In this document: positions 1 to 64,000 of the stretch, one piece after another
How the letters are laid out: each line of letters begins with the position of its first letter
How positions within the stretch are numbered: the first letter of the stretch is position 1
Origin: Alteromonas sp. CI.11.F.A3
Lineage (GTDB): Bacteria; Pseudomonadota; Gammaproteobacteria; Enterobacterales; Alteromonadaceae
NCBI RefSeq assembly: GCF_032925565.1
Contig: NZ_CP136708.1
Location: 4,526,001-4,590,000 of the forward strand
Length of the DNA: 64,000 nucleotides
Direction of reading: 5' to 3'
Position numbers and translations under genes: made by a program
Notes under the pieces: model-generated
Databases searched by the model: none
What the model was told of the DNA's origin: nothing
Seen by the model: only the letters and a program-made list of their open reading frames with translations

Positions 1-930
1 GAATTATTCAACTTAGCAGCACCACAATCCGCTGCTTCGTCGACAACCTCTGCCAACACGTCGCCTAAAAATATTTCTGACCGATTACGTATATTAGTAG
101 TAGAAGACAACCCAGATAATATTTACGTGCTCAAAAAACAATTTGGTGCACTGAACATTAAAGCAAGCTTTGCCATGTCTGCTGAAGAAGCCATTATTTT
201 CTTTGAACAACAGCCATTCAATGTGGTGATTAGCGATTACCAAATGCCCGTCATTACTGGCGGAGAACTGATAGGTATTTTGCGAGGTTTAGAAGAAAGT
301 GAACAGCGACCTAAGGCCACCATGCTAATCCTAACCGCAGATAACTCTAAGCAGTGCCAAGCACACTGTAACGAAGTGGGTGTCGACCGAATTTTAATGA
401 AGCCGCTAACCTTGCAAACCTTAGCAGAACTAATTAGCCGTCTTAATAACGAGCAGCCCACTCCGAGTTCCTCTATAGAAACAACACCAGTTGAACCTGA
501 ACCGGAAGCTCACTTCTTTGAAGACGACTTTTTTGATGACAGTAGCGAGGTAAATAGTAAGATTGATCCCACCCGTGTTTTTGATATTTCAGCATTAACC
601 GAAATCGTTGGCGATATTAGCCCGCAAGAGGAATACGACTATCTATGCGGATTTGAAAAGAACCTGCACAAAGATTTCCCTCACATGTGTGACTTGGTCG
701 ATGTCGAAGACTGGCAAGCCCTCTCGAAGCTTGCTCACAAATTGAAAAGTAGCGCCAGAATTGTTGGCGCGTATCATCTAAGTCAAAAATGCGAAGCCGT
801 GGAGCTCGCAGGAAGACAAGATCCAGTAGACCAACTAATTTTGTTGGATTGGGAAGAAATGAAACTCGCTATCGAAGCGCTCATAGCTCATTTAAGAAAG
901 TATTTGGAACATCATGACTCAATCAAGTGA
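1..930 (+). CDS. Hybrid sensor histidine kinase, C-terminal part (REC + HPt), 5' end outside window
   Basis: The frame is open from the first base, so only the last 309 codons are seen. They contain a receiver domain (starts RILVVEDNPDN about visible residue 30; phospho-acceptor Asp in ISDYQMP about residue 79; conserved Lys in LMKPL), an acidic linker, and a C-terminal HPt domain with the phospho-accepting His in LAHKLKSSARIVGA (about residue 246). This REC-HPt order is the C-terminal half of BarA/EvgS-type hybrid kinases; the kinase core is inferred to lie upstream of the window. An internal GTG at 127 is not a credible start because it would cut off the first receiver strand and acidic residues. 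The stop overlaps the next gene by 17 bp, so the pair is translationally coupled and probably forms one phosphorelay. A stand-alone REC-HPt protein cannot be excluded. Confidence 0.8.
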   Translation, partial: ELFNLAAPQSAASSTTSANTSPKNISDRLRILVVEDNPDNIYVLKKQFGALNIKASFAMSAEEAIIFFEQQPFNVVISDYQMPVITGGELIGILRGLEESEQRPKATMLILTADNSKQCQAHCNEVGVDRILMKPLTLQTLAELISRLNNEQPTPSSSIETTPVEPEPEAHFFEDDFFDDSSEVNSKIDPTRVFDISALTEIVGDISPQEEYDYLCGFEKNLHKDFPHMCDLVDVEDWQALSKLAHKLKSSARIVGAYHLSQKCEAVELAGRQDPVDQLILLDWEEMKLAIEALIAHLRKYLEHHDSIK

Positions 931-2161
931 AGCACAAATTGTACTCTACATTACAGAGCCACAAAGTGACGAAATCGTTCTTGAGGTTATTAAGAAACAT
1001 TTTGAAGACTATGTTACGTGCGATTCTTTAAGAGATTTATGCAAGTTATTGATTGATACAAAACCTAAAGTGCTTTTATTAACCGGCGACTCATTAGAGA
1101 AAAGCCTGTTTACTTATTACCGCACACTGGAAGCACTGAAATCATACCACCTATGCAATCATAAAATTGTTAGTTTAATACCTCGTCAGTTTGAAAGAGA
1201 AGCTTATGAAGCCCATGCGGCGGGGATTATCGATGATTACATGATTGCCCGACCGGTTTATGAACTACATCGCATTATATTAATTTGCGAACATTTATTT
1301 ACCGAATTAGGGGTACATGTTCAAGATAAAGAGATGCTGGCTCAACAAACCTACTTTAGCAAAATCGACCATTTTGATGACAAAATAAAGCAGGCTTTAA
1401 AACAAGGCCTAGATTATAAAAATCAATTACAGTCAGAGTTTGAAAGCTCTATTGTAGAAATTGAGAACGCATTAGAACGAGCAGTAACACGGGTAGAAAT
1501 GGAGCAGTCCGTAGACCTTGATATTGCCAAGTTACAAGAGACCCTATCTAAAATAAAGTCAGACCAAATTCGTCCAGAGTTAATTAAACTACAAGCAAGG
1601 GCAATTAGCTTATTAGAAAAAACCCTCGATTTAAAAACCGCAGAATTAACGCCAAATACTAACGCTGAAGAAGCAACGACAGGTGCGAGCACTGAAACTA
1701 GCGCAGACGAAAAAGACAAAGGCTATGTCTTTAACCGACTATACAACCAAGATATCGACCCTGAAAAAGTACTAGAAAAAAAGAACGGTGTGCCATCTAT
1801 CCTTGTGGTTGAGGATGACATTATTAGTCTTCAATTAACTAAGCGATTGATTGATAAATATAAGATGCATTGTGATGCCGTAACCACAGGCAGGCAAGCC
1901 TTCGCTTCTTTAACCGCCAAAAAGTACGACCTTGTGCTAATGGATGTGAATTTACCAGACACTAACGGCATATACATTGTAGGCCAAGCGGCCTCACAGC
2001 AAAGCCTAAATGCTGATACACCTATCATCATGCTATCAGGAGATAAGCATAAAGCTACGGTGACTAAAGCGATGCAAAAAGGGGCTAAGGGTTACATTAT
2101 TAAGCCCCTACAAAAAAGTTCGTTTGATAGGTTGATAGAAAAGTATATTTCAAGCACCTAA
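914..2161 (+). CDS. Response regulator with N-terminal pseudo-receiver, helical linker and C-terminal receiver
   Basis: 415 residues, starting at an ATG inside the end of the upstream kinase gene. The C-terminal third (about residues 295-412) is a canonical receiver: ILVVEDD acidic pocket, phospho-acceptor Asp in LMDVNLPD, Lys in IIKPL. Residues 1-125 have an alternating strand/helix pattern like a receiver, but no phospho-acceptor Asp is recognisable. The middle (about 140-245) is long, helical and charged, probably coiled coil or dimerisation. There is no DNA-binding or enzymatic output domain, so it may act by protein-protein interaction downstream of the coupled hybrid kinase. A strong terminator follows at 2192-2221. 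The regulated process is unknown. Confidence 0.75.
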   Translation: MTQSSEAQIVLYITEPQSDEIVLEVIKKHFEDYVTCDSLRDLCKLLIDTKPKVLLLTGDSLEKSLFTYYRTLEALKSYHLCNHKIVSLIPRQFEREAYEAHAAGIIDDYMIARPVYELHRIILICEHLFTELGVHVQDKEMLAQQTYFSKIDHFDDKIKQALKQGLDYKNQLQSEFESSIVEIENALERAVTRVEMEQSVDLDIAKLQETLSKIKSDQIRPELIKLQARAISLLEKTLDLKTAELTPNTNAEEATTGASTETSADEKDKGYVFNRLYNQDIDPEKVLEKKNGVPSILVVEDDIISLQLTKRLIDKYKMHCDAVTTGRQAFASLTAKKYDLVLMDVNLPDTNGIYIVGQAASQQSLNADTPIIMLSGDKHKATVTKAMQKGAKGYIIKPLQKSSFDRLIEKYISST

Positions 2162-2191
2162 ACTGATATTTAGATATGTATTTTTAAAACA

Positions 2192-2221
2192 AAAAAAGCC
2201 CTTAATGTAAGGGCTTTTTAC
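2192..2221. terminator. Bidirectional rho-independent terminator
   Basis: A-run, then stem AGCCCTTA/TAAGGGCT with a short loop and a T-run. It lies between the convergent response-regulator gene (+) and ssb (-), and can serve both. Confidence 0.85.
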
Positions 2222-2273
2222 TATTCTTGAAACGCTATGTTCTAAGTCAGTCCTAAAACACGCTCATCAGAAA

Positions 2274-2861
2274 TTAGAACGGAATGTCGTCATCAAAGTC
2301 AAAGTCTGGCTCAGCCATTGGAGGCTGCTTAGGCTGTGACTGACCACCGCCTTGATTAGGCGCTTGCTGTTGATAACCGCCTTGATTTTGACCACCTTGG
2401 TTTTGGCCGCCTTGCTGCTGATAACCACCTTGGCTTTGGCCACCTTGTTGCTGGTATCCACCTTGCTGGTTATTCTGAGGGCGTTGATAACCGCCACCCG
2501 CATTACCACCGCCACCTTCACCACCGCGACCACCAAGCATTTGCATTTGGTCTACAATAATTTCTGTAGTGTAACGGTCTTGGCCAGACTGATCTTGCCA
2601 CTTACGCGTTTGCAATTTACCTTCAACGTAAATTTGAGAACCCTTTTTCAGGTATTCTCCGGCAATTTCTGCTAAGCGACGGTACATAGTAAGGCGGTGC
2701 CACTCAGTGCGTTCCTGCATTTGGCCTTGCGGATCTTTCCAGCTTTCGCTGGTAGCCAAGCTTAGGTTCGCAACGGCGTTACCGTTAGGCATGTATCGTA
2801 CTTCAGGATCATTACCTAGATTTCCCACAAGTATGACCTTGTTAACGCCTTTCGTTGCCAT
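2274..2861 (-). CDS. ssb: Single-stranded DNA-binding protein SSB
   Basis: 195 residues. The N-terminal OB fold (about 1-110; begins [20 protein letters not shown] and contains TEWHRLT) binds ssDNA in replication, recombination and repair. It is followed by a long Gly/Gln-rich linker (about 112-180) and the acidic tip DFDDDIPF that docks partner enzymes such as RecQ, UvrD and exonuclease I. It is somewhat longer than E. coli SSB (178 residues) because of the linker. A GGAGACACC ribosome-binding site directly precedes the ATG. In related bacteria ssb sits beside an MFS gene and uvrA; here those lie 9-10 kb away, separated by the galactose cluster. Confidence 0.97.
2349..2485 (-). repeat. Degenerate tandem repeats coding for the SSB Gly/Gln linker
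   Basis: Imperfect units related to GGYQQQGGQ (minus strand) recur several times, giving a low-complexity Gly/Gln/Asn segment. It is likely prone to length change by slippage; this is coding sequence, not a CRISPR array. Confidence 0.7.
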
Positions 2862-3176
2862 TGGTGTCTCCTGTAACGTATTTAGTGCCTTGCTGCTCTA
2901 TCACTTTGTGACAACAACAAGTGCGAAAGTTTCATCGATATTAGCCGATTAGTATATCTTATTTTGAACAGGAGAAATTAAGTTTTTTCTCTCCCGTGTG
3001 CTTTCAAATTTGAACGCTATCAAAATATTCATAGCTTGTCGGCTGAACTTTCGCATGGTTTTATTGGGCGCTTGATAGATTAAGCGCACAAACCATTACC
3101 CGTTACTTTCTACCTCCAGTGGCTTTTTACCGCCAGCAGCGCTTTACCACCAGCAGTTTTTTAACAGCAGCAGTCT
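2862..3176. other. Intergenic region upstream of ssb and downstream of the symporter gene
   Basis: 315 bp without a credible gene. The ssb-proximal part holds its probable promoter on the minus strand (a TATACT-like -10 near 2948-2955). The part next to the symporter stop holds a short degenerate repeat (3123-3191). No LexA box of CTGT-N8-ACAG form is visible upstream of ssb. Confidence 0.5.
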
Positions 3177-3191
3177 TTACCACCAAGCGCC
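3123..3191. repeat. Degenerate tandem repeat at the 3' end of the symporter gene
   Basis: Units reading CTTTTTACCGCCAGCAG, CTTTACCACCAGCAG, AACAGCAGCAG and CTTTACCACCAAGCG follow each other with 13-20 bp periodicity. The last unit contains the Trp-Trp-stop end of the symporter gene (minus strand), suggesting local duplication of the gene end. Confidence 0.5.
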
Positions 3192-4739
3192 GTAGAAGGC
3201 GATAAGCAAACACACTACGGCAAAGGCTGCAATATTAAACCCTTTGGTGGTAGCGAATTCGACCTCATCTAAATCTACTGCATTTTCATGTACACCTTTT
3301 TTCTCGGCAAGCGACACAATAATAGCCACAGACACACAAAGTAAGAACACGATACCCACGCGGTCAATAAACGGCAGTTCAGGCCAGAATTGACGGAACA
3401 CAATACTAAGTACAAACGAACCGAGAGCGGCGCATAGTCCGCCGGTTGCTGTGGTCTTCTTCCAGAACATACCCAATACAAACAAGGCGCAAATACCTGG
3501 CGTAAAGAAGCCTGTAAATTCTTGGATATATTGAAAGGCTTGGTCGAAATTACCTAATAATGGTTTTGCGGTAATCATGGCAATAATAAGCGATACAAAG
3601 CTAACAATACGGCCTACTTTTACATAGTGATGTTGGCTTTCATTTGGGCGTTTGTCTTTGTATAAGTCCATAGTAAATATGGTCGATACACTGTTGGTCA
3701 TCGAAGCTAACGACGACACTATTGCGGCTACTAACGCGGCAAAAATCACCCCTTTCAACCCTACTGGCATCATGCTCATTAGTGATGGGTAGGCTTGATC
3801 AGGCTTTGAAAGCTCCGGCACTAATAGCACTGCCGCAATGCCTGGTAACACCACAATTAATGGCATTAACAGTTTAAGGAATGCTGCAAACGCTATCCCT
3901 TTTTGGGCTTCTTGTAGGCTTTTCGCCGCCAATGTGCGCTGAATAATGTATTGGTTAAAGCCCCAGTACGACAGGTTCATTATCCACATACCACCAATGA
4001 GTACGGAAATGCCCGGCAAGTCCATATAATGCGGATTATCTTTCGATAAAATCATATCGAATTTTTCAGGTAGCTGGTTACTTAGGTCAATAAAACCTTG
4101 AATAGGGCCATTACCACCACTGATTAAATTAAGCGCGGTGTAAGATAAAAACAGGCCGCCAAATATCAACAGTACCACTTGAATAATGTCGGTAAGTGCC
4201 ACGGCTTTTAGCCCGCCGTATAACGAATAAGCCAGCGAGAAAGCACCTAGGAATATCATGCCATAAACCATGTCCACACCAGCAATGGTGTTAATGGCTA
4301 AGGCGCCCAACCACAAGACCGCGGTTAAGTTTACAAATACGTAAACCCCTAACCAAAATACTGCCATGACTTTACGCACTCGATGGTCGTAACGCTGCTC
4401 TAAGAACTGCGGCATGGTATATATTTTGTGCTTTAAGAAAATGGGTAAAAAGTATTTTCCTACAATAATAAGTGTGATGGCTGCCATCCACTCATAAGAG
4501 GCAATAGCTAATCCCAGCTGGTAGCCAGAGCCTGACATACCAATGATCTGCTCTGCCGATATATTTGCCGCAATCAGCGAGGCCCCTATTGCCCACCATG
4601 GCAAGCTAGAGCCTGCTAAGAAGTAGTCGTTCGTATCTTTTTCGTGCCCCTGCTTTTCCCTTGATACCCACCATGCGATGCCGATAAGCGCCACCACGTA
4701 GATCACAAACACTGTGATGTCTAACGATGCTAATTTCAT
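3177..4739 (-). CDS. Na+/galactose symporter (SSS family, vSGLT-like)
   Basis: 520 residues from the chosen ATG, with about 14 hydrophobic segments. It is very similar to Vibrio parahaemolyticus vSGLT: the runs NDYFLAGSSLPWWAIGASLIA, AANISAEQIIGMSGSGYQLG and WGFNQYIIQRTLAAKS match the sugar- and Na+-binding core of that transporter. Inner-membrane uptake of galactose (possibly glucose) driven by Na+ is inferred from this and from the adjacent galK, galT, galM and galR. A TTG four codons upstream would lengthen it; the ATG is preferred because GGGA lies 7-8 bases before it. A T-tailed palindrome separates it from galK, so it probably has its own promoter in 4740-4928. Confidence 0.92.
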   Translation of the reverse strand: MKLASLDITVFVIYVVALIGIAWWVSREKQGHEKDTNDYFLAGSSLPWWAIGASLIAANISAEQIIGMSGSGYQLGLAIASYEWMAAITLIIVGKYFLPIFLKHKIYTMPQFLEQRYDHRVRKVMAVFWLGVYVFVNLTAVLWLGALAINTIAGVDMVYGMIFLGAFSLAYSLYGGLKAVALTDIIQVVLLIFGGLFLSYTALNLISGGNGPIQGFIDLSNQLPEKFDMILSKDNPHYMDLPGISVLIGGMWIMNLSYWGFNQYIIQRTLAAKSLQEAQKGIAFAAFLKLLMPLIVVLPGIAAVLLVPELSKPDQAYPSLMSMMPVGLKGVIFAALVAAIVSSLASMTNSVSTIFTMDLYKDKRPNESQHHYVKVGRIVSFVSLIIAMITAKPLLGNFDQAFQYIQEFTGFFTPGICALFVLGMFWKKTTATGGLCAALGSFVLSIVFRQFWPELPFIDRVGIVFLLCVSVAIIVSLAEKKGVHENAVDLDEVEFATTKGFNIAAFAVVCLLIAFYGAWW

Positions 4740-4928
4740 AGTTTTTCCCAACGATTATTTTAGTTTTGCGGTGCGAATTTTCTCGATGCAGGGTCGATGA
4801 AGGCTATTGGTATTATTATTATTAAAGTTAAAGTCCACACCATGACTTTCTTTATGACTTCGCCAAAAAGCGCATCATTAATATCACATTTCATTAACTT
4901 AGATGAACAAGAAATATAAATTTAAGGC

Positions 4929-4960
4929 AAAAAAACGTTGTCTTGAAATTCAAAACAACG
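4929..4960 (-). terminator. Terminator-like palindrome downstream of galK
   Basis: Twelve-base arms CGTTGTCTTGAA (4936-4947) and TTCAAAACAACG (4949-4960), one mismatch and a one-base centre, with a run of seven T on the minus strand after the stem. The stem is AT-rich, so it may be a weak terminator limiting galTK read-through into the symporter gene. An operator role is the alternative. Confidence 0.55.
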
Positions 4961-5011
4961 CAAGGGGCACAAGTAATCGTTAACGGGAGTCTTGTGTATT
5001 ACATGAAAAAA

Positions 5012-6151
5012 TTAAGCAAAGGCACCTTGAGTGGCTGTGCATACATAAATATCGGCTTTGTAGCCAGTCTCATCGAAGTACTTGTCGGCTACCACTTGCT
5101 TAACCGCATCTACTGAGTCGGTTGGAACTAACGCCACAACGCAGCCACCAAAACCGCCACCGGTCATGCGAACGCCACCAGTTTTACCTAATACTTCACC
5201 AATAATTTCTACAAGGTAGTCAATGGGCGGTACGGTAATTTCAAAGTCGTCGCGCATAGAAACATGAGATTCTGCCATCGCCTCACTCACGGTGGTGATA
5301 TCACCTACCTTCAATGCTTCGCTGGCACTTAATGTACGCGCATTTTCAGTAATAATATGACGGGCACGTCGATAAACCACTTCAGGCATATGAGGCTTAG
5401 CGGTTTCCAGCACTTCAATAGTCGCTTCACGTAACGAAGGAACGCTTAATAACGACGCGCCTTGCTCACACTGTTCACGACGCAAATTGTATTCGCTGTC
5501 TACCAAGCCACGTTTTACATTTGAGTTAATGATCACAATTTGATGTGATGATGGCAGTGGAGAATGTTCAATCGCCAGTGATTGGCAATCAAGCAACATT
5601 GCACTTCCTTCGTGACCCATTGCCGATACCAACTGATCCATAATGCCGCACGAACAACCCACAAAGGTGTTTTCAGCTTTCTGACCAAGTAAGGCCGCTT
5701 GAACACCGTCTAGCGGTAACTCATATAGTGCGCTAAGGGCTTTCAAAATAGCGATTTCAAAAGAAGCAGATGAGCTTAAACCCGCACCTTGTGGCACGTT
5801 GCCTGTAACAACAAGATTAGCACCAGCAAAATCAGGTAAGGCATCTTTAAGGACTTTAACCACGCCACGCACATAGTTCGCCCAGCCTTGGTTATCGTCA
5901 TACTGAATATCAGCCAGTGAAAACTGGTTTTGCTGATTTTCATAATCAAGCGCAGACACTACTATGTCGTTGTCATCACGTTTTGATGCAGCAACCCACG
6001 TACCAAAGTTAATGGCGGCTGGAAACACAAATCCTTCGTTGTAGTCGGTATGCTCACCGATGAGGTTTACTCGACCTGGCGCGTGGGCAATAAGCGTAGG
6101 CTCTGCGTCGAAACAACGTGTAAATTCTGATGAAAGTAACTGGTTATCCAT
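5012..6151 (-). CDS. galK: Galactokinase
   Basis: 379 residues, usual length. GHMP-kinase family: galactokinase signature [15 protein letters not shown] at residues 26-40, ATP-binding loop [11 protein letters not shown] at 120-130 and the C-terminal glycine motif GGGFGGCVV. It phosphorylates alpha-D-galactose to galactose-1-phosphate in the cytosol, the first committed Leloir step. Its ATG overlaps the galT stop by 8 bp (ATGGATAA), so the two are translationally coupled. A T-tailed palindrome follows 50 bp downstream. Confidence 0.97.
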
Positions 6152-7199
6152 TGGTGTTCTCGCGTTTCTTATAATGCACTACAGGCAGTGCTTTTAATCG
6201 GTCTGCAGCTTGCTCGGGCGTAAGGTCGCGCTGAGCTTCAGCCATCATTTCGTAGCCAACCATAAATTTGCGTACACTCGCTGAGCGTAAAAGTGGTGGG
6301 AAGAAATGGGCGTGTACAGTCCATTCTGGATGCGTTTCGTTATCGAACGGCGCACTATGCCAGCCCATCGAATACGGGAATGACGTTTCAAATAAGTTGT
6401 CGTAACGGCTGGTGATATCACCAATAATTTGTGCCAACGAGTACGATTGAGCATCGGTTATTTTATCTAATGACTGTACGTTAAAGCGCGGAAGCAATAA
6501 GGTTTCAAAAGGCCAAGCAGCCCAGTATGGCACCACGACAACCCAATCATCATTTTGGCAAACTACGCGCTCCTGCTTTTCAACTTCTTGTTCGGCGTAA
6601 TCAAGCAGCATAGGGCGCTGGTTTTCTGCGTAGTATTGACCAAGTTGAACTAGCTTTTTCGCCGGATCTGAAGGTAAGTGCTGCTGTGCCCATACTTGAC
6701 CGTGAGGATGTGGGTTTGAACATCCCATTGCTGAGCCTTTGTTTTCAAACACTTGAACCCAAGTAAATTCTTTACCTAGCTCTTCGGTTTGTGCTTTCCA
6801 ACAATTCACCACTTCAGTGCGTTCATCGTCGGTAAGTTCCGGCAACGTTTTGCTGTGATCTGGAGAGAAGCAGATAACACGGCTGCAACCTTGCTCGGTT
6901 TCAAACTGGAATAACCCACTCTTTTCGCTGGCTTGTTGGGTATCTTTTTTCAATGCAGCAAAGTCATTTTCAAAAACGAAAGTGCCAGTGTAATGAGGGT
7001 TTACTTCACCGTTAACCCGAGTATTGCCTGGGCATAAATAGCAAGTGGGATCGTATGATGGCTTTTGCTCGTTCGAAGGCTCTTCAGATTGTCCTTGCCA
7101 AGGGCGCTTAGCGCGATGTGGCGACACTAAAACCCATTCACCTAGCAATGGGTTATAACGGCGATGTGGATCGTCAGTTGGGTCGAAGGGCTTTCCCAT
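6144..7199 (-). CDS. galT: Galactose-1-phosphate uridylyltransferase
   Basis: 351 residues from the ATG, compared with 348 in E. coli. The catalytic motif HPHGQ occupies residues 164-168, so the nucleophilic His is H166, the same number as in E. coli GalT. The zinc-site cysteines C53 and C56 (CYLC) are present. It exchanges galactose-1-phosphate with UDP-glucose. A GTG four codons upstream is in frame, but AGAGAA placed just before the ATG supports 7199. It is the first gene of a galT-galK operon, with a LacI/GalR-type operator 93 bp upstream. UDP-galactose 4-epimerase (galE), needed to complete the cycle, is not in this window. Confidence 0.97.
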
Positions 7200-7291
7200 A
7201 ATTTCTCTCACTATTTATTTGGCTTTCGTTGCAATTTTGCCACACCGTCACCAAATAAATTTTGTGTGAGTGGGTGTAATCAAACCAAAAA

Positions 7292-7307
7292 GGTTAAACG
7301 TTTACCC
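7292..7307. promoter_or_regulatory. LacI/GalR-type operator upstream of galTK
   Basis: Near-perfect 16-bp palindrome GGTTAAAC|GTTTACCC with the central CG typical of LacI-family operators (one mismatch between half-sites). It lies in the galM-galT gap, 93 bp before the galT ATG, and the only LacI-family gene in sight (8703-9704) is GalR-like. Binding is inferred. Confidence 0.65.
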
Positions 7308-7401
7308 TCAATAATATAGTAAGGGCTCACGATTATCAATTATCGAATAAAGATAATACATTGTTAAATAAATTAACAATTCAAATGTACTATCTTTTCG
7401 T

Positions 7402-8418
7402 TTAATTCAGCGTGAATTGATACCGTATTTCAGCGGTAAAGGGTTTATCGGGGTAAATGATGCAATCAGGAAACTCTGGTTTATTCGGTGCATCGGGGAA
7501 GTGCTGGGGCTCTAAACATAATGCGCCAAGCTGACTGTCAGTTTCTAAGCTACCCGTATAGAACTGAATACCCGGTAAGTCGGTGTATAAATCCATTTGC
7601 AGATTTGTATCTTCAGCAAACACCTGTGCCTGAGGCTTTCCAGCTGCCCCTTTATTTAATACGAAGTTATGATCGTATCCACCCACCAAATTATACAAAT
7701 CATGTGATTTTGTGCTGTTTTCGTTCACCCGAGTGAGTGCGCTAAAGTCGAAGGGCGTGCCGGCTACTTCTATAAGTTTGCCTGTTGGCAATAAGGTACT
7801 GTCTGCATCAGTAACCCGCTCTGCGTCAATTTGCACCAAGGTGTTTTCAACAGTCGCATCTTTACTTAATGTAAAATACGCGTGTTGGGTAAGGCTGAAA
7901 GGGGTCGCTTTGTCTGTGGTAGCATTCAGTGAAAGCGATAATGTATTAGCATCATCTAGGGTATAAACAGCCTCAACGGTTACGTTGCCAGGAAAACCTC
8001 CTTCGCCGTCAGGGCTAGATAAGCTTAAAGATAACGAAACACTGTCTGCATGCGTTTGTGCCTTAGCTTCCCACATCTTTTTATGAAAACCTGGAATGCC
8101 GCCGTGCAAGTTATGTTCACCCCCATTTTTATCGAGGTGATACTCAGTACCTTCCAGGGTGAACTTCCCATGCCCAATGCGGTTAGCGAAACGCCCTACT
8201 ATTGCATTTCTATAACTGGGATCGTCCACATAGCCATCGATAGTTGAATATGACTGCACGCAAGCATGAAGCTTACCTTGGTTATCTGGCACATTTAATT
8301 CGTGAATTATGCCGCCATAATTCAAAATTTTTGCCTGCATACCTTGTGAATTACTTAACGTGTAGAGGGTGACTTTATCACCATCAACGACACCAAAATC
8401 AGACGCTTCAACTTTCAT
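7402..8418 (-). CDS. galM: Aldose 1-epimerase (galactose mutarotase)
   Basis: 338 residues, typical length. The GalM beta-sandwich motifs are present: GRFANRIGHG near residue 75, the first catalytic His in NLHGG (H105), the second His in LTQHAYF (about 178) and the catalytic Glu in CLEPQHFPD (about 305). It interconverts beta- and alpha-D-galactose so that GalK receives the alpha anomer. It is transcribed in the same direction as galTK but separated by a 202-bp gap with an operator, so it is either a separate unit or the head of a longer operon. AAGG lies 16 bases before the ATG; there is no closer ribosome-binding site. Confidence 0.96.
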   Translation of the reverse strand: MKVEASDFGVVDGDKVTLYTLSNSQGMQAKILNYGGIIHELNVPDNQGKLHACVQSYSTIDGYVDDPSYRNAIVGRFANRIGHGKFTLEGTEYHLDKNGGEHNLHGGIPGFHKKMWEAKAQTHADSVSLSLSLSSPDGEGGFPGNVTVEAVYTLDDANTLSLSLNATTDKATPFSLTQHAYFTLSKDATVENTLVQIDAERVTDADSTLLPTGKLIEVAGTPFDFSALTRVNENSTKSHDLYNLVGGYDHNFVLNKGAAGKPQAQVFAEDTNLQMDLYTDLPGIQFYTGSLETDSQLGALCLEPQHFPDAPNKPEFPDCIIYPDKPFTAEIRYQFTLN

Positions 8419-8541
8419 AACAATGCATTAACCTTTTTTGCAAGAAATGAAGATTACCATTTTTTAATTAATAGGCTGGCACGACCTCAACAGCAAGGAG
8501 GGTATACGTTTTCTTATTCTGTTTATAGTGCTATTTGTTAG

Positions 8542-8555
8542 AACATTTTTATGTT
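8542..8555. other. Short inverted repeat in the galM-galR divergent promoter region
   Basis: AACAT-TTTT-ATGTT in the AT-rich 284-bp space between galM (-) and galR (+); a tandem TGTACGC also lies close by. It could be a second regulator site, but it does not match the 7292 operator. Weak. Confidence 0.3.
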
Positions 8556-8702
8556 TTTTTGTAAATATACTGTACGCTGTACGCCATAACAGAGGATAGT
8601 TGCAGCCAATATGGCTAAATTGAGTAGCAAAAATGCTTACTGGCCTACCTAAACTGCGAGTCTTCACTTCTATAACCTAATAATAATTGCTAATTTTTCT
8701 GT

Positions 8703-9704
8703 ATGGCTACGATTAAAGACATTGCTCAGGCTGCAGGTGTATCTCTTGCAACCGTTTCACGCGTTATAAATAACGGCCCTAAAGTTGGCAAAGATACCCG
8801 TCAGCGGGTAAAACTCATCATGGAAGAAATGGGTTATAGACCCAATGCTAACGCCAGAGCTTTGGTGACTAAGCGCAGTGCCTCGCTAGGCGTAGTGTTA
8901 GCAGAACTTCACGACCCTTTCTTCGCAATGCTTGCCCATGGCGTTGAAACCGTTACTCGTAAGAATAACGTTCAAATTCTATTAAGTGCGGGCTCGATAG
9001 AAAAAGAAACCGAATTGCGTGCTATCGAAATTCTACTGGAACACCGCGTAGAAGCCATGGTGGTTCACAGTAAAGCATTGGATGACAAAACCCTTATCGA
9101 CTTTGCTAAGCAAGTACCGGGCTTTGTATTAATTAACCGCTACATTCCAGAAATTGCTAATCGTTGCGTTTGGTTAGATAACGTCACCGGCGGGCGCTTG
9201 ATGGCTGAACATGCTATCAATCAAGGTCATAAAAAGTTGGCGGTAATCAGCAGCCAATACCGTATTGATGATCCTAATCACCGTTTAGAAGGCATAGTTA
9301 ACGCTACCGAAGCAGCCAAGCTTACCTTACCTGAAAGCATGATTGAGTATGCGACGCCAGATCAAGAAGGCGGCGAATTGGCCATGCAGAACTTACTCGC
9401 TACTGGCGCTGAATTTACTGCGGTGCTTGCCTATAACGATGCTATGGCGTCTGGCGCAATGACCATGTTACAAGACCATGGTATCGCTGTACCCGAGCAA
9501 GTATCAGTGATGGGCTATGATGATGTGCTGTTAGCCAAATATTGTCGCCCTAAATTGACCACTTTGCGTTACCCAATAGAAATGATGGCAGCAAAAGCGG
9601 CAGAACTTGCGCTGAAATACGCTGCTGGGGCAAAACCTGAAGAAGGCCTTACCTTTAAATATACGCCTACTATCGTTAAACGTGACTCGGTGGTAAGGGT
9701 CTAG
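8703..9704 (+). CDS. galR: LacI-family repressor, GalR-like
   Basis: 333 residues. N-terminal LacI helix-turn-helix and hinge (MATIKDIAQAAGVSLATVSR, then GYRPNANARALV), followed by a periplasmic-binding-protein-like sensor domain. Many runs match E. coli GalR closely (MATIKD, ATVSRVINN, PNANARAL, VLINR, LTTLRYPIEMMA). It is divergent from galM. Predicted to repress the gal genes and to be relieved by galactose; the palindrome at 7292-7307 is the best candidate operator. No clear Shine-Dalgarno precedes the ATG. The inducer and the exact regulon are inferred. Confidence 0.9.
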   Translation: MATIKDIAQAAGVSLATVSRVINNGPKVGKDTRQRVKLIMEEMGYRPNANARALVTKRSASLGVVLAELHDPFFAMLAHGVETVTRKNNVQILLSAGSIEKETELRAIEILLEHRVEAMVVHSKALDDKTLIDFAKQVPGFVLINRYIPEIANRCVWLDNVTGGRLMAEHAINQGHKKLAVISSQYRIDDPNHRLEGIVNATEAAKLTLPESMIEYATPDQEGGELAMQNLLATGAEFTAVLAYNDAMASGAMTMLQDHGIAVPEQVSVMGYDDVLLAKYCRPKLTTLRYPIEMMAAKAAELALKYAAGAKPEEGLTFKYTPTIVKRDSVVRV

Positions 9705-9738
9705 CACGCTATTTGCCTACCCTAGAGCGCGGCTTGGT

Positions 9739-9777
9739 ACTTACCTTCATCAATAGGTAAAAATTATGAAGGTAAGT
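9739..9777. other. Perfect 12-bp inverted repeat after galR
   Basis: ACTTACCTTCAT (9739-9750) and ATGAAGGTAAGT (9766-9777) with a 15-base loop, 34 bp after the galR stop. There is no T-run on either side, so it is not a classical terminator. It may still form a hairpin at the galR 3' end or be a protein-binding site. Confidence 0.6.
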
Positions 9778-9808
9778 CGCTATCTGTTAGAAAATTTCAT
9801 GGATGATA

Positions 9809-10062
9809 GATCTTGACAACTTACTGAGCTTGATCTGTTAACGAAAACTTTTATCCCCAATCCCCTGCTACTAGCGATCCTGATACCACTAAAGATCTAC
9901 TTATCGACCGATCTAAAATAAACTTGCTACAGCCCTTGATTTAATTGAGCTAACGTGATCTGACCAGTTGGTCTAGGCAGATCACGATCTTATTTTAAAT
10001 TTATAAGCTTAGAGAGTTACCAACAACTTGATCCACACTTTATCCACAGGCTTAAAAGTGTG
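9809..10062. other. Origin-like element: GATC cluster with DnaA boxes
   Basis: Nine GATC sites start at 9809, 9832, 9876, 9894, 9910, 9957, 9980, 9986 and 10030; about one would be expected by chance in 225 bp. A perfect DnaA box TTATCCACA lies at 10040-10048 and a one-mismatch box TTATCCCCA at 9851-9859. Inverted repeats: CGTGATCTG/CAGATCACG (9954-9962/9978-9986) enclosing GACCA-GT-TGGTC, and CACACTTT/AAAGTGTG (10034-10041/10055-10062) whose loop carries most of the DnaA box. An AT-rich stretch (9986-10012) follows GATCT. These are the ingredients of an enterobacterial-type oriC or a DnaA/SeqA-binding locus. Function is inferred; neither dnaA nor mnmG is in the window. Confidence 0.4.
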
Positions 10063-10075
10063 ATAAACCTTGATT

Positions 10076-10936
10076 CTACGGGCTTATATGGCTGATAAAC
10101 CGCTGATACTCTTCTATCGCGAAGTCGTGCTTTAGCGTGGCATTATGGGTCGCACCAGGCACTACACTAATGTACTTTGCGTGACTGGCCGACGTTGCTA
10201 ACAATTGCTTACTAATTTCGAATGGGGTAATAACATCTTTCTCACCAACTAAGAGCCAAAGCGGGCCCTCGTAGTGCCTTAAAATGGGGGCGATTTGCAT
10301 TAGGTGTACTTCAGGGTGAAGTTTCATGCTGGTCAGTGAATTCGAAAAACCAGGCACCATGTTGGCAATGAGATCGGATATGTCGTTAAACGCCCCATCG
10401 AGCACTAGCCCGCCAATAGGTTTATTCGCCGCCACATAGCTTGCGAAATAACTGCCCACGCCTCTGCCATGCACAATAGTGGGTAACGACTTATCGAATA
10501 TACCTTCGGCGTAATCAAAAACAGTCAATGCATCGGCTTTAATCGCATTAATGCTGAGCTTTTCAGATTTATCACTGGCACCAACTCCTTGGTAATCCAT
10601 CCAAAGAATATTCGCCGGAATCTTACCTAAGCGATGCAGCACGCTATTGTTTTCGCTCACCGGCATACGGTTATCGGCGTAAAAAACAATATTCACAACA
10701 GGCTCGGCATAAGACACAGCAACGCCTCTTAACGTTAGACCTTGCTCATTATCAATTTCTACGCGAGTAATCCCTGCCGACGTTTTATCTTGCTCAATGG
10801 CGGCATGTAACTTCGTGGTTGTCAGGGGCTTTGTTTGGTTGTCTTGATGAAAAAAAGCGCTTGGCGTCACATTAATTGCGCAGGCGGCTAAGCCTAATGA
10901 CATAACCGCCACAGTAAATATTTTCGAAAATGTCAT
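10076..10936 (-). CDS. Alpha/beta-hydrolase-fold lipoprotein with a mutated nucleophile motif
   Basis: 286 residues. Lipoprotein signal peptide with lipobox LAAC (Cys19), so probably membrane-anchored facing the periplasm. The body has the alpha/beta-hydrolase pattern: LWMDYQGVGASD near 111, HGRGVGSY at 156-163, an acid in GEKDVITP (D234) and a His in GATHNATL (H264). The nucleophile elbow normally reads G-x-S-x-G; here the central residue is Gly159 (codon GGC), so Ser-dependent catalysis looks lost even though the Asp and His remain. AAGGA precedes the ATG at good spacing. It lies 29 bp downstream of the HAD gene. Substrate unknown; it could be a binding protein or a pseudoenzyme. Confidence 0.75.
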   Translation of the reverse strand: MTFSKIFTVAVMSLGLAACAINVTPSAFFHQDNQTKPLTTTKLHAAIEQDKTSAGITRVEIDNEQGLTLRGVAVSYAEPVVNIVFYADNRMPVSENNSVLHRLGKIPANILWMDYQGVGASDKSEKLSINAIKADALTVFDYAEGIFDKSLPTIVHGRGVGSYFASYVAANKPIGGLVLDGAFNDISDLIANMVPGFSNSLTSMKLHPEVHLMQIAPILRHYEGPLWLLVGEKDVITPFEISKQLLATSASHAKYISVVPGATHNATLKHDFAIEEYQRFISHISP

Positions 10937-10965
10937 ATCACAATCCTTGTTGACTACGTGTTTGC

Positions 10966-11559
10966 TTACACCAATGAATTTACTATCTTACCGTCTTTTA
11001 CCATAACACATGTCATTCCTGCATCTAACGCGGCGCGTTGACCCATTTCAGTATCTTCAAATACTACGCAATCTTCTGGCGCAACATTCATTGCTTCTGC
11101 GGCCATGAGGAAGGTTTCTGGGTGAGGTTTGCCATTTTTGACATCATCAGCCGTGACCAATACTTTCAATTGCTCGATAATATTATGATGGCTCAATAAC
11201 CACTCGGCATGGGGTCTATCAGAGCCTGTGCCCACCGCAATAGGGTGGCTTTGTATGTAGTGATTAAATACGGCAAGGGTATCTGGAATTAACCTAGGGA
11301 TATCGGGTAAATTTTCAGAAGTCCGCTTTTTAAAGCCAGCGACTTCTTCGGTATCATTTTGTTTGTTGTATTTGGCATTCAACATCTCAACAGTCTCAAG
11401 CGTTGGTACGCCCCCTAAACTGTGAATGTAATCTGCATCAAATGGGTAGCCGAACACTTCACACGTTACTTGCCATGCGTTGATATGTCTGCCCATTGAA
11501 TCAACTAGGGTGCCATCCATATCAAAAATAATGCCTTTAAAAGACGATAAATCTATCAC
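10966..11559 (-). CDS. HAD-superfamily phosphatase, YqaB/beta-phosphoglucomutase-like
   Basis: 197 residues from GTG 11559, which has AAGGAG seven bases upstream; the longer TTG-started frame lacks such a site. HAD motif I FDMDGTLVDS at residues 12-21 (nucleophile D13), motif II in GTGSD, motif III Lys in NGKPHPE, motif IV VFEDTEMG. The small helical cap (MGRHINAW...FGYPF) resembles E. coli YqaB, a fructose-1-phosphatase-like enzyme. Likely a cytosolic sugar-phosphate phosphatase; exact substrate not determinable. Placed between the yajR-like gene and the hydrolase gene on the same strand. Confidence 0.8.
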   Translation of the reverse strand: MIDLSSFKGIIFDMDGTLVDSMGRHINAWQVTCEVFGYPFDADYIHSLGGVPTLETVEMLNAKYNKQNDTEEVAGFKKRTSENLPDIPRLIPDTLAVFNHYIQSHPIAVGTGSDRPHAEWLLSHHNIIEQLKVLVTADDVKNGKPHPETFLMAAEAMNVAPEDCVVFEDTEMGQRAALDAGMTCVMVKDGKIVNSLV

Positions 11560-11613
11560 GGTCGCACTCCTTACGTTCGTTATTCTTAGCAATTAAAGCC
11601 AATATGCTTACTA

Positions 11614-12954
11614 CTAAGCGCTATCAATTACCGCCCTAGCTTGGGTAGCATCGAAGTCTCGGTTCACTTTTAAATATACCGTGCCATTTTGACTGTTTAA
11701 AGTCACCTCTAAAACACCTGGAACCAAAGAAATATTTTTCTTTAACGCGTCTTCCTGATGCGAACTAAAACTACCGTTCATCATGACACGCTTAACGCGG
11801 CTTACTTCTTTTAGCCCATAAATAATATAAAGCCAAAGTAACGTGCTGACCGCACCAACTATATAGGCGATATCAGGGGACCAAATATCGGTCACAACAC
11901 CAGACAACATGCCACCTAAAAAAGCGCCAAAGAACTGGAAGCTAGCATAAATGCCCATGGCAGTGCCTTTTTGACCTGCCGGCGCAATACTGGAAACAAG
12001 AGAGGGAAAATTGGCTTCTAGATAATTAAACCCAGTGAAAAACAGCACTACAGCGGCTGTGGTTATCCACCAGCTATGGTCTTTCATGGCAAGCGCGGCA
12101 AATGCACTGCCCATAAGTACCACGGCGAAAAGTAGATAGGATTTTGGTGTGCGGCCTCTGGCCATACCCATCATAATAACTAACCCCACCACCGAAATAC
12201 CTAATACCGGTAAGTACACGGTCCAATGGGTATCAAGGGCCATGTCGAAATGCAGTAAGGTTAAAGGTAATTGTACAAAAAGCAGGGTAATTAGCATGTG
12301 CAAAATAAGCACACTAACGTTTAAGCGCCAAAGCTGTGAAGAGAACACCAAGCGTTTAAGTTGACCCTTTTGCGGTAGCGTATCGCCGCTACTCAGAATC
12401 TCGCCATTAGGCACAACCCATTGCACCAACGGCATACAAACAATGGCTAACACACCGGTTATAGCGAAAATACCCGCCAAGCCCCAATTATTCGCTATGA
12501 GAGGCCCTAACAGCACTGCCATATAAAAGGAAAAGCCAATTGCAATACCGATAACCGCCAGCACTTTTGCCCGTTGGCTTTCACGGCTAACGTCGGTGGC
12601 TAATGCCATGATGGCCCCGGCGATGGCACCTGCTCCTTGTAATATTCGCCCTACAATAAGCCACGCCATAGTGTCGGCATTGGCCGCCACGAAACTACCG
12701 AACGCAAATACAGCCAGTCCGAACAAAATAACGGGTTTTCGACCCCATTTGTCAGACATCATACCCATTGGAATTTGCAAAGCAGCCTGTGTTAAACCGT
12801 ATCCACCCACCGCTAGCCCCACCATTAAAGGTGAGTAGTCTGAATAATCCATAGCAGCGACGGCTAACACCGGCATCACCATAAATAATCCCAGCATGCG
12901 TAATACATAAACAGATGCTAGCGCTAGCGAGGCGCGCAATTCCAAAGCGTTCAA
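11614..12954 (-). CDS. yajR: MFS transporter, YajR-like with C-terminal YAM domain
   Basis: 446 residues. Twelve predicted membrane helices, MFS motif A GMMSDKWGRKP between helices 2 and 3, and a C-terminal ferredoxin-like domain (about 380-446; GVLEVTLNSQNGTVYLKV) as in E. coli YajR. The runs LRMLGLFMVMPVL and GTAMGIYASFQFFGAFLGG also match that family. Starts at TTG with AGAGGA about 11 bases upstream; an in-frame TGA just before excludes a longer protein, and the next ATG would remove part of helix 1. Substrate unknown; a proton-coupled drug or solute exporter is likely. Divergent from uvrA, as in the ssb-MFS-uvrA order of Pseudomonas. Confidence 0.85.
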   Translation of the reverse strand: MNALELRASLALASVYVLRMLGLFMVMPVLAVAAMDYSDYSPLMVGLAVGGYGLTQAALQIPMGMMSDKWGRKPVILFGLAVFAFGSFVAANADTMAWLIVGRILQGAGAIAGAIMALATDVSRESQRAKVLAVIGIAIGFSFYMAVLLGPLIANNWGLAGIFAITGVLAIVCMPLVQWVVPNGEILSSGDTLPQKGQLKRLVFSSQLWRLNVSVLILHMLITLLFVQLPLTLLHFDMALDTHWTVYLPVLGISVVGLVIMMGMARGRTPKSYLLFAVVLMGSAFAALAMKDHSWWITTAAVVLFFTGFNYLEANFPSLVSSIAPAGQKGTAMGIYASFQFFGAFLGGMLSGVVTDIWSPDIAYIVGAVSTLLWLYIIYGLKEVSRVKRVMMNGSFSSHQEDALKKNISLVPGVLEVTLNSQNGTVYLKVNRDFDATQARAVIDSA

Positions 12955-13165
12955 AGCTGTACCGTTCCTCTAAATCAGTCTGACAGATAGTGTGGGCGCG
13001 AAGTGTAGCATATATTAGTAAGCTGCCTACGTTCGAAATATTCGATTAATGTAATCTTAAGTTGATCTCATTGATAGCCAATCAGTATAACTTGATCATG
13101 CAATGCAATATCAATTTGCTTGACGACTATGGCATACTGATTCTTTTTTTCGCACTTAGGCTTCA

Positions 13166-16000
13166 ATGGATAAAATCGAGATACGCGGTGCTCGCACCCA
13201 CAATTTGAAAAATATCGATTTAACACTGCCACGAGACAAGCTGGTAGTGATAACTGGGCTGTCAGGCTCAGGTAAATCGTCTTTAGCTTTCGATACCCTA
13301 TACGCAGAAGGTCAACGTCGTTACGTTGAGTCGTTGTCTGCGTATGCCCGTCAGTTTTTATCTATGATGGAAAAACCTGATGTTGATCATATAGAGGGTT
13401 TGTCACCGGCTATATCCATTGAGCAAAAGTCAACGTCACATAACCCTCGTTCAACCGTGGGTACTATTACCGAAATTTACGATTACCTTCGTTTGATGTT
13501 TGCCCGTGTTGGCACACCACGATGCCCAGATCACGATGTGCCGCTTGATGCGCAAACCGTGAGCCAGATGGTAGATAAGGTGTTGGCAATGCCAGAAGGC
13601 AGCAAGTTGATGCTGCTAGCGCCTATCGTGAAAGAACGTAAAGGTGAGCATTTAAAAACCCTGCAGAATTTGTCTGCTCAAGGTTTTATTCGTGCGCGAA
13701 TTGACGGCGATGTATGTGACCTGTCCGATCCACCGCCATTAGATTTACATAAAAAGCATACTATCGAGGTGGTAGTAGACCGCTTTAAAGTGCGCGACGA
13801 TTTAGCGCTGCGCTTATCAGAATCTTTTGAAACCGCATTAGCGTTAGCTGGCGGCAACGCGCTTGTAGCCGATATGGACAACAGCGAAGCTGAAGAAATT
13901 GTATTTTCAGCTAACTTCGCTTGCCCGCACTGCGGTTACAGTATTAGTGAATTAGAGCCTAGATTGTTCTCGTTCAACAACCCTGCTGGGGCGTGCCCAA
14001 CCTGTGATGGTTTAGGTACACGACAGTTCTTCGACCCAACACGTGTGGTGGGCAACGACGAGTTAAGCCTTGCAGGCGGCGCAGTGCGTGGTTGGGACAA
14101 ACGCAGTTATTATTATTTTCAGATGCTGCAATCGGTTGCCGACCATTACGAATTCGATTTAACTGGCCCCTTCGGCGAGTTAGACGATAAGCACAAAGAT
14201 ATTGTGCTGTATGGTTCTAAAGGTAAGTCGTTAGCGTTTAAGTATATTAACGAACGCGGCGATGTAATGGAGCGTAAGCATCCGTTTGAAGGCATTATTC
14301 CTAATATGGAGCGCCGCTATCGGGAAACCGAGTCTAACGCGGTACGTGAAGAGCTGGCTAAATACTTAAGCCAACAGCACTGTAGTAGCTGTAATGGCAC
14401 ACGCTTGCGCGTAGAAGCCCGTAATGTCTTTATTGAAGACACTACACTGCCTACCATTGCGGATAAATCTATTGCCGATGCCTACGAGTTTTTCGAAAAC
14501 TTATCGTTAACAGGCCAAAAAGCCCAAATAGCAGAGAAAATTCTAAAAGAGATTCTCGATCGTTTACGCTTCTTGGTTAACGTTGGCTTGAACTACTTAT
14601 CCCTTTCACGCAGTGCCGATACCCTTTCGGGCGGTGAAGCGCAGCGTATTCGCTTGGCGAGCCAAATTGGTGCTGGATTAGTAGGTGTAATGTACGTTCT
14701 TGATGAGCCTTCTATTGGGCTCCACCAACGAGACAACGAACGCTTATTGAAGACCCTTAGACACTTGCGTGATTTGGGTAACACGGTATTGGTGGTAGAG
14801 CACGACGAAGACGCCATTCGTGAAGCCGATTATATTGTGGACATTGGCCCTGGAGCCGGTGTACATGGCGGTGAAATTATTGCCGAAGGTCAGCTTGAAG
14901 ATATATTAGCAAGTGAAGACTCACTTACTGGTAAATACCTATCCGGCCGTGAAAAAATTGTTATTCCTGAAGTTCGCACACCTATTAAAGATGATAAATG
15001 GTTGGAATTAAAAGGGGCCACAGGCAACAACTTGAAGTCAGTAGACTTGCGAGTGCCTATGGGCGTGATGACCTGCGTAACCGGTGTATCTGGCTCAGGT
15101 AAATCTACCCTTATTAATGATACCTTTTATAAAATCGCCCACTGTGAATTAAACAAGGCCACCACTTCTGAGCCTGCGCCTTATGTCTCGATGACGGGGT
15201 TAGATCAGCTTGATAAGGTGGTCGATATTGACCAGAGCCCTATTGGTAGAACACCGCGTTCAAACCCTGCAACTTACGCCGGAATTTTCACGCCTATTCG
15301 TGAAATTTTCGCCGGTACCCAGGAAGCGCGTTCTCGCGGTTATAAACCAGGTCGCTTTAGCTTTAACGTGAAAGGCGGACGCTGTGAAGCGTGTCAGGGC
15401 GACGGTGTAATTAAAGTAGAAATGCACTTCTTACCCGATGTATACGTTCCGTGTGACGTATGCCAAGGCAAGCGCTACAACCGCGAAACCTTGGAAGTGA
15501 AATACAAAGACAAAAACATTCACGAAGTGCTAGAAATGACGGTAGAAGATGCTCGAGATTTCTTCGACCCCATTCCGGCCATTGCCCGTAAACTGCAAAC
15601 GTTAAAAGAAGTAGGCTTAGCCTATATTCGTTTAGGACAAGCAGCCACTACCTTATCGGGCGGTGAAGCACAGCGGGTTAAGTTAGCCAAAGAACTGTCG
15701 AAACGTGATACCGGCCAAACCCTGTATATTTTGGATGAACCCACCACAGGGCTGCATTTCCACGATATTAAACAGTTACTAGCCGTACTGCACCGACTCC
15801 GTGATCATGGCAACACAGTGGTGGTTATTGAACACAACCTTGATGTGGTCAAAACTGCCGACTGGATCATCGACTTAGGCCCTGAAGGTGGCTCAGGCGG
15901 TGGTCAAATTATTGCTGAAGGTACGCCAGAAGTGGTGGCTGAATCTAAGGTTTCTCATACCGGCCGATTCTTAAAGCCAATGCTTGAAGCACAAGCCTAA
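13166..16000 (+). CDS. uvrA: Excinuclease ABC subunit A
   Basis: 944 residues (E. coli 940). Two ABC ATPase modules: Walker A GLSGSGKS at 31-38 and GVSGSGKST near 640; [12 protein letters not shown] and [12 protein letters not shown] signatures; Walker B LDEPS and LDEPT. Zinc-binding Cys pairs CPHC/CPTC and CEAC/CDVC are intact. Damage recognition in nucleotide excision repair, with UvrB and UvrC. No CTGT-N8-ACAG LexA box is visible in the 211 bp upstream, unlike E. coli uvrA. A strong terminator follows at 16048-16075. Confidence 0.98.
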
Positions 16001-16047
16001 GCTATTAAGCTTCAAAGGCTAGGCTTTTAGGGTTTAGTATCAAGAAC

Positions 16048-16075
16048 AAAAAACGCGCCTTTCGGCGCGTTTTTC
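16048..16075. terminator. Bidirectional terminator between uvrA and yegD
   Basis: A-run, stem CGCGCC/GGCGCG with loop TTTC, then TTTTT. GC-rich and symmetrical; serves both convergent genes. Confidence 0.9.
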
Positions 16076-16118
16076 TATTTAGTTCTGCTAAATACTTAAG
16101 TGCTAGTATAGCCGTGCT

Positions 16119-17618
16119 TTAGAACTTAGAGGCCTGGATAGCCAAGCCTTCACACACAGAGTTAAACGCATCGTTCTCTAACCGAGGCAACCCGGTTAGT
16201 AGCTCTTCGTACAATGCATCGATAATAATAGGTGATAAGCTCATACCACCGGTAACCATCACAACCTCAGGTGCCGCAGCGCTTTTCTCCAAACATTCCA
16301 CCACTAACGCTTTTACCTTACTTAGCCAAGGTTTTAATGCACTCTTTAAGTCTTCAGTACAAATATTTACATCAAAATCATCTTCAATGTAATGCAGTGG
16401 TAAGGTGATCTTGTCTTTGCTAGAAAGCAGTTCTTTTGCCATTCTCACCGAGTTAACCACCCGCGCCGACAACTTGTTTTCTTGCACTAGCAACAAACGC
16501 TCTAATTGTTCTGGGTTCTTGGTTACTGACATAGTTTGAGAAATCTCTAACCCATAATCATCAGAGAAGAACCGAGTAAGTGCGGGGATATTATCAACCG
16601 CACACATATCTGAATAATAAGTAGGGGGAATGGGCAGGCCATTAATCATTTTTAGCCCCATTCCCATTTCAGGTGCAACCACTTTCAGTAACAGACTCTT
16701 ATCACAATCCATGCCGCCTAAGCGTCTTCCTGTAACCGATAGCACGTCCTGCTTTCTATCCAGTTGGTTATTGCGTTCTGGCGAAAGATTAATACAACAG
16801 ATGTCTGTAGTACCACCGCCAATATCCACAATAAGCGCCGTGGTATCGCGGGGTAATGTCTGCTCAATTTTATATGCGGCCGCAATTGGCTCGTCCAGAA
16901 AATTAATTTTACTAAAGCCAGCGTTAGACGCTGCTTCGGTCATTATCTGAATGGCTTGGGTATTGCCTACTTCACCACGGGTGCCATGAAACTTAACCGG
17001 GCGCCCTATTACTACCGAAGCAACCGGTTTTTCTAATTGGGTTTCTGCACACTGTTTAAAATACGCTAACTGTTTGGCAATAATGCCAATGAACGCCTTT
17101 TTCTGATCGCCATCTAATGATGCACCTAAGAAGTTTTTAGGCGAGTAAATTAGGCGGCCTTTATCAGGCATTTTTAAAAAGCGTTTAAACCCTTCTTCAC
17201 CGAAGGCAAACTTGCCATGCTCCACTAAGCGTAATAATGGAATTTCTTCCAGCGACATAGCGTGCATAAGCTGCTGGATAGCCTTACGTTGCAATGCAGG
17301 TCGGTTATGGTATTCACCACGAAGCGATTCAATGCGGTTGCTATAGCGCGACTGCTCTTTAGGATCTTTAGCGTCGTAATAGCCCTGCTTGGCTTTGTCT
17401 ATTTGCTCGTTGATTAAACGCTGCAACTGCGACACTTTAGCTTCCACCATGGCATCAGGCGGAGGCGGCAGTTCATCCTCAAAGTATATAAATACAGACG
17501 AGCGAATTTTATTACCCTGTTCAAGTGACGGGTCGAGCTTTATATGTCTATGGGTAGCGCCATCAAAGTACACCACCTCAGAGTTTGAGGTACCATAATC
17601 AATCCCAATTGCAGTCAT
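16119..17618 (-). CDS. yegD: Hsp70-family protein YegD-like
   Basis: 499 residues. Actin/Hsp70 nucleotide-binding fold: phosphate-1 loop IGIDYGTSNSEV at the N-terminus, FLDEPIAAAYK and IVDIGGGTTDICC for phosphate-2, and an adenosine-type MVTGGMSLSP near 450. The C-terminal beta-sandwich substrate domain and lid of DnaK are missing, as in YegD; a charged helical insert occurs at about 55-115. Probably an ATP-binding chaperone-like protein of unknown client. No grpE or dnaJ gene is adjacent. Weak ribosome-binding site. Confidence 0.85.
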   Translation of the reverse strand: MTAIGIDYGTSNSEVVYFDGATHRHIKLDPSLEQGNKIRSSVFIYFEDELPPPPDAMVEAKVSQLQRLINEQIDKAKQGYYDAKDPKEQSRYSNRIESLRGEYHNRPALQRKAIQQLMHAMSLEEIPLLRLVEHGKFAFGEEGFKRFLKMPDKGRLIYSPKNFLGASLDGDQKKAFIGIIAKQLAYFKQCAETQLEKPVASVVIGRPVKFHGTRGEVGNTQAIQIMTEAASNAGFSKINFLDEPIAAAYKIEQTLPRDTTALIVDIGGGTTDICCINLSPERNNQLDRKQDVLSVTGRRLGGMDCDKSLLLKVVAPEMGMGLKMINGLPIPPTYYSDMCAVDNIPALTRFFSDDYGLEISQTMSVTKNPEQLERLLLVQENKLSARVVNSVRMAKELLSSKDKITLPLHYIEDDFDVNICTEDLKSALKPWLSKVKALVVECLEKSAAAPEVVMVTGGMSLSPIIIDALYEELLTGLPRLENDAFNSVCEGLAIQASKF

Positions 17619-17787
17619 AATTATTGTTTAATCAGAAATTTGGCGCAGATTGTAATTTAAAACTACGCTGGGATCACTTTTCATCTTAATTTCGTTTCCA
17701 ATGGCCCGTCAGATTAAGCCTGATTACTGAAAAACCCAATGTAGCGTGATAAAGTGAATACACATCACGATAAAAATAAGAGGCGAT

Positions 17788-18222
17788 ATGTCAGCAGTAA
17801 CTCCATCTGAAACCATTCCTATGGAAATGTCATTCGAAGTACGGTTTTGTGAGACCGATGCCCTGCAACACGTGAGCAACACCGCGTTAGTCAGTTGGTT
17901 TGAAGCTGCTCGGGATCCTATCTTCAGAATGTTCACGCCGACGATGGATTTACAGAACTGGCCGCTTATTTTAGCAAGCTACAAAGTCGATTTTCTTGCG
18001 CAAATTTTTTACGGCAAAACCGTTACTGTAAAAACGTTTATCAGTCGTTTAGGGAACAGTGCGTTTGATGTGTACCAAGAACTTTGGCAAGACGGTAACC
18101 TGTGCTCAACGGGTGTAACCACTATGGTACATTTCGATTATAAGCAGCAGCGCTCAGCCCCCATTCCTGACGATATAAAAACTACGTTACAAGCACATTT
18201 TAAGGCGCTACCTAATGGCTGA
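17788..18222 (+). CDS. Acyl-CoA thioesterase, 4-hydroxybenzoyl-CoA thioesterase (hot-dog) family
   Basis: 144 residues with the family motif FCETDALQHVSNTALVSWFEAARD (split: FCETDALQ and HVSNTALVSWFE); the Asp in ETDALQHV is the expected catalytic residue. Hydrolyses an acyl-CoA thioester; chain specificity unknown. AAGAGG precedes the ATG. The last 8 bp overlap the next gene's start (ATGGCTGA), so the two are co-translated. Divergent from yegD. Confidence 0.85.
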   Translation: MSAVTPSETIPMEMSFEVRFCETDALQHVSNTALVSWFEAARDPIFRMFTPTMDLQNWPLILASYKVDFLAQIFYGKTVTVKTFISRLGNSAFDVYQELWQDGNLCSTGVTTMVHFDYKQQRSAPIPDDIKTTLQAHFKALPNG

Positions 18223-18916
18223 TTTAATTGAAGTTATTGATGACGTTTTGTCACCTGAATTGTGTACTCAAGTTATCGCGCGTTTCGAGAAAAGCCCAAA
18301 CCTAACTCAAGGTAAAACTGGCGGCGGTGTCGATTTAGATAAGAAGCGTAGTATTGATGTGTCTATCTCTCAACAGCCCGAGTTTGCCGACCTTTTTAAA
18401 CAGGTGATGCAGTTAACGGGCGAACAGTTAGTTAAGTACATCGAGAAGTATTACTACGCTTTGGTAGGTCCTATTGGCCTAACCGTTCGCCACCCCAAAA
18501 CGGGAGAACCGGTTAAGCTTACCGGCGAAAACTTTGAGGAAGTGGGTAAACCTAATTTACATAACTTGGTTAACTACCTATTTCGTATTGGCGACATTAA
18601 CGCACAGCGCTACACAGCCGGTAATGGCGGTTACCCTTACTGGCATTCGGAAGTGTATCCGCAAGCGCCTCACAATGAAGCTTTGCATCGAGTATTACTG
18701 TTTATGTTTTACTTAAATGATGTGGAAGATGGTGGGGAAACCGAGTTTTATTATCAAGATAAAGCCGTAAAGCCTAAAGCAGGAAGAATGGTCATTGCCC
18801 CTGCTTATTTTACCCATACTCACCGTGGGCAAATACCTAGAAGCAACGACAAGTACATTCTTACTTCGTGGCTACTGTTCAATCGTGCAGAACAAATCTA
18901 TACACCACAAGGCTAG
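18215..18916 (+). CDS. 2-oxoglutarate/Fe(II)-dependent oxygenase, prolyl-4-hydroxylase-like
   Basis: 233 residues. The C-terminal half holds the double-stranded beta-helix: QRYTAGNGGYPYWHSEVY with the iron-binding HxE (variant of HxD), YLNDVEDGGETEFYY, the distal His in THTHRGQIP, and Lys in SNDKYILTSWL for 2-oxoglutarate. The N-terminal 100 residues are helical and start with a P4H-like DLIEVIDDVLSPELC. Probably hydroxylates a protein or small molecule in the cytosol; no signal peptide. Coupled to the thioesterase gene by an 8-bp overlap, which suggests a shared but unknown pathway. Confidence 0.8.
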   Translation: MADLIEVIDDVLSPELCTQVIARFEKSPNLTQGKTGGGVDLDKKRSIDVSISQQPEFADLFKQVMQLTGEQLVKYIEKYYYALVGPIGLTVRHPKTGEPVKLTGENFEEVGKPNLHNLVNYLFRIGDINAQRYTAGNGGYPYWHSEVYPQAPHNEALHRVLLFMFYLNDVEDGGETEFYYQDKAVKPKAGRMVIAPAYFTHTHRGQIPRSNDKYILTSWLLFNRAEQIYTPQG

Positions 18917-18966
18917 GCCGCGTTTTTTCTTATGAGGAGCTCCCTACTCAAAAGGAGCTTACTTGC

Positions 18967-19449
18967 CTAAAAAGCACTTACCTCGATACCCTTAAGTCGA
19001 TAACCTACCGATGCGATATCACCTTTCCAGCCTTCAGTGGTAAGCTCGCCAGTAACCCATATCGCGTCGTAAATATTATCTAGAGGAATGCCTTCTTCAA
19101 ACGTCACGTACACAATTTGGTTCGACGCAGGCGGCGGCACATGAATACAAGCGCCAAAGTAAGGCACTAGCAAAAATTCGGTCGTGAGCTCAGGCGTGCC
19201 TTCAAGGGGCACCACAAAGCCAGGAATTTTTACCCGCTTACCATCGAATTTATCGACCACTGGCGCATCAGGCTGCAACTGTGACATTTCACCATTGTGC
19301 TGAACGGCGGGAGGCGCAAGCTCATTAAACCCTTCTGGTACCAAATCTTCCCAATACACTTCAATAGGTTCTTCGTCGCTATACGCAGAGAACGACGGAA
19401 GCAATATCACCAAGGCTAAAACCAATGCCTTTCCCATGACTTTCAACAT
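18967..19449 (-). CDS. DUF3299-type exported protein
   Basis: 160 residues from ATG 19449. N-terminal signal peptide (hydrophobic LVLALVILLPSFSAYS), then a compact domain with IPGFVVPLEGTPELTTEFLLVPYFGACIHVPPP (FVVPLEG and CIHVPPP are the recognisable parts) and a C-terminal WVTGEL. This matches the DUF3299 family as I know it; members are periplasmic and of unknown function, often next to transport or maturation genes. A GTG three codons upstream is also possible. Convergent with the 2OG-oxygenase gene, with a weak AGCTCC/GGAGCT hairpin (18938-18959) between them. Confidence 0.75.
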   Translation of the reverse strand: MLKVMGKALVLALVILLPSFSAYSDEEPIEVYWEDLVPEGFNELAPPAVQHNGEMSQLQPDAPVVDKFDGKRVKIPGFVVPLEGTPELTTEFLLVPYFGACIHVPPPASNQIVYVTFEEGIPLDNIYDAIWVTGELTTEGWKGDIASVGYRLKGIEVSAF

Positions 19450-19486
19450 AACACTCACTTAAATAAAAAAGGGTAGCTCTTAAAAT

Positions 19487-19523
19487 AAAAAGGGCCGGTA
19501 CTTACCAGCACCGACCCCTTTTT
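19487..19523 (-). terminator. Terminator downstream of ppa
   Basis: Imperfect stem of AAAAAGGG-CCGGT with ACCGACCCCTTTTT; on the minus strand the stem ends in a T-run just after the ppa stop. One bulge and one mismatch. Confidence 0.7.
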
Positions 19524-19547
19524 AGCATGTCTTGTAAGCAGCGTGAA

Positions 19548-20078
19548 TTATTCTGCTTCGAAACGCTTAACGCTTGCGACAATTTCTTCTTTCGCTGCAG
19601 CTGAACCAGCCCAGCCGTCTATCTTAACCCACTTGCCAGGTTCAAGATCTTTGTAATGAGAGAAGAAGTGCTCGATTTGCTGTAGTAGCAACTCAGGTGC
19701 GTCTTCAGTTTCTTGTACTTTACGGTAAATAGTAGAAAGCTTGTCGATTGGCACTGCCAATACTTTAGCGTCTTTACCAGACTCATCAGTCATGTTCAAA
19801 ACACCAATTGGGCGACAACGAATTACCGAACCCGCAAGCAATGGGAAAGGTGTCATTACCAATACGTCAACTGGGTCACCGTCTTCAGACAAGGTGTTAG
19901 GCACGTAACCGTAGTTAGTTGGGTAGTGCATGCAAGTTGCCATGAAACGGTCAACAAACATAGCGCCTGAGTCTTTGTCTACTTCGTATTTTACCGGGTC
20001 AGCGTGTGCTGGAATTTCGATAACTACATTCACTTCTTCAGGCAAGTTCTTGCCCGCAGGAATATCATTCAAGCTCAT
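19548..20078 (-). CDS. ppa: Inorganic pyrophosphatase, family I
   Basis: 176 residues, same length as E. coli Ppa. Catalytic signature [11 protein letters not shown] with the three metal-binding Asp, YEVDKDSG and YGYVPNT for the active site, and a C-terminal WVKIDGW. Hydrolyses PPi to phosphate with Mg2+, pulling biosynthetic reactions forward. AAAGGA precedes the ATG. Own terminator on the 3' side, and fbp ends upstream with its own, so it is a single-gene unit. Confidence 0.97.
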
Positions 20079-20138
20079 TCTAAGGTCCTTTCAATGATGT
20101 TTTAAAAAATTTGGCGCTAAGTATACGGTGACGGCGGC

Positions 20139-20186
20139 AAAATAAAAACGGTTTAGCGCTAATCACGCGCAAAACCGCCTTTATTT
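20139..20186 (-). terminator. Terminator downstream of fbp
   Basis: On the minus strand GGCGGTTT pairs with AAACCG across a 16-base loop, followed by TTTTTATTTT. Confidence 0.65.
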
Positions 20187-20196
20187 AGCGATTTTT

Positions 20197-21174
20197 CTAT
20201 TCACTTTTACCGTAATAGCTTAAACAGGTTTCAACTTCTTCTTTAGAACCAATAATACATGGCACGCGTTGATGTATTTCTTCAGGCATTACTTCAAGAA
20301 TACGCCCTGTACCGGTTTCTGCTTTACCACCGGCTTGTTCCATCAAAAATGCCATCGGGTTTGCTTCATAAAGCAAACGCAATTTACCTGGCTTAGATGG
20401 GTCACGTTTATCGTATGGATACATGAAAATACCGCCGCGGCATAACAAGCGATGAATATCGCCCACCATCGCAGCTACCCAACGCATGTTGAAATTTTTC
20501 TCACGAGGGCCATCTTTACCCGCTATCAAGTCGGCAATGTATTCTTGCATAGCCGGTTCCCAATGACGCTGGTTCGATGCATTAATAGAGTACTCAGTGG
20601 TTTGCTCTGGCACTTGAATATTAGGGTGAGTAAGTAGGAAACCACCGTGGGTTTTATCTAGGGTATAAATATGCGTGCCACGCCCAGTAGTAAGGGCTAG
20701 CATAGTAGATGGTCCGTAAAGCACGTAACCTGCTGCAACTATCTGTGTACCCGGCTGAAGAAACGCTGATGGATCATCGGGCTCCATCCACTGAGGCGCG
20801 TGGGTAATTGAGAAGATAGTACCAATTAAACTATTAATTTCTGTATTCGATGAGCCGTCTAATGGGTCAAAGCTAACCAAATAGTTACCATCTGGGTTGC
20901 ACGGTACTACATCGTCTTCTTCTTCCGATGAAATGGCTTTTACATAGCCCGACTCGCGAAGCGTATCTTTAATGATGTGATTAGAGATAACATCTAACTT
21001 CTTTTGCGTTTCACCTTGTACGTTTTCTGACAAAGTAGAACCCAATACGCCAGCAAGCGCACCTTGACTCACCCGGAACGAAATTTCTTTGCAGCTCGCC
21101 AACAAGGTTCTTATAAGCAATATGAGCTCTAGCGGGGCACCATCTTCTTGCAACTGGGAATTTAAACGTTTCAT
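20197..21174 (-). CDS. fbp: Fructose-1,6-bisphosphatase, class I
   Basis: 325 residues from ATG 21174 (MKRLNSQL). Metal site and family motif [11 protein letters not shown] near residue 115, preceded by SSEEEDD, and the C-terminal [18 protein letters not shown]. It removes the 1-phosphate of fructose-1,6-bisphosphate in gluconeogenesis. The frame is open to a TTG 29 codons upstream, but that extension has no family similarity and no ribosome-binding site; AAAGG lies 10-12 bases before the chosen ATG. Divergent from mpl. Confidence 0.95.
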
Positions 21175-21447
21175 CTTAGTTAAGCCTTTTTTTAGTGTGT
21201 AGGGTATGACAATACAAGGCGCGCAGCTTTCCTTACCGGCTTTCTCTTGCACTACCAACAAGCACTGCTTTATATGCTTGTTAAATTGATTGTAACCGTG
21301 AATGCACCGAAGTGGAATAAGGCAGGCGCTGCCAATCTACACAACATACCAGTGAAAGCAGGCATTATGAGTGAAAATGCATTATTTAACCGGCAACGGT
21401 TCTGATAAAGTAGCCAGTATTCAATGCAGTAAAAATGAGAATTCGCT

Positions 21448-22830
21448 ATGCATGTACATATTTTAGGTATTTGCGGTAGCTTTATGGGTGGCATCGCAGC
21501 CATTGCGAAAGCCTTAGGCCATAAGGTCACAGGCTCAGATACCAATGTGTATCCGCCCATGAGTACCCAACTTGAAGCCCTTGGCATCGAGCTTACCGAA
21601 GGCTTCGATACTAACCAGTTCGAGCCAATTCCTGACATCGTGATTATTGGTAACGCCATGTCTCGAGGAAATTCAGCGGTTGAGTATGTGTTAAATAGAA
21701 ACTTGCCGTATACCAGTGGCCCGCAGTGGTTACTTGATAACTTATTAAAAGATAGATGGGTAATTGGCGTATCGGGCACCCACGGCAAAACCACCACCAG
21801 CAGTATGGTGGCGTGGATTTTAGAGTACAGTGAATTAAACCCCGGCTACCTTATTGGTGGTGTGCCTGAAAACTTTGGTGTGTCTGCCCGCATTGGAGAA
21901 AGCCCGTTTTTTGTCATTGAAGCCGATGAGTACGACAGTGCCTTTTTCGACAAGCGTTCTAAGTTTGTGCATTACCGTCCTAAAACGCTGGTGATTAATA
22001 ACTTAGAGTTTGACCATGCTGACATCTTCGCCAATTTAGCGGCCATTCAAACCCAGTTTCACCACCTTGTGCGTATGGTGCCAGAAAATGGCCTTATTCT
22101 TACGCCCAATCACACACCTGCTATTGAGGAAACCCTAAAAAAGGGTTGCTGGACACAACGCCAATCTTTAGGCAAAGAATGGTCGGCAGAACTCATCAAT
22201 AAAGATGGCAGCCAGTTTAACGTGTTATTTAACAACGACGTTGTAGGTGAGGTGCAGTGGGAACTGCTTGGCCAGCATAATGTGGATAACGCACTCATGG
22301 CTATTGCTGCGGCTCATCATGCCGGTGTTACCCTCAACGATGCCATAACCGCGCTATCAAGTTTTAAAAATGTTAAGCGCCGCATGGAAATAAAGGGCGC
22401 AGTGACACTCGCGGCTGAAGGTAAACCCGTGACGGTTTATGATGACTTCGCTCATCACCCCACCGCCATTGCCACCACTATCGACGGACTTCGCAAGAAA
22501 GTAGGCAACGCCCGCATTCTTGCTGTGCTAGAGCCCCGTTCAAATACCATGAAAATGGGGGTGCACAAAAATACTCTCGCCCAATCTTGGCAGGCCGCCG
22601 ATGCGGTTTATGTCTATGAACCCCAAGGGCTAGACTGGTCGTTGAAGGAAGCTGCGGCTACTAGCCCTGCCCCCACTGCCGTTTTCAACAAAGTAGAAAC
22701 GATCGTGCAGGCGCTAAAAAACGAAGTGCGTCCTGGCGACCATATTCTTATTATGAGTAATGGTGGCTTTGAAGGCATCCACAGCCGTGTTTTACGCGTA
22801 CTTACCCCGTCAATCGAGGTAGAAAAATGA
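21448..22830 (+). CDS. mpl: UDP-N-acetylmuramate:L-alanyl-gamma-D-glutamyl-meso-diaminopimelate ligase
   Basis: 460 residues (E. coli 457). Mur-ligase fold: N-terminal [17 protein letters not shown] for UDP-sugar binding, ATP loop [11 protein letters not shown] near residue 108, and C-terminal LEPRSNTMK. It reattaches recycled murein tripeptide to UDP-MurNAc in the cytosol. The stop overlaps ubiX by 4 bp (ATGA), so the two are co-translated. Confidence 0.96.
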
Positions 22831-23462
22831 AACATGATAAGCAAATTACGCTAGCTATTACAGGTGCCTCTGGTACCCCATACGCACTTTCACTATTAAC
22901 GTCGTTAGTCAAAGCTGACTACCAAGTGTATGTACTTATTTCTTCTGCCGCCAAGGTGGTGATGGCGACAGAAGAAAACATAAAAATACCGGCTAGGCCT
23001 GCAGACGCCAGTGCCTTCTTTATTGAGCACTGCGGCGGTAAACCAGGCCAAGTGCAAGTCTTTGGGAAAGAAGAGTGGTTTTCACCTGTCGCTTCAGGCT
23101 CTGCCGCACCGGCTAAAATGGTGGTCTGTCCCTGCTCTACTGGCACTCTTTCGTCTATTGCTATTGGTGCCAGTGACAACTTAATTGAGCGGGCTGCCGA
23201 TGTAGTATTAAAAGAAAGAGGTCAGCTAATTCTGGTGCCAAGGGAAATGCCACTTTCCTCTATCCATTTGGAAAACATGCTTAAACTGTCACAAATGGGT
23301 GCGACAATAATGCCAGCAGCGCCTGGTTTTTATCATAATCCAAAGACCATAGAAGATTTGGTCGATTTTGTTGTAGCGCGTATTCTGGATCACCTTGGGG
23401 TTGAGCAATCGTTAGTGGCGCGGTGGGGCTATGATACCGCTAAACACAACCCAAAAACCTAG
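22827..23462 (+). CDS. ubiX: Flavin prenyltransferase UbiX
   Basis: 211 residues. Flavodoxin-like fold with the phosphate-binding [11 protein letters not shown] at the N-terminus, the [17 protein letters not shown] central motif, and [16 protein letters not shown] near residue 138. It makes prenylated FMN for the UbiD decarboxylase in ubiquinone synthesis. ATGA overlap with mpl indicates coupling, although the pathways are not directly related. Confidence 0.96.
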
Positions 23463-23529
23463 CTGCCGACTTAAAGTTAATTACTACTTAAAACTAGCTA
23501 TCCTATAAAAACAGAACAGAGGAATATGA

Positions 23530-24330
23530 ATGACAGCGTTGAGAGACAGGACGTTCGCCGTCGCGCTTAGCTCACTTATTACATTGCTGATGGTATCTCC
23601 AGCTTTTGGCTGGGGTCAAACCGGCCATCGGGTTACCGGTGCTATTGCGCAGCAGTATTTAAGCCCATTGTCTCAAGCGGCAGTTGCAGAACTACTACCA
23701 CACGGTTCGTTAGCAGAAGCGTCAACTTATGCGGATGAAATGCGCTCAGACCCAAGCGAGTTCTGGCAAAAGATGTCTACCCATTGGCACTACGTAACAG
23801 TTCCTCAAGGAAAAGACTATGCTGAAGTTGGTGCGCCTAGACAAGGCGACGCCGTTACCGCACTAGAGGCCTATACAAAGACGCTTAAAAGCGACACAGC
23901 CACTATTGAAGAAAAGCGCTTAGCGCTGCGTTTCGTTGTGCACATCATTGGCGATTTGCACCAACCGCTACATGCGGGTGATGGTAGCGATCGCGGTGGT
24001 AACGATGTAAAAGTAAATTTCTTTTGGCAAAACTCTAACTTACATCGGGTGTGGGACTCTCAAATGCTAGAGCAACGTAAGCTGTCTTACACGGAGTGGA
24101 CATCGTGGCTCACAGAACACATCACACCGAGTGATATTCGTAGTTGGGCAACTACAGATCCTTTGGTGTGGATTGAAGAAAGCACCAATATCCGCGACAC
24201 CATTTACCCTGAAGATGCCAACAATATGAGTTACGACTACTTGTATCAGCACCTTCCTACCGCGAAGCAGCGCTTACAAATGGCAGGGATTCGTCTTGCC
24301 ATGTACTTGAACGAAACGTTTGACAAGTAG
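23530..24330 (+). CDS. Secreted S1/P1-type nuclease
   Basis: 266 residues. Signal peptide of about 27 residues ending PAFG; the mature protein begins WGQTGHRV, where the N-terminal Trp amine and His are zinc ligands in this family. Further zinc ligands are present: STYADEMR, THWHYV, HIIGDLHQPLHAGD, DRGGND and NLHRVWD. All nine expected metal ligands appear intact. A trinuclear-zinc phosphodiesterase, probably periplasmic or extracellular, degrading RNA or ssDNA for phosphate or nucleoside use. GAGGA lies six bases before the ATG. Terminator at 24353. Confidence 0.93.
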   Translation: MTALRDRTFAVALSSLITLLMVSPAFGWGQTGHRVTGAIAQQYLSPLSQAAVAELLPHGSLAEASTYADEMRSDPSEFWQKMSTHWHYVTVPQGKDYAEVGAPRQGDAVTALEAYTKTLKSDTATIEEKRLALRFVVHIIGDLHQPLHAGDGSDRGGNDVKVNFFWQNSNLHRVWDSQMLEQRKLSYTEWTSWLTEHITPSDIRSWATTDPLVWIEESTNIRDTIYPEDANNMSYDYLYQHLPTAKQRLQMAGIRLAMYLNETFDK

Positions 24331-24352
24331 GCGCTAAAATTAATTTTAGGCA

Positions 24353-24384
24353 CAAAAAAGCGGAGGCATATGTCTCCGCTTTTG
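24353..24384. terminator. Bidirectional terminator
   Basis: CAAAAAAGCGGAG / CTCCGCTTTTG stem with an eight-base loop between the convergent nuclease and rraA genes. Confidence 0.88.
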
Positions 24385-24433
24385 TTACTTAAGCCAGATG
24401 TTTTCGTTAAAGACCTAGCCTAGTAGAAAGCCC

Positions 24434-24919
24434 CTAGTCAATATCAAGGGGTTCTGGCGAAAGAATAACGCCTGTGCTGTCAGCATAAAGGTGATCTTCT
24501 GGCAGGAAGGTAACGCCACCAAAATTAACCGGTACATCAACATCGCCAATGCTTTCGCTTTCCGCGTTAACGGGAATAGCCGCTACCGCTAACACGCCAA
24601 TATCTAATTCGGCTAAGTTATCTACTTCACGTACACTGCCGTAACACACGATGCCTTCCCAGTCGTTGTCTATTGCCACTTGAGCAAGCGCTGCATCGAA
24701 CAAGGCACGACGCGTAGAACCACCACCATCAATCAGCAGAACTTTGCCTGCACCAGGTTGAGCCAATACACGGTCGATAAGACCACGGTCTTCGAAACAC
24801 TTAATCGTGGTGATTTCGCCACCAAAAGAATAACGGCCGCCAAAGCTTGCGAAGATAGGGTCAACTACGTCGACGCTGTCTGCAAATAAATCGCACAATT
24901 CAGAAGTGTTGTAATCCAT
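24434..24919 (-). CDS. rraA: RNase E activity regulator RraA
   Basis: 161 residues, exactly the E. coli length. Family motifs are [21 protein letters not shown]-like (here [22 protein letters not shown]), [11 protein letters not shown] and [10 protein letters not shown]. It forms trimers that bind the scaffold of RNase E and inhibit RNA decay. AAGG lies seven bases before the ATG. Confidence 0.95.
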
Positions 24920-25276
24920 TGCTCTACCTTACTTTAATTGAGAGTAGTAGGTTATTTACCTTGTTCTAGCATAGCATTAATTTGCTCGTTAAAAACGCCT
25001 GTTTTATGAAGTTTCAGGGAAACAACATTAACCTTTGCGCTAAATACACAGTCACTTTTATTAGTGAGGACATTTTCTCCTACTTAGCACGTAACTTGCT
25101 TACATTTTTTATGAAAGATTGCCTAACTTCGCACTGCACTATATAGAAGTTAATACGTGCAGTGCGGGTGACCAACACACCACTTTATCTGTCATAAAGG
25201 TTTCTTTTTTCTGTCACTGGTTGGTCACAGAATGCTTTTAAATTGTTCAATAATCAATCTAAAGGGGGCAAGGCTA
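24920..25276. other. Divergent promoter region between rraA and PAP2 gene
   Basis: 357 bp without a credible gene; it must hold the promoters of rraA (-) and of the PAP2-glycosyltransferase operon (+). Two inverted repeats at 25130-25228 lie on the PAP2 side; the rest is AT-rich and unremarkable. Confidence 0.6.
25130..25228 (+). promoter_or_regulatory. Two inverted repeats in the leader of the PAP2-GT operon
   Basis: First: CGCACTGCAC (25130-25139) and GTGCAGTGCG (25157-25166), perfect 10-bp arms with a 17-base spacer. Second: GTGACCAAC (25168-25176) and GTTGGTCAC (25220-25228), perfect 9-bp arms with a 43-base spacer. They lie directly next to each other and end 48 bp before the PAP2 ATG. 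They may be operators or an RNA leader structure. Confidence 0.5.
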
Positions 25277-25795
25277 ATGCTTCTTAAATCCTTGACCAAA
25301 TACGATACAAATTTGTTCTATCGCTTATACAGTCTTACCGTAAAACGAGATTGTCGCAGTATCATCTGGTTGTCAAAAACCGGAGATGGATACCTTTACT
25401 TGGTTATTGGTGCCTTACTATGGGCTTTTGAACCCGAGCATGGCGAACTTTTCCTCTATACAGCGCTGATGGCATACGCGCTGGAGTTACCTATCTATGT
25501 GCTGCTTAAGAAAATGTTCAAGCGCCCGCGCCCTTGTGATTTTTTATTGAATTTAACAGCACACGTTACGCCATCGGATAAATTCTCACTGCCTTCAGGG
25601 CATACAGCTGCAGCCTGCCTAATGGCAATTATTGTCGCGCATTACTATCCAGCATTTGCGGTACTGGCATACAGTTGGGCAGCTTTGATTGGCCTGTCTC
25701 GCGTCTTGCTTGGCGTACACTACCCATCAGATGTAGTTGCAGGTATGTTACTGGGTATCACTATCGCATCATTGAGTCTTTCCATTCTGGGGTAA
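25277..25795 (+). CDS. PAP2-family membrane phosphatase
   Basis: 172 residues from ATG 25277, which is preceded by AAAGGGGGCAAGG; an ATG 15 codons upstream lacks such a site. The phosphatase motifs are in order: KKMFKRPRP, LPSGHTA and SRVLLGVHYPSD, with catalytic His in the last two. Five to six hydrophobic segments place it in the inner membrane. Substrates of the family are lipid phosphates or undecaprenyl pyrophosphate. One base separates its stop from the next ATG, so it is one operon with the glycosyltransferase. Confidence 0.88.
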   Translation: MLLKSLTKYDTNLFYRLYSLTVKRDCRSIIWLSKTGDGYLYLVIGALLWAFEPEHGELFLYTALMAYALELPIYVLLKKMFKRPRPCDFLLNLTAHVTPSDKFSLPSGHTAAACLMAIIVAHYYPAFAVLAYSWAALIGLSRVLLGVHYPSDVVAGMLLGITIASLSLSILG

Positions 25796-25796
25796 C

Positions 25797-26864
25797 ATGA
25801 AATTATTGTATGGCGTGCAAGGCACCGGAAACGGACACATTGCTCGCGCACGAATTATGGCGGCAGCGTTAGCTAAGCGTTCAGATGTTGAAGTAGATTT
25901 TGTTTTCACAGGACGTGAACCCGATAAATACTTTGATATGGATGTATTTGGCGACTATCGCACTTTCACTGGCTTAAGCTTTATTACGAAAAGTGGCCGT
26001 GTAGACCGGTGGCAAACCGTTAAAGAAGCCAACATCAGTCAATTTCTTAAAGACGTAAAACGTTTTGATGCCAGTGGATACGATCTTCTCGTTAACGACT
26101 TCGAGCCTGTTACAGCATGGGCAGCTAAACGACAGCATATTCCGTCAATTTCCATTAGCCACCAAGCCGCATTTTCTTATGATGTGCCAAAATCTGGCGA
26201 CACCATCATTGATAGGCTACTAATGAAAAAATTCGCCCCTACCGACCTTCAGTTAGGCGTACATTGGTTTCACTTTAATCAACCGATTATTCCACCTTTT
26301 GTGGCAGAAAAACCTGTATCAGTTCCAGGTAAGGGCCATGTATTAGTTTACTTACCATTTGAAGATGTAAGCGACGTTCAGCAAATGCTAGAGCCTTTGA
26401 GCGACCAACAATTTCAGTGTTTCCACCCAGATATTAGCGAAATTAAGGACGCTGGCCACATTCAATGGAACCCGACGTCGAAACAACATTTTCAGCGTGC
26501 ACTACAACATTGTAACGGCGTTATTGCGAACGGTGGTTTTGAACTTTCAAGCGAAGCCTTACAACTCGGTAAGAAGCTACTTATTAAACCCCTTCATGGG
26601 CAATTTGAGCAGCTGTCGAATGTATTAACACTTAATAAGCTCGACCTTTGCCACACCCTATTTCAACTGGATACGGACATTGTTGAAGAGTGGCTAGAAG
26701 CAGTAGACATAGAGGCCATTCAGTTCCCAGACAACCCTGATGTATTAATTGATTGGCTGAAAAAAGGTGACTTGCAAGATACGCAGAGCCTATGTAATTC
26801 ACTGTGGAAAGAGGTTCGCTACGGCGATAAAACACAAGAACGCTTATTGTCTCTTGCATTTTAA
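25797..26864 (+). CDS. Glycosyltransferase, GT-B-like (MJ1255-type)
   Basis: 355 residues. Starts KLLYGVQGTGNGHIARA, the glycine loop of GT-B enzymes of the MurG/UDP-glucuronosyltransferase-like group, and later has NGVIANGGFELSSEALQLGKKLLIKPLHGQFEQ (ANGGFELSSEAL and PLHGQFEQ being the donor-binding motifs). No signal peptide; cytosolic or membrane-associated. Immediately downstream of the PAP2 gene, suggesting work on a lipid-linked acceptor. Donor and acceptor unknown. Confidence 0.8.
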   Translation: MKLLYGVQGTGNGHIARARIMAAALAKRSDVEVDFVFTGREPDKYFDMDVFGDYRTFTGLSFITKSGRVDRWQTVKEANISQFLKDVKRFDASGYDLLVNDFEPVTAWAAKRQHIPSISISHQAAFSYDVPKSGDTIIDRLLMKKFAPTDLQLGVHWFHFNQPIIPPFVAEKPVSVPGKGHVLVYLPFEDVSDVQQMLEPLSDQQFQCFHPDISEIKDAGHIQWNPTSKQHFQRALQHCNGVIANGGFELSSEALQLGKKLLIKPLHGQFEQLSNVLTLNKLDLCHTLFQLDTDIVEEWLEAVDIEAIQFPDNPDVLIDWLKKGDLQDTQSLCNSLWKEVRYGDKTQERLLSLAF

Positions 26865-26915
26865 TCACGCAATGCGATGATAACGGCATTTATTGTCGTA
26901 TTCGCGGGATTTTTC

Positions 26916-27098
26916 GTGCTTAAGAAGTGGGTTTTAGTTACATTCGCAGCCATTCTACTCAGTGGTTGTGGCTATAAAGGGGCGCTGTATATTCCACAAG
27001 CGCCAGAACAAACGACGCCTACTGAAAAGCCAGACGAAGCAGCGTCTTCACCAAACACGCAAAGCCAACCCGCCTCCACACCAGGAGAGTCTCACTAG
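26916..27098 (+). CDS. lptM: LptM-like small lipoprotein
   Basis: 60 residues from GTG 26916 (CGGGA six bases upstream), giving a standard short lipoprotein signal VLKKWVLVTFAAILLSGC; the ATG at 26877 would add 13 residues and an abnormally long leader. After the lipidated Cys comes GYKGALYIP, matching the conserved C-G-x-K-G-x-L-Y-x-P of LptM (YifL), followed by a Pro/Thr/Ser-rich tail. E. coli LptM helps assembly of the LptD/LptE outer-membrane complex. The position directly upstream of lysA-dapF is conserved, and the stop overlaps lysA by 1 bp. Confidence 0.85.
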   Translation: MLKKWVLVTFAAILLSGCGYKGALYIPQAPEQTTPTEKPDEAASSPNTQSQPASTPGESH

Positions 27099-28348
27099 TG
27101 GATTTTTTCGCTTATAAAAACGGCCAGCTTTTCGCTGAAGATGTTGCCGTTGCAGATATTGCTGCACAGTACCAAACCCCTGTTTATGTCTATTCACGGG
27201 CAACGTTAGAACGTCATTGGCATGCCTTTAATGATGCAATTGGTGAGCACCCTCACCTTATTTGTTATGCAGTAAAAGCCAATTCAAACCTAGGTGTACT
27301 CAGTACATTAGCCAAAATTGGCTCTGGTTTTGACATTGTTTCTGGCGGTGAGCTTGCACGTGTTATTGAAGCCGGTGGCGATGCCAGCAAAGTGGTTTTT
27401 TCAGGTGTAGGTAAAAAAGCAGACGAAATTCGTTACGCGTTAGAACAAGGCATTATGTGCTTTAACGTAGAATCTGAGCCTGAATTGCATCGTATTAACG
27501 CGGTAGCAGAATCCCTTGGCAAAAAAGCGCCTATTTCGCTTCGCATTAACCCAGATGTTGATGCAAAAACGCACCCCTACATTTCAACTGGATTGAAAGC
27601 AAACAAGTTTGGTATTGCCCGTGAACGCGCGTTGCAAACCTATGAACTTGCCGCATCACTTCCTTATCTGAATGTAGTCGGTATGGACTGCCACATTGGT
27701 TCACAATTAACTGAAATTGGCCCCTTTGTTGATGCACTAGAGCGGTTATTGCTGCTTATTGATGAATTAGCCGAGCGCGGTATTACCATTGATCACCTAG
27801 ATGTTGGTGGTGGTTTAGGCGTAACTTATAACGATGAAGAACCACCTCATCCGAAAGCTTACGCTGCTGCGATGGCAGAAAAAATGGTAGGTCGTGAGAA
27901 CCTTAAGCTTATTTTAGAGCCCGGTCGCGCGATTGCCGCAAACGCGGGTATTTTGGTTACGGAAGTCGAGTTTATTAAAGAAGGTGAAGAGAAGAGCTTC
28001 GCTATTGTTGATGCCGCTATGAATGACCTGCTTCGACCTGCACTTTACTCTGCATGGCAAAATATTATCCCAGTTAAACAAGAAAGTACGGCCACAGCAC
28101 GCAATTATGACGTGGTAGGCCCGGTATGTGAAACCGGTGATTTCATCGGTAAAGACCGTCAACTTGCTATTGAACCAACCGACCTGTTAGCCGTTAGAAG
28201 CGCCGGTGCGTATGGTTTTGCCATGGCATCGAACTACAATAGTCGCTGCCGTCCAGCAGAGATTATGGTAGATGGTGATGCCACAATTGTGGTGCGTGAA
28301 AGAGAAATTCTAAAAGATCTCTGGAAAGGTGAGCACAAACTTACGTAA
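27098..28348 (+). CDS. lysA: Diaminopimelate decarboxylase
   Basis: 416 residues (E. coli 420), GTG start with CAGGAGAG upstream. Fold III PLP enzyme: PLP Lys in CYAVKANSN (K60), PLP-phosphate glycines GGGLGV, and catalytic Cys region PVCETGDF. Final lysine step, meso-DAP to L-lysine. Clustered with dapF, which makes its substrate. Confidence 0.97.
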   Translation: MDFFAYKNGQLFAEDVAVADIAAQYQTPVYVYSRATLERHWHAFNDAIGEHPHLICYAVKANSNLGVLSTLAKIGSGFDIVSGGELARVIEAGGDASKVVFSGVGKKADEIRYALEQGIMCFNVESEPELHRINAVAESLGKKAPISLRINPDVDAKTHPYISTGLKANKFGIARERALQTYELAASLPYLNVVGMDCHIGSQLTEIGPFVDALERLLLLIDELAERGITIDHLDVGGGLGVTYNDEEPPHPKAYAAAMAEKMVGRENLKLILEPGRAIAANAGILVTEVEFIKEGEEKSFAIVDAAMNDLLRPALYSAWQNIIPVKQESTATARNYDVVGPVCETGDFIGKDRQLAIEPTDLLAVRSAGAYGFAMASNYNSRCRPAEIMVDGDATIVVREREILKDLWKGEHKLT

Positions 28349-28383
28349 ACTAGGGCTAAACTCATAATAAAGATGCGCGGTTA

Positions 28384-29214
28384 ATGCAGGTTCAGTTTTC
28401 AAAAATGCACGGTCTGGGGAACGACTTCATGGTGATTGATAATGTCACCCAGAACGTCTTTTTCTCGAAAGACAAAATACAGCAGTTAGCAAATCGAAAC
28501 TTCGGTATAGGTTTCGATCAATTGCTTATGGTTGAACCGCCTTACGATCCTGAACAAGATTTTCACTATCGCATTTTTAACGCTGATGGCTCGGAAGTAG
28601 AACAGTGTGGTAACGGTGCGCGCTGCTTTGCGCGTTTCGTAAAGCAAAAAGGCTTAATTAACCGCAATAAAATAGTGGTGAGCACCAAAGCCGGAAAAAT
28701 GGTGTTGTACTTGGAGAAAGACGGCCAAGTTACCGTGAATATGGGCAAGCCTGAATTCGAACCGGCTAAAATTCCACTTAAAGCGAACAAGCAAGAGAAC
28801 ACCTATATATTACGGGTAAACGATAAAACTTTGTTTTACGGTGCCGTATCTATGGGTAACCCGCATTGCGTCATGGAAGTGGAAGATGTAGATACCGCTC
28901 CCGTTAAAGAAATAGGTCCACTCGTTGAACGCAACGAACGCTTTCCAGAAGGCGTGAATGTGGGCTTTATGCAAATTATTAATGAATCGCACATTCGATT
29001 GCGCGTATTTGAACGTGGCTCGGGTGAAACCTTGGCATGTGGCAGCGGTGCATGCGCAGCTGTTGCAATCGGTCAGATTCAAGGTAAATTAAGCAAAGAT
29101 GTTCGGGTAGATTTGCCCGGAGGCAGTTTACGGATCCGTTGGCCAGGCCCAGATAATGTATTAAAGATGACAGGGCCCGCCGACCATGTGTACGACGGAC
29201 ATATAAATTTATGA
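28384..29214 (+). CDS. dapF: Diaminopimelate epimerase
   Basis: 276 residues. The two catalytic cysteines lie in EQCGNGARC (C75) and LACGSGAC (about 219). Converts LL-DAP to meso-DAP for murein and lysine. Overlaps the DUF484 gene by 4 bp (ATGA). Confidence 0.97.
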
Positions 29215-29906
29215 GTGATTTATCAGGACAAGCTAGCGCATCGTCGGTAGTAGAAGTGTTTTCAGGCGACAGCGATGTTTCCTCAGAGCAGGTTCGCGCT
29301 TTTTTGTTAGAAAACCCTGATTTTTTCGCTCAACATCCCGAACTACTCGAAAAACTCAAAATTCCTCATTCGCACAAGGGCAGCGTCTCGCTAGTTGAAA
29401 TTCAAAGTGAGCAGTTACGCAAAAAAGTTCGCCAGTTGAATTATAAGCTTACGCAACTGGTGAGCATTGCCAAGCAAAACGAAAAAATTTACCGCGTGTA
29501 CACCGACCTAAACGTACAACTGCTGCGTTGCGAAAGTGTGGCAGAAGTTCAGTTTACCCTTGAAGACGTATTGCAAGAACGCTTGCAGTTATCTTCTGCA
29601 GTGATAAAAAGCTTCAAAGGCCCCCACGCCATACCTGAATTACAACGCAGGCTATTTACCGAAAAGCGCTTTAAGACGTCGAACTTCTTTTTCGGGCGAT
29701 TATCGCAGCACGAACGTCAGTTATTGTTTGGTGATAGCAGCGCAGAATCTGTTGCCCTCATGCTATTGGGCGACAACCAAGAGATTGGTATTTTGGGTAT
29801 CAGCAGCAGTGATGCAAGCCATTTCACACCTGATATGGATACTTTGTTGTTACAACAGTTGCAGCAGGTGCTTAATATTATATTGCCTGAGATGATGGGG
29901 TACTAG
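29211..29906 (+). CDS. DUF484 (YigA-like) protein
   Basis: 231 residues. The N-terminal helical part contains [23 protein letters not shown], of which [12 protein letters not shown] is diagnostic for DUF484; a coiled-coil segment (about 60-100) leads into a GAF-like C-terminal domain. Always found between dapF and xerC in this group of bacteria; molecular role unknown. Start overlaps dapF by 4 bp; xerC begins 5 bp after it. Confidence 0.85.
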
Positions 29907-29911
29907 TTTTC

Positions 29912-30835
29912 GTGACAGCGGAAACCGCCCTTAGCGAACCCTGTCATCTGTGGCTTGAAAAATTCCTGCTTCACCTACAAGTCGAACGCGGTTTATCGCC
30001 GCTTACTATTAGTAACTACCGTAGACAACTCACCAGTATTGCTATCACTTTAGGGCTTTATGAGTGGTCGGGTATGACGCCCTCTGATGTAAAACGTGTA
30101 ATGGCCGCAGCAAAAATGGACGGGCATAAACCCCGTAGCATAGCATTGCGCCTGTCTGCTTTACGTACCTTTTGCCAATACCTGATTGATAACGAGCAGC
30201 TCTTCAGTAACCCCGTGGAAGGCATTCAAGCACCTAAACAAGGTAAGCCATTACCTAAACAGCTTAGTGTTGATGAAATGCAGCAGTTGTTGGCAAATGA
30301 ACAAACCGTTAGCGGCGATATCGATGAAGGCATTATTTGTCGTGATGTAGCCATGTTTGAATTGCTCTATGGCTGCGGACTACGATTAAGTGAACTAACC
30401 GGCTTAAACTTAAGTGACTATCCTAAAGATGGCACTATTAAAGTGACCGGTAAGGGCAGTAAACAACGGATTTTGCCCCTAGGCCGACAAGCGCAAAAGG
30501 CGCTCCATGCTTGGCTTAAAGTTCGCCCTGCTTATGCGTCTCCCTATGAACCCGCTATTTTTGTTAGCAAACGCAAAACGCGCATATCAAATCGCCAAGT
30601 GGCCAATCGGCTTAATCAAATGGCTGAATTGCAAAGCCTGAGTCAAAAAGTTAGCCCCCATAAACTGCGCCATTCTTTCGCCACCCACGTATTAGAGTCG
30701 AGCGGCGATTTACGTGCGGTGCAGGAATTACTCGGCCATGCCAATCTATCAACCACGCAAGTGTACACTCATTTAGATTTTCAGCATTTAGCCAAGGTTT
30801 ATGATGCCGCGCACCCCAGAGCACACAAAAAATAA
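29912..30835 (+). CDS. xerC: Tyrosine recombinase XerC
   Basis: 307 residues, GTG start. N-terminal SAM-like core-binding domain (about 10-105) and C-terminal catalytic domain with the complete set: R158 in GCGLRLSE, K181 in VTGKGSKQR, H250/R253 in SPHKLRHS, H276 in LLGHANLS and nucleophile Y285 in TQVYTHLD. With XerD it resolves chromosome dimers at dif. Part of the lptM-to-yigB operon. Confidence 0.96.
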   Translation: MTAETALSEPCHLWLEKFLLHLQVERGLSPLTISNYRRQLTSIAITLGLYEWSGMTPSDVKRVMAAAKMDGHKPRSIALRLSALRTFCQYLIDNEQLFSNPVEGIQAPKQGKPLPKQLSVDEMQQLLANEQTVSGDIDEGIICRDVAMFELLYGCGLRLSELTGLNLSDYPKDGTIKVTGKGSKQRILPLGRQAQKALHAWLKVRPAYASPYEPAIFVSKRKTRISNRQVANRLNQMAELQSLSQKVSPHKLRHSFATHVLESSGDLRAVQELLGHANLSTTQVYTHLDFQHLAKVYDAAHPRAHKK

Positions 30836-30865
30836 TCATAATTTGAAAATAGGCCTTTAACTATT

Positions 30866-31588
30866 ATGCAGTTCTTCAGAGCTATTAGTTCCGTGAAGGC
30901 AATGACCTTCGATCTTGACGACACCTTATACAACAACGAACCTATTATTCGCCAAGCAGAAGCGGCCTTAAATGCGCATTTAAAGCAGCATCACCCTAAA
31001 ACGGCTGCCTTACCCCCTTCTCACTGGCAGCAACTAAAGCGCGACGCCATTGTAGCCAATCCTACTTATTCATCTGATATGGGAAAGTTGCGTTTAGCAG
31101 TGTTAAATGCGGCATTGATTCACGATATTCCAACCCACGACAGCCATGCATTAGAGGCTGCTGTGCAAGCATGTTTCGACTGTTTTTACCATGCCAGAAG
31201 CGAGTTTGAGTTGGCTGATGATGTGCATAAAACCTTATCGATTTTAAGTGAAAATATGACTCTAGTGGGTATTACTAACGGCAATGTAAATGCCGACCAA
31301 ATAGGCATTACGCCCTATTTCGATACTATTTTACATGCCAGCACTAGCCGCCCTATGAAGCCTTCACGGGCTATGTTTGATGAAGCAGCAAGCTTTATAG
31401 GAGAAGCGCCTAAACACATACTCCACGTGGGCGATAACATTATTAAAGATGTGTATGGGGCAATAAATGCAGGGTTTCAGTCAGCGTGGTTTGCATGCAA
31501 TCGAGAAATGCATCTACCCCGAGAGAGAGCGTCTGTACTCCCTCACGTGGCACTAGATTCGTTAGACGAATTAGCTTACTTCTTATAA
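30866..31588 (+). CDS. yigB: HAD phosphatase YigB-like
   Basis: 240 residues. HAD motif I FDLDDTLYNN at about 15-24, motif II GITNGN, motif III Lys in RPMKPSRAMF, motif IV HVGDNIIKDVYGA. E. coli YigB dephosphorylates the riboflavin precursor 5-amino-6-(5-phosphoribitylamino)uracil and also FMN. Position right after xerC is conserved with E. coli. Confidence 0.9.
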   Translation: MQFFRAISSVKAMTFDLDDTLYNNEPIIRQAEAALNAHLKQHHPKTAALPPSHWQQLKRDAIVANPTYSSDMGKLRLAVLNAALIHDIPTHDSHALEAAVQACFDCFYHARSEFELADDVHKTLSILSENMTLVGITNGNVNADQIGITPYFDTILHASTSRPMKPSRAMFDEAASFIGEAPKHILHVGDNIIKDVYGAINAGFQSAWFACNREMHLPRERASVLPHVALDSLDELAYFL

Positions 31589-31643
31589 ATAATGCAGTAA
31601 GTAGCGCTGGCTCTTTTGCTATGTAATCTTAAAGTACTAGCAC

Positions 31644-32462
31644 TTAAGGCTTTTGCGAATAAGGCTGGTTGTCTTCCAATACGTTTTGACGCATAGAATC
31701 GCAAGGGCGCTGGCATACCGGGCGCCCAACTACTTTTGCAGGTACACCCACTACAGTAACGTGAGGTGGAACGTTGTCTAGCACAACACTACCCGCGCCC
31801 ACTTTAGACCCTTCGCCAATTTCAATATTGCCAAGAATTTTAGCACCCGCGCCAACTAACACGCCTTGGCGAATTTTAGGGTGACGGTCACCCGACTCGT
31901 TACCGGTTCCGCCAAGGGTTACGCTTTGCAAAATAGACACGTTGTCTTCTATAACAGCAGTTTCACCCACTACAATACCGGTGGCGTGATCGAACATCAC
32001 GCCTTTGCCTATTTTAGCGGCAGGGTGAATATCTACGCCGAAGGTAGCCGAATTACGGCTTTGTAAGAACAAGGCGAGTTGATGTCTACCATGCAACCAC
32101 AAGTAGTGCGCCATACGATGAACTTGCACGGCATGAAAGCCTTTAAAGTGCAGCAATGGCACTAAGAAGTCATCTACTGCCGCGTCTCGAGCACGAATCG
32201 CGTTAATATCTGCCATTGCCGACTCACTAATCGACGGCTCTAACAAGTAGGCCTCATCGAACACTTCACGAATGGCAATAGCTGGCATCACTTCATCAGC
32301 CATTTTGCTTGATAGTATAAAGCTTAACGACGACTCAAAATTATGATGGGCTGAAATACAGGCGTGAACATAGCTTGCTAATAGCGGCTCGCTTTCTGCC
32401 ACAGTTTGCGCTTCTTTTTTTAACGATAACCAAAAGTCAGTCGATGGAGAGAGTGCGTGCAT
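31644..32462 (-). CDS. cysE: Serine O-acetyltransferase
   Basis: 272 residues (E. coli 273). N-terminal helical domain, then left-handed beta-helix with hexapeptide repeats (FGVDIHPAAKIGKG, GVLVGAGAKILGNIEIGEGSKVGAG in pieces), catalytic DHATGIVVGETAVI. Makes O-acetylserine for cysteine. AGGA precedes the ATG. A hairpin CCCGTTT/AAACGGG (32494-32509) sits in its leader. Convergent with yigB; its insertion between yigB and uvrD differs from E. coli. Confidence 0.96.
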   Translation of the reverse strand: MHALSPSTDFWLSLKKEAQTVAESEPLLASYVHACISAHHNFESSLSFILSSKMADEVMPAIAIREVFDEAYLLEPSISESAMADINAIRARDAAVDDFLVPLLHFKGFHAVQVHRMAHYLWLHGRHQLALFLQSRNSATFGVDIHPAAKIGKGVMFDHATGIVVGETAVIEDNVSILQSVTLGGTGNESGDRHPKIRQGVLVGAGAKILGNIEIGEGSKVGAGSVVLDNVPPHVTVVGVPAKVVGRPVCQRPCDSMRQNVLEDNQPYSQKP

Positions 32463-32800
32463 GAGGCAGTTCCTGTAAAAGTAAAGTTCAAACCCCGTTT
32501 GAAAACGGGTAAACGGCGCAAGATGGTAAAAGGCCTAGATTCTCGTAGGCAGCTTAATGGCTCGAAGTGTACATGAGCCATACTAAAAACAACACCTATA
32601 GACTACGCTTCAAGCGTGAAAATTGTTCAACTTATCGATAACCCGCCTTTGAATACAGCCGGTATCACCTAAACAGGGCAAAATTCATCGCAAAAGTTAC
32701 CCCCTAGCCGCTAAGCTTCATCAAACAAGCCTGTATAAATTCACAGTCAGCTGGCATAATGTTGCAGCATTGAAACTAGACAAATTAGGTTGACCATATT
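32463..32800. other. Divergent promoter region between cysE and uvrD
   Basis: 338 bp, no gene seen. Holds the cysE leader hairpin (32494-32509), a 7-bp inverted repeat ATGGCTC/GAGCCAT (32557-32581) and the uvrD LexA box and promoter (32731-32760). Confidence 0.7.
32731..32746 (+). promoter_or_regulatory. LexA box of uvrD
   Basis: CTGTATAAATTCACAG is a perfect CTGT-N8-ACAG LexA operator, 55 bp before the uvrD ATG. A -10-like CATAAT at 32755-32760 follows, so LexA would cover the -35 area. This predicts SOS induction of uvrD. Confidence 0.88.
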
Positions 32801-34972
32801 ATGGATGTATCCCGACTGCTTGACGAGCTTAACGACAAACAACGTGAAGCGGTAGCAGCCCCTCTTTCTAACGCCCTCATATTAGCTGGCGCAGGAAGCG
32901 GTAAAACTCGGGTGTTAGTGCATCGCATAGCATGGTTAATGGAAGTGGAAAATATTGCCCCCTTTTCCATTCTGGCCGTAACCTTTACGAACAAGGCCGC
33001 CAAAGAAATGCGTGGCCGAATAGAATCGTTGATGGGCCGTGGCCTTAATAGCATGTGGATTGGTACTTTCCACGGATTAGCCCACAGGCTGCTTCGCGCC
33101 CACCATGCAGAAGCTAATTTGCCTGAAAACTTCCAAATTCTTGATTCAGACGACCAATACCGTTTAATCAAACGTATCTTAAAAGCCATGAATTTAGACG
33201 AAAAGCACTGGGTGCCCCGTCAAATTCAGTGGTATATCAACGGTAATAAAGACGAAGGTTTACGTCCTCAGCATATTGAAACCCACAACGATCAAACACA
33301 ACAAAAAATGCGTGAAATTTACGCCGCGTATCAAGACGCGTGCGACCGCTCAGGGCTTGTGGATTTTGCCGAGTTGTTGTTGCGTGCTCACGAGCTTTGG
33401 GCTAAAAACCCCGAAGTACTCGCCAACTACCAGCGCCGCTTCCGCGCTGTATTAGTGGACGAATTCCAAGATACCAATAACATTCAATACGCGTGGCTAC
33501 GCATGTTGTGTAGCGGCAATCAAAACAACATTATGATTGTGGGCGATGACGACCAATCTATTTACGGCTGGCGAGGCGCGAATGTTGATAATATTCAGCA
33601 CTTCTTAAAAGACTTTAATAACCCCACAACCATTCGATTAGAACAAAATTACCGTTCTACTGGCACCATCTTGAAAGCCGCCAATACGGTTATCGATAAC
33701 AACACCGGCCGATTAGGCAAAGAGCTTTGGACAGACGGCAACGATGGCGAGCCTATTTCTGTTTATGCTGGGTTTAATGAGTTAGACGAAGCCCGCTTTA
33801 TTGTGTCGAAAATTAAAGACTGGCTGAATCAAGGCAATGCGCTAAAAGACACCGCGATTTTATATCGCAATAACGCCCAGTCGCGGGTATTAGAAGAAGC
33901 CTTGCTTCACCAAGGTACACCGTACCGCATTTATGGTGGCCTTCGATTCTTTGAACGCCAAGAAATTAAAGATGCACTTGGCTACCTTCGCATGATGAAT
34001 CACCCTCATGACGATGCCGCCTTTGAACGTGTGGTGAACACACCTACTCGCGGCATGGGTGAGAAAACCCTCTCACAAGTACGAGAAGCCGCCAGAACAC
34101 ATAATTGCTCTATGTGGCAGGCTAGCCAACTGCTTATTAACGAAAACGCACTCAAAGGCCGTGCACTTAACGCCCTTCAAAGTTTCGTGCTGTTAGTGAC
34201 CGAGCTTGAACAAGCTACCGTAGACGAGCCATTAGAGAAACACGCCGATGTGGCCATTAGGCAGTCAGGTTTATACGCCATGTATCAGGCCGAACGCGGC
34301 GAAAAAGCCCAAGCGCGCTTAGAAAACTTGGAAGAATTGGTTACCGCTTGTAAACAATTTACGGTACCTGATGAAGCGGAAGAAATGACGCCACTTTCAG
34401 CCTTTTTAGCTCACGCCTCGTTAGAAGCAGGTGAAACCCAAGCAGGTACCGATCAAGACGCCGTACAGATGATGACCATTCATACTGCGAAGGGCCTAGA
34501 ATTTCCTATGGTGTTTATGGCCGGTGTTGAAGAAGGTATGTTTCCAAGCCAAATGACCAATGATGAACCTGGCAGAATGGAAGAGGAACGTCGCTTATGT
34601 TACGTGGGCATGACTCGCGCCATGGAAAAGCTGTATATTACTTACGCGGAAAGCCGCCGTTTATACGGGCAAGACAAATATCACACAGCTTCTCGCTTTA
34701 TTCGTGAAATTCCTGCTGACTGTGTTGAAGAAGTAAGGCTCAAGTCTACTATTTCTCGACCGATACATAACCGATTCAGCCAAGCAACATCACATGCCTC
34801 TTTTGAAGAGACCGGCTTTCAGTTGGGCCAAAAAGTGGCTCATCGCAAGTTCGGTGAAGGAATTGTATTAAACTACGAAGGCAGTGGTGAACACGCTAGG
34901 GTACAAGTTAATTTTGACGAATTTGGTACAAAATGGCTCGTTCTCGCCTATGCTAAATTGGAAAAAGCATAG
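32801..34972 (+). CDS. uvrD: DNA helicase II
   Basis: 723 residues (E. coli 720). SF1A helicase motifs: AGAGSGKT (29-36), VLVDEFQDTN, GDDDQSIYGWRGA, EQNYRS, MTIHTAKGLEFP and YVGMTRAMEKLY. A C-terminal Tudor-like segment (KVAHRKFGEGIVL...WLVLAYAKLEK) binds RNA polymerase in homologues. Unwinds DNA in excision and mismatch repair. Perfect LexA box upstream. Confidence 0.97.
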   Translation: MDVSRLLDELNDKQREAVAAPLSNALILAGAGSGKTRVLVHRIAWLMEVENIAPFSILAVTFTNKAAKEMRGRIESLMGRGLNSMWIGTFHGLAHRLLRAHHAEANLPENFQILDSDDQYRLIKRILKAMNLDEKHWVPRQIQWYINGNKDEGLRPQHIETHNDQTQQKMREIYAAYQDACDRSGLVDFAELLLRAHELWAKNPEVLANYQRRFRAVLVDEFQDTNNIQYAWLRMLCSGNQNNIMIVGDDDQSIYGWRGANVDNIQHFLKDFNNPTTIRLEQNYRSTGTILKAANTVIDNNTGRLGKELWTDGNDGEPISVYAGFNELDEARFIVSKIKDWLNQGNALKDTAILYRNNAQSRVLEEALLHQGTPYRIYGGLRFFERQEIKDALGYLRMMNHPHDDAAFERVVNTPTRGMGEKTLSQVREAARTHNCSMWQASQLLINENALKGRALNALQSFVLLVTELEQATVDEPLEKHADVAIRQSGLYAMYQAERGEKAQARLENLEELVTACKQFTVPDEAEEMTPLSAFLAHASLEAGETQAGTDQDAVQMMTIHTAKGLEFPMVFMAGVEEGMFPSQMTNDEPGRMEEERRLCYVGMTRAMEKLYITYAESRRLYGQDKYHTASRFIREIPADCVEEVRLKSTISRPIHNRFSQATSHASFEETGFQLGQKVAHRKFGEGIVLNYEGSGEHARVQVNFDEFGTKWLVLAYAKLEKA

Positions 34973-35008
34973 TCATCTGGCAAGAAGCCTGAACCCAAGT
35001 AGAGAAAT

Positions 35009-36265
35009 ATGCCGCAAAACGTGCTGGTGATAGAAAACAGCGATAAAAACTTAGACGTTGTATCAAAACTCGTCAGAAAATCAGGGTTAACCCCTGTTGG
35101 CGCTCACTCATTAACGGAAGCGAGCGCACGTTTTGCGCTTATGATGCCAGAGAGTTTTTTGTGCGCCATTGTTGCTCATAACTTACCGGATGCCCCGAAT
35201 GGCGAAGCCATCGACTTCGCTATTGACGCCTTCATTCCGGCCATCGTTACTACCGATACGTTAGAGGCGAAAACCCGAGACAAGGTCTTAGAAAAAGACG
35301 TCGTTGATTATATTCCCAAAGAAAACGCACAAAACTACGATTACTTAAGTCGGCTTCTCTTTAGATTAGAGAAAAATAAATCGACGGGCGTTGTGGTAGT
35401 GAGTACTCACCGGTCATCTAGACGAAAAATGCTATCACTACTTTATCGACACAACTTTGTGGTTTACGACTGCCCTACTGCCAGCGATGCTATGAGCATA
35501 TTGGCTGAGCATGCGCATATCAGGTTGGTTATCACCGATAACGCGCTTCCAGATATGACGGGCACGCAGTTTATTTCAGGCCTGCGTAAAGCCTTTTCAA
35601 AAGAGCAGTTAGCCATTATCGGGCTAGCAAGCGACCAACGCCCGCTTATGTCTGCGCATTTCATAAAAAGCGGCGCGAACGACTTTTTGCATTTACCTTA
35701 CTGTCATGAAGAGTTTTTATGCCGCGTGATGCAGAATATTGAATATATCGAAAGCGTGGAAGCCATTCGCCGCGCTGCCAATACGGATTATTTAACAGGG
35801 CTGCCTAATCGCCGTCATTTCTTTTATACCGTTACCGTGCAGTATAAGAAGCTACCTGAGCAACATACGTTAGCGCTTATCGACCTTGATCATTTTAAGC
35901 GCATTAACGATACCTACGGGCATGATGCGGGCGATCTTGTGCTCAAAGCAGTAGCTAACCTATTGCAAGTGCATTTTAACGATACGCTGGTTGCACGTTT
36001 TGGTGGGGAAGAATTTTGCGTTTACTTGCCTAAAATCGACATTTATAACGCACAAGAGCGGTTAACCAGATTCAGAATGGCATTAGAAAAATTGCCCATT
36101 CAACTGGGCGAAGACACTGTGAAGGTAACCTGCAGTATTGGCCTTTGCAATACACCGACGCAAAATATCGAAACCTTGCTAAGTAGCGCTGATAAGCTTT
36201 TATACAAAGCAAAACATGCAGGTCGTAATCAAGTTACCCTTAACAGTGAAACTCAAGAAGTTTGA
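35009..36265 (+). CDS. Response regulator with two receiver domains and GGDEF diguanylate cyclase
   Basis: 418 residues. Receiver 1 (1-120) has His57 (VAHNLPD) where the phospho-acceptor Asp should be, so it is degenerate. Receiver 2 (127-245) keeps D177 in ITDNALPD. GGDEF domain (about 258-415): DYLTGLPNRRHF, active site RFGGEEF (332-336), substrate-binding IDLDHFKRINDTYGH. The inhibitory RxxD site is not conserved (HxxD). Predicted phosphorylation-controlled c-di-GMP synthesis. No kinase gene adjacent; partner unknown. The 3' end overlaps rarD convergently by 13 bp in a palindrome. Confidence 0.88.
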   Translation: MPQNVLVIENSDKNLDVVSKLVRKSGLTPVGAHSLTEASARFALMMPESFLCAIVAHNLPDAPNGEAIDFAIDAFIPAIVTTDTLEAKTRDKVLEKDVVDYIPKENAQNYDYLSRLLFRLEKNKSTGVVVVSTHRSSRRKMLSLLYRHNFVVYDCPTASDAMSILAEHAHIRLVITDNALPDMTGTQFISGLRKAFSKEQLAIIGLASDQRPLMSAHFIKSGANDFLHLPYCHEEFLCRVMQNIEYIESVEAIRRAANTDYLTGLPNRRHFFYTVTVQYKKLPEQHTLALIDLDHFKRINDTYGHDAGDLVLKAVANLLQVHFNDTLVARFGGEEFCVYLPKIDIYNAQERLTRFRMALEKLPIQLGEDTVKVTCSIGLCNTPTQNIETLLSSADKLLYKAKHAGRNQVTLNSETQEV

Positions 36266-36274
36266 GTTTCACTG
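36244..36274. terminator. 13-bp inverted repeat spanning the overlapping 3' ends of two genes
   Basis: CAGTGAAACTCAA (36244-36256) and TTGAGTTTCACTG (36262-36274), perfect arms with a 5-base loop. It contains both stop codons and encodes related C-termini (SETQEV on plus, SETQTS on minus). It probably acts as a bidirectional hairpin terminator, although no long T-run follows on either side. Confidence 0.55.
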
Positions 36275-37203
36275 GTTTCCTTCGCCGTCTGCAGCGATGC
36301 CTTTTGGGCTTTTCGCTGTTTTTTGTAGGCGATAAGAGAGTCGACACTAAATACTGCCAGTGCTAACCACACAAAGCCAAAGGTGATTAGCCTAGCTTCA
36401 TCTAACGGCTCATCGTACAAGTAAACCGCCAACACAAACATGAGCGTTGGCCCTATGTATTGCAAAAAGCCTAAGGTTGAATACATGATACGCCGTGCCG
36501 CTGCGGTAAAGCATAACAAGGGGGCAGTGGTTACAATACCGGCTGCTAAAATAAGCATGTTTAAACTAGCGTCGTTATTGAAAAGGTTGCTGAATTCTGA
36601 TCCAAATAGCAGCCAATAGCCTAAAGCCAAGGGTGATAGCATTAAGGTTTCGATGAAAAGGCCCGGCAAAGAATCTACCGCGACTTGCTTGCGTAAAATG
36701 CCATAAATACTAAAACTGCCCGCCAATACAAGTGCAATCCAAGGCACATGACCGTAAGAGAAAATCAAAATAGCCACGCCCACGATGGCTAATACCACCG
36801 CCACTCGCTGAAACGTTCTTAGCCTTTCACCTAGAAAAAGCCGCCCAAGAAACACGTTAATAAGCGGATTGATGTAATAACCTAAGCTTGCATCCAGTAT
36901 GTGATCGTTATTCACTGCCCAGATGAACAGTAGCCAGTTGGCGCCTAATAAAATGCCAGCGACCAATAACACCTGCATCACCTTTTTGTTGCGAAAGGCA
37001 GCCATGACCTTGGGCCACTGATTTAACGCCGCAATTAACCCCACAAGCACTAATACCGACCAAATTATCCGGTGCATTAAAATTTCTGCTGCCGGCAGTA
37101 CAGTAAGCTGTTTAAAGTAGATTGGCGCTATGCCCCACATAGTGTAGGCCGCAATGGCAAAAATCACTCCGACTTGGGCAGCACTGGCTTGCTGAGCGCG
37201 CAT
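36253..37203 (-). CDS. rarD: EamA-family transporter RarD
   Basis: 316 residues, ten predicted membrane helices in two EamA repeats. Family runs: FAIAAYTMWGIAPIYFK, ANWLLFIWAVN, GYYINPLINVFLG, FLQYIGPTLMF. Inner-membrane permease; substrate unclear (named for chloramphenicol sensitivity). Neighbours uvrD, yigI and recQ match the E. coli location. Confidence 0.92.
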   Translation of the reverse strand: MRAQQASAAQVGVIFAIAAYTMWGIAPIYFKQLTVLPAAEILMHRIIWSVLVLVGLIAALNQWPKVMAAFRNKKVMQVLLVAGILLGANWLLFIWAVNNDHILDASLGYYINPLINVFLGRLFLGERLRTFQRVAVVLAIVGVAILIFSYGHVPWIALVLAGSFSIYGILRKQVAVDSLPGLFIETLMLSPLALGYWLLFGSEFSNLFNNDASLNMLILAAGIVTTAPLLCFTAAARRIMYSTLGFLQYIGPTLMFVLAVYLYDEPLDEARLITFGFVWLALAVFSVDSLIAYKKQRKAQKASLQTAKETSETQTS

Positions 37204-37341
37204 AGTTAACTATCACTTTTTAAGGCTGAAAAAAGGCGCACAGTGTTCATTACCTTGCCTAAAATAACAAGCCTATAACGCCCAGAATGGGGTATTTTTC
37301 GATAAAGTTTGTTTAGGTAAGTAACTTACTTATATTTCCAG

Positions 37342-38679
37342 CTACAACAGAAACAGCGTACCCAAGCCTAAGAAAGCAACAAAGCCTACAATATCAGTTA
37401 CGGTGGTAAGAATAACCGAGCCAGATAACGCTGGGTCTATTTTTAATCTATCTAAAATGAAGGGGACAAACACACCAGCTAGCGCTGCAGCCACAATGTT
37501 AAAGAGGATGGCAAGACAAATCACCATACCAAGTAGCGCATCGGCAAACCAAAAATAGGCCACAATGCCTATCACCAGTGCCCATATCACGCCATTTAGC
37601 CCTCCCACTTTCAGCTCTTTCATCATAAGTGCACGTAAGTTCGCAGGCGTGACCTGGCCTAGCGCTAACCCGCGCACAATTAGGGTAAGGGTTTGGCTAC
37701 CGGCTATACCGCCCATACTGGCAACGACGGGCATAAGTACCGCAAGCGCAACAACTTGTTGCAATGTGGCTTCAAACAACCCAATAAACCAAGATGCTAA
37801 AAACGCCGTTAGCAAGTTGATACCCAGCCATAACGCACGGTTTCGCGCACTCTTTGCTACAGGCGAGAATAAATCTTCGTCTTCATCCATACCCGCCGAG
37901 GCCATCACTTGACGTTCGTAAGATTCATTCATTAATTCACTGGCCGATGCAATGTCTAATCTGCCAATCAGCTTGTTCGATTCATCCACCACAGGTAATG
38001 AGGATAGACCTGAGCGCTGCACCTGTAATGATGCTGCGGTAGACTCGTCGGTGCCTACTAGCATAGTGACATTTTCTTCGGCCATGCTAATTAGTGAGCT
38101 GTGTTCCTGCGCTGAAAAAAGACGATGAATCTTCACCAGTGCAGTGAATTGTCCCGAACGATTCACTAAGTAAATGCTATCGCAATGCTGAGGTATGTCT
38201 CGTCGTAAAAGGCGTAAGCCTTCTTTGACTTTTGCATTGGCCGGGAGTACAAGCAATTCATGACTAACCCAGTGACCTACTTGTTCATCGGGGAACTGAG
38301 TTGCTTCGCGGAAATACTTACGCTCTTGGCTATCAAGTGCTTCGTACGCGACATCAACTAAGCGTGTGGGTAATGAGTCGAGGAGTTCAAGTAAGTCTTC
38401 TGCGTCTATATCTGCGAAAATTGACGCCCACTCGTTATGGGGGGTGGCGTCGATGAGAATTTCACGAGGGTCGCTTCGCATTTCCACCAGCACGCTAAGC
38501 TTGCGGTCACGTGGAATGCCTTCCCAAACGACAAGACGTCGCTCTAGGGGTAACGATTCTAATAAGGAGGCAATGTAGACAGTATCCTGCCCACTTAATG
38601 CGGTAAGAATAGACGCTGGGTCATCACCCATACCATCTGTTACAAACTCTTCGATAAGATCGGGTAATGGCTCCGCCAC
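37342..38679 (-). CDS. mgtE: Magnesium transporter MgtE
   Basis: 445 residues. Cytosolic N domain (about 1-125), two CBS domains (about 130-250) for Mg2+ sensing, then five membrane helices with the pore motif LPVVASMGGIAGSQTLTL-like (here LMPVVASMGGIAGSQ) and ILTTVTDIVGFVAFLG. GTG start supported by GGAGG six bases upstream. Lies 30 bp after yigI on the same strand, so probably an operon. E. coli has the unrelated Mg2+ channel corA at this map position. Confidence 0.95.
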   Translation of the reverse strand: MAEPLPDLIEEFVTDGMGDDPASILTALSGQDTVYIASLLESLPLERRLVVWEGIPRDRKLSVLVEMRSDPREILIDATPHNEWASIFADIDAEDLLELLDSLPTRLVDVAYEALDSQERKYFREATQFPDEQVGHWVSHELLVLPANAKVKEGLRLLRRDIPQHCDSIYLVNRSGQFTALVKIHRLFSAQEHSSLISMAEENVTMLVGTDESTAASLQVQRSGLSSLPVVDESNKLIGRLDIASASELMNESYERQVMASAGMDEDEDLFSPVAKSARNRALWLGINLLTAFLASWFIGLFEATLQQVVALAVLMPVVASMGGIAGSQTLTLIVRGLALGQVTPANLRALMMKELKVGGLNGVIWALVIGIVAYFWFADALLGMVICLAILFNIVAAALAGVFVPFILDRLKIDPALSGSVILTTVTDIVGFVAFLGLGTLFLL

Positions 38680-38709
38680 TCAACACCTCCAAAATACGTT
38701 TTCTACCGG

Positions 38710-39204
38710 CTACCCCAACATATAGGTACCCGTACCAAAGGCAATATGATCGCCTTTTTCATTGTGAAGCTCCATCCTACAAACCGCCAGCTTGGCACCA
38801 CCGCGAATTACCTTGGCCGTAGCGATGAATTGCTCACCACGACCTGGCCGTAAATAATCAACGCGCATATCTACGGTGCCCATTTTCGGTAAACGGGTTT
38901 GCAAGCTTGCTAGGTCGGCATCGTTAGTTCGTTTAATCGCTTCAATAATAGCGACCAAGCCGCCTATGGTATCTAGCATAGTGGCTGTTACGCCGCCATG
39001 AAGAATTTTTTGCAGTGGATTTCCGGTTAAGGCTTCACGCCAAGAAACATGAAGTTCTATGCTGTCACTTTCTAACCCTTCATTCGAGCGAATGAACTCT
39101 AGCCCTAATAACTGGTTAAACGGCATAGTATCACGAAATAAACTAATAACATGTGCAATCATATCGTTGCGGCTAGGCATATTTTTATTGTCTGAAATGC
39201 GCAT
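38710..39204 (-). CDS. yigI: YigI-like hot-dog thioesterase
   Basis: 164 residues. PaaI/YigI-type hot-dog: ILHGGVTATMLDTIGGLVA, MGTVDMRVDYLRPGRGEQF and the C-terminal FGTGTYMLG all match E. coli YigI. Probable medium-chain acyl-CoA thioesterase, cytosolic. AAAGGA precedes the ATG by six bases. Divergent from recQ, upstream of mgtE. Confidence 0.88.
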   Translation of the reverse strand: MRISDNKNMPSRNDMIAHVISLFRDTMPFNQLLGLEFIRSNEGLESDSIELHVSWREALTGNPLQKILHGGVTATMLDTIGGLVAIIEAIKRTNDADLASLQTRLPKMGTVDMRVDYLRPGRGEQFIATAKVIRGGAKLAVCRMELHNEKGDHIAFGTGTYMLG

Positions 39205-39339
39205 ATTGCATCCTTTCTTATGAGTAGCATTACTTCGACGTTAGCCTACTTTAAAGGGCTGCACTGTTTTTATTTGTTATACCTTTTCATATGACTTCTG
39301 AATTTTAGTCCAGTTTTTGCGTTTGTTTCGTGAAGAACG

Positions 39340-41205
39340 ATGGAAAAACGCGTAAAATCCCCCGCCATGACTACTGTAATTGCCGACACCACTATTAGTT
39401 CTCCCGTTTGTGATGCGCTAACCCCTGAAAACGTTTTAAAAAATGTGTTTGGGTACGACGAATTTCGCGATGGACAAGGAGACGTCATCCACCATGTGTG
39501 CAAAGGTGGAGATGCACTTGTTTTGCTACCTACCGGTGGTGGAAAATCAATGTGCTACCAAATACCAGCGCTGATCCGCCCGGGTACCGGTATTGTGGTG
39601 TCGCCGCTTATCTCGTTAATGCAAGATCAAGTAGAACAGTTAAAGGCCTTAGGGGTAAAAGCCGCTTACCTGAATTCAACACTTAGTCAGGAAGAGCAAG
39701 CCAACATTTCCGAGCGACTGGTATCTAACCAGTTAGACTTGCTGTATGTATCTCCTGAACGCTTGCTTCAATTTGGCTTTCAGCAAACTCTTCGTACTAC
39801 TGATGTCGCCTTGTTTGCTATCGATGAAGCGCACTGCGTGTCCCATTGGGGGCACGATTTTAGGCACGACTACCGTGCCCTCGGCCAGATTAAAGCCCGC
39901 TTTCCTGATATTCCTGTTATTGGGTTAACGGCTACAGCTGACATCGCCACGCAAGGTGATATTCTCACCCAATTACAACTTAATGAACCCTTGGTTTATA
40001 AAGGCAGTTTCGATAGACCGAATATTCGCTATCGGGTGATGTCAAAGTACAAAGCCTTTGAACAAGTCGTTACCTACGTTAAACAACAAGAAGGCAGCGG
40101 GATTATTTATTGTAATAGTCGCGCCAAAGTAGACGACTTACATGCCAAGCTATTCAAGCAAGGTTTTCGCTGCGCGGCTTATCATGCGGGTATGGATGCC
40201 GATGAACGAGAACTCGTACAGCGCCAATTTTTGAACGATAAAATTGATATTGTGGTGGCCACCGTCGCCTTCGGCATGGGTATTAATAAGTCGAACGTGC
40301 GTTACGTTGTGCACCACGATGTACCTCGAAGCGTTGAAAGCTACTATCAAGAAACAGGGCGCGCAGGACGAGATGGCCTTGAATCAGAAGCCATGCTACT
40401 GTTCGACGAAAAAGATGCAGCGCGGGTACGTCAATGGATAGAACAAGGTGAGCAGGCCGATAGAAATGCCATCGAACTTCAAAAGTTTGCGGCCATGGAA
40501 GCATTTTCTGAAGCGCAAACTTGCCGTCGACAAGTACTGCTTAACTACTTTTCTCAGTTTAGTGATAGCGCGTGTGGCAACTGTGATATTTGTTTAGATC
40601 CACCCACCATGATTGACGGCTTGGTCATTAGCCAAAAAGTGCTTTCTTGTATTCTTAGGCTTTCGCAGCAAGCATCTACGCAGTATCTTATTGATGTACT
40701 GCGCGGCAAACAACTAAAGCGCTTGCAAGAAGCCGGGCACCACCAGCTTTCAACGTATGGCATTGGTAAAGACAAGTCAGACAGCTACTGGCACAACATG
40801 ATTAACCAGCTTATTCATAAGGGGTTAATTAGGGTAGATATTACCGCTAACGCAGCGCTTCGGTTAACCGAAGCGGCACGCCCGGTGTTGAAGGGTGAAG
40901 TGGCGGTACAACTCGCGGTACCTAGATTAGAATTCAAACCAGATAAAAAGGCCAAACAAGCACCGGCTAACTACGACCGCACTTTATTTATGCGCTTGAA
41001 GCACTTACGTAAAGTACTAGCAGAGGAAAACGAAGTGCCGCCGTATGTGGTATTCAGTGATGCTACGCTGGTAGACATGGCCGCTAAGCTACCGACCACC
41101 CGCGACACTATGCTAGATGTCAGCGGCGTAGGCCAAACCAAACTATCCCGCTATGGCGACGCCTTTATGCAGCTGATAAACGATTACATTCATCGCGAGC
41201 AGTAG
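39340..41205 (+). CDS. recQ: ATP-dependent DNA helicase RecQ
   Basis: 621 residues. SF2 motifs in order: LPTGGGKSMCYQ, DEAHCVSHWGHDFR, GLTATAD, SFDRPNIRY, ATVAFGMGINKSNVR, YYQETGRAGRDG; zinc-binding cysteines CRRQVLLNYF...CGNCDIC; winged helix; C-terminal HRDC domain (LFMRLKHLRKVLAEE). Repairs stalled forks. ATG 39340 is used; the ATG at 39367 is an alternative, since the first ten residues are not conserved and neither has a strong ribosome-binding site. Confidence 0.97.
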   Translation: MEKRVKSPAMTTVIADTTISSPVCDALTPENVLKNVFGYDEFRDGQGDVIHHVCKGGDALVLLPTGGGKSMCYQIPALIRPGTGIVVSPLISLMQDQVEQLKALGVKAAYLNSTLSQEEQANISERLVSNQLDLLYVSPERLLQFGFQQTLRTTDVALFAIDEAHCVSHWGHDFRHDYRALGQIKARFPDIPVIGLTATADIATQGDILTQLQLNEPLVYKGSFDRPNIRYRVMSKYKAFEQVVTYVKQQEGSGIIYCNSRAKVDDLHAKLFKQGFRCAAYHAGMDADERELVQRQFLNDKIDIVVATVAFGMGINKSNVRYVVHHDVPRSVESYYQETGRAGRDGLESEAMLLFDEKDAARVRQWIEQGEQADRNAIELQKFAAMEAFSEAQTCRRQVLLNYFSQFSDSACGNCDICLDPPTMIDGLVISQKVLSCILRLSQQASTQYLIDVLRGKQLKRLQEAGHHQLSTYGIGKDKSDSYWHNMINQLIHKGLIRVDITANAALRLTEAARPVLKGEVAVQLAVPRLEFKPDKKAKQAPANYDRTLFMRLKHLRKVLAEENEVPPYVVFSDATLVDMAAKLPTTRDTMLDVSGVGQTKLSRYGDAFMQLINDYIHREQ

Positions 41206-41237
41206 CGGCAGTACTTGATTAGCTCTAGCGTGTCGCA

Positions 41238-41906
41238 TTAGGCATATGCGTACTCGCCGCCTTTTTCTAGCGCTTGCTTATACGCAGGCCGTGCATGTAC
41301 CCGTTTCACGTATTCCCGAATAGCAGGGAAATCTTTGGCATTCCCACTTGCCACTAATGACTCTAGTGGGAATATCATTTGTACATCAGCACCCGTTGGT
41401 TGTTCACCCGCAAACCACGTGTGATGAGCAAGGTAAGACTCTACGTAGCGCAAGCTCTGGGCTAAGTTCGGCCCATAATAGGCATTCAAAATACCATCAA
41501 TTAACTTGTTCGTGATGGGTTTAATAAAGAAAGGCTTAGCACCTTTTTGACGGGCTTTTTCCAGCACTAATCTGGCTACCAAGGGTGGCATTAGCGAGCC
41601 TTCAGCAAAATGTAACCAAAATAAATACTGCTGCAGATTTTCACCACTCTCAGGAGAGGTAAAGCTTGTTTGCCCGTATTTGCGTACTAAATACTCAACA
41701 ATAGCACCGGACTCAGCAATAGCACCATCTGGGGTAGTCAGTACAGGCGAGCGACCTAATGGATGAACTGCTCGCAACGAATCTGGTGCAAGATTAGTGG
41801 TGCTATCTCGCTGATAGTGTTCAATATTGTAATCAACGCCTAGCTCTTCCAATAGCCATAAAATACGTTGAGATCGAGAATTATTTAAGTGATGTAACGT
41901 GAGCAT
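41238..41906 (-). CDS. Glutathione S-transferase family protein
   Basis: 222 residues. N-terminal thioredoxin-like domain with HHLNNSRSQRILWLLEELG and the cis-Pro/GSH motif RSPVL...IAESGAIVEYL, then an all-helical C domain with WFAGEQPTGADVQMIFP. A Ser in NNSRS is the likely catalytic residue, as in bacterial beta/theta-like forms. Cytosolic detoxification or thiol chemistry; substrate unknown. AAAGGA precedes the ATG. Convergent with recQ. Confidence 0.88.
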   Translation of the reverse strand: MLTLHHLNNSRSQRILWLLEELGVDYNIEHYQRDSTTNLAPDSLRAVHPLGRSPVLTTPDGAIAESGAIVEYLVRKYGQTSFTSPESGENLQQYLFWLHFAEGSLMPPLVARLVLEKARQKGAKPFFIKPITNKLIDGILNAYYGPNLAQSLRYVESYLAHHTWFAGEQPTGADVQMIFPLESLVASGNAKDFPAIREYVKRVHARPAYKQALEKGGEYAYA

Positions 41907-42112
41907 AATGCTTCCTTTAGACCCAAATAAGGCCGTTTTTTATTATTGCTGGCTTGCGTCTTTTATACACCCTTTGTAGAGGGGAAGTTTAATTTTAATC
42001 TGTGATAAGTTGCACTGTGTCTCACTGATGTAAATGACACTTTTATTAGCCCTCACATTTTGCTACTTTCCGCCCTATAGATTGTGACACGCTATCGGGA
42101 AACAAGTAACAA

Positions 42113-43540
42113 ATGGGTTTATTAAATCGTTATGCTGAAACCCTATCGGAACTGGGTAGTTTTGTACTTCCAGCCCCGCTTAAAGACATGCGAGTTGGCT
42201 TGTTTAACACTACGCTAGCTAAGGAGCTTGCGCTTCCAGAGCCCTTGATGCAGTCTCAAAGCCTGCTTGATTGGCTACACTCCCCTGTTACGCCCCTTAC
42301 ACAACGGGCATTTGCGCAAAAATACGGTGGTCATCAGTTTGGTCAATGGAACCCTGAATTAGGCGATGGACGAGGGCTACTTTTAGCCGAAGTTATCGAT
42401 TTAAACGCGCAGCCCCAAGATCTTCACTTAAAAGGAGCAGGCCCGACGCCCTACTCTAGGCACGCTGATGGGCGAGCCGTACTGCGTTCTACCCTAAGAG
42501 AATATATTGGCGCTGAGGCACTGCATTATTTAGGTATTCCTTCTAGCCGTTCGCTGTGTCTTTTTACCAGTGCTGATACCATATACCGAGAACGCGCCGA
42601 AACCGGTGCCATGATGATAAGAACAGCCCCTAGTCATATACGCTTTGGTCACTTTGAATATTATTTTTATGCTAGCCAAACTGATAAGCTACAACGCTTG
42701 CTCGATTTTACCATTGAGCATCATTTTGCCGAATGCAAAGAGGCGACAAACCCTTATGCAGCGTTACTAGGCGCGGTAGTAAGGCGTACCGCTAGATTGG
42801 TCGCGCTGTGGCAAACCCACGGTTTTGTACATGGGGTAATGAATACAGATAATATGTCTATTCATGGCATTACCTTTGATTATGGCCCATTTGCCTTTTT
42901 GGATAGCTACGAGTCTGGCGCGGTCTTTAATCACTCTGACCATCAAGGCCGTTATGCCTTTAATCAACAGCCAGGTATTGCCCTTTGGAACTTAAATGCC
43001 CTTGCCCATGCCTTTTCAGGTCATTGTTCGGTGGATGAAATAAAAGCCGCTTTATCTACCTTCGAGCCCAATTTCATTTCACAATATCAACACCTGATGC
43101 TCTCTCGTATGGGTCTTGAAACTAGTGAACAAGAGCAAAGCCTTGCGCTAATGCAGTCTTGGCTACAAATACTTGAAACCGAAAATCAAGATTACACTTA
43201 CAACTTTCGTCACTTGGCATTAGCAGATGTAAGCTGTATACCGTGTCCTTTTCGCGATACATTTGTTGACAGAGAAAAACTAGATACATGGTGGGAAAGC
43301 TACCGGCAACTGCGTTTGGTAAGAGAAGATGAGCCTCAGCTATTATCGCTAAACCCGGCGGTCATACCTCGTACACATTTGCTGCAGCAGGCGATTGAAT
43401 TAGCCGAAAAGGGCGACTTTTCACTTTCTGAAGCCTTGTTAGAAGCCACAAGCACACCTTTTGATACAAAATGGGATATACATCCATTTTCAAAACCACC
43501 GTCATCATCAACACACACGAGCTTGTCATGCAGCAGTTAA
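42113..43540 (+). CDS. selO: Protein adenylyltransferase SelO
   Basis: 475 residues (E. coli 478). Pseudokinase-fold AMPylator: KYGGHQFGQWNPELGDGRG, HLKGAGPTPYSR, catalytic Asp in HGVMNTDNMSIHG and DYGPFAFLDSY. The C-terminus ends SCSS, keeping the Cys at the third-last position where eukaryotic SelO has selenocysteine. Transfers AMP from ATP to Ser/Thr/Tyr of redox-related proteins. Overlaps the next gene by 13 bp. Confidence 0.95.
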   Translation: MGLLNRYAETLSELGSFVLPAPLKDMRVGLFNTTLAKELALPEPLMQSQSLLDWLHSPVTPLTQRAFAQKYGGHQFGQWNPELGDGRGLLLAEVIDLNAQPQDLHLKGAGPTPYSRHADGRAVLRSTLREYIGAEALHYLGIPSSRSLCLFTSADTIYRERAETGAMMIRTAPSHIRFGHFEYYFYASQTDKLQRLLDFTIEHHFAECKEATNPYAALLGAVVRRTARLVALWQTHGFVHGVMNTDNMSIHGITFDYGPFAFLDSYESGAVFNHSDHQGRYAFNQQPGIALWNLNALAHAFSGHCSVDEIKAALSTFEPNFISQYQHLMLSRMGLETSEQEQSLALMQSWLQILETENQDYTYNFRHLALADVSCIPCPFRDTFVDREKLDTWWESYRQLRLVREDEPQLLSLNPAVIPRTHLLQQAIELAEKGDFSLSEALLEATSTPFDTKWDIHPFSKPPSSSTHTSLSCSS

Positions 43541-43836
43541 CTATTCAAAATCTTAAAGCGTTGTCTAAAATAAATGGCCACGCTTTGTTTATCGATACCT
43601 CACTTCCTAGTACGCCTTTAAAAACTCAGCAGTGGGAGCAAACCTTCTGTTCACTTTTTAATTTAACGGCGACAAATCAAGAGTGGGGCGCCGATCGCTA
43701 TCAAGTTACTTTAAGCAACGGCGGCTTCAGCTGCATGTTATTTATTGAGTGGCTCTGTGAAGCCATTTGGCTTGAACCAATAGGAAGTAGCGAAAGTGCG
43801 CAAGACCTTCATGATTATCTATTTAATGGAAAGTGA
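43528..43836 (+). CDS. Small protein of unknown function coupled to selO
   Basis: 102 residues from ATG 43528 (MQQLTIQNLKAL); the longer frame from 43471 is less likely because it would lie deep inside selO. Acidic, two Cys, several Trp, no signal or membrane segment; an alpha/beta mix resembling DUF3630-type proteins, but that identification is tentative. The 13-bp overlap with selO means coupled translation and hints at a partner or modifier of SelO. Confidence 0.65.
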   Translation: MQQLTIQNLKALSKINGHALFIDTSLPSTPLKTQQWEQTFCSLFNLTATNQEWGADRYQVTLSNGGFSCMLFIEWLCEAIWLEPIGSSESAQDLHDYLFNGK

Positions 43837-43926
43837 GTGAGTTTTTGTTATTTCTTTCCCCAAAATCAAAATCTTCCGTTACTATTAGTTTACTGATCTT
43901 TGAGAATTTACGTTAATAAGGTAGCT

Positions 43927-46788
43927 ATGCCATTCACAAGAAAAGGAATGTTGGCATTCTTCATTGCTTGTATCACCTTATGTACATGGGCGTTAAGTGA
44001 CGCTATCCAAAATTCAGCTGTTGCGTCAGAGCTTACCATTGACCAGTCTTTTCGTGTTGCCACTATTAACGAAAGTAGTTCTTTTTTTGTCGCACATAAA
44101 TCAATGACGTACTTAGATGTACTCCACCCTTCTAGCCCCTTAACCAGCAGTATTCCGCTTAATAGAAATAATAGTCGACTCTGGATTTCCAATGAATTGA
44201 CGAACGAGGGATTTAGCACTATTCCCCTAGTGCTAAATATAGACAGGCTCAATATTAACGACCTGCAAATCTACTTGCTTGATGGTAACGCCCGAATAAT
44301 AAAATCTTACCGTTACCAAGCAGGTAAAGGGGATTTTTCTTTAAAAAAACCCTTCTCTGCAATTCGCTTAAACTTCTCACTCACGCCACAAGAAAATGTC
44401 AGGCTTGTTATTGGCGTGTATGACGATGGCCTTCGATACTTCCCTATTTCGCTATGGGAAAAAGAAGCGATTCAACAGTACGATGAAACCATGTTGATTC
44501 TGCTAGGTATCGTATTAGGTATGCTCACGGTATTGACTGGCTATTTCCTGTTATCGTACTTATACCAGCGAACCCCTGCCCGCTTCTGGTTGGCTGCGAC
44601 TAATTTTGTTTTATTTGCGTTGTTCTTTATGGCCCAAGGTGGACTTGCGACATGGCCTTCCTTAACCAACGCAAGCGAAATAACCTTTGCTGTGCTCATT
44701 AGCCTTAGCTTTGTGACGCTCGCGAAAGTCACCCATAGTTTGTTTTCTCCCATTCCATTAGTGCTAAGAATACTTACCTTTGCATTACCTATTGGTATGG
44801 CTATCGCAGCATTGGCAACTAGTGCATACGATGCAACCCGCATTCTTTTTGCCGCCAGCCCGTTTATTGCGGCGTATCATATTGGCTTAGCCTTCATATT
44901 TAAGGATAAACAAAATTTAGCATCGAGTCGGCTATTCGCTTTTGCCTGGGTGTTCGTATTCATGCTGTATGCGGTATTTGTTAAAATCGCCTTCGACGAT
45001 GCGTTTTATACCGCGCCCATTGTCATGATTATTCTAACTCTACTGACCTTGTCTTTGCTTTGCATTGGCTTTGCCGTTGAATTAAAAGAGCGGAACATGA
45101 GCAGGCTACAATTGTCTGAAAGTGAAGCTACTATTAGTAGCCTTCATCACTTTTATGATTTGTTTAGAAATTCCAGTGAAGGTCTATACACCTCAACCTT
45201 AGACGGTGAATTAAAAACGGTTAACCCTGCCATGTGTGCCCTCTTTGGCTATCCAGATGAAGCGAAAATGTTAGCCCAGGTGAAAAACACCAAGCAGTTT
45301 TACGCCAACTCAGAAGACCGCGACGTATTGGTAGGAGAGCTACTTCATAGCGGGCAGGTAGCGGCGCGGGAAATTAAAGGTATGCGCGCCAACGGCAGTG
45401 CATTTTGGTTTTCTATATCTTGCCAAGTACGAGAAAACGACAGTGGTAGCTTTTTGTATGGCTCTATTATCGACGTAACCGAGAAAAAGCAGTCAGATAC
45501 TAGCCTACAATTTATGGCTACTCACGACTCGCTAACGGGGGTTTATAATAGACGACAGTTTGAAACTACGCTTACCGCTAGGCTAAGCGAAAAGTCTCCC
45601 ATTCCGCCGTGCGTGCTGTATTTGGACTTAGATCGCTTTAAAATTGTTAATGATACCTCTGGTCACAAAGCCGGCGATGCCCTGATTAAAGACATTGCCC
45701 ACTTGCTAGAAAAGTCACTGCCCAATGAGGCAATGCTGGCGCGTATCAGCGGCGATGAGTTTGGCGTAATATTTGAAAATCAGCCTGAAGAACAAGCTTA
45801 TTTGCAGGCAACCACATTGTTAAATGCCGTTCAGGCTTTCCGCTTTTCTTGGGAAAACCGTATTTTCAGCTTAGGGGTTAGCATTGGTATGGTAGTGTGT
45901 ACCGACCCAGATGCCAGTGCCGAGCAATACATTTGCATGGCTGATGCCGCCTGTTATTACGCTAAAGATCAGGGGCGTAATCAAATTCATAAGTACAGCA
46001 AAGACGATGAAAGTACGCTGCGCTACCAAAATGAGCTTGATTGGGTAAACAGCATTCATTCGGCATTATCAGAAGACAGGTTCCTACTTTACTACCAGCC
46101 GCTTAGACCATTAAGCCGACCTAATGACGGCCATTATTATGAAGTACTTCTGCGCATGAAAGAAACCGACGGTCGCATTGTTGAGCCCGCCGCATTTTTG
46201 CCTACCGCTGAACGTTTCGAGATGAACGTTAAGATAGATAAATGGGTCATTGTTAATACCTTTAGTTGGCTAAATGAGCACCCCGAGCATTTGGCTGAAT
46301 TAAAGCGCTGTAGTATTAATTTAAACTGCCATTCCTTAGCCGACAGAGACTTTAAGCTCTTCGTGCTAAATGCGTTTGAACGTTACAACATTCCGTACGA
46401 TAAAATTTGCTTCGAGATGATTGAGTCTGTCGCGATTATTAAAATGGAATACACCATCGACTTCATGCGTACCTTCCATCGTTTGGGCTGCTCCTTTGCA
46501 TTAGACGATTTCGGCAGAGGGTTTGCGTCATACGGTTATTTGAAACATCTACCTGTAGATATTGTCAAAATTGACGGTACTTTCATTAAAGACATGCGAG
46601 CAGATCCTGTTGATGTGGCTATGGTGTCTTCCATTAAAGATGTGGCAAAAGCCTTAGGAATGCAGACCGTAGGTGAATTTGTAGAGTCTGATGCCACTAT
46701 GACGCAGCTAGGTAATATGGGCATCGATTTCGCCCAAGGCTACGGTGTAGCTGAGCCCGCTCTGCTTGACGACTTCAAACCGTTATAA
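43927..46788 (+). CDS. Membrane GGDEF/EAL c-di-GMP protein with 7TMR-DISM sensor and PAS domain
   Basis: 953 residues from ATG 43927 (AAGG five bases upstream; the longer frame begins at TTG). Signal/first helix, periplasmic 7TMR-DISMED2-like domain (about 45-175), seven helices (about 185-390), PAS domain (about 405-525), GGDEF (HDSLTGVYNRRQF, LDLDRFKIVND, active-site variant ISGDEF), then EAL: YEVLLRMK in place of EAL, LNCHSLADRDF, CFEMIES, LDDFGRGFASY, VKIDGTFI, TVGEFVES. No RxxD inhibitory site before SGDEF. The EAL metal ligands look complete, so phosphodiesterase activity is likely and cyclase activity possible. Sensed signal unknown. Confidence 0.88.
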   Translation: MPFTRKGMLAFFIACITLCTWALSDAIQNSAVASELTIDQSFRVATINESSSFFVAHKSMTYLDVLHPSSPLTSSIPLNRNNSRLWISNELTNEGFSTIPLVLNIDRLNINDLQIYLLDGNARIIKSYRYQAGKGDFSLKKPFSAIRLNFSLTPQENVRLVIGVYDDGLRYFPISLWEKEAIQQYDETMLILLGIVLGMLTVLTGYFLLSYLYQRTPARFWLAATNFVLFALFFMAQGGLATWPSLTNASEITFAVLISLSFVTLAKVTHSLFSPIPLVLRILTFALPIGMAIAALATSAYDATRILFAASPFIAAYHIGLAFIFKDKQNLASSRLFAFAWVFVFMLYAVFVKIAFDDAFYTAPIVMIILTLLTLSLLCIGFAVELKERNMSRLQLSESEATISSLHHFYDLFRNSSEGLYTSTLDGELKTVNPAMCALFGYPDEAKMLAQVKNTKQFYANSEDRDVLVGELLHSGQVAAREIKGMRANGSAFWFSISCQVRENDSGSFLYGSIIDVTEKKQSDTSLQFMATHDSLTGVYNRRQFETTLTARLSEKSPIPPCVLYLDLDRFKIVNDTSGHKAGDALIKDIAHLLEKSLPNEAMLARISGDEFGVIFENQPEEQAYLQATTLLNAVQAFRFSWENRIFSLGVSIGMVVCTDPDASAEQYICMADAACYYAKDQGRNQIHKYSKDDESTLRYQNELDWVNSIHSALSEDRFLLYYQPLRPLSRPNDGHYYEVLLRMKETDGRIVEPAAFLPTAERFEMNVKIDKWVIVNTFSWLNEHPEHLAELKRCSINLNCHSLADRDFKLFVLNAFERYNIPYDKICFEMIESVAIIKMEYTIDFMRTFHRLGCSFALDDFGRGFASYGYLKHLPVDIVKIDGTFIKDMRADPVDVAMVSSIKDVAKALGMQTVGEFVESDATMTQLGNMGIDFAQGYGVAEPALLDDFKPL

Positions 46789-46942
46789 CCTAAAACCGAT
46801 TAGGCTATGGTATTGCTACACTTTAAAAGGGGTATATTGTAACATTCGCGGATTAATGAATGGGGAGCTGTACCTGTCTTAAGTCCTTGTAAAAGGCAAG
46901 AACACCCCCACATAACGCTTATGATCCAGGTGTAGAAGTAAC

Positions 46943-47557
46943 ATGAGCAGCAAACAACCTAAATACGAATATGTCAGTTCCGCAAAATTACCTACTCGTC
47001 ATGGTAATTTTAAAATCCATGGTTTCGTTGAAACCAGTGGACAGGAGCACGTGGCGCTTTCCTATGGTGAATGGAAAGAAAACGATGTGGTACCCATCCG
47101 CATTCATTCTGAATGTCTAACGGGAGATGCCCTTTTCAGCACCCGTTGCGATTGTGGTTTTCAGTTAGAAAAAGCCATGCAGAACATTGCCGAAAATGGT
47201 TTTGGCGTTTTACTTTATCTTCGTCAGGAAGGTCGAGGTATTGGGTTACTGAATAAAATTCGCGCTTATAATTTACAAGATAGCGGCATGGATACGGTTG
47301 AAGCCAATGAACATCTAGGTTTTGATGCCGACTTACGTAGCTATGATATTTGTAAGCTAATGCTCGATACCTTAGCTGTGCATCGCGTTGAGTTGATGAC
47401 CAATAATCCTAAGAAGCTAGCGGCATTAAAATCGTTAGGCATTGATGTAGTGGCACGTAAGCCTATCGATCACGGTATTACGGAAGACAATAAGAACTAC
47501 ATCAAAACCAAGACTGAAAAGCTTGGTCACGCATTCGACCCCCACTCTTTCAAATAA
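46943..47557 (+). CDS. ribA: GTP cyclohydrolase II
   Basis: 204 residues (E. coli 196). Zinc cysteines in [16 protein letters not shown] (Cys, Cys, Cys), catalytic [14 protein letters not shown], and C-terminal [11 protein letters not shown]. First step of riboflavin synthesis from GTP. AGG lies before the ATG at longish spacing. No FMN-riboswitch consensus seen in the 154-bp upstream gap. An inverted repeat follows at 47581. Confidence 0.97.
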
Positions 47558-47580
47558 GTCACTTTTCCATTCAATCTATT

Positions 47581-47617
47581 CCAACCTGAATGACAATAAT
47601 TCAGGTTGGTTCAGGTT
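47581..47617. other. Inverted repeat plus partial direct copy between ribA and the DUF3300 gene
   Basis: CCAACCTGAA (47581-47590) and TTCAGGTTGG (47600-47609), perfect 10-bp arms, 9-base loop, followed at once by a second TTCAGGTT (47610-47617). No T-run follows. Could be the ribA 3' hairpin or an operator for the DUF3300 gene. Confidence 0.5.
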
Positions 47618-47719
47618 ACGTTAATAACCGATGGGCTATAACAGATACAGACTTTGTGACATTGCCTGTAAAAGTGCTTAGTTTAAGCACTCTCATGCAG
47701 AGTAATGTAAGGAGAACGT

Positions 47720-49111
47720 ATGAGAAAACTGACTTTAGCTTTACTCGTAGCCATGGGAACTCTATCAACATCATTCCCCATGCTCGCATCGGCAACGGTT
47801 GAGCCAGAAACTAGTGTAGATAACTACCAGTATTCAGACGCTGAGCTAGATAGCCTACTTGCGCCCATTGCGCTCTACCCTGACACCTTGCTTACTCATA
47901 TTATGATTGCGGCCACCTACCCTCTTGACGTAGTGGCAGCAGACAGATGGCGTCAAAGCAATTTGCACCTTACCCCTGAACAAATAGAGCAAGCGCTAGA
48001 TCCGGTTACTTGGGATCCGAGTGTAAAAGCCTTGGCTGCATTTACCGATATTCTGCACACCATGGCCGAAGATCTAAACTGGTTACAAGCGCTTGGTGAT
48101 AACGTGCTAATTAGTGAAGCCCGTGTACTGGATAGAGTACAGTTGCTTCGCCAACACGCCCTTAACACCGGTAACTTACAATCGAATGATTACCTTGAAG
48201 TAGAGCGTGAGATAGAACAAGAACGTAGCGTGATTGTTATCGCACCTCGCCATAGAGATGTGGTTTACGTGCCTTACTACGACCCGCTTATTGTATTTGG
48301 GCTTTGGTCTCATGCCATAGCGCCTGTGCACTGGCATCATAGGGTCAGCTACCGTCATCGCGGGAATTTTTTCTGGGCACCGCAGGTTAGGCTTTCAAGT
48401 TTCTTCTATTTTGGCGGTATTCGTTGGAGCAATCGACATGTAGTGATCCACAGAGAGCCAGTGCGTCACTATTACAGAGGCACCCCAAATAAACGCGTTT
48501 ATAGCAAAGGTTATCAGCGCTGGCAGCATAATGCTGACCACCGTAGAGCTCGCTATTCTAACCGCGTGGTACATAGTGCGCCTAAACGATATAGCGCCAC
48601 TCGCTCAGTGAAAGTAAGAAGCCACGAGCGTGGTAACACTAGGGTTATCAACGCTAAGTCTTCAAGGCACACGCAGACAAGCGTCTCTCAAAATAATCAT
48701 CGAAACATACAACACAATAACCAACTTAAAGGACAAACTTCGCGCAATGTAAATGTGGCAAACAAGCAGTTAAAAACACCACGAACGGTGACTCCTAGAC
48801 ATAGCACTACGACGCGAACAGTCACGACCACTAAAACCGTGAAGCGTGAGAGTAATAAGGCTTCAGGGCAGAAGTACCAGCAAGGCGCTTCTACCCATGT
48901 AAAGCGGACGCAAACTAGCGCTAAAAACACGCAAGCTAGGGATACTCGTACAGCGTCTAACCGTCCGTCAATGTCGCAACAACGTACTACACGGAATGTT
49001 GATCGCAGCGCGAGTCGCGACAGAAGTGTAAGCCGTGAAAGGAGCGTAAGCAGGCAAAGCAACGTTAACCGTAACAGAAGCGGGCAAAGTAAATCTCATT
49101 CACAGAAGTAG
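47720..49111 (+). CDS. DUF3300 exported protein with basic low-complexity tail
   Basis: 463 residues. Signal peptide (about 25, ending ASA), DUF3300 domain (about 40-225) with LLAPIALYPDTLLTHIMIAATYPL (LAPIALYPD and ATYPL are the hallmark), WDPSVKALAAF and VVYVPYYDPLIVFG. From about residue 270 the chain is Arg/Ser/Thr/Asn/Gln/His-rich with RS-like repeats and almost no hydrophobic residues. Periplasmic or surface; function of the family unknown. AAGGAG precedes the ATG. Confidence 0.85.
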   Translation: MRKLTLALLVAMGTLSTSFPMLASATVEPETSVDNYQYSDAELDSLLAPIALYPDTLLTHIMIAATYPLDVVAADRWRQSNLHLTPEQIEQALDPVTWDPSVKALAAFTDILHTMAEDLNWLQALGDNVLISEARVLDRVQLLRQHALNTGNLQSNDYLEVEREIEQERSVIVIAPRHRDVVYVPYYDPLIVFGLWSHAIAPVHWHHRVSYRHRGNFFWAPQVRLSSFFYFGGIRWSNRHVVIHREPVRHYYRGTPNKRVYSKGYQRWQHNADHRRARYSNRVVHSAPKRYSATRSVKVRSHERGNTRVINAKSSRHTQTSVSQNNHRNIQHNNQLKGQTSRNVNVANKQLKTPRTVTPRHSTTTRTVTTTKTVKRESNKASGQKYQQGASTHVKRTQTSAKNTQARDTRTASNRPSMSQQRTTRNVDRSASRDRSVSRERSVSRQSNVNRNRSGQSKSHSQK

Positions 49112-49157
49112 GTTGAGACTAAATCGGTTGGGGCAAACACGCCTCTAACCTAAAAGC

Positions 49158-49193
49158 CAAACGCGCCTTGTTCATACAGGCGCGTTTGTTTTT
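49158..49193 (+). terminator. Rho-independent terminator after the DUF3300 gene
   Basis: CAAACGCGCC / GGCGCGTTTG, perfect 10-bp stem, 11-base loop, TTTTT tail. Confidence 0.92.
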
Positions 49194-49240
49194 GATGGCA
49201 AGCGGCTATATCTGTGCGTAGTATGAGTTAACTTTTTCTG

Positions 49241-50245
49241 ATGGTAATGGGTTATATGCACGCAGCCACACCTCCTCAAGCCTTGTTATGGGCTTATTTA
49301 CTATCTCCCAATGGTGACGTTACAACCATTGAAGCGAAGGCTATTCCCGACGCCTTAGCACAGTGTGCATCCAGCGATAATTACCTTTGGCTGCATGTAC
49401 AGTCAGATGCTGAAGACGCTGGCGCCTTGTTGCATTCTAGTGGCTTACATCAAACCGTGATAGACAGCTTACTTGCGTTAGAAACAAGACCAAGAGCCAT
49501 GACGCTGCATCAAGGTACCTTAGTGTATTTGCGAGGCATCAATAAAAACCCTGATGCCGACCCAGAAGATATGGTGTCGCTACGTACATGGTACAACAGC
49601 CGCATTATCGTAAGTGCTCGACGTAAAAACAGACGATTAGCCTCCATTCAAAATCTTCGCGATGAAATAGCCTCTAAACAGGTGCCAATAAACCCACCCG
49701 CCCTTCTGCTTAACATGATCACAAAAGTTGCTGATACCATTTTAGACACCGTTGATGAAATGGACGAGAGCTTAGTAGGATTTGAAACCCGCGAACAACT
49801 GCGAAAGGAAGATAGGCAAAATCTATCTATCATAAGACGCCAAGCTGCATCTATCAGGCGCTACCTTGCGCCACAGCGAGATGCGTTAGATGCCCTACAC
49901 CGCTTACCTGATACCCTGTCTCAAAACCAAAGCTTTGAACTGCGAGAGCAGACCGACCGCATGAGTCGGTATGTAGAAGATATGGATTTGTTACGTGAAA
50001 GGGCAATTGTGCTTCAAGACGAATTACGAAACCGAATAGCAGAGCAACAAGGCGTGCGTATGTACGTATTATCGATGGTAACGGCGATTTTCTTGCCCTT
50101 GTCGTTTTTAACGGGAGTGTTTGGCATGAACGTTGGCGGATTACCTGGCACAGAATCTGCCAATGCTTTTCTATATTTAATCCTTGGAATGGGTGCACTA
50201 AGTCTCTGCATGTTGGTCGCAATGCTATGGAAGCGATGGCTTTAA
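49241..50245 (+). CDS. CorA-superfamily cation transporter, ZntB-like
   Basis: 334 residues. Large cytosolic N domain rich in helices, two C-terminal membrane helices, and the pore signature GMNVGG after helix 1 (VFGMNVGGLPG), typical of ZntB zinc transporters. Inner membrane, homopentamer in relatives. Ion specificity (Zn2+ or Mg2+) inferred only from the GMN-VGG context. Start may be ATG 49241 or the in-frame ATG at 49256; no strong ribosome-binding site decides. Confidence 0.87.
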   Translation: MVMGYMHAATPPQALLWAYLLSPNGDVTTIEAKAIPDALAQCASSDNYLWLHVQSDAEDAGALLHSSGLHQTVIDSLLALETRPRAMTLHQGTLVYLRGINKNPDADPEDMVSLRTWYNSRIIVSARRKNRRLASIQNLRDEIASKQVPINPPALLLNMITKVADTILDTVDEMDESLVGFETREQLRKEDRQNLSIIRRQAASIRRYLAPQRDALDALHRLPDTLSQNQSFELREQTDRMSRYVEDMDLLRERAIVLQDELRNRIAEQQGVRMYVLSMVTAIFLPLSFLTGVFGMNVGGLPGTESANAFLYLILGMGALSLCMLVAMLWKRWL

Positions 50246-50411
50246 TAGCGCGTATCTATCCTATCAAATTCATTAAAAATAATTAATTTTCAAGGTATTA
50301 GTATAAAGGCTAATAGATTTTAATTTTTTTAATCGTATGATTGGTCAAAATAGCGCTCTTAGCATTTTTTGCCTACACTTAGGCAAACTGCTTTAGTGGA
50401 GAGAAAACAAT

Positions 50412-51893
50412 ATGCAGTACCCTTGGATACAAGAAGGACACAAGATCTTTCGAGTAGTTATACTTATTCAATTAGTCATTTCTTTTATCATAGGCTTTGT
50501 GACAGGCGATATCATCACAGCCGTGGTGCTTGGCATTCCTATCGCTGCTCTGCCTCTATACTTCAGCTTTCAGCAGCCTCAGTCAGTTATCAGCCGTCAT
50601 GCAGTAGCCATTGGCATACAATTACTCACAGCGCTGCATATTCATCAAACCTTCGGGCTTATTGAAATGCACTTTGAAATATTCGTGACATTGGCGTTTC
50701 TTTCTTATTTCAGAGACTGGAAGGTAATTGCGACAGCCACTGCCGTGGTTGCGGTACACCACATCAGCTTTTATATTCTGGCTACGCAAGGTGCTCCTGT
50801 ATTTATCTTCCAAGAGGGAGATCTAACGTTCCCTATTTTATTAATGCACGCGGCTTTTGCATTAGCGGAAGGCGGCCTTTTGATGTACATGGCCAAACAA
50901 GCCCATCAAGAAGGGGCTGGCGCCGCAGAATTACGTATTGCTATAGAAAATATGCAGAGAACTGAAGGGCAAATAGATTTATCAGTATCCTTCGAGCGAG
51001 AAAACGAGATACTTCGTCCATTTGGCGAACTTATTGACCAGGTTAAAGACTTAGTTGCTTTAGCGTCTTCATTAATGAATGAGGTCGTTAAAGGTTGTGA
51101 AAAAATGGAAACTGCGGCGAGCAATATGTTCGAAATTAGCCGTAATACCGACCAAGAAATTGCCATGGTGTCAGCTTCGTCTGAAGAAATTGCGCAAACC
51201 ATGCAGATGTCTGCCGAACAGACAACACGAGCTAGCGACAAAGCGTCTGCGGCAGAGGCCTCTTCAGGTTCAACTCGCGACTCTATTGTCACCACCAGCA
51301 GAACCATAGATTCGCTGCGTAGCACGCTAAATAACGCTGCAAAAACTAACACTGCACTTAACGAACAATGTTCGCACATTTCAGAAGCCATGCGCGCCAT
51401 TACTTCAGTGGCAGAGCAGACTAACCTGTTGGCGCTTAACGCGGCTATCGAATCGGCCCGTGCTGGTGAGCACGGTAGAGGGTTTGCTGTGGTTGCCGAT
51501 GAAGTACGTACCTTGGCTATTCGTTCAAAAGAAAGTGCTGACCAAATTACCTCGGTTACCGAGCAGTTAGTAAGTCAAACGGCAAGTTCGGTCGACCAAA
51601 TGCAAACCTGTATTCAGCTTGTTGATGAAGCGGTACTATCGGCTGATACTGCCACCCAGGCAATGTCTGAAATCACGACGCAAATTCAGTTTGCCAGTGA
51701 GAGCATGACAGAAATTGCGACCTCTGCCGTTGAGCAAGAAACTGCATCGGCTTCCATCGCAGAAAGTACAGCACGATTAAGTGAACTGACTTCTGAAGAG
51801 CTAGCTACGGCGGAATCGTTATCAGCAGAAGTGGAAATTTTGTCTCAAATTTCACAACAAATGCGCGGTGCTATAGGTCGCTTTAAGCTGTAA
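50412..51893 (+). CDS. Methyl-accepting chemotaxis protein with polytopic membrane sensor
   Basis: 493 residues. Five to six membrane helices in the first 180 residues with conserved-looking histidines ([26 protein letters not shown]) and no large periplasmic domain; then a short linker and a coiled-coil signalling domain with the hairpin tip [19 protein letters not shown] and [12 protein letters not shown]. Interacts with CheA/CheW. No C-terminal NWETF-type tether. The His-rich membrane sensor suggests metal, haem or redox/oxygen sensing, which is an inference. Stop overlaps the next start by 1 bp. Confidence 0.9.
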
Positions 51894-52426
51894 TGTCGAA
51901 AAAGGGAAGTTGGACGCTGCTGCTTGTATGGGCAATCAGCTTACTAAGTGCTGTTTTGTTTTATAGCCAGCGTCAGATTTCTGAGTTCGATCCTAAAGGC
52001 ACTTTACTGCATCAATCAACAAGCGTCACCTTTGACGCTTCTTTGATAACGCTGCTTAAAAACTATGATGTGCCTGCTGGCAGTATTGTTCATGTGGGTA
52101 CGCAGGAAAATTGTTACTGCGACACCCTTACCGATCCCCATCAAACTCAGCTGATTAACAAACTAGGTCAATTAGACTACAGCGGTTTTAGGCTAGACAT
52201 TGAAAATGTGCCAGAACTCGCCGCTATATTGCCTTCTGTACCTGCACTTATGGTTGTGGACACCCAATATAACCTTCGCTACTTGGGCCCTTATGCAACA
52301 GGCTATGGCTGCTTCACCGGCAAAAATTTAGTGGACGAAATTAGTGGGTATGCATCAAATTCGTCTTACATAAATGCTGTGGTAAAAACCGAAGCCGATG
52401 GGTGTTTTTGCAACTCGCACCGTTAG
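51893..52426 (+). CDS. Membrane-anchored thioredoxin-like protein with CxC motifs (DUF6436-like)
   Basis: 177 residues. One N-terminal membrane helix (about 8-25), then a domain on the periplasmic side with C74-Y-C76, C140 and a C-terminal C171-F-C173. The strand pattern around VPALMVVDTQYNLRYLGPY is thioredoxin-like, but the Cys arrangement is CxC, not CxxC. I assign DUF6436 tentatively. Directly coupled to the chemotaxis receptor (TAATG). The 3' end overlaps the deacetylase gene convergently by 4 bp. Confidence 0.7.
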   Translation: MSKKGSWTLLLVWAISLLSAVLFYSQRQISEFDPKGTLLHQSTSVTFDASLITLLKNYDVPAGSIVHVGTQENCYCDTLTDPHQTQLINKLGQLDYSGFRLDIENVPELAAILPSVPALMVVDTQYNLRYLGPYATGYGCFTGKNLVDEISGYASNSSYINAVVKTEADGCFCNSHR

Positions 52427-53391
52427 GGGTGAGCTAGCCCTTTTAAATGTGCTACCACACTGCGCCCCAGCGCACTTAAATCGTACCCGCCCTCAAGCGT
52501 GCTCACTATACGGCCATTACAGCATATATCAGCAACACGCCTGATTCGCTGGCTTACCCAAAAATAGTCATCTTCGGTAAGGCGAAGGTGCGCCATAGGG
52601 TCTTCAGCATGGCCATCAAACCCTGCCGATATAAAGATAAGCTCGGGCTGAAAGTTCTCTAGTGCATTAAACCAATGGGAGATTTTTTCTCGAAACACCT
52701 CGCCGGTAGAACCCGCTTCAATTGGCACAGATAAAATATTACTTGCTGACACAGGCGCACCGCTATGAGGATAAAACGGATGTTGAAAGCTAGAGCACAT
52801 CATAATGCGCTGATCCCCTGCAATAATATTTTCAGTACCATTGCCGTGATGCACATCGAAATCGATAATAGCGACGCGAGAGAGTTGATAGTTTTGTAAG
52901 GCATAGCGAGCAGCAATAGCCACGTTATTAAACAGACAAAACCCCATTGAACCGTCGTAGGTAGCGTGATGCCCTGGCGGACGAGCCAAACAGAATGCCT
53001 GTCTATCATCACCCTGCATAGCCCAGTCTACTGCATTGCAACCCGCCCCTGCCGATTCCAAAGCGGCAGGCAGGGTGTATTCCATCAACCCAGTATCATC
53101 ATCTAGCCAAGTAACTGGGTTACTGTCGTTATGATTTACATCGGGATGTGCCTTTGTGGCTGCTGACAAGTGTTGTGCACGGGAAAACACACTTTTCACA
53201 TACTCTGGACTATGTGCCAAGGTGAGATACGCTTCAGCAATAGGCTTTGCATCAGCGTGTTCACACACCATTTCTAAACCTGACGCTAATAGCTGGTCGT
53301 CTATTGCATACAATCTATCAGGCGACTCAGGATGCTCTGGCCCTAAGTCGTGCTTAATACCATGTTTTGTGCGATAAATTCGAATGGTCAT
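52423..53391 (-). CDS. Histone-deacetylase-family enzyme (AcuC-like)
   Basis: 322 residues. Class II-like HDAC/amidohydrolase fold: EHPESPDRL at the N-terminus, RPPGHHA (catalytic His pair), zinc ligands in DFDVHHGNG and SAGFDGH, and the C-terminal LEGGYDL. Predicted to deacetylate lysines or acetylated amines in the cytosol. The ATGA overlap with the upstream CoA-transferase-GNAT gene puts it in the same operon. Confidence 0.9.
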   Translation of the reverse strand: MTIRIYRTKHGIKHDLGPEHPESPDRLYAIDDQLLASGLEMVCEHADAKPIAEAYLTLAHSPEYVKSVFSRAQHLSAATKAHPDVNHNDSNPVTWLDDDTGLMEYTLPAALESAGAGCNAVDWAMQGDDRQAFCLARPPGHHATYDGSMGFCLFNNVAIAARYALQNYQLSRVAIIDFDVHHGNGTENIIAGDQRIMMCSSFQHPFYPHSGAPVSASNILSVPIEAGSTGEVFREKISHWFNALENFQPELIFISAGFDGHAEDPMAHLRLTEDDYFWVSQRIRRVADICCNGRIVSTLEGGYDLSALGRSVVAHLKGLAHP

Positions 53392-55229
53392 GGTAACTCA
53401 CTCACGTTTAAAACTAATTCAACGTCACTGGGGTCATCGGTAAAAAGCCGCTTAAACTGCATTTGTTCAAAGATTGTGATCATAGGGGTATTTTCTCCCC
53501 TAACATAGGCTACCATCTGATTTATTTCACGGGCTTTCGCTATACGAATAAGCTCGTTCAATAGCCTACTTGCCATGCCTTTACCTTGCTGTGTTTCTCG
53601 GGTAACAAATGCTACCTCACAGGAGTTATTAACAGCGTTGTAGTAAAAGCGTCCGACAGCATGAATAGTAATTCGAGACCCTTCTTGGCGCACGATACAC
53701 AGCGCCACATCAGAGGTTTGATCTACACTCACCAAATTACACGACTTCTCTCTCGACATTTGTTTGGGGTCGTAGTTGTAGCGAAGTCGCAAGGTTTCTT
53801 TGGTGTGCGAATAAAAGAACTCTTGAAGGCGGCGTTCGTCAGCGGGATTCAGCGGGCGCATATAAAACTTCTCGCCCTGAATATTCAGCCGTTTAAGCTG
53901 AATTGCTCCCAACTCTGGAATATCAGTGGGGTACTTTTCTTGATAATGCGGCACCCAATAATGCTGTCTGACTTCTTCTAATAGCTGAGATCTGAACTTA
54001 GGGTGCGCCACACGTATTAACTCTAGCGCTCGTTCGCGAATGCTTTTCCCTTTAAGAGATGCAATACCGTACTCAGTAACAACATATTGTACATTTCCTC
54101 GCGAGGTCACTACACCAGCCCCTTCGGCAATACGAGGGGTAATGCGAGATACAGTTTCATTTTTAGCCGTGGATGGCAGTGCAATAATAGCTTTGCCCCC
54201 TTTGCTAATAGATGCACCGGTGACAAAATCGACCTGACCGCCAATGCCACTATAAAAATCATAACCCAATGAGTCGGCAACCACCTGCCCCGTTAAATCA
54301 ACTTCTAAGGCACTATTTATCGCCACCATATTGTCGTTTTTGGCAACATTGGTAGGTTTGTTCACATAACTGCTAGGGTAAAATTCAATATGTGGGTTGT
54401 TGTCGATTAAATCGTAGAGCTTTCGGGTACCAATAGCGAAACTGGTTACTACCTTGCCAGGGTGAAAGGTTTTTTTCTTATTCGTCACTGCACCAGATGC
54501 TAACAACTCGATAATACTGTCGGTAAGCATCTCGCTGTGAATACCCAAATCTTTGTGATGACAAAGGTACTTAAGCGTGGCACTTGGAATTTTACCAATA
54601 CCGAATTGCAGAGTAGCACCATCATCAACCAACATTGAAACGTACTGCCCGATACGTTCTGCCACACTATCAATAGGCGGAGGCATAACTTCAACTAAGG
54701 GCTCGTTTGCTTCAATACATGCAGTAATTTCGCTTACGTGAATATAGGAATGGCCGGCGGTTCGGGGAACTTGTGGGTTTATTTGAGCAATCACGTATTT
54801 GCTTTGGCGCACTGCCGACATGGCAATATCAACCGCCGCTCCTAATGAGCAATAGCCGAATTCATCAGGGGGACTAACATTAACGAGTGCGGCATCTAAA
54901 GACAGCGTGCCATCACTAAACAAACTTGAAATTTCAGACAGGAATACGGGGGTGTAGTCGGCTCTGCCTTCATCTACGGCTTGTCGCATCGCCTCACCAC
55001 CAATAAAGAAGGTATTGGCTTTAAAAAGATTTTTGTACTCTTCTTTTACCCAGCGAGTATCGCCGAGTGCAAGCATGTGTACTAACTCAATATCACTAAA
55101 GCCATCGCTGTGCTCGATTAAATGTTCAATTAGTGCATATGGTACTGATGCGTTGCCACCCACAAATAATCGACAGCCCGATTTTATCAGCGCTTTCCAA
55201 TCTGGTTCAGACGGTAAACCTATTGCCAT
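53388..55229 (-). CDS. Acetyl-CoA hydrolase/transferase fused to a GNAT acetyltransferase
   Basis: 613 residues from ATG 55229 (AAGG eight bases upstream; GTG 55262 is the alternative). Residues about 1-430 form a family-I CoA-transferase: FVGGNASVPYALIEHL, GIHSEMLTDSI with the expected catalytic Glu, SGIGGQVDFVTGA, VTEYGIASLKGKS. Residues about 455-613 are a GNAT domain: FYMRPLNPADERRLQ, CEVAFVTRETQQGKGMASRLLNEL (Q/R-x-x-G-x-A-type acetyl-CoA loop QQGKGMAS), YVRGENTPMITIFEQMQF. It likely handles acyl-CoA and acetylates a protein or its own substrate enzyme. The downstream deacetylase recalls the Bacillus AcuA/AcuC control of acetyl-CoA synthetase. Confidence 0.88.
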   Translation of the reverse strand: MAIGLPSEPDWKALIKSGCRLFVGGNASVPYALIEHLIEHSDGFSDIELVHMLALGDTRWVKEEYKNLFKANTFFIGGEAMRQAVDEGRADYTPVFLSEISSLFSDGTLSLDAALVNVSPPDEFGYCSLGAAVDIAMSAVRQSKYVIAQINPQVPRTAGHSYIHVSEITACIEANEPLVEVMPPPIDSVAERIGQYVSMLVDDGATLQFGIGKIPSATLKYLCHHKDLGIHSEMLTDSIIELLASGAVTNKKKTFHPGKVVTSFAIGTRKLYDLIDNNPHIEFYPSSYVNKPTNVAKNDNMVAINSALEVDLTGQVVADSLGYDFYSGIGGQVDFVTGASISKGGKAIIALPSTAKNETVSRITPRIAEGAGVVTSRGNVQYVVTEYGIASLKGKSIRERALELIRVAHPKFRSQLLEEVRQHYWVPHYQEKYPTDIPELGAIQLKRLNIQGEKFYMRPLNPADERRLQEFFYSHTKETLRLRYNYDPKQMSREKSCNLVSVDQTSDVALCIVRQEGSRITIHAVGRFYYNAVNNSCEVAFVTRETQQGKGMASRLLNELIRIAKAREINQMVAYVRGENTPMITIFEQMQFKRLFTDDPSDVELVLNVSELP

Positions 55230-55341
55230 ACCCTCGGCCTTATTCCCGCTAATCTGTACCACTATAATGACACATTTTTCCCATTGTGCGTTACCCAGCT
55301 AGTAAGACAACGGGAAAAACGTTAAAGCAGCACTGCTTCCA

Positions 55342-55842
55342 TTAGTTCAGTGTAAACGGATGCAGCCAATTGCGAAAGAACGGCGATATGGCAAACATGC
55401 TGTTTGACAGTCTGTGACCATCTTCAAGCAGCAACAGTTGGGAATTACGCAGCTTCGCGTAATCAATACTATGGGCAACGGGAATGACATCATCATTCCA
55501 GCCGTGGATAACACTGGTTTTACCGGTGTAGTTGTACTCTTGCACTTCATAGTTTGGCATATACAGCGCTGGCGCTAATAAGAACAGTCCCCTTGCAGAC
55601 ACTCGCTCAGCCGCCACCAAAGACACGTAACCGCCCATACTAGAACCTACTAAAATAACTTCGTCGCCTTGCTCTTGTACCGTATCTACCAATCGGGTAA
55701 TACGGTCTTCGGGCGACGGTAAATCTTGGTAATCCACACTAATAACATTAAAGCCAACATCGCTAGCCACGTTAGACAATGTAGTGATCTTACTGCCCCA
55801 AGGGCCACTTTCTTTTCCATGAGAAAAAATGACAGTAGTCAT
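55342..55842 (-). CDS. Small alpha/beta hydrolase
   Basis: 166 residues. Oxyanion region FSHGKESGPWG, nucleophile elbow GSSMGG, acid in HGWNDDVIP and catalytic His in EDGHRLS, so a complete Ser-Asp-His triad. Cytosolic; close in size to RBBP9/YqiA-type esterases. GAGG lies seven bases before the ATG. It is 21 bp downstream of the RND permease stop on the same strand? No: it is transcribed after it in the same direction, so it may be the last gene of the efflux operon. Substrate unknown. Confidence 0.8.
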   Translation of the reverse strand: MTTVIFSHGKESGPWGSKITTLSNVASDVGFNVISVDYQDLPSPEDRITRLVDTVQEQGDEVILVGSSMGGYVSLVAAERVSARGLFLLAPALYMPNYEVQEYNYTGKTSVIHGWNDDVIPVAHSIDYAKLRNSQLLLLEDGHRLSNSMFAISPFFRNWLHPFTLN

Positions 55843-55863
55843 CGTAAAACCTCAACGTCTAAT

Positions 55864-58800
55864 TTATTTATCTTGTTTATGAAACAGCTTTTCAACCATC
55901 ACGTAGAACATAGGTACAAAGAAAATCGCTAAGAAGGTGGCAGCAAACATGCCCCCCATTACCGCAATACCTATCGCGTTTTGGCTTGCTGAACCTGCAC
56001 CGCTAGCCAATGCCAGCGGTGTTACACCGAGTATAAAGGCCATAGATGTCATTAATATTGGGCGAAAACGCTGAGAAGCTGCGTTTGATACCGCCGTCAT
56101 TAAGTCTATGCCTTCTTCATATTGGTCTTTTGCGAACTCAACAATAAGAATAGCATTTTTCGCCGCCAGACCCACCGTAGTCAAAAACGCAACTTGTAGG
56201 TAAACATCGTTTGGCAGATTGAATAAAAACGCTGCTGTCACTGACCCTAGAATACCTAAAGGCACTACTAGCATAACGGCAAATGGCACAGACCAACTCT
56301 CATACAATGCTGCTAAACATAAGAATACAATGAGAATAGAAATAGCATACAGCATCGGCGCTTGCGAGCCAGCTTGTTGTTCTTCAAAAGATAACCCTGA
56401 CCACTCAATGGCATAACCGTCAGGTAATTGAGCAACCAGCTTCTCCATTTCTTCCATGGCTTCACCGGATGAAATACCTTCAGCAGGGCTACCTTGAATG
56501 TTGACCGACGAAATACCGTTAAAACGCTCCAGTTTAGGCGAGCCATAAACCCATTGGGTAGAGGCAAAAGTACTGAAGGCCACCATGTCACCGTCGGCGT
56601 TGCGTACAAACCACTTATCTAAATCGTCTGGCGACATGCGATATTGAGCATCCGCTTGCATGTACACCCGTTTAATACGGCCTTTATCAATAAAGTCATT
56701 AACGTAGCTTGAACCCCATGCGATTTGTAGCGCACTGTTTATTTCGCTTAAATTTAACCCCAATGCAGATGCTTTTTCACTGTCTATATTGACCTTAAAC
56801 TGAGGTACGTCGCTTAATCCATTCGGGCGAACACCCGCAAGTTTAGGGTTTTGTGCGGCCATACCTAACAACTGATTACGGGCATTCATTAAGGCTTCGT
56901 GGCCGTTGCTTCCGCGATCTACAAGTTGCATATCAAAACCTGTGGCGTTACCCAATTCCATAATCGGCGGCGGTACAATAGGAAATGCTGAGGCATCTTG
57001 AATTTGACTAAACGCACCAAATGCACGGCCCACTAAGGCGAATGCTGAGTCGCTTTCGTCTCGTACGCTCCAGTCATTCAAGTTAACAAAACCCATACCC
57101 GCGTTTTGTGCTTGACCAGCAAAACTAAAACCAACGACCGTAAATAAGCCGTTTACTGCACCTTGCTCTTGGTCTAAGAAAAAGTCTTCAGCTTTTTTAA
57201 CCGATTCCAATGTACGACCCGCTGTAGCCCCAGGCGGTGTGCTAATTAGCACCATTAAGCGGCCTTGGTCTTCATCTGGCAAAAACGCGCCTGGTAGTTG
57301 CGCAAAAATATAAGCCATGCCCGCGACTAAGATGCCGTACACTGCAAAGTAACGTTTTGCGCGCTTTGCCATATGTGTGGTGGTGCGCTGATAACGGTCC
57401 CGCCCTTTGTTAAAGGTGCGGTTAAACCATCCAAAGAAACCTTCGTTTTTGTCGTGTTCTGGATCGTGTTGTTTTAACAATGTGGCACATAAAGAAGGTG
57501 ATAAAATGATAGCCACTAGGACTGAGAATCCCATGGCTGATACGATAGTAATTGAAAACTGACGATAAATAGCGCCTGCAGAACCACTGAAAAAGGCCAT
57601 AGGAATAAATACTGTCGACAAAACTGCCGCAATTCCTACTAACGCACCAGTGATTTGAGACATAGACTTTTTAGTCGCCTCAGCAGGTGGCAAGCCTTCC
57701 TCTTCCATTATACGTTCGACATTTTCTACCACGACGATGGCGTCATCTACCAACAAGCCAATGGCCAATACCATAGCAAACATCGTTAGCACGTTAATGC
57801 TGTAACCAAACGCAAGCAGTACCGCAAATGTACCGAGTAAAACAACAGGAACCGCAATGGTAGGGATAAGGGTAGCGCGCCAATTCTGCAAAAACAGAAG
57901 CATAACGAAAAAGACCAATACCACGGCTTCAATTAGCGTGTGAACTACCGATTCAATTGATAGTTCGATAAAGGGTGATGCATCAACCGGATAAACAACT
58001 TTTACGCTATCTGGTAAATTGCTGCGAAGCTCTTCGACACGTTGTTTGACGGCATTAATCGTATCAAGCGCATTCGCACCTGACGCTAAACTTATCGCCA
58101 TGCCCGAAGCAGGATGACGATCGTAACGAACGATGACATCGTAGCTTTGTGCACCAAGCTCAACCCGCGCCACATCACGCACACGAACCTGAGAACCATC
58201 GGTATTAACTCGCAACACAATACTTTCAAAGTCGTCCACGGTTTGCAGACGAGACTGTGCTTGAATAGTTGCGTTAATCTGCTGACCCTGAATAGCAGGT
58301 AGCCCACCTAATTGACCGGCTGACACATCAGTATTTTGAACTTCTACCGCACCTTGAACATCCACAGGCGTTAGGTTGTAGCTATAGAGTTTATCTGGAT
58401 CTAACCAAATACGCATTGAACGCTGGGCGCCAAAAACACGTACGCTACCGACACCATTAACTCGAGATATTGGATCTTGAAATTGAGAGACTAACAAGTC
58501 ACTTAAATCATATTGACTCATTTGCCCTGTTTCGTCATAAAAACCAACAGCAAGTGAGAACGCAGAGTTAGATTTGGCAACGGTTACACCTTGTTGTTGC
58601 ACTTGAGTAGGTAACAAAGGTAGTGCAGATTGCACCTTATTTTGGGTTTGAACCTGGGCAATGTCTGGATCTGTGCCTGGCTCAAACGTAAGGCTGATGG
58701 ACATACTACTATTTGAACTACTAGCCGAAAAATAGCGCAGGTTATCTATGCCTGAAAGGTTCTGTTCAACCACTTGTGTTACTGAATTTTCAACGGTTTC

Positions 58801-58962
58801 AGCTGACGCACCAGGATAAGATGCCGTAATAGTGACCGTCGGCGGAGCGACTTTAGGGTATTGTTCAATAGGCAGGGAAATTATAGCAAGTACACCTGCC
58901 ATCATGGTAATGATGGCAAGTACCCAAGCAAAAACAGGTCTGTCGATAAAAAAGCGAGCCAT
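55864..58962 (-). CDS. RND multidrug efflux permease, AcrB/MexB-like (HAE-1)
   Basis: 1032 residues. Twelve membrane helices and two large periplasmic loops. Starts MARFFIDRPVFAWVLAI; proton-relay Asp pair in GLLVDDAIVVVEN (about 405-410) and Lys in VGLAAKNAILIVEF (about 935). Inner-membrane trimer that expels drugs or solvents with proton influx. The membrane-fusion gene is 17 bp upstream on the same strand. No outer-membrane channel gene is in this operon; a TolC encoded elsewhere would be needed. Confidence 0.95.
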   Translation of the reverse strand: MARFFIDRPVFAWVLAIITMMAGVLAIISLPIEQYPKVAPPTVTITASYPGASAETVENSVTQVVEQNLSGIDNLRYFSASSSNSSMSISLTFEPGTDPDIAQVQTQNKVQSALPLLPTQVQQQGVTVAKSNSAFSLAVGFYDETGQMSQYDLSDLLVSQFQDPISRVNGVGSVRVFGAQRSMRIWLDPDKLYSYNLTPVDVQGAVEVQNTDVSAGQLGGLPAIQGQQINATIQAQSRLQTVDDFESIVLRVNTDGSQVRVRDVARVELGAQSYDVIVRYDRHPASGMAISLASGANALDTINAVKQRVEELRSNLPDSVKVVYPVDASPFIELSIESVVHTLIEAVVLVFFVMLLFLQNWRATLIPTIAVPVVLLGTFAVLLAFGYSINVLTMFAMVLAIGLLVDDAIVVVENVERIMEEEGLPPAEATKKSMSQITGALVGIAAVLSTVFIPMAFFSGSAGAIYRQFSITIVSAMGFSVLVAIILSPSLCATLLKQHDPEHDKNEGFFGWFNRTFNKGRDRYQRTTTHMAKRAKRYFAVYGILVAGMAYIFAQLPGAFLPDEDQGRLMVLISTPPGATAGRTLESVKKAEDFFLDQEQGAVNGLFTVVGFSFAGQAQNAGMGFVNLNDWSVRDESDSAFALVGRAFGAFSQIQDASAFPIVPPPIMELGNATGFDMQLVDRGSNGHEALMNARNQLLGMAAQNPKLAGVRPNGLSDVPQFKVNIDSEKASALGLNLSEINSALQIAWGSSYVNDFIDKGRIKRVYMQADAQYRMSPDDLDKWFVRNADGDMVAFSTFASTQWVYGSPKLERFNGISSVNIQGSPAEGISSGEAMEEMEKLVAQLPDGYAIEWSGLSFEEQQAGSQAPMLYAISILIVFLCLAALYESWSVPFAVMLVVPLGILGSVTAAFLFNLPNDVYLQVAFLTTVGLAAKNAILIVEFAKDQYEEGIDLMTAVSNAASQRFRPILMTSMAFILGVTPLALASGAGSASQNAIGIAVMGGMFAATFLAIFFVPMFYVMVEKLFHKQDK

Positions 58963-58979
58963 AGTAAACTGATCCTATC

Positions 58980-60122
58980 TTAACGTGAGCCGCGTGACGG
59001 TGACTGCCACTCGCTGGTGTTTACTTTGCTACCGGGTTTCACTTTTTGGTAACCAGAAACAATTAATCTATCGCCTTCTTTAATACCCGATGTGACAATA
59101 TATTGGTCTTTATAGATGTCGCTCGTTTTGAGTGCGCGAGCTTCTACTTCGTCATTACTGTTCACTACATATACAGATAATGAGCCGTCTTGTTGACGCA
59201 TGGTGGCGCGCTGAGGCACTAACAACGCTTGTTCTGTACCCGTAATCACATGACCTTTCACGAATAAACCTGGTAATAACAAGCCATCTGGATTTGGCAT
59301 TTCGGCGCGAAGGGCAACTGACCCCGTACTTTCATCTACGGTCACTTCTGAAAACTTCACACTACCTGTGTGTTCGTATTTTTTACCTGTGGCTTCATCA
59401 AGAGTTAGCTCAACAGGCATAGAGCCTTGTTCTTGCATGGCCTGGCGAAGGGTGAGTATGGCGCGACCCGACTCCTGCATATCTATAAAGATAGGGTTTA
59501 ACTGAGTGATTGTGGCAAATTGCTGAGTTTGGTTAGTCGTCGCTAGTGTACCTTCAGTGACGAATGAGCGACTGATACGACCGCTAATTGGCGCATACAC
59601 CTTGGTATAGCCTAAATTAACTCGCGCTAAATCCACCGCTGCTTCAGCAACAATAATGGCGGCTTGTGCTTGTTCTTTTTGCGCAATCACATCGTCGTAT
59701 TCTTGGCGACTAATTGCATTTTGTTTAATAAGGTCGTCGTAGCGACGAGCTTTCGCTTCTAACGTTTTCAAATTCGCTTCGGCACTTTTAACATCAGCAA
59801 TGGTACTGTTTAACTGAGCACGATAGCGTGCATCATCAATTTGATAAAGCTGCTGGCCTTTTTCAACTTGTGCACCTTCTTCAAATAAGCGATCTGTAAT
59901 TACCCCATCCACTTGAGGACGCACTTGAGACTGACGAGACGGTGTGACCCTTCCAGGAAGAATCATTTCATGGGTTACCGATTGGCGAGCAATCGTAAGT
60001 ACCGACACAGACTGTGGCGGCATACCTTGCTGCCCTGCACCCGCCTGTTCAGACTCAGTCGAACACCCAATCGCACCTACCAACAAAGCGAGGGTAGTGA
60101 TGATATAAAAAACGCGTTTCAT
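58980..60122 (-). CDS. RND efflux periplasmic adaptor (AcrA-like lipoprotein)
   Basis: 380 residues. Lipoprotein signal with Cys20 (GAIGC). Then beta-barrel, lipoyl-like (GRVTPSRQSQVRPQVDGVI) and alpha-hairpin (about 95-165) domains of the HlyD/AcrA fold, ending in a Ser/Arg tail. Bridges the permease with an outer-membrane channel. First gene of the operon; no TetR-type repressor gene is adjacent on either side within the window. Confidence 0.94.
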   Translation of the reverse strand: MKRVFYIITTLALLVGAIGCSTESEQAGAGQQGMPPQSVSVLTIARQSVTHEMILPGRVTPSRQSQVRPQVDGVITDRLFEEGAQVEKGQQLYQIDDARYRAQLNSTIADVKSAEANLKTLEAKARRYDDLIKQNAISRQEYDDVIAQKEQAQAAIIVAEAAVDLARVNLGYTKVYAPISGRISRSFVTEGTLATTNQTQQFATITQLNPIFIDMQESGRAILTLRQAMQEQGSMPVELTLDEATGKKYEHTGSVKFSEVTVDESTGSVALRAEMPNPDGLLLPGLFVKGHVITGTEQALLVPQRATMRQQDGSLSVYVVNSNDEVEARALKTSDIYKDQYIVTSGIKEGDRLIVSGYQKVKPGSKVNTSEWQSPSRGSR

Positions 60123-60464
60123 AATAATTTCTCGAATTTTAAAAACTAACGGTTACCGGCAAACGAGAACGTTTAACCCATAAACTTAAATTTTGAACCT
60201 GTCTCAACTTAGGTAGCATTCATGCGCTGAACTATAAATACCTTGGCATTACTCAGCGCGATCACATCAACTGGACTAATGAGATCGTACGCTCCAAATG
60301 CAGCGTGACATTACAGTAATTCAACAATGTAACAACCTGCTGTGACGAAAGGGTGATTTACCTGCCAGCATGAACGCTGGAATATCCTTACTCGCGTATA
60401 TACCTGACACAAGTTTTACATTGTGTGCGCTTATACTTAAGATTAAAAGTAAAGGGAGTTGAAG
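60123..60464. other. Promoter region of the RND efflux operon
   Basis: 342 bp with no gene called. Contains GCGCTGA/TCAGCGC (60224-60230/60253-60259, spacer 22) and CCAGC/GCTGG (60365-60380) inverted repeats, either of which could be a repressor site. Promoters for the efflux operon (-) and for the small frame at 60465 (+) must lie here. Confidence 0.5.
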
Positions 60465-60596
60465 ATGCTGATCTTGTCGGTCAGTTGCATCGTTTTTATA
60501 CTATATCGCACTATTAAGCATGTAAAACTCGCTTTTCATTCAATTTTTAGCGTTAGAGCCCGTAATATCGCAATAAAGTTTGATACGCTGAAATAA
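60465..60596 (+). CDS. Possible small membrane protein (43 residues)
   Basis: ATG preceded by GGGAG six bases upstream, one of the better ribosome-binding sites in the window. The product begins MLILSVSCIVFILYRTIKHV, a single transmembrane helix, then a basic tail rich in Lys/Arg/His. It overlaps the 3' end of the J-domain gene on the other strand by 44 bp. No homology recognised; short, so chance is possible. Confidence 0.35.
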   Translation: MLILSVSCIVFILYRTIKHVKLAFHSIFSVRARNIAIKFDTLK

Positions 60597-61224
60597 CACC
60601 TTGCGCCGCTTCATGGCTGCCCCCCTTGTCTGGGTGCGCCGTTATTAACTGCTTCCTATACTGCCTTTTGAGGGTGGTTAACGTAATAATTTCTGCCTCA
60701 TCGATACTGAGTATCGCATGGCAGTGCGCAATATTTTCTTTTGAATCATAAATAGGCTCACCGCCCATCATTTGCTGCCAAAAACCATTCAATAAGGCTT
60801 CTACATCGGCTTCACCAGTACTGATTAAGTTTTGCCAGTTCAGATAGTAATCAGCAAGTGAATCGCTTTTACCCAATGTGGTGGCGTTACGCTCACCGTC
60901 GCTTTGACTACTCGCTTTTAAGGGCAATAGCACTATACGGGTAGCATGAATATCTAGCTCGCCCACCAAGGCATCACGCCAAAGGTTTCTTAGTAAATAT
61001 AGAGTATGAAACAAGATGAAGTGCGTATTGAACAAAGCGAGGGAGTCGCGCAGCGCATTGTCATTAAACAACTGATAAGGAGGTGACTTAAGCTGCGAAA
61101 TTAGCGCGTACTCTGTCATCCCTTCTTCAAACTCTGCTTTTTTGGTGGAAAGTATGTCTAACAACAACTCCACTTTTTGCGCATTAGTCGCGTTAAAAGA
61201 AGGTATCTCTTGAGCATTCCCCAT
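60553..61224 (-). CDS. DnaJ-related protein with C-terminal J domain
   Basis: 223 residues from ATG 61224 (GAGG six bases upstream; ATG 61236 is the alternative and lacks this). The N-terminal DNAJ-related domain (about 15-100; LLLDILSTKKAEFEEGMTEYALI in pieces) is followed by a C-terminal J domain with LKRQYRKQLITAHPDKGGS, including the HPD that stimulates Hsp70. Predicted cytosolic co-chaperone of specialised function. Confidence 0.82.
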   Translation of the reverse strand: MGNAQEIPSFNATNAQKVELLLDILSTKKAEFEEGMTEYALISQLKSPPYQLFNDNALRDSLALFNTHFILFHTLYLLRNLWRDALVGELDIHATRIVLLPLKASSQSDGERNATTLGKSDSLADYYLNWQNLISTGEADVEALLNGFWQQMMGGEPIYDSKENIAHCHAILSIDEAEIITLTTLKRQYRKQLITAHPDKGGSHEAAQGVISAYQTLLRYYGL

Positions 61225-61452
61225 GGTAAACCTCATGTTTGTATCAGCCTATAGCATAGCAGAGGATGCTTACTTCCCCTTATCTAAAAACGCACTTGGG
61301 CTTCTAGTACCTTTGTAATTTCACTGCTTTATATGATTTTTGTAATATATCAAAAATTCCTCTTACAAATTTAGTTGAAAATTTGAACCAAAATAGCCAA
61401 ATGGCTGTTAAAGTTATGTTATTCAAAGCAACAATAATAATTAGGAGCTCAC

Positions 61453-62169
61453 TTGAAAGCACTCATTGCATTGACCAGCATTATTGGATTTTTAATGGTG
61501 GTATTACCAGGCCCGCTATATCAATACGCAGGCGTCGATTTAGGCATCGCATTTACCTCGCTGCGCTATGGCGTATATGTGGGTGGTGCAGCCATTATAC
61601 TTATCATTCTACAAGTACTAATAAAACGTAAAAGCGTCAGCTGGGGAAGTACATTTGTTTTCGCTGTATTAGCGTTAATTGCCGTTGCCATGCCAGTTAG
61701 CATGATGGGCAAAGCCAGTACTGTACCGCCTATTCACGATATTACTACCGATGTGACCAACCCTCCGGCGTTTGTGGCTATTGCACCGCTGCGTGAAAAT
61801 GCACCAAATCCTATTACTTACGAAGGTGGTGAGGTAACGCGTCAGCAAATCGATGCTTACCCTGAAATTAGAACCCAATTATTGGCGCAAAGTATTGATG
61901 AAGTCTTTGCCGCTAGTGAGCGTACTATTGACGCACTAGGCTGGGAGCGTGTTGCCGATGGCGCACTGCCCTACACTTTGGAAGCGACTGATACCACCCA
62001 GTGGTTTGGATTCAAAGATGATGTGGTTATTCGCCTTAAAGCTAAAGACGATAATACCCTGGTAGATATTCGTAGTAAGTCTCGGGTTGGTAGAAGCGAT
62101 TTAGGTAAAAACGCCGAGCGCATCGATACCTTTTTAACTGCACTTCGCGCCCAACTAAACCCTAGCTAG
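61453..62169 (+). CDS. DUF1499 membrane protein
   Basis: 238 residues, TTG start with AGGAG five bases upstream. Three N-terminal membrane helices (about 3-90) and a soluble DUF1499 domain: PPIHDITTDVTNPP, then DDVVIRLKAKDDNTLVDIRSKSRVGRSDLG (split into DVVIRL and DIRSKSRVG). Function of the family unknown. Strong terminator at 62203. Confidence 0.82.
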   Translation: MKALIALTSIIGFLMVVLPGPLYQYAGVDLGIAFTSLRYGVYVGGAAIILIILQVLIKRKSVSWGSTFVFAVLALIAVAMPVSMMGKASTVPPIHDITTDVTNPPAFVAIAPLRENAPNPITYEGGEVTRQQIDAYPEIRTQLLAQSIDEVFAASERTIDALGWERVADGALPYTLEATDTTQWFGFKDDVVIRLKAKDDNTLVDIRSKSRVGRSDLGKNAERIDTFLTALRAQLNPS

Positions 62170-62202
62170 GCGCTAACTAATCGTTACCCTTAGGCTATAC
62201 AC

Positions 62203-62233
62203 AAAAAAGCTCAGGTACTACCTGAGCTTTTTT
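62203..62233. terminator. Bidirectional terminator between the DUF1499 gene and gdx
   Basis: AAAAAAGCTCAGG / CCTGAGCTTTTTT, perfect 13-bp stem, loop TACTA. Confidence 0.93.
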
Positions 62234-62257
62234 ATACCCGACATTCTGATAGTGGTA

Positions 62258-62575
62258 TTAGTGGGCTAATTTCAATACCACCACGCCTGCCACGATAAGA
62301 GCTGCGCCAAAGTAGCGCGCGATAGAAGTAGGATCGCCATAAAACACGACCCCAACTAAAAACGTTCCTGCTGCGCCTATGCCTGTCCACACAGCATATG
62401 CAGTACCTATGGGAATATTTTTTTGCGCCATCCATAGACAAAAACCACTGGCCGCCATAAACCCTATCGCTAACATTATCCCCATCACGCGGGTTTCAGC
62501 TTCTTGAGACAGCTTCAATCCTACAGGCCAACCTATTTCCAATAAGCCCGCCACAATCAAATAAACCCAGCTCAT
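62258..62575 (-). CDS. gdx: SMR-family guanidinium exporter Gdx/SugE-like
   Basis: 105 residues from ATG 62575, the exact E. coli SugE/Gdx length; the longer frame adds a non-conserved leader. AAAGGAGAAGAA precedes the ATG. Four helices, essential Glu in GLLEIGWPVGLK, and the Gdx-type GTAYAVWTGIGA. Exports guanidinium in exchange for protons. No guanidine riboswitch consensus is visible in the 55-bp gap upstream. Confidence 0.9.
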   Translation of the reverse strand: MSWVYLIVAGLLEIGWPVGLKLSQEAETRVMGIMLAIGFMAASGFCLWMAQKNIPIGTAYAVWTGIGAAGTFLVGVVFYGDPTSIARYFGAALIVAGVVVLKLAH

Positions 62576-62630
62576 TTCTTCTCCTTTTACCCTCAGCTTT
62601 TCACCAATCGCTTTCACTACTGGCTTTGCA

Positions 62631-63233
62631 CTACAAGCTAGCCAATTGAATGCTTACCGCCCCTAATACTGCTGCGTTCAAGCGGTTGAACCAACGCCAA
62701 AATGACGGGCGCTGCATATGGTGCGCGAATTTAGCGGTTAGGGTACTTAGCCCAACAAACCATACAATAGATGCCCAAATTGCACCGAAGACAAACCACC
62801 ATTTATCCAGTTGCCACTGGCTGGCCAAATTTCCCATCAACAACAGCGTATCTAAGTAAAAATGAGGATTCAACCATGTCACCGCCATGGCAATAAGGAA
62901 CGCTCGCTTAAATGACGTTTGCTTCTTCGACATTTCAAGCACAAGCGCATCATCAGCCATAGAGGCTTTAAGCTTGTTAAACGCAAACCACAAAAGAAAC
63001 ACAACGCCGGCCCACTTAGTTACTGATACCAACAAAGGATATTCTTGTAACAGCAACCCGAACCCCATTGCTCCTAAGCTAATAGAAATGGCATCGCTCA
63101 CGATAAACAGCAGTACGAACAACCCTGTCCATTGACGCTTCAAAGACTGTTCGATTAAAAAACTATTTTGTGCACCAACGGCAATTATTAGGGTACCGCC
63201 CATCACAAAACCACTCAACGCTGCCGCAAACAT
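62631..63233 (-). CDS. argO: Arginine exporter ArgO (LysE family)
   Basis: 200 residues, six helices. LysE family motif FVMGGTLIIAVGAQNSFLIEQ (split: GGTLIIAVGAQNSF) and AVTWLNPHFYLDTLLLMG. Exports arginine and related basic amino acids. GAGG lies eight bases before the ATG. Divergent from argP, its known activator in E. coli. Confidence 0.93.
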   Translation of the reverse strand: MFAAALSGFVMGGTLIIAVGAQNSFLIEQSLKRQWTGLFVLLFIVSDAISISLGAMGFGLLLQEYPLLVSVTKWAGVVFLLWFAFNKLKASMADDALVLEMSKKQTSFKRAFLIAMAVTWLNPHFYLDTLLLMGNLASQWQLDKWWFVFGAIWASIVWFVGLSTLTAKFAHHMQRPSFWRWFNRLNAAVLGAVSIQLASL

Positions 63234-63382
63234 GAACTAGACCTCAAAAATTGAAATGAATGAATAAGAGGCGTTGATTTTAGCCACTCTTTTATACTAA
63301 ATTAAATTAATAATTTTTCTTTGTTATTAAATTAATTAATACCACTGTAAGTGCTTAGTTATAAAGAGAACGAGCCTTTATC

Positions 63383-64000
63383 ATGCTTGATTACGCCGCC
63401 CTACATAGTTTTCGCGAAGTACTACGCTACGGCAGTTTTGAGCGCGGTGCACAAGCGCTCAACCTGACTCAGTCGGCAGTTTCACAAAAGATAAAGCGAC
63501 TAGAACAACAAGTGGGCGGGCCGGTTTTAGTACGAATTAAACCGTTAAAAGCCACGCCACTTGGCGAACAACTCTTGTCCCACGTGCAAAAAGTGAGTGT
63601 ATTAGAAGAGCAGTTAACCACACGCAGCGGTGCCGCGGACAGTGCGTCACCACTGAGTGTGGCAGTCAACAACGATGTATTGGCTACGTGGTTTACTGAA
63701 GTGATGGCAAGGTTCAGCGAGATACGTTCTAACCCCGTACATATTTATAATGCTGATCAAACCCAAACCCGCACCCTATTGCAGCAAGGTAAAGTCATGG
63801 CCTGCATTAGCCAAACTGGCACTCCCATTACCGGCGGGCAATCAGCTAGGCTGGGTACCATGAATTATCAACTCTATGCATCACCTAGCTTTATAGAACG
63901 TTACCTTAAAAATGACGTAAGCCCTGAACGGGTAATGGGCACACCGGGCTTACTTTATGACGAATTTGATGCCACCCTACTCACCGATTATCAGCGAGAG
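63383..64000 (+). CDS. argP: LysR-type regulator ArgP, 3' end outside window
   Basis: 206 codons from ATG 63383, open at the window end (family about 297). The N-terminal winged helix matches E. coli ArgP: FERGAQALNLTQSAVSQKIKRLEQQVG (split: GAQALNLTQSAVSQKIKRLE). The effector domain begins LSVAVNNDVLATWF, as in ArgP. Activates argO when arginine is high and is inhibited by lysine; the 149-bp divergent gap should hold the binding site. Confidence 0.9.
   Translation, partial: MLDYAALHSFREVLRYGSFERGAQALNLTQSAVSQKIKRLEQQVGGPVLVRIKPLKATPLGEQLLSHVQKVSVLEEQLTTRSGAADSASPLSVAVNNDVLATWFTEVMARFSEIRSNPVHIYNADQTQTRTLLQQGKVMACISQTGTPITGGQSARLGTMNYQLYASPSFIERYLKNDVSPERVMGTPGLLYDEFDATLLTDYQRE

What the first reader, a model, noticed from the sequence alone, without database searches (positions are those of the whole stretch)
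9809..10062. Origin-like GATC/DnaA-box cluster in a convergent intergenic region
Seen: nine GATC in 225 bp, six of them GATCT as in E. coli oriC 13-mers; perfect DnaA box TTATCCACA at 10040 and near-box TTATCCCCA at 9851; nested inverted repeats; an AT-rich stretch; no need for promoters since both flanking genes converge here. The spacing of GATCs repeats (23, 44, 18, 16, 47, 23, 6, 44 bp), which could suit paired SeqA binding. Known: oriC and SeqA/DnaA loci have this composition. Inferred: a secondary origin, a DnaA-titration or reactivation site, or even the chromosomal oriC; the downstream dap-xer-uvrD-recQ block is origin-proximal in E. coli. The usual oriC markers dnaA and mnmG are absent.
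Basis: partly seen in the sequence, partly recalled or inferred. Interest (0 to 1): 0.75.

Follow-up and report, generated by a model that had tools for sequence, protein, structure and literature searches.

The report
Conserved DnaA/GATC site outside oriC
A short non-coding DNA element in Alteromonas carries the same signals as the chromosome's replication origin and is kept nearly letter for letter at those signals across many species, but it is not the origin; it is probably a control site for the replication starter protein DnaA.

Summary
The window is 4526001-4590000 of a closed 4,662,912-bp Alteromonas chromosome. The canonical oriC (beside mnmG, dnaA 8 kb away, GC-skew minimum of the 400 kb examined) lies 277 kb away. 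The block is a real element: 9 GATC in 225 bp equals oriC, and no other non-oriC place in those 400 kb has more than 6. It occurs in 28 of 59 genus genomes, exactly the 28 with a galR-type LacI at least 87% identical. In 26 aligned copies the length is 200 or 201 bp; five GATCs and two DnaA boxes (TTATCCCCA, TTATCCACA) are invariant while spacers fall to 40% identity. All conserved DnaA boxes point one way, three of them head-to-tail; no opposing box is conserved. No RNA fold is supported. Best reading: a DnaA-control locus laid out like E. coli datA but bearing an oriC-type GATC cluster, so Dam/SeqA could gate it after the fork passes. Recognition by DnaA and Dam/SeqA is well supported by sequence; the datA-like activity is inference. 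New variant of a known kind.

The parts
9850..10049 (+). Conserved core element, 200 bp (201 in some relatives)
   Evidence: 26 aligned copies of 200 or 201 bp; single R1 match in this genome (137 bits)
9851..9859 (+). Left DnaA-type box TTATCCCCA (invariant, within invariant TTATCCCCAA)
   Evidence: 26 of 26; the same 9-mer also occurs in oriC of G000, G007 and G020
9809..9812 (.). GATC, present only in the copies nearest this one
9832..9835 (.). GATC upstream of the left box; at or near this place in many but not all copies
9876..9879 (.). GATC, invariant
   Evidence: 26 of 26; same offset in the two divergent copies
9894..9897 (.). GATC, invariant
   Evidence: 26 of 26; same offset in the two divergent copies
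9910..9913 (.). GATC, invariant in the 26 (6 bp nearer in the two divergent copies)
9957..9960 (.). GATC, invariant, within invariant CGTGATC
   Evidence: within 1 bp in the two divergent copies
9980..9983 (.). GATC, invariant
   Evidence: 2-3 bp off in the two divergent copies
9986..9989 (.). GATC, in 22 of 26
9929..9941 (-). Candidate IHF site AATCAAGGGCTGT (2 mismatches to WATCARNNNNTTR); weak
   Evidence: TTGATW in 24 of 26, absent from both divergent copies
10017..10025 (+). Low-affinity-type DnaA box TTACCAACA (2 mismatches)
   Evidence: a box with 2 mismatches in 26 of 26 at -23 from the right box
10029..10037 (+). Near-consensus DnaA box TGATCCACA (1 mismatch), overlapping the GATC at 10030
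   Evidence: box with at most 1 mismatch in 25 of 26 at -11; the overlapping GATC in 8 of 26
10040..10048 (+). Right DnaA box TTATCCACA (perfect, invariant)
   Evidence: 26 of 26; also in both divergent copies
8703..9704 (+). galR-type LacI-family regulator; constant neighbour
10076..10936 (-). S33-type hydrolase; neighbour in 26 of the 28 carriers

Best explanation
A non-coding, non-origin control site for DnaA. Shown from sequence: a fixed 200-bp layout with an invariant DnaA-type box at the left, a three-box head-to-tail DnaA array ending in an invariant perfect box at the right, and five invariant plus further GATCs between and beside them, kept across species whose spacers have diverged to as little as 40% identity. 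Inferred: DnaA nucleates on the perfect right box, spreads over the two weaker boxes, and contacts the left box by DNA looping, so that DnaA is titrated or its ATP hydrolysed there, as at E. coli datA. Also inferred: because the site is copied early (194-273 kb from dnaA or oriC in 9 of 10 genomes placed), its GATCs become hemimethylated soon after initiation, SeqA binds, and DnaA access is blocked or delayed, which would time the site's activity. Odds within this: recognised by DnaA and Dam/SeqA at all, about 0.8; negative, datA-like action, about 0.4.
For: Conservation: 28 of 59 genus genomes; 5 GATC and both outer boxes invariant in 26 of 26, only 29 of 162 spacer columns invariant, spacer identity 0.61 mean and 0.40 minimum. 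Flanks of the invariant GATCs vary, so the 4-mer itself is what is kept. The two most divergent copies keep the GATC offsets within a few bp and the array. One-way boxes: + strand at 0, -11 and -23 from the right box and at the left box; no - strand box with at most 1 mismatch in 13 or more, or at most 2 in 20 or more, of 26 within 120 bp. E. coli datA has the same order, box, IHF site, box, all one way, at 72 and 90 bp (here 85 and 104); one-way boxes are described as the datA rule (PMC5742627, passages). Machinery: SeqA in 58 of 59, Dam in 59 of 59 genus genomes. Place: 193-272 kb from dnaA in 9 of 10 genomes. DNA rather than RNA: 0 of 10 predicted pairs covary, no Rfam match, no terminator and no more promoters than shuffles.
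Against: No binding or activity data. The IHF site that datA needs is doubtful: two mismatches, and TTGATW is absent from both divergent copies. E. coli datA has 1 GATC in 241 bp, so the GATC cluster has no counterpart there. The element is confined to one group of Alteromonas; the model found nothing convincing in 31 other genus genomes or outside the genus, so it is not a universal DnaA control. The position near oriC may be mere synteny, and one genome (G025) has it 1.05 Mb away.
Confidence: 0.5

Rival explanations
1. DARS-like site that reactivates ADP-DnaA.
For: Intergenic DnaA-box cluster away from oriC; the array ending in TTATCCACA. DARS2-like sequences are reported in Vibrio and Shewanella (PMC8682772, passages).
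Against: DARS cores need box I facing boxes II and III (PMC5742627 and PMC8682772, passages); no opposing box is conserved here. The R1 model finds no match in the fetched E. coli DARS1 and DARS2 stretches.
Confidence: 0.12
2. SeqA platform: the GATC cluster is the main function (early-replicating SeqA assembly, sister cohesion or nucleoid folding) and the DnaA boxes only assist.
For: Five invariant GATCs with fixed spacing; SeqA and Dam present; carriers of the main group have longer SeqA linkers.
Against: Both outer DnaA boxes are as invariant as the GATCs, and the array is kept too.
Confidence: 0.2
3. Secondary or former replication origin.
For: Composition: 9 GATC in 225 bp as in oriC, DnaA boxes, an AT-rich stretch in the nearest copies; the TTATCCCCA 9-mer occurs in oriC too.
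Against: A full oriC exists 277 kb away at the skew minimum of the 400 kb examined. The AT-rich stretch is not conserved; highest AT in 30 bp is 0.67-0.83 in the 26 copies against 0.90 in own oriC, though E. coli oriC scores 0.83. oriC similarity is within shuffle controls: 21, 141 and 188 of 300 shuffles score at least as high for three oriCs. A weak own-oriC match (12.3 bits, E 6.7e-5 in 901 bp) I attribute to shared GATCs.
Confidence: 0.04
4. Regulatory or transcript-end element of the neighbouring genes (operator, terminator or small RNA).
For: Always beside the same LacI gene where contigs allow (26 of 28).
Against: Hydrolase replaced by another gene in two carriers while the element stays; no covariation, no Rfam match, no terminator, promoters not above shuffles; GATCs with free flanks do not look like a LacI operator.
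Confidence: 0.09
5. Chance or local composition.
For: Single DnaA boxes are common.
Against: Expected 5e-5 such GATC clusters per genome and invariance across 26 copies.
Confidence: 0.01

Closest known systems
E. coli datA (DnaA-ATP hydrolysis and titration locus)
   Same: Non-coding, oriC-proximal DnaA-box cluster; boxes all one way; candidate IHF site between two outer boxes in the same orientation; similar span (162 against 189 bp)
   Different: datA has 1 GATC in 241 bp; its IHF site is a perfect consensus match while the one here is weak; different neighbours; no R1 match in the datA stretch
gammaproteobacterial oriC
   Same: GATC density and DnaA boxes; TTATCCCCA box also found in three Alteromonas oriCs
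   Different: No conserved unwinding region, one-way boxes only, no homology beyond shuffle controls
E. coli DARS1/DARS2
   Same: Intergenic DnaA-box clusters away from oriC
   Different: Opposing box I is lacking here; 0 GATC in 101 bp and 2 in 461 bp in the stretches counted
Sequestered GATC/DnaA promoters (dnaA, polA regions)
   Same: GATC cluster with DnaA boxes
   Different: Those lie before genes; this one lies between convergent genes in 26 of 28 carriers

Membership tests
datA | Essential DnaA boxes all in one direction | tested here: met
   conserved boxes at left 0, right 0, -11, -23, all +; no conserved - box
datA | IHF site between the outer boxes | tested here: inconclusive
   2-mismatch site at 9929-9941; TTGATW in 24 of 26, absent in both divergent copies
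datA | oriC-proximal place | tested here: met
   193-272 kb from dnaA in 9 of 10 genomes, 1.05 Mb in G025
datA | Stimulates DnaA-ATP hydrolysis or titrates DnaA | not testable with these tools
   Needs biochemistry
datA | Sequence homology to E. coli datA | tested here: not met
   No R1 match in L200; so not filed as a datA homologue, only as working like one
DARS | Core of three boxes with box I opposed to II and III | tested here: not met
oriC | At the GC-skew minimum, beside dnaA or mnmG | tested here: not met
   those features are 277 kb away
oriC | Conserved AT-rich unwinding element | tested here: not met
   columns 140-168 diverge; AT values are less decisive
SeqA/Dam-sequestered locus | Dense GATC with conserved spacing in a Dam+ SeqA+ host | tested here: met
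SeqA/Dam-sequestered locus | Prolonged hemimethylation and SeqA binding in cells | not testable with these tools
   Needs ChIP or long-read methylation data
Structured small RNA | Covarying helices or known family | tested here: not met

The most novel reading that the evidence does not exclude
A lineage-specific DnaA-inactivating or titrating locus that is itself placed under origin-type SeqA sequestration, so that methylation state sets when in the cycle DnaA is inactivated: a direct wiring of sequestration to DnaA control that E. coli datA lacks, possibly co-evolved with the longer SeqA linkers of the same species.
Probability: 0.3. Interest if true: 0.8.

Novelty: new variant of a known kind. 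Interest (0 to 1): 0.6.

Why it matters
In E. coli the cue that times datA and its IHF binding is described as unknown (PMC10380432, passages). An element that joins a one-way DnaA array to an oriC-grade GATC cluster, frozen in spacing across species, would make 'methylation times DnaA control' directly testable in harmless marine bacteria. It also gives a natural comparison: 28 species or strains with it and 31 without it in one genus, all but one incomplete genome with SeqA, all with Dam.

Tried and rejected
Chromosomal oriC: rejected. Duplicate of oriC: own-oriC match at 12.3 bits with filters off looked suggestive, but GATC-preserving shuffles score as high (21, 141 and 188 of 300 for G000, G007, G020, nhmmer), and default search gives none. 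Relatives outside the genus: 13 of the 22 genomes with E <= 0.01 lie outside it, at 17-22 bits against 108-157 bits for the 9 genus hits; their sequences lack the layout, though several share a DnaA-box pair like the right-hand array (L107, L110, L112, L116, L118), which I could not place further. Relatives in non-carriers: best E 0.048 (G013) and 0.147 (G005) share about 30 bp with each other, but the G005 stretch lies inside a long open frame and the G013 one reads as a decayed copy of the same frame by eye; I take both as coding sequence, a judgement without a family search. Mobile-element origin: no phage or plasmid match. RNA element. ATP-DnaA 6-mer AGATCT (recalled motif): flanks of the invariant GATCs vary.

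Limits: GC skew and cluster ranking rest on 400 kb of 4.66 Mb, not the whole genome. One search used stricter filters that lose weak matches. Regions downstream of the LacI gene were read in 17 of 31 non-carriers and downstream of the hydrolase in 24 of 31. The own DARS and datA counterparts of Alteromonas were not located.

Full report
WHERE IT IS. The window is bases 4526001-4590000 of one closed contig of 4,662,912 bp. The genus is Alteromonas: a pattern taken from the element finds 14 stretches in the named genome collection, all titled Alteromonas, several on contigs of the same length as unnamed carriers, e.g. 269,990 bp = A. genovensis and 576,732 bp = Alteromonas sp. MMG017, listed as same species. 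dnaA lies at 141.5 kb and mnmG at 150.3 kb. Between them and directly before mnmG lies a classical oriC: 20 GATC in 731 bp and boxes TTATCCCCA, TTATACACA, TTATTCACA, TTATCCACA, TTATACACA. Cumulative GC skew over the 400 kb examined is lowest in the 145-150 kb bin. The reported block is 277 kb from oriC and shows no skew switch. It is not the chromosomal origin.

IS IT REAL. Nine GATC in 225 bp equals the densest part of oriC, and in the 400 kb examined the next non-oriC places reach 6. At the background rate such a cluster is expected about 5e-5 times per genome. Single DnaA boxes are not above chance.

CONSERVATION. The hydrolase next door was found in 57 of 59 genus genomes. In the 26 genomes where it is at least 70% identical, the block is present in 26. 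Two more genomes, G040 and G053, have no hydrolase match but carry a divergent copy (E 1e-10 and 1e-11) beside the same LacI gene, with a different gene on the other side. These 28 are exactly the genomes whose LacI is 87% or more identical to the window's; the next is 85%. The LacI gene is adjacent on the same contig in 26 of the 28; in G023 and G049 contig ends separate the two. In the other 31 genomes the model gives no convincing match (best E 0.048), and the places downstream of LacI (17 genomes) and of the hydrolase (24 genomes) show no such cluster. In 295 family genomes 22 match at E <= 0.01: 9 in the genus at 108-157 bits and 13 outside it at 17-22 bits, which lack the layout. There is no match in phage or plasmid records.

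ANATOMY. In the 26 aligned copies the core is 200 or 201 bp. Invariant runs of four or more bases are TTATCCCCAA, GATC, GATC, GATC, TTGA, CGTGATC, GATC, AACA, CCAC and TTATCCACA. So five of ten runs hold GATC and two are DnaA-type boxes. Spacers average 61% pairwise identity and fall to 40%; 29 of 162 spacer columns are invariant. The bases beside the invariant GATCs vary, which points to the 4-mer itself, the Dam/SeqA target, as what is selected. All copies, divergent ones included, hold 6 to 9 GATC from 60 bp before the left box to 20 bp past the right one. In the divergent copies the GATC offsets are 25, 43, 53, 105/106, 126/127 and 176/177, against 25, 43, 59, 106, 129, 135 and 179 in the window. 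The right end is a head-to-tail row: a 2-mismatch box in 26 of 26, a box with at most one mismatch in 25 of 26, and the perfect box in 26 of 26, starting 23, 11 and 0 bp from the last. No box on the other strand is conserved. A candidate IHF half-site TTGATW stands in 24 of 26 but not in the two divergent copies, so IHF is undecided. No RNA fold is supported: 10 predicted pairs, none covarying; no Rfam match; one promoter-like site against 1.7 in shuffles and no terminator-like site.

PROTEINS. SeqA is found in 58 of 59 genus genomes (the miss is 87% complete) and Dam in 59 of 59.

PLACE. In ten genomes with dnaA and element on one contig (own plus nine) the distance is 193-272 kb in nine and 1.05 Mb in G025. 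This may be no more than shared gene order.

HOW IT LIKELY WORKS. From papers read in passages: datA boxes that matter all point one way with an IHF site between (PMC5742627); DARS cores need an opposing box (PMC5742627, PMC8682772); SeqA holds hemimethylated GATCs and blocks DnaA at oriC (PMC8488378, PMC10380432); what times IHF at datA is unknown (PMC10380432). E. coli control regions keep binding sites and spacing while spacers drift (PMC4585315, section 16), which is the pattern seen here. The element has the one-way layout of datA (box, 85 bp, IHF-like, 104 bp, box; datA 72 and 90 bp; the naming of datA boxes 2 and 3 in the sequence is my matching) together with an oriC-grade GATC cluster that E. 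coli datA (1 GATC in 241 bp), DARS1 (0 in 101) and DARS2 (2 in 461) lack. I therefore propose a DnaA-control locus, most likely negative, whose access is gated by SeqA after the fork passes. Shown: conservation, layout, host proteins. Inferred: binding, direction of effect, gating.

WHAT SPEAKS AGAINST. No binding data; the IHF site is weak; no homology to E. coli datA is detected; limited to part of one genus. A SeqA platform with accessory DnaA boxes is the strongest rival. The non-carrier G020 has a GATC cluster of 8 without DnaA boxes at 65.4 kb in the 400 kb examined, so GATC clusters alone are not unique.

LITERATURE. Searches for Alteromonas with SeqA (one listing), with DnaA box (four listings), with SeqA, GATC and replication origin (one listing), and for datA with GATC and SeqA (twelve listings) showed no title or abstract start describing such an element; apart from the papers cited here, I did not open the listed papers. 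Most subscription papers are not in that library.

Noticed in passing
G000 124918-125112 (L044); G007 about 17.55-17.85 kb; G020 about 17.9-18.4 kb: A second non-oriC GATC cluster with two TTATCCACA boxes; in G000 it lies directly before a gene that reads as polA (recognised by eye, no family search). Similar clusters at like distances in G007 and G020; their genes were not checked.
   Followed up: partly
SeqA genes: Open frames holding SeqA are 243-335 codons in the 26 main carriers and at most 237 in 30 non-carriers (209 and 210 in G040 and G053). In 15 extracted proteins the difference is a longer Ala/Lys/Pro-rich linker. The groups may simply be clades; a link to the 44-47 bp GATC gaps is a guess.
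   Followed up: partly
oriC of G000 (149875), G007 (4301715), G020 (4116206): TTATCCCCA, a one-mismatch DnaA box, is present in all three oriCs examined as well as in the element; it may be a true DnaA box in this genus.
   Followed up: partly
G025, element at 3.93 Mb: Element 1.05 Mb from dnaA and on the other side, unlike nine other genomes; suggests an inversion.
   Followed up: no
L107, L110, L112, L116, L118: Other family members carry DnaA-box pairs resembling the right-hand array (TTAMCMACAAGGTTATNCACA type) at unrelated places, one of them beside an oriC-like region.
   Followed up: partly
window 9739-9777: Perfect 12-bp inverted repeat after the LacI gene, terminator-like in place; several relatives have a different GC-rich hairpin there.
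   Followed up: no
G020 65408-65466: Eight GATC in 225 bp without DnaA boxes in a non-carrier.
   Followed up: no
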